From: Bacteroidota bacterium
Lineage (GTDB): Bacteria; Bacteroidota; Bacteroidia; UBA7662
NCBI GenBank assembly: GCA_027485465.1
Contig: JAIXRA010000149.1
Location: 1-39,907, forward strand
Direction of reading: 5' to 3'
DNA length: 39,907 nucleotides
The notes under the pieces were generated by a model that worked only from the letters and a program-made list of their open reading frames with translations, was not told the DNA's origin and ran no database searches. Below are positions 1 to 39,907 of this stretch, piece by piece; within the stretch, counting starts at the first letter, position 1; every line of letters begins with the position of its first letter. A program made the position numbers and the translations under genes.

Positions 1-1110
1 CTTGTGGCCGTCTCACGGGTCGAAGCCCAAACGACCACGCTTACCTTCAGCCACGGGGGGATGAACCGAACGGCCCAAGTCTATGTGCCCAGTGGCGCCC
101 AACCATCGGATTCCTTGCCCCTGGTCCTGGTTCTCCACGGGTTTACGCAGAGTGGAACCACCATGCTAAACAGCGCAGGATTCAATGCCATGGCCCAGCA
201 ATACCGGGCGGTTATTGCCTATCCCAACGGGGTCAATGCGGGTTGGAACAACCAGAGTGGAATGCCCGGGGCCTCCACCGCGGATGATGTGGGCTACCTT
301 TTGACCTTGGCCGATAGCATCCGTGCTCGATGGGGCACCCGTTACCACCGCCTTTTTAGCTGTGGTTTCTCGGCCGGTGGTTTTATGTCGTACCGATTGG
401 CCTGTGAACGGCCCGATCGCTTTGAAGCGGTGGCTTCGGTGGCCGGAACCATGAGCGCGAATGCCTTTGCGGCCTGCCAAGGCCCGCCATTACCGCCCTC
501 GTACCACGTTCGTCTGATGCACATCCACGGGACGGCAGATGGGGTGGTTGGCTATGCGGGGGGCAATGGCAATGTCTCTGCAGAGCAATGCGTGCAGTCT
601 TGGGTCAGTCGGGCCCAGTGCCCCAGCCAGCCTGTGGTCCAAACCATGCCGAATGTCAATACCTCCGACGGTTCTACGGTTGAAGAGTTCCTCTACGCGC
701 CTTGTGCACCGTTGGGCCCCGTGGGGACATCCGGTGCAGGCCGCCCAGGGCAGGTTGTTTTCTTGAAGGTAACGGGGGGTGGGCATACATGGCCTGGCAA
801 TACTGCGCCTTTGTTTGGATTGGGGAATGTGAACAGGGATTTTCAAGCCACCGCTCGGATCATGGATTTTTTCCTGGGGACTGGTGCAACGGCAACCAAC
901 CCTGAGCCGCCGAATCTTCCCCAAAAGAACCCAACCTGGGTCGAGGTTTTGGCTGGATTGGCCGAATCCAAGGACCCATGGGAGGGCCTATGGGATTCGT
1001 GGGGCCGCAAATACCCGGTGAACAGGTTCGGTCCCCTGGACCCCGTCGCAGGACCCTGGCTGACCCGGTTTCAGGGCCAAACCAAACAATGGATTATTCT
1101 GCCCAAATGA
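1..1110 (+). CDS. Secreted PHB depolymerase/feruloyl esterase-like alpha/beta hydrolase (5' end outside window)
   Basis: The reading frame is open to the first base, so the true start and most of the signal peptide lie upstream; the visible N-terminus reads like the end of a signal peptide (VEAQ/TTT). The protein resembles the LpqC/poly(3-hydroxybutyrate) depolymerase-feruloyl esterase family of secreted serine esterases. A candidate catalytic triad is visible: the nucleophile in GFSAGG (Ser codon at 370), Asp in GTADG (codon 538) and His in GGGHTWPG (codon 784). The C-terminal ~60 residues (DSWGRK ... GPWLTRFQGQ ... ILPK) look like a degenerate type A T9SS sorting domain, which would make it a cell-surface or secreted enzyme. 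The real substrate (polyester, feruloyl ester or other) cannot be decided. The stop overlaps the next start as ATGA. Confidence 0.8.
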   Translation, partial: LVAVSRVEAQTTTLTFSHGGMNRTAQVYVPSGAQPSDSLPLVLVLHGFTQSGTTMLNSAGFNAMAQQYRAVIAYPNGVNAGWNNQSGMPGASTADDVGYLLTLADSIRARWGTRYHRLFSCGFSAGGFMSYRLACERPDRFEAVASVAGTMSANAFAACQGPPLPPSYHVRLMHIHGTADGVVGYAGGNGNVSAEQCVQSWVSRAQCPSQPVVQTMPNVNTSDGSTVEEFLYAPCAPLGPVGTSGAGRPGQVVFLKVTGGGHTWPGNTAPLFGLGNVNRDFQATARIMDFFLGTGATATNPEPPNLPQKNPTWVEVLAGLAESKDPWEGLWDSWGRKYPVNRFGPLDPVAGPWLTRFQGQTKQWIILPK

Positions 1111-2945
1111 AATATGTTCTCCTAGGCCTCTTGGCTGGTTTGTTCAGCCAAAGCCTTGCTCAAAGCCCCGTCTTTCATGCGCCGCCCACCTGGTCCAAGG
1201 GGGTTGTTTGGTACCAGATCTTCCCGGATCGCTTTTGGAACGGCGACACACTCAACGATCCACCGTTGAGGGCCCAGCAAGACGCCTGGCCCCACGACAC
1301 CTTGAATCCCTGGAACCTGCATCCATGGACTTCGGATTGGTACAAAATGCAACCATGGGAAAAGTCCAACGGGAAAGATTTGTGGTATAACATAACCCGA
1401 AGGAGATACGGCGGTGATTTGGCGGGTATTTTGCAACGATTGGATTACCTTCAGGATTTAGGAATTCAAGCCATTTATTTGAATCCTATTTTTTATGCCC
1501 CCTCTCATCATCGTTACGATGCCTATGTTCTGCACCATGTGGATCCTTATTTGGGCCCCAATCCTGCGGCGGACCTGGCTCTGATGGCGAACGAAAAACC
1601 CGACGACCCGTCCACGTGGCATTGGACCAGCGCCGATACGTTGGCGCTTCATTTGGTCGGTGAGGTGCACCGACGTGGAATGCGAATCATTTGGGACGGG
1701 GTTTTTAATCACATGGGTGTGGGGAATCCTTTTTTTGTGGATGTTGTTCAAAAACAGCAGTCTTCGCCTTACGCGGATTGGTTTGAAGTTGAGCAATGGA
1801 GGGATGTGGATTCGGGCAAAGCCTTTCGTTACAAGGGCTGGTTTGGGATTCAGGATCTCCCTGAATTCAAAGAGAATCAGAACGGCTTGACTGCAGGTCC
1901 GAATCAATACGTACTCGATATAACACAACGCTGGATGCGGCCTAGCTGGTCATCGTCTGTGCATCCCAAGGACTCCATTTCTTTGGGGATTGATGGTTGG
2001 AGGTTGGATGTTGCGTTCTGTGTTGCGCATCCATTTTGGAAGCGCTGGTCTTCTCGAGTTCGAGAATGGAATCCGGAGGCTTACCTCACAGCTGAAGTGA
2101 TTGATGAGGCGCCCAAGCTCAAGCCGTATCTACGAGGGGATGAATTTGATGCCGTGATGAATTATCCCTTTGCATTTATTGCCAGTGAATACCTGATCAA
2201 CGACCGCAACCGGCCTTCCACCACGGGTTTTCAAAATCAAATGGATGACCTCATCGAGGTTTTTGGCTATAATCGCTTTCTTTCGCAACAAAATCTGTTC
2301 GGCAGCCACGATGCCAATCGATTGGCCTCTCATATCGTTAACCGAAACTTTGCTAAATACGCAGAATGGGGCACCTATTTCGCGCTTTCCAAGGCCTCCA
2401 ATCCGGCCTACAATACCCGAAAGCCAATTGGTTTGGAATCCAAAATACAGGCGCAATGGATGGTGTTTCAGCTCACCTTTCCAGGAGCTCCTATGTTGTA
2501 TTACGGGGACGAAGTTGGGATGTGGGGCGCCAATGATCCCGATTGTCGGAAGCCGATGCTATGGCCTGAGCTGAAGTTTGAAGATGAGTGGCATCGACCT
2601 GACCAAAGCCTGTACCCCCAAGCTCAGGTTGTTCAATTGGATACGATCCTGCTTCAATTAACCAAAGACCTTCTTTCCTTACGAAAAACGCATAAAGTCC
2701 TGCGAGATGGTTCTTTGCGCTGGCTTCGGCCCAAGGATAATAAAGATATCTTGGGTTATGAACGGCATAGCCCTGCGGGCGGGCAGATCATGGTCTTTTT
2801 GAATCCAACCGATCAAGCCCAATCTTTTAGCGGTCGTCCTTTTTTTGGTAAAGCCTATGCGTGGCCATTTTCCGGTGTTTTCGAAAGCGATACCGGAGAT
2901 TTTCATCTGCCACCTCGCGGTTATGTGCTTTTTCAACCCCGGTAA
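1107..2945 (+). CDS. Exported alpha-amylase family (GH13) glycoside hydrolase
   Basis: A 612-residue protein beginning with a signal peptide (MKYVLLGLLAGLFSQSLAQ). The ATG at 1107 is chosen over an upstream in-frame start at 978 because it gives the signal peptide and the ATGA overlap with the esterase. All four GH13 regions are visible: DGVFNH (I), GWRLD (II, nucleophile Asp301), AEVID (III, acid/base Glu330) and FGSHD (IV, Asp402). The barrel starts at VVWYQIFPDRFWNGD, the neopullulanase/cyclomaltodextrinase style, and the end (PPRGYVLF) is a typical GH13 beta-sandwich tail. It probably hydrolyses alpha-glucans or maltodextrins outside the cytoplasm. No T9SS tail is seen, so periplasmic or outer-membrane location is likely. 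The exact specificity cannot be assigned. Confidence 0.88.
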   Translation: MKYVLLGLLAGLFSQSLAQSPVFHAPPTWSKGVVWYQIFPDRFWNGDTLNDPPLRAQQDAWPHDTLNPWNLHPWTSDWYKMQPWEKSNGKDLWYNITRRRYGGDLAGILQRLDYLQDLGIQAIYLNPIFYAPSHHRYDAYVLHHVDPYLGPNPAADLALMANEKPDDPSTWHWTSADTLALHLVGEVHRRGMRIIWDGVFNHMGVGNPFFVDVVQKQQSSPYADWFEVEQWRDVDSGKAFRYKGWFGIQDLPEFKENQNGLTAGPNQYVLDITQRWMRPSWSSSVHPKDSISLGIDGWRLDVAFCVAHPFWKRWSSRVREWNPEAYLTAEVIDEAPKLKPYLRGDEFDAVMNYPFAFIASEYLINDRNRPSTTGFQNQMDDLIEVFGYNRFLSQQNLFGSHDANRLASHIVNRNFAKYAEWGTYFALSKASNPAYNTRKPIGLESKIQAQWMVFQLTFPGAPMLYYGDEVGMWGANDPDCRKPMLWPELKFEDEWHRPDQSLYPQAQVVQLDTILLQLTKDLLSLRKTHKVLRDGSLRWLRPKDNKDILGYERHSPAGGQIMVFLNPTDQAQSFSGRPFFGKAYAWPFSGVFESDTGDFHLPPRGYVLFQPR

Positions 2946-2948
2946 CCT

Positions 2949-3473
2949 ATGGACAAGACCCCCTCAAATACTCAAATGCCCAGGATCGCTGAACATCGTT
3001 TGACTTACCAGGTTGGTGCGGTGGAGGACTTTGGAGATCATGCGGTTGCAATGCTCCAGAAGGCCCGACACGTTTGGGCTTCGGCGTATGCTCCCTATTC
3101 AGGCTTTCATGTCGCGGCTGTTGTTTTAACAAGGGATGGCTCGATGTTAGCGGGGACCAACCAAGAGAATGCCTCCTATCCTGTAGGAATTTGTGCCGAG
3201 AGGGTGGTTTTAAGCGCTCTTTCGTGCCAAGAAGGTGGCGGCGAGGTGGCAGCTATGCTGGTTTTGGCAGGTCGAAAATTGGAGCCTCAGGGGGAATGGA
3301 TGTCCGGTTCAGGTAAACCCGTTGCGCCCTGTGGAATGTGTCGTCAGGCCCTCATGGAACAGATTAAACGGCAAAAATCTGATTTTCCCTTGTATTTGGC
3401 GAGTCTTCAAGGGGAATTTTGGGTTATTGAAGCAGCCTCGGATCTGTTACCCTTGGCTTTTTATGAATTTTAG
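2949..3473 (+). CDS. cdd: Cytidine deaminase
   Basis: A 174-residue cytosolic zinc enzyme that deaminates cytidine and deoxycytidine to uridine and deoxyuridine in pyrimidine salvage. The zinc-site signature is complete: Cys82-Ala-Glu84 (Glu is the proton shuttle) and Pro-Cys128-x-x-Cys131. The substrate-binding stretch AYAPYSGFHV and NQENASYP are also typical of the family. It is longer than the ~130-residue tetrameric forms because of an N-terminal extension of about 35 residues, as is common in Bacteroidota. It starts 3 nt after the GH13 stop, so it is probably cotranscribed with the two hydrolases although functionally unrelated. Confidence 0.93.
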   Translation: MDKTPSNTQMPRIAEHRLTYQVGAVEDFGDHAVAMLQKARHVWASAYAPYSGFHVAAVVLTRDGSMLAGTNQENASYPVGICAERVVLSALSCQEGGGEVAAMLVLAGRKLEPQGEWMSGSGKPVAPCGMCRQALMEQIKRQKSDFPLYLASLQGEFWVIEAASDLLPLAFYEF

Positions 3474-3606
3474 GTCATCTGTGATCGGGATATCCATGGA
3501 ACAATGTTACCCATTGGCCTTTGGTTTTGACTAAACGCTCGGTTTAATTTCAAGTTAATAGAAGAGTGGGCGTTTTTTGGCTCAAAATGAGCGATTTTTG
3601 AAGGAA

Positions 3607-3614
3607 TAATTTTT
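3607..3614 (+). promoter_or_regulatory. Weak -7 promoter motif upstream of the T9SS protein
   Basis: TAATTTTT matches the Bacteroidota -7 consensus TAnnTTTG with one mismatch, in an AT-rich tract 6 nt before the ATG at 3621. The surrounding 147-bp gap (3474-3620) holds nothing else I can name: no RNA gene and no clear terminator. Confidence 0.3.
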
Positions 3615-3620
3615 TCTACG

Positions 3621-5813
3621 ATGAGACGACTTTTAATGATTTTGGCAGTGGTTTTGGGATGCATGACAGCCCAGGGTCAAGTGGTGGTGGTTCAGGGCCA
3701 GGTATCCCAAAACTTGGGTTCCGTGGCTATACCTATGCCAGGACAAGGGGTTACCATCCAGGTAGGAGTTGGTAGTACAACTACCACCCTAACCGATTCG
3801 ACTGGTTTTTATTCGGCCGTTATTGCCTTGCCTGTTCTAAGTCCAAACGCCATCATCCAGGTTTCCACCCTTTGTCCGACCGGTGGTATGTTGGTTCAAT
3901 CGGCTCCGTTGAGTCCAGCCACCTCCACTTACCAAATTGATCTGGCATGCGGGTCCGGTGGTGGGGGAGGAAATGCCATGGTCTCGGTTAGCGGGGTTTT
4001 GCAATGGCCATCAGGACCTGCTACATCGGGGCAACCGGTACAATTTTTTGACGCCAACTCGACAACTCCATTGGGAGTGGCATTCACCGGTGTTGGAGGC
4101 TTTTTTTCGGATACCCTTAGTCTTCCCTTGGGCACCTCGGGTTCGCTGAACCTGAGGGCATCGGCATCTTGTGGGAATGGCGCCATGGTTTGGGACACCG
4201 TAACGGTCTCGACCTCGGCTCCTTCAGCTTTTTTTCAGCTTTTATGTTCGTCATCACCGGCTACCCAAGTCACCGTTCAGGGTACCGTTCTTGGTTCAGG
4301 TGGGGCGCCGGTTATCGGTTCCCTTGTTCGAATCAGCCTCGTCAACTCGGTCACCGTCTCCACCTTTACGGATTCGGTGGGTTTTTATTCGGCACCCCTC
4401 CAAATACCCGCCTTTTTGCCAATTAATACCATTACCGTCATGGCATCGTGCAGTTCACCAACCGGGCCTGGCTCTACGGTGACCGGTACAACCACCTACA
4501 CAGCCGGAACTTCCTCTTACACCGTCAATTTGACCTGTGGCACCGGAACCCGGGTTTTAATCGTTTCGGGGACTTTGGTGAATTCCTCCGGCCAGGGTCA
4601 GGCGGGTCAGTCTGTTCAGGTTTTTTTGAATCAGTTTACCACACCATCAAGAACCCTGGTCACCGATGCAAGCGGCAATTTTGCAGATACCCTAACCTTG
4701 GGTGCTAGTTCGGGTTTTGTCTATGCTCGAGCAGCTTGTGCATCCAACACATCTTGGGCATCGGACACTTCAGCCTACAATACGGCCTCGTTTGGAGTGA
4801 GTCTTAGCCTCCAATGCGGCCCTCCGTCCGGTCAGCACCGGGTTGTCGGTCGAATTACCGGATACCAATCCTCTGGGCCCTTGGCACAAGACACTTTGGC
4901 GCTGGTTGTGATTCGAATTGTTCCCCCTGGTCAGGGACAGGTACCGGGTTGGACCACCATTGATACGGTATACTTGTTGGATAGTGCTGGTACCGCGTTC
5001 TTTCAACTAACGCTCCCTTCCGGTAATTACAGCCTTTTGGCGCGATTAATGTCCGGGTTGGCCTCTCAGTATGCCCCGACCTACTACGGGGATACCACAA
5101 CTTGGTCTGCCGCAGATTCCTTTCTATTGCCTGGGAATCCAACCGCTTTTTTTAACATCAACCTAAGTCCCAACACCAGCGGTGGAGGAACGGGCACGAT
5201 TGGTGGAGGTGTGGCGGGTAATTTGCCCCGACTCAGCGGGCCGTTAACGGGTATTCAGGTTCAGCTTTTGAACGCCAACGGTACGGTGCCCCTGTCTTTC
5301 CGACGCTCAACCACGACGGGTACCACCGGTGCCTTTCAGTTCTCTGGACTTCCATGGGGATCCTATTTGCTCCGATGCGAGCACCCGGGGATGCATTCGG
5401 TCACCGTTCCCGTGACACTAAGCGCCCAAAATCCATCCCACCAGAGTACCACCTTTAGTGCCGGTACCACCGGGTTTATGGTAACCTCTTCGGTAAGGAA
5501 TCTGCTGGGTGGCCCAAGGTCCACGCTCATGCCGAATCCGGTTCGCGCTGGACAAAGCTTGCATTGGTTGATCGAGGAAGAGGATGGGATCGTCCTCCCT
5601 GGCGGGGAGAATTCGGTTGTTACGTGGGAAATCACGGATTTACAGGGCAAAATCCACGGCCAGGGCTCTAGGATGGAATCAGTTGAAACCCCCAGCCGTA
5701 GCGGATTGGGAGGGACCCTGAGCTTGGAAGGGATCGCCCCCGGCATCTACCTTCTACGCGTCCAGAGGCCTTTGGGTTCTGCCCTTCAGGGCCGTTTCTT
5801 GATTCTTCCTTAG
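3621..5813 (+). CDS. T9SS-exported repeat protein with four Cys-paired beta domains
   Basis: A 730-residue secreted protein of unknown function. Residues 1-20 are a signal peptide. Four consecutive ~95-residue beta-sandwich-like repeats follow (about 21-112, 115-212, 215-310, 312-405), each with a V-x-G start, a D-x-x-G-x-F/Y-x-S/D strand and two cysteines (85/110, 184/209, 277/306, 373/399) that could form one disulfide per repeat. Next comes a domain (about 406-520) carrying the APTYYGDTTTWSAAD block often seen in Bacteroidota surface proteins. It is followed by a carboxypeptidase-regulatory-like domain (about 530-640) and a type A T9SS sorting domain (638-730: PNPV ... GIYLLRVQ ... LILP). 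It is likely a surface or secreted adhesin-like scaffold, with no catalytic motif seen. The repeats are rich in Thr, Ser and Gly. Confidence 0.85.
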   Translation: MRRLLMILAVVLGCMTAQGQVVVVQGQVSQNLGSVAIPMPGQGVTIQVGVGSTTTTLTDSTGFYSAVIALPVLSPNAIIQVSTLCPTGGMLVQSAPLSPATSTYQIDLACGSGGGGGNAMVSVSGVLQWPSGPATSGQPVQFFDANSTTPLGVAFTGVGGFFSDTLSLPLGTSGSLNLRASASCGNGAMVWDTVTVSTSAPSAFFQLLCSSSPATQVTVQGTVLGSGGAPVIGSLVRISLVNSVTVSTFTDSVGFYSAPLQIPAFLPINTITVMASCSSPTGPGSTVTGTTTYTAGTSSYTVNLTCGTGTRVLIVSGTLVNSSGQGQAGQSVQVFLNQFTTPSRTLVTDASGNFADTLTLGASSGFVYARAACASNTSWASDTSAYNTASFGVSLSLQCGPPSGQHRVVGRITGYQSSGPLAQDTLALVVIRIVPPGQGQVPGWTTIDTVYLLDSAGTAFFQLTLPSGNYSLLARLMSGLASQYAPTYYGDTTTWSAADSFLLPGNPTAFFNINLSPNTSGGGTGTIGGGVAGNLPRLSGPLTGIQVQLLNANGTVPLSFRRSTTTGTTGAFQFSGLPWGSYLLRCEHPGMHSVTVPVTLSAQNPSHQSTTFSAGTTGFMVTSSVRNLLGGPRSTLMPNPVRAGQSLHWLIEEEDGIVLPGGENSVVTWEITDLQGKIHGQGSRMESVETPSRSGLGGTLSLEGIAPGIYLLRVQRPLGSALQGRFLILP

Positions 5814-5837
5814 GGAAGGGATAAGCTCCCCAAGGGT

Positions 5838-5845
5838 TATCTTTG
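5838..5845 (+). promoter_or_regulatory. Candidate -7 promoter element (TATCTTTG)
   Basis: A perfect match to the Bacteroidota -7 consensus TAnnTTTG, 17 nt before the ATG at 5863. No TTTG -33 element sits at the usual distance. Confidence 0.4.
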
Positions 5846-5862
5846 CTATCCTTTTGGCAAAA

Positions 5863-6258
5863 ATGTTCACCCGGATTTCTTTTCGATCGGTAACGACCTC
5901 CCTGGGCATGGGGTGCCTGGCATTGAGCCTGCTTTGGCTAAGCCTGGCAGCCTCTGGTTCGGTTGAATCTGCTTCATACAAGGAGTTTTCGACGATTCCA
6001 GATCCAGCGGTGACTCCCGAAGGTTCAGGACAGGAACACTCAGAAGAGAATCAAGCCTTCTTTCAGCCCTGGCATCATCAAGGCACCCAAGCGGGATTGG
6101 ATGAACAGGGATTGAAAGATGCCGATCCGTTGGAGGGTCCGAATGGATGGCGGGTTTCCTTTTCTTTTACAAGGTTTTTCCAAGTTGAATTATCTGAAAA
6201 ATTGCTTGTTGCGCTGTTCAAGGGCAAAGGCAATTTAGGTTTTGGCAGGGCCCCCTAA
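5863..6258 (+). CDS. Small hypothetical exported or membrane-anchored protein
   Basis: A 131-residue protein that I do not recognise. One hydrophobic segment near the N-terminus (LGMGCLALSLLWLSLAASG) after a basic start could be a signal peptide or anchor. The remainder is polar and Glu/Gln-rich, then ends with basic and hydrophobic stretches (RFFQVELSEKLLVALFKGK). No known motif, cysteine cluster or sorting domain is visible. A TTG at 5854 is an alternative start, but the ATG lies at a normal distance from the promoter octamer. Codon use resembles its neighbours. The 93-bp gap before secDF contains nothing recognisable beyond an AT-rich tract. The gene could be lineage-specific or a chance ORF. 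Confidence 0.5.
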   Translation: MFTRISFRSVTTSLGMGCLALSLLWLSLAASGSVESASYKEFSTIPDPAVTPEGSGQEHSEENQAFFQPWHHQGTQAGLDEQGLKDADPLEGPNGWRVSFSFTRFFQVELSEKLLVALFKGKGNLGFGRAP

Positions 6259-6341
6259 GGACCTATCCTAGCCGTTTCGGATGCCTTTGCTGGGGTCTAG
6301 CATTCGAAAAACGCCCCTTCTTCGATTGTTTAATTTAAATT

Positions 6342-6349
6342 TTTATTTG
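6342..6349 (+). promoter_or_regulatory. Weak -7-like motif before secDF
   Basis: TTTATTTG differs from TAnnTTTG at one position and lies 2 nt before the secDF ATG in an AT-rich tract. If used, it would give a leaderless transcript; the real promoter may lie elsewhere. Confidence 0.25.
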
Positions 6350-6351
6350 TT

Positions 6352-9300
6352 ATGAAAGCCCAAGGAGCTGTGCGGTGGTTTGCCGCTTTGTTTGCACTTA
6401 TTTGTATTTATCAACTCAGTTTTACCTGGATTGCATCCAATGTTGAGAAAAAAGCCAAGGCTTATGCCAAAGGCGACGAGGCCACGGAGCGTCGTTACCT
6501 CGACTCCATTGCAGACCAGGAAGTTTTTAATTTTCTCTGGCTCAAGAAATTCACCTACGCTGAAGTCCGGGACCAAAAGTTGAACCTGGGCTTGGACCTT
6601 CAGGGTGGGATGAACGTGGTCATGGAAGTCGAAGTTCAAGATGTTATCCGGGCCCTCAGCAACCAAAGCAAGGACCCCGGTTTTAACCGAGCCATGGATT
6701 TGGCAACTCAGCGTCAAGCGAGTTCGCAATCTGATTTTGTGACCCTCTTTGTTCAGGCCTACCGCGAAGTGGCTCCCAACAACCGATTGGCCAGCATTTT
6801 TGCAACCCGCGAGAATCAGGGTCGGGTCAATTTTGATGCCACCGATGAGGAAGTGATCGAAGTGATCCGTGCCGAGGCCGAGAGCGCCATCGATCGTTCG
6901 TTTAATATCCTGCGCACCCGTATTGACAAATTCGGGGTTACCGCGCCCAATATCCAGCGTCAACAAGGTTCCGGTCGAATCAATATCGAGTTGCCCGGGG
7001 TGGATAACCCAGACAGGGTTCGCAAGCTCTTGCAGGGGACTGCGAAGCTGGAATTCTGGGAAACCTTCGAAGCAGCCGAGGTTTTGGACCGAATGGTCGA
7101 AATCAATAAATACCTGGCGGCAGAAACCAAGTTGGGTACAACAGCCAAAACCGACACCACGCTATCGGGTTCTTCATCAACCACTGCGCCAGGTGATACG
7201 GCCGCTCCTTCGGACAACGCTCTGATGCAAAATTTGGCCGCAGCCGATACCTCTGCCGCGGGTGATACCTCTGCCGCAGGACTGGCGCGCACCCGTCAAG
7301 AGAACCCCTTGTTCGCGGTTTTGATGCCAGCTATTTTCCAAGACAAAGACGGCAGTTCCAAGGTTTCCCAAGGCCCTGTGGTGGGTACCTCGGCAGCCAG
7401 GGATACCACGTTGGTCAATGCTATGTTGGCCCGCCCCGAAGTCCGAAACTTTATGCCCCGCAACCTGAAGCTCCTTTGGACGGTGAAAGGCCGTGGTGAT
7501 GGTAACAAATTCTTTGATCTGATCGCGCTCAAGAAGCGTGGAAACGAGGACAAGGCTGGTTTGGAAGGCGATGTGGTGACCGATGCAAGGGAATCCATTG
7601 ATCCCTTTGGGAAGGTCGAAGTTTCCATGACCATGAATGCCGAAGGCGCCAAGCGTTGGAGAAGGATGACCGCTGACAATATTGGTAAGTCGGTGGCCAT
7701 CGTATTGGATGACTATGTTTACTCGTTCCCGACCGTGCAGTCCGAAATCTCCGGGGGGATGTCTTCTATTTCTGGCAATTTCACCACCGAAGAGGCCAAG
7801 GACTTGGCCAATATATTGAAGGCGGGTAAATTGCCTGCCCCGGCTCGCATTGTCGAAGAAGCGGTCGTGGGACCTAGCCTTGGTAAAGAAGCGATTCAAA
7901 GTGGGTTGTGGTCCATTGTCTTGGGACTTTTGTTGGTGCTCGTTTTTATGGCGGTTTATTACGCGGGTTCCGGTATGATTGCCAACGCCGTACTCTTTGT
8001 GAACATATTCTTCATCTTTGGGATTTTGGCCTCCCTTCAGGCCGTCCTTACCCTGCCCGGTCTTGCCGGTATTGTCTTGACCATTGGTATGGCGGTTGAT
8101 GCAAATGTTCTAATTTTTGAAAGGATACGTGAAGAGCTGGCCCGTTCCAAGAGCATGCGACAGGCTGTTTCCGATGGTTTTTCCAACGCCTATTCCTCCA
8201 TTATTGACGCCAACGTCACCACGATCTTGACGGGTATTGTATTGTACGTCTTTGGTTCGGGCCCAATTCGGGGTTTTGCGACTACGTTGATTGTGGGCAT
8301 CTTGACCTCGCTGTTTGCGGCTTTGTTTTTGTCTAGAATAATTATGGAATACTATGTTGCCAAAGGCAAAACCATTTCATTTGGCAATGCCTGGTCGTTG
8401 GGGTTATTCAATAATTTGAATTACGATTTTCTTGGCAAAAGAAGGTTGTGGTACGGGGTTTCGCTGGTTGTGATTGTTGCCGGCCTTGTTTCCATGGCGA
8501 CTCAGGGCTTTAATCTGGGGGTGGATTTCAAAGGAGGCCGTAGTTATGTGGTCGCCTTGGACAGCGATCGGAATGCCAGCGAAGTAAGAACCGCCCTGGC
8601 GCGTGAATTTGGTTCTGCACCGGAGGTGAAGACCTTTGGGGGCGATCGTCAGTTCAAAGTCACGACCACCTACAAAATCCAGGATAACAGCGAAACGGTG
8701 GATCTGGAAGTGGAAAATAAATTGTGGGAAGGTTTGAAGGGTTTTTATAGCCAGGCCCCTGATCAGGCGAGTTTCAAGAATCAATTCCTCATGAGTTCCC
8801 AGAAGGTCGGTCCAACCATCGCGGATGACATCAAGGCCTCGGCGATTTGGTCCATTCTTTTTGCCCTCATTGCGATTTTTGTCTATATTGTTATCCGCTT
8901 CCGCAAGTGGCAATACGCCTTGGGTGCCACGGTAGCTCTGGCGCACGATGTGCTCGTTGTTCTGGCCGTGTTCTCGCTGGGTTGGAAATGGATGCCTTTT
9001 TCAATGGAAATTGACCAGGCCTTCATAGCGGCGATTTTGACCATTGTGGGTTACTCCATTAACGATACCGTGGTTGTCTTTGACCGACTGCGTGAAGATT
9101 TGGCGGACCGCAAACTAACAGCTGACCTCAAAATCATGAACGGAGCTCTTAACACCACCCTTAGCCGTACGCTTATTACGGCGTTTACGACGGTGATTAC
9201 GGTGGTGGTCTTGTTCCTGTTCGGTGGGGATGTCATCAAGAGTTTCTCCTTTGCCATTCTCTTGGGTCTGATTGTGGGTACCTATTCATCCATTTTTACG

Positions 9301-9360
9301 GCCTCCGCTTTGGTTTTGGATACGGTGAAATGGGTTGAGGGTCGTTCCAAAGCCAAATAA
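6352..9360 (+). CDS. secDF: Fused protein translocase subunit SecDF
   Basis: A 1002-residue inner-membrane protein that uses proton motive force to help pull preproteins through SecYEG. The SecD half (about 1-650) has the N-terminal membrane helix, the LGLDLQGG motif, the periplasmic head, and the TM4 region with GMAVDANVLIFERIREE. The SecF half (about 680-1002) has its own first helix, LGVDFKGG, and SINDTVVVFDRLRED. A Thr/Ser/Ala-rich insertion (about residues 262-310) in the SecD head contains a short repeat (DTSAAG twice); such low-complexity head insertions occur in Bacteroidota SecD. The single-chain fusion is usual for this phylum. It is followed at 23 bp by the DUF58 gene. Confidence 0.96.
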   Translation: MKAQGAVRWFAALFALICIYQLSFTWIASNVEKKAKAYAKGDEATERRYLDSIADQEVFNFLWLKKFTYAEVRDQKLNLGLDLQGGMNVVMEVEVQDVIRALSNQSKDPGFNRAMDLATQRQASSQSDFVTLFVQAYREVAPNNRLASIFATRENQGRVNFDATDEEVIEVIRAEAESAIDRSFNILRTRIDKFGVTAPNIQRQQGSGRINIELPGVDNPDRVRKLLQGTAKLEFWETFEAAEVLDRMVEINKYLAAETKLGTTAKTDTTLSGSSSTTAPGDTAAPSDNALMQNLAAADTSAAGDTSAAGLARTRQENPLFAVLMPAIFQDKDGSSKVSQGPVVGTSAARDTTLVNAMLARPEVRNFMPRNLKLLWTVKGRGDGNKFFDLIALKKRGNEDKAGLEGDVVTDARESIDPFGKVEVSMTMNAEGAKRWRRMTADNIGKSVAIVLDDYVYSFPTVQSEISGGMSSISGNFTTEEAKDLANILKAGKLPAPARIVEEAVVGPSLGKEAIQSGLWSIVLGLLLVLVFMAVYYAGSGMIANAVLFVNIFFIFGILASLQAVLTLPGLAGIVLTIGMAVDANVLIFERIREELARSKSMRQAVSDGFSNAYSSIIDANVTTILTGIVLYVFGSGPIRGFATTLIVGILTSLFAALFLSRIIMEYYVAKGKTISFGNAWSLGLFNNLNYDFLGKRRLWYGVSLVVIVAGLVSMATQGFNLGVDFKGGRSYVVALDSDRNASEVRTALAREFGSAPEVKTFGGDRQFKVTTTYKIQDNSETVDLEVENKLWEGLKGFYSQAPDQASFKNQFLMSSQKVGPTIADDIKASAIWSILFALIAIFVYIVIRFRKWQYALGATVALAHDVLVVLAVFSLGWKWMPFSMEIDQAFIAAILTIVGYSINDTVVVFDRLREDLADRKLTADLKIMNGALNTTLSRTLITAFTTVITVVVLFLFGGDVIKSFSFAILLGLIVGTYSSIFTASALVLDTVKWVEGRSKAK

Positions 9361-9383
9361 TTCAAGCGTAGGACGAACCCGTG

Positions 9384-10316
9384 ATGGCGTTTGACCAAAA
9401 GGAATCGTGGACCCCTGCTGATCTGGAATCGGCAGGGGTTCTCGATTTTAAGGCAGCCCAGGCCGTGGAGGGCTTTTTGACCGGTCTGCATGCCAGTCCC
9501 CATCATGGGTTTTCGGTTGAATTTGCAGAACATCGACTTTTCAACACCGGGGAATCCACCCGCCACCTGGATTGGAAACTTTTGGCCCGGACAGATAAGT
9601 TCTTTACCAAACGTTACGAAGAGGAAACCAACTTGAGGGCACATCTTTTGGTGGATGCCTCGGCCTCTATGTTCTATCCGGCCATAGGGACCAGCAAATG
9701 GGAATTTTCACTTCGAACGGCTGCTGCCTTGACTCATGTTTTTCGTCGCCAGCGGGATGCTTACGGGTTACTTCTTTGCGATTATCAATTACGCCGTTTG
9801 GTCAGGCCTGGATTGGGCAAATCGCATCATCACACGGTGATGTTGCATCTCCAAAAAGCGTTGAGCGCAAGATCCGAGGATTATGGAAAGAAAACGGCCT
9901 TGGTCGAATCACTCCATGAATTGGCCGAAACCATGCCATCCAGGAGCCTCCTTTTGGTTTTCAGCGATTGTTTTGAGCCTGGTTTGCAACCCGATGCCTT
10001 GGTTTCGGCGTTGCAGCATTTGCGTTATAACCGACACGAAGTTTTGTTATTTCAAGTTTTGGATCAAAAAACCGAGGCCCGTTTTGAATGGAATCAAGGC
10101 CCGTACCGTTTGGTTGATCCCGAATCCGGTCAGGAAATGAAGTTGAATCCTTCCGAATACCGGGAGGCCTACGTGCAGGCCTACAAGGACTTTACAACAG
10201 AATTACGTTTGCGCTGTGGTCAACTCAAAATTGATCTGGTCGAGGCGGATTGCCAAAACGGATTTGGTGACGTACTAGAAGGGTACCTACGTCAACGGTC
10301 CAAGCGATCCCGGTAA
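9384..10316 (+). CDS. DUF58 (VWA-like) domain protein
   Basis: A 310-residue soluble protein of the DUF58 family, which has a von Willebrand A-like fold and is normally partnered with MoxR AAA+ ATPases. Family signatures are clear: GFLTGLHASPHHGFSVEF, RHLDWKLLARTDKFFTKRYEEETN, and the MIDAS-like DASASM followed by FSD. Here it stands alone after secDF, with no moxR or bat genes beside it in the window. ATG at 9384 is preferred; a GTG immediately before it (9381) is possible. Its 3' end overlaps the convergent EamA gene by 25 bp. Confidence 0.88.
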   Translation: MAFDQKESWTPADLESAGVLDFKAAQAVEGFLTGLHASPHHGFSVEFAEHRLFNTGESTRHLDWKLLARTDKFFTKRYEEETNLRAHLLVDASASMFYPAIGTSKWEFSLRTAAALTHVFRRQRDAYGLLLCDYQLRRLVRPGLGKSHHHTVMLHLQKALSARSEDYGKKTALVESLHELAETMPSRSLLLVFSDCFEPGLQPDALVSALQHLRYNRHEVLLFQVLDQKTEARFEWNQGPYRLVDPESGQEMKLNPSEYREAYVQAYKDFTTELRLRCGQLKIDLVEADCQNGFGDVLEGYLRQRSKRSR

Positions 10317-11245
10317 CGTTGGGCCCAGGCGTCGACGCCAACGGCGCCGATGAGGAGGAGCGTGCCCCCATAAAAAGCAGGAGACATTTGTTCGCTGTTG
10401 CGGAACAGCAGCCAACCCAGAAAAATCCCGTACACCGGCTCCATGTTAACCGATAACACAAAACTAAAGGGGTCAATACGACGCATCAGCCGAATGCTGG
10501 CCACAAAGGGATAACAGGTACAGACCAAGGCCAGCAGTCCCAACCAAAACCAATCGCTCACGGTTGGAATTTGCCAGGGCCATAGGGAGGTTGTGTTCGT
10601 GCCATCCAGGCCGGGTAACAACGGACCCATTTGAGTTTCCAAAAGCATCCAAGCCGAAACGCCCAGCCAGCCCCCGAACATTTCCCAAAAGGCCACCCGA
10701 AGGGGTTCTTCAACCTGCGTAAAGCGAGCATTGATAATCGCAAACCAAGCCGCCAACAAGGCCGATAAGCAGGCAGTCCACCAAGCGAAAGCCGGAAATT
10801 GCTGAACTCGGGTCAAAAGGAGCATGGCGACGAGAGCCACCATCGACAAAAGCCATTCGCGTAATTCGGGTTTCTTACCTGCATACAATGCTTTGAGCAT
10901 GCTGGCCCAAAACGAGGAGGTTGCCAAGCCCGCCAAGGTCAATGAAACATTGGAGATTCGAATGGCATGGTAAAAAGTGACCCAATGGGCGGCAATGATG
11001 AGGCCGGTGGCCATCATGGGAAGCACGGTGGTGGTGGGCACGCGTAGGGGTACCCGGCGGTAGGCCGCCCAAGCCCCCAGCAGCAGTCCGGTGATCGCTA
11101 CTCGGTTCCAAACGAGGTTGAGGGCCTCGACCTGAATCAACTTCCCCAGAATCGCGGTAAAGCCCCAAATAAACACAATAAAGTGCATTTCGGCCAGGGC
11201 CAGGACCTGGGAGCCTTTGGCAGGTAGGCTGAAGCCTTTTGACAT
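10292..11245 (-). CDS. EamA/DMT-family transporter
   Basis: A 317-residue polytopic membrane protein with about 10 hydrophobic helices in two EamA-like halves. The first half has HFIVFIWGFTAILGKL; the second ends with the typical S-V-N-M-E-P-V-Y-G-I-F-L-G-W segment. The substrate is unknown; the superfamily exports amino acids, metabolites or nucleotide sugars. The ATG at 11245 is chosen because the longer frame (to 11302) would add an extension overlapping the upstream permease gene. It is last in the leftward operon mtgA-lptG-eamA, 13 nt after the permease stop. The stop codon lies inside the end of the convergent DUF58 gene. Confidence 0.88.
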   Translation of the reverse strand: MSKGFSLPAKGSQVLALAEMHFIVFIWGFTAILGKLIQVEALNLVWNRVAITGLLLGAWAAYRRVPLRVPTTTVLPMMATGLIIAAHWVTFYHAIRISNVSLTLAGLATSSFWASMLKALYAGKKPELREWLLSMVALVAMLLLTRVQQFPAFAWWTACLSALLAAWFAIINARFTQVEEPLRVAFWEMFGGWLGVSAWMLLETQMGPLLPGLDGTNTTSLWPWQIPTVSDWFWLGLLALVCTCYPFVASIRLMRRIDPFSFVLSVNMEPVYGIFLGWLLFRNSEQMSPAFYGGTLLLIGAVGVDAWAQRYRDRLDR

Positions 11246-11258
11246 GATGGTTAGGAAT

Positions 11259-12338
11259 TTAGCGGGGGGCCTTGCGATAGAGGTAGGCCGTTGCCAAACC
11301 AAAGAGGAGATTGGGTGTCCAAGCGGCTAACAACGGCGATAAATTTCCTTTGACGGCAAACGTGAGGCTAAATCGTTGCATAACAATAAACGCAAAACAA
11401 AGACCCAACCCCCAACCCAAGGCCGGTCCCATCCCTCCTCGTTTTTTTTGGGTGGATAGACTGAGTCCCATCATTGTAAAAATCAGGGCCGAAAAGGGAA
11501 TGGCAAGCCTTGAATAATGTTCCACCCAAAAGGCTTCGGTCGGTTCACTGCCTTTGCGTTCGAGTTCCCGAATCGTCGCCAATAACTCATGGCGATCCAA
11601 CAGAAAAGCATCGGCTGCCAACGAAGTGCCAAAGTCTTCGGGTTTGAAGCCTGTTTTTCGGAACAGGGTGTCGAATTGACTTACCTTCATTTGATTGTTT
11701 TTCCAAGATTTCTGGGTCACCTGGGTGAGCATCCAGCACTGGCAAGATGCTTTCCAAACCAGTCGTTCGGCGCTTAGACGGCTGATTAACTGTCCTCCAA
11801 CAAAGCGATCCATGGCCAATCGGTAACCCGTGCTATCACCGTGGGAATACGATTCCAAATAGACCAGGCGACCCGGAGCAGTCTGCAAGTGCCTGTGCCT
11901 GGTATGGCTGTATCCCGGATCCCGGAGGTATTGGCTTTCGAAACGGATTCGAGCTCGGTTGGAAGGGGGTAAAACGAAATTGCTTAACACGTAGTTGAGT
12001 CCGCCAATGAGTAGGGCAGCCCCCAAAAAAGGCCTGCTAATTCGGCCAAAGGACCAACCTGCATTGAGTAATGTTATGATCTCATTGCGCTGAGCCAAAC
12101 GCGCTCCCGTAAAAATGACAGCGATGAATACAAACAGGGGACTCAGCAAATTGGCGTAATAGGGTGTAAAGTGGACATAGTATTCATTCCAAACCTGGTA
12201 CACCCCCAATGAATGCTTCAAGAACCCGTCAAGTTTCTCCGTTAGGTCAAATACAATGGCAATCAATACAAACAGGCCGAGGGCTCCTGCATAATTGACC
12301 AGGTACATTCGCCCCAAATAGCGATCGATTTTTTTCAC
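11259..12338 (-). CDS. lptG: LptF/LptG-family permease (LPS export)
   Basis: A 359-residue inner-membrane protein of the YjgP/YjgQ family, the permease half of the LptB2FG exporter that moves lipopolysaccharide from the inner membrane to the Lpt bridge. It has three N-terminal helices (with the conserved RLAQRNEIITLLNAG coupling segment), a periplasmic beta-jellyroll region (about 125-265), and three C-terminal helices (PFSALIFTMMGLSLS onward). Whether it is LptF or LptG cannot be settled from sequence alone; the single-copy Bacteroidota style and the start MKKIDRYLGRMYL favour LptG. The start is GTG at 12338, 18 nt after the mtgA stop. Pairing with a peptidoglycan glycosyltransferase makes this an envelope-assembly operon. 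Confidence 0.9.
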   Translation of the reverse strand: MKKIDRYLGRMYLVNYAGALGLFVLIAIVFDLTEKLDGFLKHSLGVYQVWNEYYVHFTPYYANLLSPLFVFIAVIFTGARLAQRNEIITLLNAGWSFGRISRPFLGAALLIGGLNYVLSNFVLPPSNRARIRFESQYLRDPGYSHTRHRHLQTAPGRLVYLESYSHGDSTGYRLAMDRFVGGQLISRLSAERLVWKASCQCWMLTQVTQKSWKNNQMKVSQFDTLFRKTGFKPEDFGTSLAADAFLLDRHELLATIRELERKGSEPTEAFWVEHYSRLAIPFSALIFTMMGLSLSTQKKRGGMGPALGWGLGLCFAFIVMQRFSLTFAVKGNLSPLLAAWTPNLLFGLATAYLYRKAPR

Positions 12339-12356
12339 GTGGGGGGGTGTAACAGG

Positions 12357-13034
12357 CTACTGGTCTATTTGGACAGGCCCTATTTGACGCATCAGTCGTT
12401 GAATTTTGGATGCCCTTCGTCGGAGGTAGGCCGTCGGTTGCGATGGATTGCGTTGGCGCGGATTGGGGAAGGCAGCGACCAAGAGGGCGGCTTCACGCTT
12501 GGTGAGCTGAGCCGCCGGCTTCTTGAAGTAATGCTGAGCCGCCGCCTCGGCCCCATAGATTCCCGGCCCCATCTCAATGCTGTTAAGGTAAACCTCCATA
12601 ATGCGCCGCTTGGGCCACAACCATTCGATGGTCAGGGTGAAATAAACCTCCAAGCCCTTGCGCAAATAATTCCGGGCTGGCCACAAAAAAACATTTTTGG
12701 CGGTTTGCTGCGAGATGGTCGATCCTCCAAGCTTTTGTTTCTTTCCGCTTTGATTCCGTCGATAGGCCTTTTGAATCGCGTCCAGGTCAAAGCCGTTATG
12801 GCTCATGAAGTGTTGGTCTTCGGCGGCAACGGCAGCCTGGACCAAATGAGGGGAAACCTCTTCGATAGGTACCCAATCCCTGTACCAACGATGGTCCTGG
12901 TCAGGTTGAGGCTCCTCCAACAAGCGCAAAACCATGAGAGGGGTCAGAGGGACCGGAATCCAACGGTAGAGAAGGGTAAGTCCCAGGGTACTCAACCACA
13001 AGACCAGCAGGAATCGAAGAATTTTCCCCAGCAT
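12357..13034 (-). CDS. mtgA: Monofunctional peptidoglycan transglycosylase
   Basis: A 225-residue GT51 enzyme with one N-terminal membrane anchor (residues ~5-24), which polymerises lipid II into glycan strands on the periplasmic face. The GT51 motifs are present in order: EDQHFMSHNGFD (catalytic Glu72), KLGGSTISQQTAKN, RKGLEVYFTLTIEWLWPKRRIMEVYLNSIEMG, and GAEAAAQHYFKK. The length is normal for MtgA, with no transpeptidase domain. It is the first gene of the leftward operon and has the best promoter in the window immediately in front of it. Confidence 0.95.
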   Translation of the reverse strand: MLGKILRFLLVLWLSTLGLTLLYRWIPVPLTPLMVLRLLEEPQPDQDHRWYRDWVPIEEVSPHLVQAAVAAEDQHFMSHNGFDLDAIQKAYRRNQSGKKQKLGGSTISQQTAKNVFLWPARNYLRKGLEVYFTLTIEWLWPKRRIMEVYLNSIEMGPGIYGAEAAAQHYFKKPAAQLTKREAALLVAAFPNPRQRNPSQPTAYLRRRASKIQRLMRQIGPVQIDQ

Positions 13035-13038
13035 GCAC

Positions 13039-13070
13039 CAAAATTAAGCCTCTTGGCCTCGGGTAGCAAA
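13039..13070 (-). promoter_or_regulatory. mtgA promoter with -33 and -7 elements; predicted leaderless
   Basis: On the minus strand TTTG (13070-13067), a 20-nt spacer and TAATTTTG (13046-13039) match the Bacteroidota -33/-7 promoter. Only 4 nt (GTGC) separate the octamer from the mtgA ATG, so transcription should begin at or beside the start codon. Confidence 0.65.
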
Positions 13071-13100
13071 CAAACCCTTCGTCTGTGTTGTTTTTCAAAG

Positions 13101-13108
13101 TAGTTTAG
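13101..13108 (+). promoter_or_regulatory. Candidate -7 element of the peroxidase-crtW-TonB unit
   Basis: TAGTTTAG has one mismatch to TAnnTTTG and is also exactly 4 nt (CCCC) before its ATG at 13113. Confidence 0.35.
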
Positions 13109-13112
13109 CCCC

Positions 13113-13715
13113 ATGAGATTGTTTCACCGATGGATGAGGAAGCGCGCTTGGACCGTGTCTTTGGTAATTCTGGGTTCTTTAGGGCTGGCTTCTTATCTTT
13201 TTAGCTGCGTCCAAGCCGCCTCACCCCCCACCGCAACAATGAATTTTTATCAGTTAAAGGCCCAGGATCTCGAAGGTAAAACCATTTCTTTCGAGGCTTT
13301 TCGTGGCCGAAAGGTCTTATTGGTCAATACAGCTACCGGTTGCGGATTGGCTCCCCAATTGAAGGACCTGCAAAATCTTCAGAATCGTTACAAAGGACGG
13401 TTGCTCGTGGTTGGGATTCCAACCAATGATTTTATCGGGCAGGAGCCTCTGAGCGGGGCCCAAATCGGTGAACATTGCCTTCGCAATTACGGTGTTGAAT
13501 TTTTGATCCTGGCCAAAGGGACCCTCCGTGGGTCCAACAAGGATCCGGTGCTGGAATGGTTAACATCCAAGCAACTCAACGGTGCCTTTTCCACCCGAAT
13601 TTGGTGGAATTACCAGAAGTATCTGGTTGACGAAAAGGGGCGATTGGTCGATTGGTTTTTGCCTTGGACATCGCCGAATTCATCGCGTTTGATACGTCAA
13701 ATCGAAAAGCCTTGA
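13113..13715 (+). CDS. Membrane-attached glutathione/thioredoxin peroxidase
   Basis: A 200-residue protein of the GPx family. A basic start and hydrophobic segment (residues ~12-31) end in LFSC at Cys32, a loose lipobox, so it is either a lipoprotein or membrane-anchored. Catalytic residues are conserved: peroxidatic Cys77 in NTATGCG, Gln110 in GQEP, and Trp165-Asn166 in IWWNYQKYL. The family block FPCNQF reads IPTNDF, so the cysteine used as resolving residue in some members is replaced by Thr; another thiol partner may be needed. It likely reduces hydrogen or lipid peroxides in the cell envelope. It is translationally coupled (TTGA) to a carotenoid ketolase, which suggests joint protection from oxidative or light damage. 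Confidence 0.87.
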   Translation: MRLFHRWMRKRAWTVSLVILGSLGLASYLFSCVQAASPPTATMNFYQLKAQDLEGKTISFEAFRGRKVLLVNTATGCGLAPQLKDLQNLQNRYKGRLLVVGIPTNDFIGQEPLSGAQIGEHCLRNYGVEFLILAKGTLRGSNKDPVLEWLTSKQLNGAFSTRIWWNYQKYLVDEKGRLVDWFLPWTSPNSSRLIRQIEKP

Positions 13716-14491
13716 GGGAGCCTGCATTCCCTGGCCACGCCCCGGAATTCCGGGCGAAGGTTCAACATAGGATTCGTCAGGGTTGGGGTTTGGGCCTGGC
13801 TGCTTTGATTATGTTGGCTTGGGCGGGGCTTCTTGTGGGGGGCTGCAGCGTCTCTTGGTCCTGGTCCGATCCTCTGCTGTGGGTTTTGATGGCCTTGCAG
13901 ACCTTTTTGTTTACCGGGCTTTTTATCACGGCTCACGATGCCATGCACGGGACGGTGAGCCATCGTCCCGCTTTGAATCGCCTTGTGGGCCGTCTCTGCC
14001 TGTGGGCATTTGCCTTTAATTCCTGGTCTCGAATGTTGCCAGAACACCACCGACACCATCGCTTCGTAGGAACCGAGGAGGATCCCGATTTTGGCCCGCC
14101 CCGTTTTTTGCCTTGGTTTTGGAAATTCATCACGTACTACGTCCGTTGGACCCAGGTTTTGTTATGCGCTGTTTTGTTTAATTTGCTCAAAGCCAAAGGG
14201 GTTGACCCAACATCAATGCTCCAGTTTTACATCGTTCCGTCGATTGCGGGCCTATTACAGCTTTTTTATTTTGGAACCTACCTTCCGCATTTGAGTGACC
14301 CAGCCAACGGTCTTGTTCCAGACAATGAACACCGGTCCAGGAGCCAGCCCGCCAATCACCTTTGGGCCTTTTTGACCTGCTATTTTTTTGGGTACCACTG
14401 GGAGCACCACGAAGCTCCGGGGATTCCTTGGTGGCAGTTGTACCTAACCAAACATCATCCAACACAACCTAACCATGAATCGTATTCCTAA
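13712..14491 (+). CDS. crtW: Beta-carotene ketolase-type membrane di-iron oxygenase
   Basis: A 259-residue integral-membrane protein of the fatty acid desaturase/carotenoid ketolase superfamily. The three histidine boxes are His75-DAMH-G, HHRHH (112-116) and HWEHH (229-233). The surrounding pattern is CrtW-like: AHDAMHG, EEDPDFGPP, TYLPH, and LTCYFFGYHWEHHEAPGIPWW. CrtW adds 4-keto groups to beta-ionone rings to give echinenone, canthaxanthin or astaxanthin. No ATG fits; TTG at 13712 is proposed because it overlaps the peroxidase stop as TTGA and gives the normal CrtW length (an upstream TTG at 13652 is possible). No other carotenoid gene is in the window. A lipid desaturase or hydroxylase role is the main alternative. 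Confidence 0.78.
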   Translation: MREPAFPGHAPEFRAKVQHRIRQGWGLGLAALIMLAWAGLLVGGCSVSWSWSDPLLWVLMALQTFLFTGLFITAHDAMHGTVSHRPALNRLVGRLCLWAFAFNSWSRMLPEHHRHHRFVGTEEDPDFGPPRFLPWFWKFITYYVRWTQVLLCAVLFNLLKAKGVDPTSMLQFYIVPSIAGLLQLFYFGTYLPHLSDPANGLVPDNEHRSRSQPANHLWAFLTCYFFGYHWEHHEAPGIPWWQLYLTKHHPTQPNHESYS

Positions 14492-16973
14492 TTCGAAGCC
14501 TATTTGGGGCCTGATCCTGCTGCTATGGGTCCTCTTGGGAGGGGCCGCGCCAACAGCCTACGCCCAAAAGGGAAAAATCACCGGGAAGGTCCGGGATGCT
14601 TTATCCGGGCAACCCATTGGTTTTGCCAACGTGGTTTTGGTGGGTACAACGCGAGGGACGACCACCAACGAGCAGGGCGTTTACACCATTGATGGCTTGG
14701 ATCGTGGTTTTTACAATGTGACGATTTCTTTTCTCGGGTACAAGCCCAAGACTTTTTTTGAAATACAGGTCAGCGATGCCCGCGTTGCGCTTTTGGATGT
14801 TGAATTGGAGAGCGATAGCCGCTTGTTGCAGGCGGTCGAGGTGCAGTCTTCGGCTTTCTCAAGGACCGAGGAAAGCCCTCTCTCCTTGCGAAATATTGGA
14901 GTTGCTGAAATTCAACGCAATCCCGGGGGGAACCGGGACCTATCCAAAGCCATCCAATCCCTTCCTGGGGTCTCATCGGGGGTTAGTTTTCGAAACGACA
15001 TTGTAATCCGCGGGGGGGCTCCGAACGAAAATCGCTTTTTTTTGGATGGAGTTGAGGTCCCTGTCATCAATCACTTTGCAACCCAGGGGAGTTCCGGGGG
15101 GCCGGTCGGGATTATCAATGTCGACATGATTCGGGAGGTTGATTTTTACTCCGGGGCCTTTCCTGCCAACCGGGGGAATGCCCTCAGCTCGGTCTTTGAA
15201 TTTCGCCAAAAAGATGCCCGTACCGATCGGGCTGCTTTCCGATCCATCGTTGGCGCCAGCGATATCGGACTCATCGCCGAAGGCCCCTTGGGTCCCAAAA
15301 CATCCTACGTGGTTTCGGCCCGCCGAAGCTATTTACAGTTTTTGTTCTCCGCGATAGGACTCCCGTTCTTACCAACCTTTAATGGATTTCAGGCCAAAAT
15401 CAAACACCGGATTGATGATCGCAATGAAATTTATTTTGTGGGGTTGGGGGCCATCGATCAATTTCAATTGAACACATCCCTCAACCTCAGTTACGATCCG
15501 GCATTGAACCCCAAAGTAGATACGGAACTTGTTGATCAACAACGATATATATTGGGTTATTTGCCTGTGACGACCCAATGGAATTATACCAATGGTTTGG
15601 TTTACAAACATTTCGCAAAATCGGGTGTGATGACTTTTGTGCTGAGTCGGAATATGCTCAACAATGTTCAATACAAGCATCTCAATAACAACGAGGACAG
15701 CCTTCGACTCCAGGATTACGAGTCCCAAGAAAGCGACAATCGTTTTCGCTTTGAGCATCAGTTACGCAGCCGTTCGGGGCTCAAGGTATCCTACGGCCTC
15801 AGCCTGGAGCGTTCTCGTTATGCCGTCCGTAACGAGTCCAAGGAATTGGTGGCCGATAGTGCATCCGGGGCCGGGGCTGTGCAATTGGTGAGTCGCCGCT
15901 TTGAGTCGGAATTGCGATTTAACCGCATGGGTCTTTTTGGGCAGGTTTCCAAATCGTATTTTGGGAGTCTCTTGGTTACCAGTGCTGGGTTGCGCCTGGA
16001 TGCCTGCGATTGGGCGCCCTCCACTTCTCGCTTGTTCGAGCAGTTTTCGCCGAGGCTTTCGTTATCCTATAATTTTGCTCCCCGCTGGACCCTGAATGCC
16101 AACACCGGCATGTATTACCAACTGCCCGCTTATACCTTGTTGGGCTTCAAAGCATCCACCGACGGTGAATTCGTGAATCGTAACAACGGGCTTCGATTCA
16201 TGGGCAGCGATCATTGGGTGGCGGGTTTGGAATATTTTGGGGGCAAGACCTTTCGGGCGACCCTGGAGTCCTTTTACAAAGGCTATTCCAACGTGCCCGT
16301 TTTGCAAGATCGGGGGATTAGTTTGGCCAATTTGGGGGCCGATTTTGGGATTATCGGAAACGAGCCCGCTCGTTCTGAAGGTTCAGGTAAGACCTATGGC
16401 TTGGAACTGTTGTTGCAACAAAAACTTAACAAGGGTTTTTACGGTATTATGGCCTTGACCTGGGTCCGTTCGCTCTTTGAAAATCGGATTAGCAACGGCT
16501 TGCCCTCAGCCCCCACGCCCTCGGCCTGGGATAATCGCTGGTTGTTAACCCTGACAGGTGGCAAGATTTTTGCCAAAAACTGGGAGATTGGGATGAGGTA
16601 CCGCTACGTGGGAGGCACTCCGTTCACGCCTTTTGATTCGAGTTCCCTGCGCAAAGTCATTTGGGATCAGTTGGGTCGACCTTTCTTGGATTATAACCGC
16701 CTCAATGCCAACCGGAGCGGTGCGACCATGCAATTGGACATTCGGGTGGATCGCAAATGGGAATTCAAGGGCTGGGCCCTGAATCTCTACCTGGATATTC
16801 AAAACGCGTTGAATCAACAAACCCAAGGCCCAGCCTTCCTGGTAGCAGATCGGGATCGGGTGACAGGGGCCTTGGTGAGCGATCCCTCGGATCCCAGTCG
16901 TTACCGCGCTTCCAATATTCCCAATACAGCCGGTCAATTGCTGCCAACGGTGGGGGTCATTGTTGACTTTTAG
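14475..16973 (+). CDS. TonB-dependent outer-membrane receptor with CarboxypepD-like N-terminal domain
   Basis: An 832-residue outer-membrane protein. Signal peptide about 1-30 (ends APTAYAQ), a carboxypeptidase-regulatory-like domain about 33-115 (ITGKVRDALSGQPIGFANV ... TNEQGVYTIDGL), a plug domain about 125-240 (ALQ/SLPGV pattern, RNDIVIRGGAPNENRFFLDGVEVP), and a beta-barrel ending in aromatic Phe (VGVIVDF). This is the TonB-linked receptor type typical of Bacteroidota; the ligand is unknown. No SusD partner follows, so it is unlikely to be a classical Sus glycan system. The ATG at 14475 lies within the end of crtW (17-bp overlap), so it is probably cotranscribed. It overlaps the convergent HAD gene by 17 bp. 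Confidence 0.92.
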   Translation: MNRIPNSKPIWGLILLLWVLLGGAAPTAYAQKGKITGKVRDALSGQPIGFANVVLVGTTRGTTTNEQGVYTIDGLDRGFYNVTISFLGYKPKTFFEIQVSDARVALLDVELESDSRLLQAVEVQSSAFSRTEESPLSLRNIGVAEIQRNPGGNRDLSKAIQSLPGVSSGVSFRNDIVIRGGAPNENRFFLDGVEVPVINHFATQGSSGGPVGIINVDMIREVDFYSGAFPANRGNALSSVFEFRQKDARTDRAAFRSIVGASDIGLIAEGPLGPKTSYVVSARRSYLQFLFSAIGLPFLPTFNGFQAKIKHRIDDRNEIYFVGLGAIDQFQLNTSLNLSYDPALNPKVDTELVDQQRYILGYLPVTTQWNYTNGLVYKHFAKSGVMTFVLSRNMLNNVQYKHLNNNEDSLRLQDYESQESDNRFRFEHQLRSRSGLKVSYGLSLERSRYAVRNESKELVADSASGAGAVQLVSRRFESELRFNRMGLFGQVSKSYFGSLLVTSAGLRLDACDWAPSTSRLFEQFSPRLSLSYNFAPRWTLNANTGMYYQLPAYTLLGFKASTDGEFVNRNNGLRFMGSDHWVAGLEYFGGKTFRATLESFYKGYSNVPVLQDRGISLANLGADFGIIGNEPARSEGSGKTYGLELLLQQKLNKGFYGIMALTWVRSLFENRISNGLPSAPTPSAWDNRWLLTLTGGKIFAKNWEIGMRYRYVGGTPFTPFDSSSLRKVIWDQLGRPFLDYNRLNANRSGATMQLDIRVDRKWEFKGWALNLYLDIQNALNQQTQGPAFLVADRDRVTGALVSDPSDPSRYRASNIPNTAGQLLPTVGVIVDF

Positions 16974-17337
16974 GGGGGCGGTTCCAAGGCGAAAATCCTT
17001 GGGCCTCCTGAAGGGTTTCCTCCCAATTCCCTCGAAAGGTCAGGGCTCGATCGTCGATATAAATCTCGGCCATGGGTTTGCCAAAACCCCAGATACGATC
17101 GTAAGGTATCTTGTGTTCTTCCAGCCAAGTTTTCATAGCTAGTTCCTGATCTTTGAATTGTTCCTTGTGGTATAGTTTGTTACTGCGGGTCGAGTAGATG
17201 TAGATTTTCCATCCTTGGGCTTTCATGGCCTCCAGGGCTTCTCGGCTACCTGGTACCGGGGGGTCGTAGATACGGCCATCTTGCCAGCCTTGGCTGTAGC
17301 CGTGGAGTACGCCGTCAAAATCAATTGCAACTGTCAT
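16957..17337 (-). CDS. Small HAD-superfamily phosphatase
   Basis: A 126-residue cytosolic protein. HAD motif I is DFDGVL near the N-terminus, motif II is the Ser/Thr in YIYSTR, a conserved Lys follows (FGKP), and motif IV is IDDRA. There is no sizeable cap domain, so it belongs to the small capless HAD hydrolases often called 5'-nucleotidase-like; the true substrate is unknown. The ATG at 17337 is preferred over a longer frame to 17412 because it starts right at the first beta strand and leaves room for two divergent promoters. It stands alone on the minus strand between two plus-strand units. Confidence 0.8.
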   Translation of the reverse strand: MTVAIDFDGVLHGYSQGWQDGRIYDPPVPGSREALEAMKAQGWKIYIYSTRSNKLYHKEQFKDQELAMKTWLEEHKIPYDRIWGFGKPMAEIYIDDRALTFRGNWEETLQEAQGFSPWNRPPKSQQ

Positions 17338-17366
17338 GGGTTCGGTTTTTGGCGATGGTTTAGGCC

Positions 17367-17374
17367 CAAAAATA
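17367..17374 (-). promoter_or_regulatory. Candidate -7 element of the HAD gene
   Basis: The minus-strand octamer TATTTTTG matches TAnnTTTG perfectly and lies 29 nt upstream of the HAD ATG. No -33 TTTG is seen at a standard spacing. Confidence 0.5.
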
Positions 17375-17398
17375 GGGATTTTGGAGGGGTCTCGTCGG

Positions 17399-17406
17399 TA
17401 TCTTTG
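17399..17406 (+). promoter_or_regulatory. Candidate -7 element of the VIT1-type transporter gene; predicted leaderless
   Basis: TATCTTTG matches TAnnTTTG perfectly and is 4 nt (AAAC) before the ATG at 17411. A TTTG at 17380-17383 is 15 nt upstream, shorter than the usual spacer. Confidence 0.5.
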
Positions 17407-17410
17407 AAAC

Positions 17411-18199
17411 ATGAGCGAGCGCGTACCCCATGGCAGTTCTCATCCGCATCACCACGAATCGGTTTTGCACCGAACCGATAACGGAATGCCAACCTCCCTG
17501 TCCAAGTACATGGGTGAATTGGTCTACGGGGGTATCGACGGTTCGGTAACCACCTTCGCCGTGGTATCGGCCGCAGCGGGGGCCGGTTTGTCGACGGCCG
17601 TTATTTTGATCCTGGGTTTGGCCAATTTGGTTGCGGATGGTTTTGCCATGAGCGTGGGTGCCTATCTCAGCAAAAAAACCGAAAGGGATCATTACCGCAA
17701 ACAACGAGCGATTGAGGCCTGGGAGGTCGATCACCTTCCCGAAAAAGAAAGAGAGGAAATCCGCGAAATATACCAGGCCAAAGGCTTTGAAGGGGAACTG
17801 CTTGAACAAGTGGTGAATACCATCACCGCGGACAAGGAGCGCTGGATCGAAGTCATGATGAAGGAGGAATTGGAAATGATGGAAGACACCAGATCCCCCC
17901 TGGCCTGTGGTGCAGCGACCTTTGCTTCGTTTTTGATGGTCGGAACCATTCCCTTGTTGACGTTTGTGACCCATGCTTTATGGAACCCTTCCGAACTCCA
18001 TCAACCAGCTAACTTGTCCTTGTTTTGGGTGGCCTCGGCTTTGACTTCTGCAGGATTTCTAGGGATTGGTTGGCTCAAGAGCCGGGTTACCGCCCTGACC
18101 CCCTGGCGCAGCATGAGCGAAACCTTGATCCTTGGCTCTTTGGCTTCGGCCCTTTCCTTTGCGGCTGGTTTTGTCCTCGAAAAATGGCTGGGCACCTGA
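17411..18199 (+). CDS. VIT1/CCC1-family iron/manganese transporter
   Basis: A 262-residue membrane protein. The His-rich N-terminus (HGSSHPHHHESVLHR) could bind metal. The family core is clear: GELVYGGIDGSVTTFAVVSA in TM1, NLVADGFAMSVGAYLS in TM2, then a cytoplasmic Glu-rich helical metal-binding domain (EREEIREIYQAKGFEGE ... KEELEMMED), and three more helices to the C-terminus. Family members move Fe2+ or Mn2+ out of the cytosol, so it may relieve metal excess. It heads a long plus-strand run: the aminopeptidase ATG is 19 nt after its stop. Confidence 0.9.
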   Translation: MSERVPHGSSHPHHHESVLHRTDNGMPTSLSKYMGELVYGGIDGSVTTFAVVSAAAGAGLSTAVILILGLANLVADGFAMSVGAYLSKKTERDHYRKQRAIEAWEVDHLPEKEREEIREIYQAKGFEGELLEQVVNTITADKERWIEVMMKEELEMMEDTRSPLACGAATFASFLMVGTIPLLTFVTHALWNPSELHQPANLSLFWVASALTSAGFLGIGWLKSRVTALTPWRSMSETLILGSLASALSFAAGFVLEKWLGT

Positions 18200-18218
18200 A
18201 CCCTCTAAATCCCGTGTT

Positions 18219-19724
18219 ATGATACCCGTTTTTTTGTCTACCAAGGCCAACCCCTCTACCGCATCGGCCTTGGTTTTTGAGAACGTGAAGACTTTGCGTT
18301 CAACAGCATCGACCGCATGGCTATCGGTTCTCGAGCATGTGGCGTATCCTGAAGGGGAATGGGTGCAGGTGGTTTTGGCGCCTGCGGCCGTATGGGTTTA
18401 TGTATTGAAGGAGCAGAAGGCCTCTTATGGGATGGATGCCCTGCATCGCCGCGATGAAGCCCTGCGAATGGCGGGATACCGGTTGGAGCGTTTGTGTCGG
18501 AGTCACAAAATCAAAACCCTAAAAACCAGCACAGAAGTCGGTGTGGATGCACATCTGGCCTTGATTGAAGGTTTGTGTTTGGCTTCGTATCGCTTTGATC
18601 GTTACCGCAAAAAGCCCAAGGAAGGTTGGCCGGCGCCTTTGCGCATTCATGCCGAAAATCTGCCTCAAAATCGTCTTCAAGAGCTTATCGAGGTTTCCAA
18701 GGCTGTTTTCACGGCCAGGGATTGGGTGAATGAACCTCAGTCTGCGTTGGGTGCGATCGAATTGGCCCAAGCTTTTAAAAAATCCGGTCGTCAATACGGG
18801 TTCAAGGTGACGGTTTGGAACGAAGCGAGAATCCGCAAGGAGGGCATGGGGGGGCTTTTGGCCGTCAACCAGGGTTCGGTGCGACCGCCGACCTTCACGG
18901 TGATGGAATACAAACATCAAAATGCCCCGGTCGGTTCCCCGGTCGTTTTGGTTGGCAAAGGAGTGGTTTACGATACCGGCGGCCTCAGCCTCAAACCGAC
19001 CCCTGGAAGCATGGATACCATGAAATGTGATATGGCCGGGGCGGCAGCTGTTGGAGCGGTCATGCAGGCGGTGGCTGCGAACCAATTGCCCTTGCATGTC
19101 GTAGCCTTGGTTCCGGCCACGGACAATCGCCCTGGTGGCGATGCGTATGCCCCGGGCGATGTCATTCGGATATCGGACGGAACCACGGTGGAAGTTTTGA
19201 ACACGGATGCGGAGGGGCGGCTAATTCTGGCGGATGCCTTGCATTATGCCAAACGATTCAAGCCTTCGTTGGTGTTGGATTTGGCTACGCTGACGGGTTC
19301 CGCTGTCATGGCCTTGGGTAGTCAGGGCACCCCCTGCATGGGGACGGCCGATTCGGGGTTGATTTCGACCTTGTTGGAGGCCGGCATGGCCACGTACGAG
19401 CGCCTTGTGCCTTTGCCGTTGTGGGACGAATACGGGGATATGATTCGGACTCCGGTCGCTGACCTTAAGAATATCGGGGGCCGGGAAGCCGGGGCCATCA
19501 CCGCAGCCAAGTTTTTGGAGCATTTTACCGATTACCCTTGGGTGCATTTGGATATTGCCGGTCCGGCCTTTTTGGATAAAGAGAGCGGTTACCGGGGCAA
19601 GCATGCGACCGGCCACGGTGTTCGCCTTTTGTATGCATTTTTGCGTGGTCGTTCCGCCGCCTCTCAGGCCCCTGCCAAGGGGCGTTCCACGACTCGCAGG
19701 TCGGTCAAACCCAAATCCTTATGA
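18219..19724 (+). CDS. Leucyl aminopeptidase (M17)
   Basis: A 501-residue cytosolic metallo-exopeptidase that removes N-terminal residues from peptides during protein turnover. The C-terminal catalytic domain has the two-metal site: VGKGVVYDTGGLSLKP, MKCDMAGAAAV, and the M17 signature NTDAEGRL. The DTGG variant replaces the DSGG seen in Escherichia coli PepA. The N-terminal ~180 residues form the divergent regulatory domain of the family. The ATG at 18219 is chosen over a longer frame from 18132 that would overlap the transporter gene. The C-terminal tail is basic (GRSTTRRSVKPKSL). The stop overlaps the pdxA start as ATGA. Confidence 0.93.
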   Translation: MIPVFLSTKANPSTASALVFENVKTLRSTASTAWLSVLEHVAYPEGEWVQVVLAPAAVWVYVLKEQKASYGMDALHRRDEALRMAGYRLERLCRSHKIKTLKTSTEVGVDAHLALIEGLCLASYRFDRYRKKPKEGWPAPLRIHAENLPQNRLQELIEVSKAVFTARDWVNEPQSALGAIELAQAFKKSGRQYGFKVTVWNEARIRKEGMGGLLAVNQGSVRPPTFTVMEYKHQNAPVGSPVVLVGKGVVYDTGGLSLKPTPGSMDTMKCDMAGAAAVGAVMQAVAANQLPLHVVALVPATDNRPGGDAYAPGDVIRISDGTTVEVLNTDAEGRLILADALHYAKRFKPSLVLDLATLTGSAVMALGSQGTPCMGTADSGLISTLLEAGMATYERLVPLPLWDEYGDMIRTPVADLKNIGGREAGAITAAKFLEHFTDYPWVHLDIAGPAFLDKESGYRGKHATGHGVRLLYAFLRGRSAASQAPAKGRSTTRRSVKPKSL

Positions 19725-20809
19725 ACCTACCGGTATTGGCATTTAGCAGTGGAGACTTGAACGGGGTGGGTTTGCCCTTGCTGCTCAAGCTATTTTCGGA
19801 CCCCCGCATGCTGAACCGGTGCACCCCTGTTTTGTATGCATCGGGTCGGGTGGTCGGTTTTTACCGCAAAGAATTGGGTTTGCAGGACTGGAATTACCAG
19901 ACCGTTGCGGATGCATCCCAGGCCCAGCCTCGCAAATTCAACCTGGTGGTTTGTTGGCAGGACGAATTGAACCTGCGCCCAGGCGAATCCGATCCGACTT
20001 TGGCCCGATATGCCGAAATTTCCCTTCGACGTGCAACCGAAGAATGCCTCCAAGGCAAAGCTGCAGGTTTGGTGACCTTGCCTATCGACAAAAACCTGAT
20101 GCAGTCCGAGACCTTTCGTTATGCTGGTCACACCGAATTCCTGGAGGCTGCGGTCCGGGAGGGCCTTCCGAACGCGGCCAAGGCCCGTTCCTTGATGTGG
20201 ATGGTGGCGGATCACCTGCGCGTTGCGACCCTCACCGGGCATGTCCCCTTGCAGGAAGTCCCTGCCCGAATTCAGGCGGATGCCCTGCGTGCCAAAATCA
20301 ACGATATGCTGGCTTCTCTAAAGCTGGATTTTGGAATTTCAAAACCCCGAATCGCTGTTCTTGGGCTCAACCCCCATGCCGGGGATGGGGGCTTGCTGGG
20401 TAGGGAAGAGGCCGATATCTTGATGCCAACCCTGCGTCAGATGCGGGATGAAGGCCTGTTGGTTTTTGGTCCATACGGGGCGGATGGGTTTTGGGGAACG
20501 GGCTCCTACAGCCGTTTTGACGCCGTTCTGGGTATGTACCACGATCAAGTCTTGATTCCCTTCAAAACCTTGGCCTTTGAGCAAGGGGTGAATTTTACCG
20601 GAGGCCTTCCCATCGTGCGTTGCTCCCCGGATCATGGTCCTGCCTTTGATAAAGCAGCCCTGCGCAAGGCCGATTCCTCCTCCCTCTTGCACGCTATATA
20701 CGCCACCGTTGATCGAATCCGGACCCGATTGGACCAAGAGGATTTGGAGAAAAACGCCCTCAAAAGGGGTCCCAAACCCAAAGAGCTCGAGCAATCGGAG
20801 GAAAACTAG
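19721..20809 (+). CDS. pdxA: 4-hydroxythreonine-4-phosphate dehydrogenase
   Basis: A 362-residue enzyme of de novo pyridoxal 5'-phosphate synthesis (DXP-dependent route), oxidising 4-phosphohydroxy-L-threonine with NAD(P)+. Metal-binding histidines lie in GHTEFL, LNPHAGDGG and MYHDQ; the later GGLPIVRCSPDHGPAFD block is also a PdxA hallmark. The N-terminal glycine motif reads SSGDLNGVG in place of the proteobacterial GDPAGIG; the Bacteroidota form is similar (GDxNGIG). Translationally coupled to the aminopeptidase gene (ATGA). In Flavobacteria-type genomes pdxA commonly precedes DUF177-rpmF, as here. Confidence 0.93.
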   Translation: MNLPVLAFSSGDLNGVGLPLLLKLFSDPRMLNRCTPVLYASGRVVGFYRKELGLQDWNYQTVADASQAQPRKFNLVVCWQDELNLRPGESDPTLARYAEISLRRATEECLQGKAAGLVTLPIDKNLMQSETFRYAGHTEFLEAAVREGLPNAAKARSLMWMVADHLRVATLTGHVPLQEVPARIQADALRAKINDMLASLKLDFGISKPRIAVLGLNPHAGDGGLLGREEADILMPTLRQMRDEGLLVFGPYGADGFWGTGSYSRFDAVLGMYHDQVLIPFKTLAFEQGVNFTGGLPIVRCSPDHGPAFDKAALRKADSSSLLHAIYATVDRIRTRLDQEDLEKNALKRGPKPKELEQSEEN

Positions 20810-20830
20810 GGCAAAATCCCTTCGTTTTTT
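20808..20830 (+). terminator. Weak hairpin plus T tract after pdxA
   Basis: AGGG and CCCT can pair around a 6-nt loop (20808-20821), followed closely by six Ts (20825-20830), overlapping the pdxA stop. A 4-bp stem is weak, so read-through into DUF177 is likely. Confidence 0.25.
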
Positions 20831-20832
20831 CG

Positions 20833-20840
20833 TATTTTTG
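20833..20840 (+). promoter_or_regulatory. Candidate -7 element of the DUF177-rpmF-fabH run
   Basis: TATTTTTG matches TAnnTTTG perfectly, 10 nt before the ATG at 20851. The 13-mer around it (CGTATTTTTGCGG) is identical to that before ribBA at 35481. Confidence 0.55.
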
Positions 20841-20850
20841 CGGCCCAACC

Positions 20851-21390
20851 ATGAAAACCGCTCAATCCTTGTCCGTCTTTGATATTGCGCTGACTTCCCT
20901 GCCCAACGGGGAGCATCGCTTCCAGTATCACCTGGATGGGGATTTTTTTGAGCTTTTTGAGTCTTCGTTGATCAAAAATGCCGAAATCAAAGTGGATTGC
21001 ACCTTGGTTCGGCAGGGGAATCGCATCGATTGCCGAGTCGTGTCCAACGGGGCAATGGACCTGCCATGCGATCGCTGCCTGGAGTCTTTGGCATGGCCTG
21101 TTGATGACACCTCTGTTATGGTGGTTCAGTTGACCGAGAGCCCCGCTGAATCCACCGATGAAATTCTTTACCTGCCGCTCGGTGAAACCCGCCTCAATTT
21201 GGCGCATTACTTTTACGAAAACATTCACTTGCATCTTCCTCTGAGGGCTGTTTGTGGTGAATCCGGTCTTCCTTGCAAAGCCCCCGACGGTTTTGAGGCC
21301 CTGGTCAACCAAACAGCCTCCGCAACCAATACCGGCACGGATCAAACCGATCCACGCTGGGAACAACTCAAACAAATCAATTTTTCTTAA
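20851..21390 (+). CDS. DUF177 (YceD-like) protein
   Basis: A 179-residue protein of the DUF177/YceD family, nearly always encoded immediately before rpmF; the E. coli member is linked to 23S rRNA/ribosome accumulation. The signature LPCDRCLE sits near the middle, with two further cysteines (VCGESGLPCK) toward the C-terminus that could form a metal site with the first pair. It starts 41 nt after pdxA behind its own promoter octamer, and the rpmF ATG follows after 3 nt. The family assignment is firm; the molecular role is not. Confidence 0.85.
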   Translation: MKTAQSLSVFDIALTSLPNGEHRFQYHLDGDFFELFESSLIKNAEIKVDCTLVRQGNRIDCRVVSNGAMDLPCDRCLESLAWPVDDTSVMVVQLTESPAESTDEILYLPLGETRLNLAHYFYENIHLHLPLRAVCGESGLPCKAPDGFEALVNQTASATNTGTDQTDPRWEQLKQINFS

Positions 21391-21393
21391 GCC

Positions 21394-21579
21394 ATGCCAA
21401 ATCCAAAACACCGCCATTCCAGAAGCCGTCGTGACAAGCGCCGTGCCAACGACCATGCTGCCGTCGCCACTTTGGCTACCTGTCCCACGACCGGTCAGCC
21501 CCATTTGTTCCACCGTGCGCATTGGTTCGAAGGGAAGATGTATTACAAAGGCAAAGTCGTTATTGATACACAGGCCTAA
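21394..21579 (+). CDS. rpmF: 50S ribosomal protein L32
   Basis: A 61-residue basic protein with the L32 pattern: a conserved start (MPNPKHRHSRSRRDKRR), ATCPTTGQPHLFHRAHW and YYKGKVVI. It carries a single cysteine rather than the four of zinc-ribbon L32, matching the zinc-independent form usual in Flavobacteria. Some DUF177-rpmF neighbourhoods include plsX before fabH; here fabH follows directly. Confidence 0.96.
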   Translation: MPNPKHRHSRSRRDKRRANDHAAVATLATCPTTGQPHLFHRAHWFEGKMYYKGKVVIDTQA

Positions 21580-21594
21580 CCCGAACCGGTAGGC

Positions 21595-22611
21595 ATGGCC
21601 CCCCATACCACGCTTGGGCCTCGAGCGGCCATTACAGGCGTCCACGCCTGGGTTCCGCCTCATGTGGTGACCAATCAGGATTTGACGCGGTACATTGATA
21701 CCACGGACGAGTGGATTTATACCCGTTCCGGAATTCGGGAGCGTCGCTGGCTTAACGACGACACCCTGGCTACGTCCGACATGGCGGTGGAGGCCGTACG
21801 CGGTCTTTTAATCAAAAAGAACCTGCAGCCTACCGATATTGATTTGTTGATCTGTTGCACGGCAACGCCCGATATGTTGTTTCCGGCGACGGCCAACATT
21901 ATTACGGACAAAGTTGGAGCAGTGAATGCCGTCGGGTATGATTTATCCGCTGCCTGTTCAGGTTTTCTCTACGGTTTGAGCACCGCAACGGCCTTTATTG
22001 AATCCGGTCGTTTTCGGCGGATTGTGGTGGTGGGAGCCGACAAAATGACCTCCATCCTCAACCTGGAGGACCGGGCAACCGCCTTCTTGTTTGGGGACGG
22101 GGCTGGCGCGGTTTTGGTGGAACCCAACACCGAAGGTCTGGGCGTCATGGACTTTTTGCTCAAAAGCGATGGTTCGGGCCGCAATTACCTCTATCAGAAA
22201 GGGGGAGGTTCCTTGAATCCGGCTTCGCATCGCAGCGTTGATGCCCGAGAACATTATGTACATCAGGAAGGCAAGACCGTTTTTAAGTTCGCCGTTACCG
22301 GTATGGCCGATGTGGCTGCCGAAATTATGGAAAGGAACGGGCTCACCGCTGAAGATATTGCTTGGCTGGTGCCGCACCAGGCCAACAAGCGAATTATCGA
22401 CGCGACCCGGGATCGCGCAGGCCTACCGGAATCCAAAGTGATGGTCAATATCGATCGTTACGGTAACACCACGAACGCCACCATACCCCTTTGTTTATGG
22501 GAATGGGAAAAGCAACTTCATCCCGGTGACAATCTCATCCTAGCGGCCTTTGGCGGCGGCTTCACCTGGGGCTCGATTTGGCTCAAATGGGCCTATGAAA
22601 CAACCAATTAA
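21595..22611 (+). CDS. fabH: Beta-ketoacyl-ACP synthase III
   Basis: A 338-residue thiolase-fold condensing enzyme that starts type II fatty acid synthesis by joining an acyl-CoA primer to malonyl-ACP. The catalytic triad is intact: Cys121 in SAACSGF, His261 in VPHQAN, and Asn291 in GNTTNA. The Cys-His distance is about 8 residues longer than in E. coli because of an insertion near the QKGGGSLNPAS loop, common in Bacteroidota FabH. Acetyl-CoA or branched primers are both possible. It lies 15 nt after rpmF and upstream of efp, accB and accC, so primer condensation and malonyl-CoA supply are co-located. Confidence 0.95.
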   Translation: MAPHTTLGPRAAITGVHAWVPPHVVTNQDLTRYIDTTDEWIYTRSGIRERRWLNDDTLATSDMAVEAVRGLLIKKNLQPTDIDLLICCTATPDMLFPATANIITDKVGAVNAVGYDLSAACSGFLYGLSTATAFIESGRFRRIVVVGADKMTSILNLEDRATAFLFGDGAGAVLVEPNTEGLGVMDFLLKSDGSGRNYLYQKGGGSLNPASHRSVDAREHYVHQEGKTVFKFAVTGMADVAAEIMERNGLTAEDIAWLVPHQANKRIIDATRDRAGLPESKVMVNIDRYGNTTNATIPLCLWEWEKQLHPGDNLILAAFGGGFTWGSIWLKWAYETTN

Positions 22612-22643
22612 CTCCCCCGTCTCGTTTTAAACAGATCTTTTTT

Positions 22644-23210
22644 ATGGCATCCACCTCCGAATTCCGCAACGGCCTTTGTCTCAAGTTCAACAACGATATC
22701 TACCAGGTCGTTGAATTCCTTCATGTCAAGCCCGGCAAAGGAGCGGCCTTTGTGCGCTCCAAGCTCAAAAGTTTGACCAACGGACGGGTTCTCGAAAATA
22801 CCTTCCCGGCTGGTGCCAAAATCGACCCGGTACGGGTAGAAACCAGGGAATACCAGTTTCTCTACAAAGACGATATGGGTTACCATTTTATGGACGCCGA
22901 GTCTTTTGAACAGAATTCTTTGGAAGAGTTCAAAATCAATGCCCCACAGTTTTTGAAAGAAGGAGCCGTTTGCCTTGTTTTGGTCAATACCGAAGACGAG
23001 TCGATCCTCACCTGCGAATTGCCCCATCATGTTGAAGGAACCGTAACCTACACCGAACCGGGTCTGCGTGGGGATACGGCGTCGGGCACTGCGCTCAAAG
23101 CTGCTGTTATTGACGAAGGCCCCACCGTGCAGGTTCCTCTCTTTGTGAATCAGGGCGATAAAATCAAAATCGATACCCGGACCGGCGATTATGTAGAGCG
23201 CGTCAAGTAG
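22644..23210 (+). CDS. efp: Elongation factor P
   Basis: A 188-residue three-domain beta protein that enters the ribosomal E/P site and rescues stalling at polyproline stretches. The KOW-like N-terminal domain carries the tip loop KPGKGAAF with Lys32 at the position that is modified in many bacteria. The C-terminal signature ([13 protein letters not shown]) is intact. The modification enzyme is not in the window. Located 32 nt after fabH in the conserved fatty acid/translation cluster. Confidence 0.96.
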
Positions 23211-23253
23211 TTTAGCCCAAACCCGTGTTGTTTCATTATTAAAAGCTAACCCA

Positions 23254-23724
23254 ATGGAAATCAAAGAAATTCAGGAATTGATTCGTTTCGTTGCCAAATC
23301 CGGGGTTTCCGAAGTGGAAATCGATAAGGAAGGTTTCAAAATTCACATCAAAACGGGTGCCCAGGCGCAGGCCGCCATGGTCATGGCCCCTCCCATGGTC
23401 CAGCCCCAGGTTCTTGCGACTCCGGTTGTTGTCGATGCGGCCCCTACCGCCTCGGCCCCTACGGCCGCTCCCGTTGCCCCTGCCGGTACCCCGGTGAAGG
23501 CTCCGATGGTTGGAACCTTTTACCGTTCAGCTGGCCCGGACAAAGAGCCCTTTGTCAAGGTGGGAGACCGGGTCCAAAAGGGCCAAACGATCTGCATCAT
23601 TGAAGCGATGAAGTTGTTTAACGAGATTGAAGCGGAAATAAGTGGCACCGTCGTCGATATCCTGATCGAAAACGCCAAGCCGGTTGAATTTGATCAGCCC
23701 TTGTTTGTGGTGGCCGAGGATTAA
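23254..23724 (+). CDS. accB: Biotin carboxyl carrier protein of acetyl-CoA carboxylase
   Basis: A 156-residue protein. The C-terminal biotinyl domain has the EAMKLFNEI motif with biotin-accepting Lys120, and the thumb region ([15 protein letters not shown]) typical of AccB. The middle is a flexible Ala/Pro-rich linker. It delivers carboxybiotin from AccC to the carboxyltransferase to make malonyl-CoA. The carboxyltransferase subunits are not in this window. It could also serve another acyl-CoA carboxylase. Confidence 0.95.
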
Positions 23725-23764
23725 TCCTAGGCCCTGATAGGCAACCTTAACCAAATTAGACCCC

Positions 23765-25102
23765 TTGTTCAAGAAAATCCTGATCGCCAATCGTGGCGAA
23801 ATAGCCCTGCGAATTATTCGCACCTGCAAAGAAATGGGCATCAAAACCGTGGCTGTTTATTCGACAGCGGATCGCGAAAGCTTGCATGTTCGTTTTGCGG
23901 ACGAAGCGGTTTGCATTGGCCCACCTCGTTCCTCGGATTCCTATCTTAACATTCCTCAAATTCTGGCGGCTGCCGAAATCACCAACGCGGATGCCATCCA
24001 TCCAGGTTACGGCTTTTTGTCCGAGAATGCCAAATTTGCCGAGGTTTGTCGGGACTATAACATCAAATTTATCGGCCCCACCCCCGAATCGATTCGGGCC
24101 ATGGGTGACAAAATCACCGCCAAGGAGACCATGAAAAAAGCCGGGGTCCCTACGGTGCCTGGGTCGGATGGTCTCTTGGGCTCTGAGAGCGAAGCTCTTA
24201 GCCTGGCGACCGAAATTGGTTATCCGGTTATCGTCAAAGCGACCGCAGGCGGAGGCGGGCGGGGAATGCGTGTTATCTGGAAAGCAGAAGAGCTGTTACC
24301 CGCCATGGAGTCGGCTCGAATGGAGGCTGCGGCCGCCTTTGGGAACGATGGTTTGTACATGGAAAAGTACATTGAAGAACCCCGCCATATCGAAATTCAA
24401 GTGGTCGGCGATCAATTTGGAAAGGCCTGCCATCTAAGCGAACGGGATTGTTCTATTCAGCGCCGGCATCAGAAATTGATCGAGGAGTCGCCCTCTCCGT
24501 TTATGACCGATGAACTGCGTGAACGCATGGGAGAAGCCGCGATCCGTGGTGCCCTAGCGGTGAATTACGAAGGCGCCGGTACCATCGAATTTTTGGTGGA
24601 CAAGTACCGAAACTTTTATTTCATGGAGATGAACACCCGTATTCAGGTCGAACATCCCGTCACAGAGGAAGTTATTGACTACGATTTGATCAAAGAACAA
24701 ATCAAAGTTGCGGCCGGTATACCGATTTCAGGAAAAAACTACATCCCCAACATGCACGCGATCGAGTGTCGTATCAATGCAGAGGATCCATACAATGATT
24801 TTCGTCCATCACCGGGTCGGATTACAACGCTGCATGTTCCTGGTGGTCACGGCGTTCGGGTGGATACCCACATTTATTCGGGATATGTTATACCGCCCCA
24901 TTACGATTCCATGATTGCCAAGCTCATCACCGTGGCCCAAACCCGTGAAGAAGCCATTGCGACCATGGAGCGGGCTCTTTCGGAGTTTGTGGTTGAAGGC
25001 ATCAAAACCACCATTCCCTTTCATCTCCAAATGCTCAAAGATCCCAATTTCATTGCGGGTCAATTCAATACCCAGTACCTCAATACATGGAAAATGCAAT
25101 AG
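23765..25102 (+). CDS. accC: Biotin carboxylase
   Basis: A 445-residue ATP-grasp enzyme that carboxylates the biotin on AccB with bicarbonate and ATP. The N-terminus [16 protein letters not shown] is the canonical start, so the initiation codon must be TTG at 23765; the next in-frame ATG (23838) would remove that strand. Glycine-rich loop [12 protein letters not shown], the [17 protein letters not shown] block and the active-site [14 protein letters not shown] are all present. The length is normal. The end overlaps the nfu start by 16 bp. Confidence 0.95.
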
Positions 25103-25734
25103 ATACCGGGGCTCCGGTCCAGGTTTTTGCCGAGTCAACTCCCAACCCGTCGGTTATCAAATTGATCACCAACCGGTCCCTGTTGCCCGGTCATTTGTTG
25201 GAGGTCAATCGAAACCAAGTTAGTTCGCTGAGCCCTTTGGCTACAGGCCTATTGGAATTTCCCTATTTGTCCTCGGTGATGATTTCCAATCATTTTGTTT
25301 CCTTGACCCGGGGAACCGATGAGGATTGGTCCGAATTGATTCCAGTTTTCAGGGATTTTATGATGCACTATCTCAATGCCGGTCTGCCTATTGTCGACCA
25401 GACGAATTGGATGCAGGAATCGCATCGTTACACCCTCGATGCAGCTTTTGTGGCATCCGTCGACACGTCGTTGGGGAGCGTCGAAGGGGTTCCTACCTAC
25501 GGAATCTTGGAGGCCAAAATCGATGAAATTTTGCGTGATTATATTCAGCCTGCGGTGGAGCAGGACGGTGGAGCTATACAGTTGAAGTCGTTTGACCCTG
25601 TCACCGGACAGGTTCGTGTGGTATTGCGTGGAGCATGCAACGGGTGCCCCTCGTCTTCCTTGACGCTCAAGGCAGGGATTGAGAACCTTCTGAAGCGCAT
25701 GGTTCCGGAGGTTCGAGAAGTCGTGGCCGATTAA
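25087..25734 (+). CDS. NFU-type iron-sulfur cluster carrier protein
   Basis: A 215-residue protein with an N-terminal Nfu_N domain ([15 protein letters not shown] ... [17 protein letters not shown]) and a C-terminal NifU-like domain (~140-215) with the cluster-binding CNGCPSS motif and the EQDGGAIQL segment. NFU proteins carry 4Fe-4S clusters to target enzymes. It begins inside the end of accC and stops 3 nt before the mutase gene. An unusual insert (~100-135) separates the two domains. Confidence 0.9.
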
Positions 25735-25737
25735 ACC

Positions 25738-28700
25738 ATGGCGTTTCGGTTACCCCTCGCTTTTTACCAAAGCCTGCAAGACCGTTGGGGTCCGGATGAT
25801 TTCGAACAAAACGCATCTTTCCAACACCCTTTGGTATGGCAGAAGGAGTGGGAAGGCTCCCATCCTTCTTCAGCCCTAGTTCCTTGCTTTAGCCATTCCA
25901 GCATAGCCCCCTATCGATCGGGGACCTCTGAATTCAAGATTCCGCATGATTTGGAACCACCCAGACCCGGTGGATGGGCCGTGGGTTCCTGGATTTCCCT
26001 TCAAGGGAACCATCCTTCGGGATGGAATCAGTCCTTGTTGGAGGCGGTGACCTCCGGGGTGGATGCTGTTGGTTTGAGGGGGCCTTGCCCAAGCTATTCC
26101 GATTTTTTGGCTGCTTCTTCGGGGATCGAATGGAATTATTTACGATTGGACTTTCGGGACTGGGATTACGAAGAGGCTTTGAGCTTGTTAAAACAATGGG
26201 CGACTGATCACCAAAGGCCCACGGATGCTTGGCATGTTCAGGGGGGGCTGTGGGGAAGTGCTTCGTTGTTACAGGCCCACAGCGAAGAAGATTTCCGGTC
26301 TTGCATCCGACAATCGATGGAAACCGCCCTTCGCCTGCAGGCCGACTGGCCGTTGGCGAGCCCCGTGTTGTTGCGTGCTACAGACTTGGAGGGTCAAGGG
26401 TTGGAATCAACGACGGTTTTGGCACTGATGCTTGCCTTGGCTGCTGAGTGGCTGGAGGAGGCTCGTCAGACCCCCACCGGATTGCAAATGACGGTGGCCC
26501 TTGAATGGAATCCGGGTACCTTGTTTATGCAAGAGATCGCTTTGCAAAGTGTCGCCAAGAAAGCCCTCGCCGCCTTGTGCATGGATCGCACACCTTACCG
26601 TTGCTTGTCGGTTTATCGTAACAATGCCCCGCACCTTCCGAGGGCGAACGACGATTCAGATCGATTGCTTCAAATGACCACCACCACGCTCTCGGCGGTT
26701 CTTGGCGGAGCCGATACGGTTTTTTTGCCCGAATTGGTTGGGGAATTGCAGGGCGTTGGACCGGAAGACCTTCGTCGCTTGCCGCGCAATGTTCAATTGT
26801 TGTTACGCGATGAGGCATCCCTCGCTCAAGGGCTGCATTTGGCCGCAGGATCGGGGACCGTTCAGGACTTGGAGCGTGCCGCCTGGGCCGAAGTCCGAGC
26901 CGTTCTACACCTCATTGAGGCAAGCGGTGGCGTATGGCCCTGGTGGCAGGCCAGAAACTCGGGGGGGGGCGTTCTTAAGCCCGAAGTGTCACCAGATTTG
27001 GAAAAGCCATGGCGCCATGAACTATGGTCTGCGATGGACCTCCACTTGAATCAACCTCTGTCCGCCTTGCCAGCAGCTTGGGACGCCGGGGTTCCGCCTT
27101 TTTTGCGAGGGCCTTACGCCACCATGTACCTTCAAAGACCGTGGACCATTCGACAATACGCTGGTTTTAGTACGGCAACGGAGTCCAATGCCTTTTACAA
27201 GCGCAATTTGGCAGCCGGCCAAAAAGGTCTATCGGTCGCATTTGATTTACCCACCCATCGCGGTTACGATTCGGATCATCCCCGAGCCATGGCCGATGTA
27301 GGCAAGGCCGGAGTCGCCATTGACTCGGTGGAGGATATGAAGATCTTGTTCCGGGATTTGCCTTTGGACCAATTGTCGGTCAGCATGACCATGAACGGAG
27401 CAGTGGTCCCCATCTTGGCATTTTTTGTTGTTGCGGCCGAAGAAAGCGGGGTTCCATCCCATCAACTGAGCGGTACCATTCAGAACGATATCCTCAAAGA
27501 GTTTATGGTTCGCAACACCTACATCTACCCACCGGGTCCTTCCATGCAGATCATTGCCGAGATATTTGGCTATTGTTCCCGCGCTATGCCCCGCTTCAAT
27601 TCCATTAGCATATCGGGTTACCACATGCACGAGGCCGGTGCACCGGCGGAATTGGAATTGGCCTATACCCTGGCGGATGGCATGGAATACCTCCGTGCTG
27701 GGATCCGTGCTGGCCTGCGTTTGGATGAATTTGGCCCACGTCTCTCGTTTTTTTGGGCCACCGGTATGGATTTGGTCACCGAAATGGCCAAACTCCGCGC
27801 AGGGCGCTTGTTGTGGTCCCGAATCACCAGAGCCATGGGGGCCGCATCCTCCAAGGCGATGGCGCTACGGACCCATTGCCAAACCTCGGGCTGGAGCCTC
27901 ACCCAGCAAGACCCCTACAACAACATTGCCAGGACTTGCATGGAGGCCCTGGCCGCCCTCTTGGGCGGGACCCAGAGCCTGCATACCAACGCCTTGGACG
28001 AAGCCCTGGCCTTGCCAACCGATTATTCGGCCCGTATTGCCCGTAACACCCAATTGTATCTGCAACGCGATTGCGGTCTCTGTTCTTGGGTGGATCCTTT
28101 TGGGGGATCTCTTTTGTTGGAACAACGGACCCAAGCCTTGGTACGACAGGCCTTGGATCGAATCCAAGAAATTGAGGAGGCCGGAGGTATGACCAAAGCC
28201 CTCGAAAATTCGTTGCCCAAACGACGAATCGAGGAGGCGGCAGCCCGCAAGCAAGCGCGCATTGATTCCGGAATCGACCCGATCATTGGGGTCAATGCCT
28301 ACAGGCCTTTGGTGGATTTGATCACCCCCGAAATTCCTTTGCTCAAAGTGGACCACGAGCAGGTGCTCAAGGCACAATTGGATTCCCTTCAAACCCTGCG
28401 AGCAGGCCGTGATGAAGTGGCCGTTCAAAATGCCCTGAGGGCCTTGCGAGAGGTGGCCCGCGTGATGGCTTCGGATAACCCAACCAAGGACCAGGAAACC
28501 AAGGACCAGGAAACCAACGCCGAAAAGACAGCCGGATTTGGATTGATGGAATGCGCCGTTGAGGCGGCCCGACACCGGGCGACCTTGGGGGAGATTTCAG
28601 GCGCTTTGGAAGATATTTTTGGCAGGTACACCGCCCAGCCCTTTAGCATCCAAGGGGTGTACGCCCAACAAATGGCCCAGGATATCCATTTTGAAAAAGC

Positions 28701-29145
28701 CCTTGCCGCCGTTCGCGCCTTTGCCGATGAGCACGGCCGCCGTCCACGCATCTTGGTGGCCAAATTGGGACAGGATGGCCATGACCGTGGTGCCAAAATT
28801 ATTGCAACCGGTTTCGCAGACCTGGGTTTTGATGTGGATTTGGGTCCTCTGTTTCAAACCCCGGCTGAATGCGCCAAGCAGGCCATGGAGAACGATGTCC
28901 ATTGGGTAGGCGTTTCATCGCTAGCCGCTGGTCATCGCAGCCTGATTCCTGAGCTCATTCGGGAACTAAAGGAGGCCGGAGTACCGGATGTCCGTGTGAT
29001 TCTTGGCGGCGTGGTGCCGCCCCAGGACCATCCCGCGCTGTACGAGGCGGGGGTTCAGGCCATTTTTGGCCCGGGGACCCGATTGTCAGAAGCTGCTCTT
29101 CAGATTTTGGGCCAAGCGCCCGATGCACAGCCTTCCCATGGTTGA
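25738..29145 (+). CDS. Methylmalonyl-CoA mutase, small and large subunits fused
   Basis: A 1135-residue protein. Residues ~1-440 resemble the catalytically silent small subunit (MutA) TIM barrel without a cobalamin domain. From ~451 ([13 protein letters not shown]) to the end it is a complete large subunit (MutB): the substrate/radical Tyr in GPYATMY, the RNTYIYPP Arg, Tyr-His in SISGYHM (about 627-628), and a B12 domain from ~1002 with the cobalt-ligating His in [15 protein letters not shown] and the GGVVP loop. It interconverts methylmalonyl-CoA and succinyl-CoA with adenosylcobalamin. The ~90-residue N-terminal arm usual in MutB is reduced to a short linker. The linker before the B12 domain has a TKDQE duplication. 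Followed by a MeaB-type GTPase in an 8-bp overlap. It is not IcmF, whose domain order differs. Confidence 0.9.
28483..28512 (+). repeat. 15-bp perfect tandem duplication in the mutase linker
   Basis: ACCAAGGACCAGGAA occurs twice in a row (28483-28497, 28498-28512), followed by a 5-nt partial third copy. It is in frame and encodes TKDQE twice between the catalytic barrel and the cobalamin domain. Confidence 0.9.
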
Positions 29146-30172
29146 TACGGTCGAAGTCCTTGGCTTGTTGGAGGAACTGAAGGAGGGCCGAACCCGGGCC
29201 TTGGCTCGTTCCATCACCTTGGTCGAAAGCCATCGAGCCTCGGATCGTGTCGCGGCTGACTTTCTGATGGACCATGTCAACCGTGCTTTGGTCCAAAACG
29301 ATCATCCAACCCCTTTTGGGTGGTCCATGGCGGTAACGGGACCTCCGGGAGCCGGCAAAAGTACCTTGATTGACCTTTTGGGTTGCCAAGCCTTGGACCG
29401 AGGGCATCGTGTCGCTGTTCTGGCGGTGGATCCATCCTCAGCCAAAAGCGGGGGGAGCATCTTGGGTGACAAAACTCGTATGCAGCGCTTGGTCACCCGA
29501 GATCAGGCCTTTGTTCGGCCATCACCTGCCGGCACCATGCTTGGGGGAACGGCCCGTGCCACCCAAGAGGCCATGGACTTGTGCCGTTATGCAGGCTTTG
29601 ATTGGGTTTTGGTGGAAACCGTTGGTGTGGGTCAAAACGAAATCGAGGTTTCGAACCTGGTTGATTGGACACTTCTGGTACTTTTGGGTCGATCCGGTGA
29701 CGAATTGCAGGGGATTAAGAGGGGCATTGTCGAAGCCGCAGACACGGTCTTGATCAACAAAGCCGACGGAGATGGCTTGGAAGCCGCCCTCCAAACTTGT
29801 TCGTTTTATCGTTCAGCTTTGGCGCTGTTTCCACCCCATCCTTTGGATGGTTGGAAGGTTCCTTGCTTGACCATGAGTGCCCTCCAAGAAACAGGTTTGG
29901 AAGATTTTTGGGACACGCTCCACACCCTCCAAGCGCTGCCAGGTTACGAACCATGGTTACGCCATAAACGTTCCGAACAAAGGGTTCACCAATACCGGCG
30001 CAAACTCAACCAAGCGTTGTGGACGGCCATGGGGGAGGGACGGGGTTCGGAACTTGGGCCATCCATTGAGGACGGGGTGCGCAATGGAAAGGACAGTCCA
30101 GCCTCGGCTGTCGCCAAAACCTTGGAAGCCCTAGGACTATCAGGCCATCGCATGAACCAGGCCCTCCAATAG
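29138..30172 (+). CDS. meaB: Methylmalonyl-CoA mutase-associated GTPase (MeaB/ArgK family)
   Basis: A 344-residue SIMIBI-class P-loop GTPase that gates cobalamin delivery to methylmalonyl-CoA mutase and protects it from inactivation. Walker A is GPPGAGKST, followed by [20 protein letters not shown], the [10 protein letters not shown] switch, and a Lys-Ala-Asp (NKADG) specificity motif. The helical N-terminal arm and C-terminal dimerisation tail are present. ATG at 29138 (8-bp overlap with the mutase stop) is preferred; ATG at 29123 is possible. Position directly after the fused mutase strongly supports the partnership. The 3' end overlaps convergent purQ by 33 bp. Confidence 0.93.
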
Positions 30173-30829
30173 AGGTCGCCCGTCTTCCAGTCCCAGCAAG
30201 GATTGGACCGCCCGCTCTGGATGGGGCATAAGGCCCATCACCCGACCGTTGGGGCTGCAGATCCCGGCGATATCGGCCAGCGAACCGTTGGGGTTGGAGG
30301 TCTCATCCCGCTTGCCCGCTGCATTCACGTAGCGAAACATAACTTGGTCCCCATCTTCGAGAGCACGCAATCCGTTGGCGTCGATATAATAGCGCCCTTC
30401 ACCGTGCGCAATGGGGATTTGGTAGGCTCTGTCGCCCTCCAGATTTTTGCTCATGGCTGCCAAGCGACTGACTGGCTGCAGGTAAACGTCTTTGGAGATA
30501 AAAAGCTGAGATGTGTTACGAAGTAAGGCGCCTGGGAGTAGGCCGGCTTCGGTCAAAACCTGAAACCCGTTGCAAATACCCAAGACGTATCCGCCTTGTT
30601 CGGCAAATTGCCGGACCGATTCCATGATGCCTGCAAACCGGGCAATGGCGCCCGAGCGTAAATAATCGCCGTAACTAAAACCGCCCGGCAAGACGACCAG
30701 GTCGCTGCCCTGCAAATCCGTATCCTTGTGCCATAGGAGTCGGGCATCGACCCCATTCAAGGCCCCAAAAGCCTCTAAGGTGTCGGCATCGCAATTAGAA
30801 CCTGGGAAAACAACAATACCGACTTTCAT
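30140..30829 (-). CDS. purQ: Phosphoribosylformylglycinamidine synthase glutaminase subunit
   Basis: A 229-residue class I glutamine amidotransferase that supplies ammonia to PurL in step four of purine synthesis. N-terminal VGIVVFPGSNCDADT, GGFSYGDYLRSGA, nucleophile Cys86 in GICNGFQ, and the His-Glu pair in LMPHPERA are all present. It is the stand-alone PurS/Q/L-type subunit; purL and purS are not in the window. It lies 94 bp downstream of the DUF6427-like gene on the same strand but has its own -7 motif and nearby direct repeats. Confidence 0.95.
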   Translation of the reverse strand: MKVGIVVFPGSNCDADTLEAFGALNGVDARLLWHKDTDLQGSDLVVLPGGFSYGDYLRSGAIARFAGIMESVRQFAEQGGYVLGICNGFQVLTEAGLLPGALLRNTSQLFISKDVYLQPVSRLAAMSKNLEGDRAYQIPIAHGEGRYYIDANGLRALEDGDQVMFRYVNAAGKRDETSNPNGSLADIAGICSPNGRVMGLMPHPERAVQSLLGLEDGRPLLEGLVHAMA

Positions 30830-30860
30830 AGGACAGGGGTGAGGGTAGGGGTTGAAGGTC

Positions 30861-30868
30861 CAAATTTA
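30861..30868 (-). promoter_or_regulatory. Candidate purQ -7 element
   Basis: The minus-strand octamer TAAATTTG matches TAnnTTTG perfectly, 31 nt upstream of the purQ ATG. No -33 TTTG at standard distance, but a direct repeat begins 22 nt further upstream. Confidence 0.5.
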
Positions 30869-30890
30869 GGTCAGCAGACGATGAACCTGG

Positions 30891-30926
30891 GCCGTTTGGG
30901 GATTAATCTGCGCCGTTTAGGGATTA
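30891..30926. repeat. Direct repeat GCCGTTTRGGGATTA, two copies 21 bp apart
   Basis: Copies at 30891-30905 and 30912-30926 differ at one of 15 positions. The 21-bp offset is two DNA turns. The second copy covers the stop codon of the DUF6427-like gene; both lie just upstream of the purQ -7 motif. Confidence 0.8.
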
Positions 30927-31868
30927 GAAGGAAGTTTTTTGGATCCATAGAACCAGCCAGACCAAAACCAAAAGATCGTTAATCCAAGGGGCCTCTCGAA
31001 ATTGCAAATAGGCCCCTCCCCAAAGGGTCCACACCGGGGCGGATACCGCTAAAAGCACCCAAGGGTCCATGTTGATGAGCCAACCGAATAGGAACAAAAC
31101 AACCAACAGAAACAATGCTTGGGAGAAAGATGTCCGCATGAAAGGATGAAATTCAGCGGGTTGAAGCCATCGTGAACATTGCCCTGCACCAGCCAAACCT
31201 ATCAAAAACAACCAATCCCAGCCCAAGATTCCACCTTGGGTGGTCGGTAACAACCATGAAGGGTTCAACGCGGTCGAACCGGTGAGGGCAAGGTCTTCCC
31301 CGCTTAGGATGGCCTTGGCGTACGCAAAATACCAAGGCAAACCCATTCCCAACAGCAGAACAGTGCTCCTGCGCAGCGACTTTTGGTGCCAAACCCCCAG
31401 GGCGATCACCCCAAAAAACGGCAAGGCCAAGAGCGGTGCATAAAACAAACTACCGAAGCCGGCCGCTAGCCCTGCCCCGAAAAGGGAAAGCCCGTGTTCC
31501 TGGTTTTGAAAATGCAACCAGGCCAAGGTAAAGAGGGCCAAACTTAGCGTGGCCATGATCATGGCCCAAGGCCAGACTCCGGCGTTGGTCGAACAAATCA
31601 CAAGGACCCAAACCAAAAAGCCCAACCCGCTTCCATCCCCGGCTTTGAGTCGATTTTGCAAAAAACGTTCGGTCACCACCACCACCGTGGCCACAAGAAC
31701 CCATAACAACGCAATCATCCAACCAGAAACCGGGTTGGTGTCTCCCCAAGGAAACGCCCACATGGGTGGACCTTGCCATGCGCTCCACCAAAAAAGCAAA
31801 GCAGCGATGGGGGCGGCCAGTAAGTAATTCCAAGGGGCAAAGAGCCGGGAAAACCAGAGCGAAATCAT
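30924..31868 (-). CDS. DUF6427-like polytopic membrane protein
   Basis: A 314-residue integral membrane protein with about 8-9 hydrophobic segments and very high Trp content. The start (MISLWFSRLFAPWNYLLA) and general layout resemble the Bacteroidota DUF6427 family, whose function is unknown. ATG at 31868 overlaps the stop of the upstream exported-protein gene as ATGA and is preferred over a longer frame to 31919. No catalytic motif is visible. Translational coupling suggests it works with, or at least is made in fixed ratio to, the upstream exported protein. Confidence 0.7.
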   Translation of the reverse strand: MISLWFSRLFAPWNYLLAAPIAALLFWWSAWQGPPMWAFPWGDTNPVSGWMIALLWVLVATVVVVTERFLQNRLKAGDGSGLGFLVWVLVICSTNAGVWPWAMIMATLSLALFTLAWLHFQNQEHGLSLFGAGLAAGFGSLFYAPLLALPFFGVIALGVWHQKSLRRSTVLLLGMGLPWYFAYAKAILSGEDLALTGSTALNPSWLLPTTQGGILGWDWLFLIGLAGAGQCSRWLQPAEFHPFMRTSFSQALFLLVVLFLFGWLINMDPWVLLAVSAPVWTLWGGAYLQFREAPWINDLLVLVWLVLWIQKTSF

Positions 31869-33400
31869 GGAGTCGGTTGATGGAGGTAAAGCAATCCTTC
31901 GCGGCCTCCGCGCCTGCATGGAAAAAGGGAGGTATGGGGATCAGCGCTGAGCGGGCGGCTCCAGGTGACCAGCAAATCGTCCAGGCGACCTTCCAAATCT
32001 CCGTTAATGACAGCGCCGTCCCCTTGGATTTTGTAGGCAAAGGGTCGGGTTCGGTTGTTAAGAGTCTGGTAGCCGGTTAACCAAACCGAAGGTCCCAGGA
32101 CCAGGCTTTCGCTTTCGAGCTGTTCACCGGGTTCCTGCATGACCAAATTCATGGGCAGGAGTTGTTTCCAACGAATTTCGCCCTTGGGATTGCTTTGAGT
32201 CAAGATCCATTCCTCCGCATGGTGTCGAACAATCTCCCGATAAATAGGCATCCCCTGGGTGTACTGTACCAAGGTCTCTGAACTCCGATACCTACGACGC
32301 CAGGCCAGGGTCACCGAGCGGTCGCGGTGGGTTTGCAAATGCATTTCCGGAAGGTGCCGAACATTGGACGCCCGGTTGACATTGGACAATCGTTCACTTT
32401 GACGAATAAAATCGGCCCCAAGGGACGTGACCTTCACATCCAGGGGATAGGGTTCTGTTCCAAAAAAACGAAAACCATAACACAGGATGGCGATGGGGGT
32501 TCGGCTCCCTTGGTTGGTAGCAAAACCATAGATCAGCACCGAGTCACTGCCCCCACCGTTGGCTATTTCCAAAATCTGAGTTGCAACCGTTGGGGCTTTG
32601 AGTTCAAAGGCATGGACTTTCTTTTGGGCCCAATCCAACAACACGACGCCTTGTTGCGGGGCCTTGCGGTCCCGGACTTGGTCTTTGAAATCAAACAACC
32701 ATCCCACCCGGCGGGGACCCACCCTCCGAACATCGTAACATTCCTCAAAATAAAGATCGCGAAATGGGTTCTCCCCAAATCCCCTGACTTGATGATACAG
32801 GGTATCCACCACTTCCAGATTTCGATTGAGCACCGTGGCATGCAATTCGAGGACCTGGGAGCGCTGGGTATAATGCAAAATCAAGAGTTCCGAGGATAGG
32901 GGGTCGCTGACCACCTGGTACCTAGCTGGATCCCGACTGCCCAGGCCTTTGACCTCGGTCATCAAAACGGGTTGCCCCAGGGTATTGCTATCCGGATGCA
33001 GCGTCGCCCCAAAAAAACCATGCTCTCCGCCCTCCGCGTTAAAGAGATCAAAAAGCAGGGTTGTTTTGCCACCTGTCTCGATCACTTTGAGGAAGACATT
33101 GCTGACCATGTACGCCGGCAATTGAACGCGTTTACGGAATTGATTGCGCGGATCCCTCCATTCCAATTGAAACTGCCCCCGAGAGCGCAGATAAAACCAG
33201 AGCCCTCCCTGGGTTTGTCCTGCGATTTTCCAATCCTCGGCATTCCTAAATTCTTTGGGAAGGCCCTGCCAGCCCAAACGCAGCGATGGTGTGTCACCGG
33301 CCGATAAGGTCAACAAGGCCGTCCCCAAGATCAAGACCTGCCTTAACACAGCCTTCAAGGTTCCTAAAGGGGCTGTAGAAGGTATCTTTGGGTAATCCAT
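31865..33400 (-). CDS. Exported protein of unknown function
   Basis: A 511-residue protein that I do not recognise. An N-terminal hydrophobic segment (VLILGTALLTLSAGD) ending near residue 40 suggests export. The rest is beta-rich with regular W/Y-containing strands (GGLWFYLRSRGQFQLEWRD, RRVGWLFDFKDQ, VWLTGYQTLNNRT), consistent with a beta-propeller or sandwich, but no repeat is exact. There is no T9SS tail, lipobox or catalytic motif. ATG at 33400 overlaps the start of the divergent GGGP synthase (CATG); TTG at 33412 is the alternative. Its candidate promoter is inside the synthase gene. Followed directly by the DUF6427-like gene. Confidence 0.75.
   Translation of the reverse strand: MDYPKIPSTAPLGTLKAVLRQVLILGTALLTLSAGDTPSLRLGWQGLPKEFRNAEDWKIAGQTQGGLWFYLRSRGQFQLEWRDPRNQFRKRVQLPAYMVSNVFLKVIETGGKTTLLFDLFNAEGGEHGFFGATLHPDSNTLGQPVLMTEVKGLGSRDPARYQVVSDPLSSELLILHYTQRSQVLELHATVLNRNLEVVDTLYHQVRGFGENPFRDLYFEECYDVRRVGPRRVGWLFDFKDQVRDRKAPQQGVVLLDWAQKKVHAFELKAPTVATQILEIANGGGSDSVLIYGFATNQGSRTPIAILCYGFRFFGTEPYPLDVKVTSLGADFIRQSERLSNVNRASNVRHLPEMHLQTHRDRSVTLAWRRRYRSSETLVQYTQGMPIYREIVRHHAEEWILTQSNPKGEIRWKQLLPMNLVMQEPGEQLESESLVLGPSVWLTGYQTLNNRTRPFAYKIQGDGAVINGDLEGRLDDLLVTWSRPLSADPHTSLFPCRRGGREGLLYLHQPTP
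33383..33390 (+). promoter_or_regulatory. Candidate -7 element of GGGP synthase, inside the divergent gene
   Basis: TATCTTTG matches TAnnTTTG perfectly, 8 nt before the ATG at 33399, and lies within the first codons of the minus-strand exported-protein gene. Confidence 0.5.
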
Positions 33401-34148
33401 GGCCTGCTCCAAAGTTAACCTAAGCCAGCGTAATTCCGGGGTTCCGGGTATATGGGTCTTGCTTGATCCGGATCGCTTCCGTCCTCAGGACTGGCAACCC
33501 CTTCTTCCCGATTTGGACCGGGGTCCAGTGCAGGGCTTTTTGGTGGGGGGGAGCCTTCAGACCACCACCGCCTACCAAGACACGTTGGATTGGTTGGCTG
33601 AATTTGTGAACCTGCCCGTGGTCCTTTTTCCTGGATCGATGCTGCAGGTTTCGCCCAAGGCCGATGCCCTCCTCTTGTTGTCCCTGATCTCTGGACGCAA
33701 CCCTGAATACCTCATTGGTCAACATGTTCAGGCGGCTGTTTCGCTCCGCAACGCAGGCCTGACCCTATTGCCAACCGGTTACATGCTGGTCGATGGGGGA
33801 AAGGCAACCACCGCGCACTACATCACCCAGACCCAGCCCATCCCAGCAGACAAACCCGATATTGCAGCAGTCACTGCCTTGGCTGGAAGCCAGTTAGGGC
33901 TCAAAGTCCTCTATCTTGATTGCGGATCCGGTGCCTTGCATCCGGTTCCAACAGCCATGGTTGAGGCGGTTCGGCAGGTCGTCGATGGTCCCCTGGTGGT
34001 GGGGGGTGGGGTTCGGACCCCTCAGCAGGCCCTTGCCTTGCGTCAGGCCGGTGCCGATTGGGTGGTCATGGGGTCTGTTTTTGAAGAAAACCCGGTGAAG
34101 GCCTGGAAGGCCTTGGCTCAGGCCTTTGAATGGGCGGTGCCGGATTGA
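33399..34148 (+). CDS. Geranylgeranylglyceryl phosphate synthase (GGGPS/PcrB family)
   Basis: A 249-residue (beta/alpha)8 prenyltransferase that joins a polyprenyl diphosphate to glycerol-1-phosphate by an ether bond. Signatures: VLLDPDRF, LVGGS, VVLFPGS, ALLLLSLISGRNPEYLIGQHV, LLPTGYMLVDGG, the TQPIPADKPDIAA block, YLDCGSGA, and the phosphate-binding LVVGGGVRTP and ADWVVMGS. It is the first committed enzyme of archaeal lipids; a group is widespread in Bacteroidota, where the physiological product is not clear. No glycerol-1-phosphate dehydrogenase is in the window. Its start overlaps the divergent exported-protein gene, and its end overlaps the convergent ligase by 31 bp. Confidence 0.93.
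   Translation: MACSKVNLSQRNSGVPGIWVLLDPDRFRPQDWQPLLPDLDRGPVQGFLVGGSLQTTTAYQDTLDWLAEFVNLPVVLFPGSMLQVSPKADALLLLSLISGRNPEYLIGQHVQAAVSLRNAGLTLLPTGYMLVDGGKATTAHYITQTQPIPADKPDIAAVTALAGSQLGLKVLYLDCGSGALHPVPTAMVEAVRQVVDGPLVVGGGVRTPQQALALRQAGADWVVMGSVFEENPVKAWKALAQAFEWAVPD
33410..33417 (-). promoter_or_regulatory. Candidate -7 element of the exported-protein gene, inside the GGGPS gene
   Basis: The minus-strand octamer TAACTTTG matches TAnnTTTG perfectly, 9 nt upstream of the ATG at 33400, and lies in codons 4-7 of the GGGP synthase. Confidence 0.5.
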
Positions 34149-35431
34149 TCCTCCCTTTTCCCATCCACAGGCCCCCATCCCTGAAAGTGCAAGGCCAACA
34201 GCAAAGCCATAAAGGCACTGATACCCGCTTGGGTGCTGAGGGTGCAATCCAAAAACATGCTTCCTGCAAAAATTAAATGCACGGCTTCGACCCAACTTCG
34301 ATCCCGCAGGGGTCGATGCTTCCACAACAGCCACCAAGCCCATGCCAAAAGTCCCACCCCCGGTAGACCCAATTGGACTCCCAATTCCAACCATTGTTGG
34401 TGCGGCCGGTGGTAAGGGATTTCCAAGGGATGGTTTTCAAAGAGCTGGCGACCTATCGGAACCATATCCCCGGTACCAACTCCCCACCAAGGGTGTTGCA
34501 TCCACAAATCCAGGTAGGTTTTCCAATAGGTAAAACGCATTCCCATGGATGAAAATTCCGGTTCACTGTGGGGGTAACCCTGTTGGCTTTCTTGGATTTC
34601 ATGGATGGCTTCCAAGAACGGTTGTCGGACCGATTCCAAGGTATTCCAGGCCAAGAGGCTCAACAAGGCCAGGAGGCTTAATGCCCAAACCCGATGTTTA
34701 ACAACGGTATAGGCTTTCCAAGCCATCCACGCTAAACCAACCAAAAGACCTACCTGGCCCACGCGCCCTTTGAGCAAGACGAGCCCCGCCAAGAGCAGGG
34801 TCCAAGCAAGACCTCGGATCCACCAACCCAAGGCCCCTCGTTCCCCGGCCCGAAAGCGATTCATGGAATCGTTGAGTAGGCCCAACAGGGCCAAGGCAAT
34901 AAACAGGGAGGCCCGAGGGCGTTGCACCAAAGGGGAAGGAATTTCCGGGGTGCCCAACATCCACGGTTGTCCGGTCGCAACAATTTCTACAATCATCCCC
35001 GCTACCAAGAGATTGGCCACCCCAAATCCCAGCAAGGCCTGCCGCATGACCTTGGCGGAAGGGGTTCGCGTGCCCAGCATCAGAGGCAAGGTCAAAAAGT
35101 AATGTTTTTGATTGAGTTCCCAAAGCGTTTCCGCTCTATTCTCCGAATACAGCCCCCCGATCATGTACATCAAATAAAGGGCGGGGAATCCCCATAACAC
35201 AGGATGCTTTTTCCAGGACTTCCAGAACTGGGCGGCTTGGCCAGATCTACCCAACGAAGCCAGCCAGCAACAAGCCATCAGGGCTTCGGCCAGGGAACCC
35301 AGGGCTTTGGACAAGGGGATGGAGGCCACAAAAAGGATCCAGGCCAGGTCAAAAAGGCGCCGCTCAGGCCAGTGAGCCCCGGAGGCCAAGGGGCTTGGAA
35401 CGGCGTGGGTGGCGGCAGCAGTCTGGCTCAA
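34118..35431 (-). CDS. O-antigen ligase/Wzy-like membrane protein
   Basis: A 437-residue protein with about 11-12 hydrophobic segments and a large extracytoplasmic loop (about 275-350) of the Wzy_C/O-antigen ligase family. Typical elements: LLLAGLVLLKGRVGQVGLLVG before the loop, then YWKTYLDLWMQHPWWGVGTGD and HNxx-like YHRPHQQWLELGVQLGLPG. Members attach O-polysaccharide or other glycans to lipid A core or protein, or polymerise repeat units; the acceptor cannot be told. No ATG fits the start, so TTG at 35431 is proposed. Convergent overlap with GGGPS of 31 bp. No other glycan genes are adjacent. Confidence 0.85.
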   Translation of the reverse strand: MSQTAAATHAVPSPLASGAHWPERRLFDLAWILFVASIPLSKALGSLAEALMACCWLASLGRSGQAAQFWKSWKKHPVLWGFPALYLMYMIGGLYSENRAETLWELNQKHYFLTLPLMLGTRTPSAKVMRQALLGFGVANLLVAGMIVEIVATGQPWMLGTPEIPSPLVQRPRASLFIALALLGLLNDSMNRFRAGERGALGWWIRGLAWTLLLAGLVLLKGRVGQVGLLVGLAWMAWKAYTVVKHRVWALSLLALLSLLAWNTLESVRQPFLEAIHEIQESQQGYPHSEPEFSSMGMRFTYWKTYLDLWMQHPWWGVGTGDMVPIGRQLFENHPLEIPYHRPHQQWLELGVQLGLPGVGLLAWAWWLLWKHRPLRDRSWVEAVHLIFAGSMFLDCTLSTQAGISAFMALLLALHFQGWGPVDGKREDQSGTAHSKA

Positions 35432-35454
35432 TGAAAAGGTTCTTTTGACGCTTC

Positions 35455-35462
35455 CAAATTAA
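35455..35462 (-). promoter_or_regulatory. Weak -7 element of the O-antigen ligase-type gene
   Basis: Minus-strand TTAATTTG has one mismatch to TAnnTTTG, 23 nt upstream of the proposed TTG start. Confidence 0.3.
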
Positions 35463-35482
35463 CGATGGTAGAGCCAGGGCCG

Positions 35483-35490
35483 TATTTTTG
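35483..35490 (+). promoter_or_regulatory. Candidate ribBA -7 element
   Basis: TATTTTTG matches TAnnTTTG perfectly, 23 nt before the ribBA ATG, inside a 13-mer identical to that upstream of DUF177. I see no conserved FMN riboswitch in the short leader. Confidence 0.55.
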
Positions 35491-35513
35491 CGGAAACAAA
35501 CCCTTTCCCTGAC

Positions 35514-36725
35514 ATGTTGAACACCATCGAAGAGGCTATAGAAGCGATTGCCCGCGGGGGCGTTATTGTGGTGGTGGACGATGAAGACCGGGAGAACGAG
35601 GGGGATTTTGTCGCCGCGGCATCGTTGGTGACCCCCGAGATGATCAACTTTATGGCCACCTACGGGAGGGGTTTGATTTGCACCCCATTGCCCGAAGAAC
35701 GTTGTTTGGATTTGGATTTGACCCCCATGGTCACCCACAATACCACCTCCCACCAGACCCCCTTTACGGTATCGGTCGATTACCTGGGCGATGGTTGTTC
35801 TACTGGCATTTCGGCCCCGGACCGGGCTCGGACCATCCAGGCCCTAATGGACCCGACTTCGGTCCCGGAGGATTTTGGAAGACCTGGCCATATTTTTCCT
35901 CTCATGGCCCGCAAAGAAGGCGTTCTGCGTCGGGCGGGTCATACCGAGGCTTCCGTTGACTTTTCCAAATTGGCCGGTCTGCCCCCCGGAGGTGTGATCT
36001 GCGAGATCATGAACGAAGACGGGACCATGGCCCGGTTACCCGATTTGCGTCGCATCGCCGACCAGCACGGCCTGCCTTTGGTGAGCATACAGGATTTGAT
36101 TGCCTATCGTTTGCGCACCGAGAACCTCGTGACCCGCCTTGTGGAGGTGGATTTGCCCACCGTTCACGGCGATTTTCGTTTGGTGGCTTTTGGCCAAGAC
36201 GGCGTAGCCCAAGAACACCTGGCCTTGGTCAAAGGGGCATGGAATCCGGATGAAGCCATCGCGGTCAGGGTTCATTCATCCTGCATGACCGGGGATATTT
36301 TTGGTTCTTGTCGTTGTGATTGCGGACCCCAGCTGCACGAAGCCATGCGTATGATTCAGGAAAGAGGACGTGGCGTGATTTTGTACATGAACCAGGAAGG
36401 CCGCGGCATCGGTTTAATCAACAAACTCAAAGCCTATCGCCTTCAAGAAGAAGGCATGGATACCGTTGAGGCCAACCTGGCCTTGGGTTTTTCGATGGAC
36501 GAACGAGACTACGGGATCGGCGCCCAAATTCTGCGACAGTTGGGGGTCCACCGCATGGAGTTAATGACCAACAACCCCACCAAACGCGCCGGCTTGATTG
36601 GTTATGGATTGGAAGTGGTTTCTTACATACCAATATTGACGACGCCCAATCCCCACAACCTTCGTTACCTCGAAGCCAAACGGGACAAAATGGGGCATAG
36701 CCTGGAACTCCCCACGAAGCCATGA
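35514..36725 (+). CDS. ribBA: Bifunctional DHBP synthase / GTP cyclohydrolase II
   Basis: A 403-residue cytosolic enzyme that starts both branches of riboflavin synthesis. The N-terminal RibB half (1-~200) makes 3,4-dihydroxy-2-butanone 4-phosphate from ribulose 5-phosphate and has [20 protein letters not shown] and [12 protein letters not shown]. The C-terminal RibA half (~205-403) opens GTP and has the zinc cysteines in [18 protein letters not shown] plus [11 protein letters not shown]. Both halves look intact. It leads a rightward run and is translationally coupled to the first M16 gene (ATGA). Confidence 0.96.
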
Positions 36726-37972
36726 AAACGGGCTTCACTAAAAAGATTCTGCCCAACGGCTTGACGGTCTTGGTGCACCCGGATCCGGACACCCGAATGG
36801 GCTCCTTGAATATAATGGTCAAGGTGGGTTCCAGGGACGAAGACCCGGAACATACTGGCTTTGCGCATCTCTTTGAGCATTTGATGTTTTCGGGTTCCCA
36901 ACACATTCCATCCTACGATCAAGTCGCTCAATCCATGGGGGCCGAAAACAACGCATTTACGTCCAACGATCTGACGGATTACTACCTCACTTTTCCGGCC
37001 CATCAACTGGAGGTGGCGTTGTGGTTGGAAAGGGATCGCATGGGCCATCCGGTCATCGATCAAAACGCGTTGGACACCCAAAAAAGTGTGGTCATCGAAG
37101 AATTCAAACAGCGTTATCTCAACCAACCCTACGGGGATGCTTGGCTCGAATTGCGGAACCTGGCCTATACCGTTCATCCCTACCGCTGGGCGACCATTGG
37201 CAAGGAACTGGCTCATATCGAAAAAGCCACCTTGGAGGTGGTATTGGATTTCAAAAATCGCTTTTATGCCCCCGATCGGATGATTTTGGCCGTGAGCGGA
37301 CCCTACGAATCAGAGCACGTTGTGGAAACCGTGCAACGCTGGTTTGGGGATTGGGCCCCATCGGGTTACCAGGCCGGACCTCGACCCCAGGAGCCGGTGC
37401 AGAACGGGATTCGTCGTTTGGACAAACATGGGTCCTTTCCGGCCCCTGCACTTTACATGGCCTTTCATATGCCCGGCAGGGGAGACGCGGCCTATCAAGC
37501 TTGTGATTTGATCACCGATGTGTTATCTCGGGGACAATCATCGCGGTTGTTCCGGGATTTGGTCATGGACCGTGGATTGTTTTCGGACTTGAATGCCTAT
37601 GTGACGGGGGATATGGATCCAGGCTTGTTGGTCGTCAGCGGGCATTGCGCCCCGGGTGTCGAAGTGGACCGGGCCGAAAACGCCGTATGGGAATCCCTGG
37701 AAAGGCTGCGTCACGAAGAAATCACCGACTTCGAACGCGATAAAAGTCTGCACCAAATCGAATCCTCCTTGGTTTTTGCCCGCTTGCAGGGTCTCAATAT
37801 GGCGATGAATCTATGTTATTTTGAGTACCTCAGCCGTGCCGAAGATTACGATCTCGAATTGGATCGTTACCGGGCCGTAACCCCGACCATGATCCGCGAG
37901 CAGGCCTTCACCATCCTTCAGCCCTCCAACGCCTCGGTCCTGAGGTATATTCCTTCTGATCATGAATCCTGA
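36722..37972 (+). CDS. M16 zinc peptidase, catalytic subunit
   Basis: A 416-residue inverzincin-type protease half. The inverted zinc motif HLFEH (His49, Glu52, His53) is intact, with the distal Glu in VVIEEF (126/127). The N-terminus [14 protein letters not shown] is the family start strand; no signal peptide is seen, so it is probably cytosolic. M16B enzymes act as pairs in which one subunit supplies zinc and the other the substrate-binding Arg/Tyr; the next gene fits as partner. Coupled to ribBA upstream (ATGA) and overlapping the partner gene by 11 bp. Confidence 0.92.
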
Positions 37973-39281
37973 CCTTCATCGCCGACCTTCGGTACCTGAT
38001 CAGCCTGAACTGACTTGGTCTTGGCCTGTCACGGCGGGAAACGAACACGTCTCCGCCTCTGTTTTGAACCTGGGCCGGGAACCTTTGTTAAGAATTGAAC
38101 TTCAATGGAAATCAGGGACCTGGGAAGAACCGGTTTTTTTATCCGGACGTTTGATGACCCGCCTATTGAGCGAGGGAACCACTCGTCATTCGGCTTCTGA
38201 ATGGACCGGTGCCATGGATTTTTGGGGTGCCCAAGCGCATTTTTCGATCGAGCAAGAGCGTTGCACGGCAACCCTTTACGTTTTGGAGGCTTATGTTGAT
38301 CATGCTTGGCCCTTGTTCCTGGAGGCTTTGATGGAACCGGCCTTTGATCCCGAAGCGTTGAATCGTGTGATCCAATCCAAAATTCAGCATTGGAACATTG
38401 AATCGCGAAAGGTCACAGTGGCCGCTTCCCGTCGCAGCCGTTCGTTGGTATACCCCTACGGGCATCCCGAGCAGCGGCTTTCTTTTCCAGCCGATTACGA
38501 AGCGGTCACGGTCGATGATCTACGGGTGGCCCATCGGTTATTGATCCGCCAAAAGGCTCCGGCCTTGGGTCTCTGCGGTCCCTCTGCGGATCGCTTCCTG
38601 CTGCGCATCTTGGCAGATGTGAAAGGCGCTTGGCCCCAAATAGACTTTGCTGCTTCTGAAGACACGTTAACATCAAAAGAGAATCTCTTGGAGCCCCTTT
38701 CCCTTGTGATTCCAGAGCCGACCCCTTCGCTGATGCACCTTCCCATGCCGGACGCGGTTCAGGTCGCCTTGCGTTCAACCTTGGTCTTCCCATCCAAAAC
38801 CCATCTCGATTACCATGCCCTCAAAATCATGACCGTTTTGTTGGGAGGGTATTTTGGTTCAAGGCTGATGCAGAATCTGCGTGAGGACAAGGGGTTAACT
38901 TACGGAGTAGGTGCGGGCTTGCGTTCTTTTGGAGACCACGCGTTGATGACCATTCAATCCGAACTTCAGGCGGGGTCCGCTGAATTGGCTCTGGAGGAGG
39001 TTCGCTTTGAAATGCAAAGGCTGCGCGAGGAGGAAGTTGGCAAGGGTGAATTTGGCAGGGTCTTGTCGTATTTGCGGGGGCAGTGGATGGCCGGAATGGA
39101 CGGTCCCCTGGCCATGATGGACCGTTATTGGGACCTATGGCACCACGGTCTTGGCGAGGACTTCCTTCGTCAATCGGTTCAAACCATGCGGGACTTGGAA
39201 CCTGCGACCCTTCGCCGTTTGGCCCAGACCTACCTGGATCCCGACAAGGCGGTGGTTGTTTTAGCAGGCCCCGGCCTTTGA
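37962..39281 (+). CDS. M16 peptidase-like, inactive partner subunit
   Basis: A 439-residue M16 homologue lacking the HxxEH motif; the corresponding region reads FLSGRLMTRLLSEG. The C-terminal Arg/Tyr motif is present (NLREDKGLTYGVGA), which in paired M16B enzymes positions the substrate peptide from the non-catalytic subunit. No signal peptide. The preceding gene supplies the zinc site, so the two probably form a heterodimer that degrades small peptides. An 11-bp overlap favours equal synthesis. Confidence 0.9.
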   Translation: MNPDLHRRPSVPDQPELTWSWPVTAGNEHVSASVLNLGREPLLRIELQWKSGTWEEPVFLSGRLMTRLLSEGTTRHSASEWTGAMDFWGAQAHFSIEQERCTATLYVLEAYVDHAWPLFLEALMEPAFDPEALNRVIQSKIQHWNIESRKVTVAASRRSRSLVYPYGHPEQRLSFPADYEAVTVDDLRVAHRLLIRQKAPALGLCGPSADRFLLRILADVKGAWPQIDFAASEDTLTSKENLLEPLSLVIPEPTPSLMHLPMPDAVQVALRSTLVFPSKTHLDYHALKIMTVLLGGYFGSRLMQNLREDKGLTYGVGAGLRSFGDHALMTIQSELQAGSAELALEEVRFEMQRLREEEVGKGEFGRVLSYLRGQWMAGMDGPLAMMDRYWDLWHHGLGEDFLRQSVQTMRDLEPATLRRLAQTYLDPDKAVVVLAGPGL

Positions 39282-39290
39282 TTTCCAAAC

Positions 39291-39298
39291 TATCTTTC
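39291..39298 (+). promoter_or_regulatory. Weak -7-like motif before scpA
   Basis: TATCTTTC differs from TAnnTTTG only at the last base, 10 nt before the scpA ATG. Confidence 0.3.
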
Positions 39299-39308
39299 GT
39301 CCCATTCC

Positions 39309-39907
39309 ATGAACGAGACTTATCAAATTCGTCTAAATCGCTTCGAGGGTCCCTTTGACCTCCTCTTGTTCTTTATCGAAAGGGATGAGTTGGACATTCA
39401 GGACATTCCTATCGGGCGGATTACCGCCGACTTTTTGGATTACATGCAGCAGATGGCGGAGCTCAATATCGAGCTCGCTTCCGAGTTCATTTTGGTTGCG
39501 GCGACGTTGATTCGCATCAAAGCCCGCATGCTGCTTCCTCGCCCAGAATTGGATGAACAAGGCGAAGAAATCGATCCCAGAGCAGACCTGGCAGCTCGAT
39601 TGCTGGAATACAAACGCTACAAAGCCGTGACCGAGGAGTTGCAGGCCATGGAGGAGCATCGTCAATCCTTGATACCTCGCGGGAACAAGGAACAGGAATG
39701 GACTCGAGTGGAGGAAAGCCTGGGCATAGACCAAGACCTCCTGCATGTGGATCTCTATCAGTTACTCAAATATTTTCATCAGGCCGTGGCCAGGGGAAGC
39801 GAACGGGTGAAAGTGGTTCACAAGGTGACGCCGTACCCGTATTCCATCGCGGCGCAGCGTAATTACCTGGCCAATCGACTCAATACCCGGGAATTTCTCA
39901 CCTTCGA
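39309..39907 (+). CDS. scpA: Segregation and condensation protein A (3' end outside window)
   Basis: An open frame from ATG 39309 to the window edge, 199 complete codons. It matches the ScpA kleisin: the N-terminal NRFEGPFDLLLFFIERDELDIQDIPI, then ELASEFILVAATLIRIKARMLLP, which binds the SMC neck, and the ARLLEYKRYKAV helix. ScpA bridges the SMC dimer with ScpB for chromosome condensation and segregation. The C-terminal winged-helix domain is cut off. It begins 27 bp after the M16 pair. Confidence 0.93.
   Translation, partial: MNETYQIRLNRFEGPFDLLLFFIERDELDIQDIPIGRITADFLDYMQQMAELNIELASEFILVAATLIRIKARMLLPRPELDEQGEEIDPRADLAARLLEYKRYKAVTEELQAMEEHRQSLIPRGNKEQEWTRVEESLGIDQDLLHVDLYQLLKYFHQAVARGSERVKVVHKVTPYPYSIAAQRNYLANRLNTREFLTF

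Follow-up and report, generated by a model that had tools for sequence, protein, structure and literature searches.

The mtgA gene of an uncultured member of the Bacteroidota (lineage UBA7662; contig JAIXRA010000149.1, from which the stretch of 39,907 nucleotides analysed here, ‘the window’, is taken) is probably transcribed, with a likelihood that we put at roughly 80%, as a leaderless mRNA from a promoter of the sigma-ABfr type; the start site, the absence of a leader and the mode of translation are features that we infer from the DNA sequence. According to this reading, the octamer TAATTTTG at positions 13046 to 13039 would act as the -7 element of a promoter for the primary sigma factor of the Bacteroidota (sigma-ABfr type), RNA polymerase would initiate about 4 nucleotides past the final G of the octamer, on the first base of the mtgA start codon, and the resulting mRNA (carrying mtgA and perhaps also the lptG-like gene) would begin with a 5'-terminal AUG, free of any leader, to which ribosomes would bind directly. 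A TTTG at -33 may assist, apparently without being generally required. In its genome (G000 hereafter), mtgA is one of about 30 genes with this 4-nucleotide arrangement; at mtgA itself the arrangement is restricted, within the genus, to one subclade, and in several relatives the nearest -7-like element lies further upstream of the gene.

The initial annotation had proposed a leaderless mtgA mRNA from a ‘full -33/-7’ promoter. The leaderless part stands as a prediction, and is backed by the spacing known from Flavobacterium (PMC6847099, PMC9723704), by a genome-wide excess of the 4-nucleotide distance, by an in-frame TAA, by a start-codon column common to the genus, and by the retention of the geometry in a relative (G005) whose spacer and 4-mer have changed. 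The ‘full -33/-7’ part is weak, for reasons given below.

Organization of the mtgA locus

The minus strand ahead of mtgA reads, from 13070 to 13032, TTTG-N20-TAATTTTG-GTGC-ATG, exactly as originally described. The TTTG (13067-13070), a weakly supported candidate for the -33 element, is kept in G004, G005 and G006 and lies at the distance, about 20 nucleotides upstream of the -7 element, that is expected of a primary-sigma promoter. It is followed by the 20-nucleotide spacer (13047-13066; identical in G005 at 14 of 20 bases, counted by eye) and by TAATTTTG (13039-13046), which agrees with the TAnnTTTG consensus of such promoters and with its F. johnsoniae form TAHHTTTG (PMC6847099). The tetranucleotide GTGC (13035-13038; AATC in G005) and the ATG (13032-13034) complete the arrangement. 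Because the element spans -12 to -5 in Flavobacterium, and because GTGC fills -4 to -1, the predicted +1 is the A at 13034, so that the 4-nucleotide gap has the geometry of a leaderless mRNA, with +1 on the start codon.

The -7 element contains a TAA (-12 to -10) that is in frame with the mtgA ATG, with no start codon in the interval; an upstream start for mtgA is therefore impossible. The same ATG column is common to all nine genus members, which supports its assignment as the start codon. No further exact TANNTTTG was found on the same strand within 230 nucleotides upstream of mtgA.

The gene (12357-13034, minus strand) encodes a monofunctional biosynthetic peptidoglycan transglycosylase of 225 residues, which scores 264.5 bits against TIGR02070 (curated cut-off 182.65) and is thereby identified as MtgA. 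An LptG/LptF-like permease gene (11259-12338, minus strand) begins 18 nucleotides downstream and is perhaps co-transcribed with it; its product matches TIGR04408 with an E-value of 2.7e-53 and 180.8 bits, under the curated cut-off of 240. Divergent from mtgA, with 78 nucleotides between the two start codons, is a glutathione-peroxidase-like gene (13113-13715, plus strand; NF007900, E-value 1.4e-28, below cut-off). An equally divergent homologue of the latter is present in 15 of the 15 family genomes that contain mtgA, and the intergenic regions are therefore orthologous within the family.

Promoters and leaderless mRNAs described in the phylum

The Bacteroidota, which to our knowledge lack Shine-Dalgarno sequences, have mostly been treated as organisms with leadered mRNAs and A/T-rich start contexts. 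Leaderless mRNAs at a level of a few per cent are already known in the phylum, to which mtgA adds a further, predicted case.

For F. johnsoniae, RNA-seq frequently places the predicted start 4 or 5 nucleotides past TAHHTTTG (the element occupying -12 to -5), just those cases were accepted by the authors as probable promoters, the -33 element is barely visible, and leaders of more than 10 nucleotides precede 87% of the predicted transcripts (PMC6847099). The F. psychrophilum motif likewise spans -12 to -5 of start sites, and 5.5% of the mRNAs of this species are leaderless (PMC9723704); in Bacteroides thetaiotaomicron, 5' UTRs shorter than 10 nucleotides make up about 3.7% of the total (PMC7366714). 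Leaderless mRNA in Flavobacteriia is mentioned elsewhere (PMC10783764), an A/T-rich bias near -20 to -10 has led to leaderless mRNAs being suggested for Bacteroidetes among others (PMC5397173), and a study of gene starts assigned A/T-rich, non-SD sites to the FCB group (PMC9581028). In a survey of 953 bacterial genomes, a single one of the 37 Bacteroidetes/Chlorobi had leaderless genes; its authors acknowledged the focus on Pribnow-like promoters as a limitation, but thought it unlikely that many genes had been missed (PMC3160421).

The predicted mtgA transcript resembles the leaderless mRNAs of B. thetaiotaomicron and F. psychrophilum (PMC7366714, PMC9723704) in phylum, in -7 consensus, in predicted geometry and in the few per cent of genes concerned; those were obtained from start-site maps, whereas the present cases are predicted, in an uncultured lineage, and are compared between relatives. 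In comparison with the sigma-ABfr promoter (TTTG / TAnnTTTG) of B. fragilis and F. johnsoniae (PMC6847099), mtgA has the exact -7 octamer and a TTTG at N20, but no -33 element stands out clearly in this lineage, which matches what was reported for F. johnsoniae. In Actinobacteria and Deinococcus-Thermus, TA-led leaderless genes (PMC3160421) likewise have a promoter element some 12 bp ahead of the start codon, although the sigma consensus differs. Among the matches listed (including PMC3155529), no study comparing leaderless geometry gene by gene within the Bacteroidota was found, which is weak evidence of absence, most subscription journals lying outside the scope of the search; the listing likewise contained nothing related to a leaderless mtgA.

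The distance between the -7 element and the start codon

At a distance of 4 nucleotides from an ATG, the -7 element exceeds chance genome-wide. TAHHTTTG-N4-ATG occurs 33 times in the whole of G000 and its reversed pattern not at all; gaps of 3, 5 and 14 nucleotides give 15, 16 and 11 sites, with 1, 7 and 3 in the respective reversed controls. When all 33 sites were examined, 29 of the ATGs were found to open at least 60 codons (some of these frames extending past the end of the sequence piece examined) and 4 fewer. Stretches were also sampled from G000 (329,664 bases, including the window) and from G017, a genome of the same order (400,000 bases). In these, ATGs opening at least 80 codons were found at the 4-nucleotide gap 7 times in G000 and 20 times in G017, where average densities predict 0.44 and 0.85. 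True leadered promoters also add to the counts at different gaps, and a fairer yardstick is therefore the best-populated of the remaining gaps up to 60 nucleotides, with 4 in G000 and 7 in G017. Similarly, the first ATG of frames of at least 150 residues (unfiltered for real genes) follows the element by 4 nucleotides in 5 of 258 cases in sampled G000 and 18 of 314 in sampled G017. We tentatively take several of the 4-nucleotide genes of G000, from their first residues, to encode adenylate kinase, RuvB, MurC, phosphoglucosamine mutase and RarA.

Alternative start codons were counted in the same way. GTG starts opening at least 80 codons occupy the 4-nucleotide position 5 times in G017 (0.5 expected) and once in G000 (0.34 expected), while TTG starts do so in neither (1.4 and 0.8 expected, respectively), the TTG numbers being very small. 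The five GTG-start frames of G017, each exactly 4 nucleotides after TAHHTTTG (stretches L072, L075, L079, L083 and L087), are predicted to give leaderless GUG mRNAs; two of them presumably encode RecN and RibD.

Across 40 genomes searched, the 4-nucleotide count exceeds the 3-, 5- and 14-nucleotide counts in 29, and exceeds the 14-nucleotide count after Bonferroni correction in 17, while 11 (including G001, G002 and G007 of the window's own genus) have no peak at 4 nucleotides; the feature thus depends on lineage. Twenty-one genomes of the order contain 17 to 108 exact 4-nucleotide sites each, before subtraction of a 14-nucleotide-gap background of 6 to 37.

These counts bear on a variant of the preferred reading, compatible with it, in which transcription would begin inside GTGC, 1 to 3 nucleotides ahead of the ATG, or at more than one position, so that mtgA would have a leader of 1 to 3 nucleotides. 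The variant is the strongest of the alternatives and deserves to be taken seriously as a minority possibility: the spacing reported for F. johnsoniae has a spread (PMC6847099), and in the whole genomes of five members of the genus (G001, G002, G003, G007 and G008) gaps of 3 nucleotides are as common as gaps of 4 (124 and 121), so that the spacing is not absolutely fixed. In the window's own subclade (G000, G004, G005 and G006), by contrast, gaps of 4 nucleotides (117) clearly outnumber those of 3 (51) and 5 (58). The contrast within the genus perhaps corresponds to a one-base difference in the choice of start site.

The proposed mtgA promoter in relatives

The 4-nucleotide geometry is found at mtgA in four of nine genus members (G000, G004, G005 and G006) and is missing in the other five, so that the expectation that relatives would keep the spacing was borne out in part of the genus and failed in the rest. 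G004 and G006 are almost identical to G000 in this region. G005, whose MtgA is 87% identical, retains TTTG-N20-TAATTTTG-N4-ATG: over a stretch of 42 bases, 12 of 12 element bases are kept and 21 of the 30 others (p = 0.03), and of the 9 changed bases three fall in the 4-mer before the ATG. The five remaining genus members share the start-codon column and have no TAHHTTTG at the ATG; common to all five is CATCTTTG, one mismatch from the consensus, which in four lies 50 to 57 nucleotides before the ATG and in G008 lies 33 nucleotides before an ATG that the scan had chosen 24 nucleotides further upstream (by arithmetic, 57 from the expected ATG).

Beyond the genus, the sister genus g2 has TATTTTTG at 26 nucleotides from the mtgA ATG in all three genomes with mtgA, g4 has CATTTTTG (one mismatch) at 4 nucleotides in two of two, and another family of the order has TACCTTTG at 4 (G019) or 5 nucleotides (G017 and G020). 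The nearest -7-like element has thus shifted relative to the mtgA start codon within the family.

A wider scan covered 127 mtgA loci, with ATGs up to 30 codons from the expected start and an exact octamer, and with loci lacking such an ATG or such an octamer counted as misses. The exact 4-nucleotide form was found at 5 loci (G000, G004, G005, G006 and G019, all in the window's order) and the 5-nucleotide form at 4 (G017, G020, L179 and L199, in the last two of which the ATG precedes the expected start by 15 codons); the notion that mtgA is leaderless throughout the Bacteroidia was rejected on these counts. Of 152 matching genomes, 22 with newly given loci joined the scan. Excluded beforehand were L001 (the window's own DNA), L029 (partial), L030 and L031 (not mtgA), L152 and L153 (which lie on the contigs of G004 and G003, respectively, and are the only two loci for which overlap between named and unnamed records of one species was checked), repeat genes and larger PBPs. 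Genes for MtgA of the Bacteroidota type were also encountered in records titled Mycobacterium sp. KBS0706 (L201) and Candidatus Nitrotoga sp. CP45 (L162), where they perhaps reflect contamination or misbinning.

It might be argued that TAATTTTG is a chance match and no promoter at all, and that mtgA is leadered and transcribed from an unrecognised promoter further upstream. The motif by itself, regardless of its distance to an ATG, is indeed no rarer than chance: TTTG-N19..21-TANNTTTG occurs exactly once in the window where 0.42 are expected (at least once in 34 of 100 shuffles), and TANNTTTG alone 20 times where 17.1 are expected. The CATCTTTG of the five other genus members, which would give a leader, points in the same direction. 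Against this, few of the 29 gene-opening sites of G000 should be chance, judging from the 4 short frames among 33 and from the sample, in which about 27% of ATGs open 80 codons; the elements are retained in G005 although their flanks have changed; and an mtgA leader longer than about 78 nucleotides would be antisense to the divergently transcribed neighbour. A chance match is considered unlikely. Least probable is that TAATTTTG serves as an A/T-rich translation signal (of the ribosomal protein S1 or Kozak-like type) in a leadered mRNA, since, although A/T- or U-rich upstream signals have been reported or suggested for Bacteroidetes (PMC3160421, PMC5397173), the signal at mtgA is the exact promoter octamer at the exact distance, and the octamer in G017 also clusters 15 to 19 nucleotides from starts, as expected of leadered promoters.

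Other genes with the same geometry

Further support for a functional 4-nucleotide distance comes from the remaining genes that display it. Of the 29 gene-opening sites of G000, 17 share their geometry with a homologue among the 19 such sites of G005 (a genome 77% complete), and 9 with a homologue among the 22 of G003; independence would predict about 0.6 for such shared sets, assuming 1000 shared genes, although common descent inflates the sharing that is observed. In the G000-G003 pairs the octamer class and the spacing are kept while ungapped identity of the upstream 30 bases averages 0.51, a figure lowered by insertions in some pairs (L094 and L337); one pair (L095) aligns only from residues 50 and 42 onward. 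Three pairs (L098, L102 and L112, presumably glmM-, cysteine-synthase/CBS- and sucB-like) have unalike flanks, with upstream identities of 9 to 11 of 30. The persistence of the geometry despite diverged flanks would favour selection on the spacing. In comparisons with 30 of the 64 sites of G013 and with the 22 sites of the sampled G017 stretches, one G000 gene (L107) shares the geometry with G013 and one G013 gene shares it with G017. Against the leaderless reading, 7 of 29 four-nucleotide sites in G003 open no frame of 60 codons.

The candidate -33 element and the base at -1

The claim of a ‘full -33/-7’ promoter fared less well than that of a leaderless mRNA. A TTTG lies 18 to 22 nucleotides upstream of TAHHTTTG 5 times where 4.8 are expected in sampled G000 (103 motifs) and 16 times where 12 are expected in sampled G017 (243 motifs), and no T/G signal around -33 stands out in the aligned sites of these stretches. 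Because TTTG is thus near expectation, the -33/-7 pair is not a main support for a leaderless mtgA. Among 30 four-nucleotide sites examined, 5 have a TTTG at this distance, where the sampled rate predicts about 1.4, and at two of these no gene is opened; this notwithstanding, a -33 TTTG as a general ‘full promoter’ feature was rejected as not supported by the sampled stretches.

A C at -1, as found at mtgA, was likewise rejected as an initiator signature of leaderless starts. It precedes 3 of 5 four-nucleotide starts in G000 and 10 of 18 in G017, at frequencies similar to those of leadered starts (12 of 24 and 17 of 44) and of starts without the motif (91 of 229 and 97 of 251), and is thus not specific to leaderless-type starts.

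Significance beyond mtgA

The consequence for mtgA alone is small. A broader proposition, for and against which we hold the odds to be about even on the present comparisons, is that each genome of the order has some tens of leaderless genes by virtue of the exact 4-nucleotide gap, GUG starts included, and that selection would hold this gap gene by gene while the flanks turn over (as at L098, L102 and L112). If this is true, a phylum mostly described as leadered and free of Shine-Dalgarno sequences would hold a heritable set of leaderless genes, and the rule TAHHTTTG-N4-ATG/GTG, often kept by relatives, would predict leaderless genes from the genome alone, making both start-codon annotation and leaderless translation testable in the Bacteroidota.

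Other candidate leaderless starts in the window

The 78-nucleotide intergenic region may drive two leaderless mRNAs, one for mtgA and one for the glutathione-peroxidase-like gene. Ahead of the latter, positions 13101 to 13115 of the plus strand read TAGTTTAG-CCCC-ATG, in which TAGTTTAG (13101-13108) is one mismatch from the -7 consensus and 4 nucleotides before the ATG; its designation as a promoter element is speculative. The counterpart of TAGTTTAG in G005 is TAATTTAG, followed by a GTG at 4 nucleotides and by ATGs at 7 and 10 nucleotides.

It had also been stated that, in the window, both elements occur together at standard spacing nowhere but ahead of mtgA. This holds literally, the match before mtgA being the sole exact TTTG-N19..21-TANNTTTG, but a second leaderless-type start, TATCTTTG-AAAC-ATG (17399-17413, plus strand), precedes a VIT-family gene (17411-18199), with no TTTG at 18 to 22 nucleotides upstream of TATCTTTG. 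These 15 bases are identical in G005. A divergent frame (16957-17412, minus strand), with a HAD hydrolase match slightly under the Pfam cut-off, has its own first ATG overlapping the VIT-family ATG, the two forming CATG.
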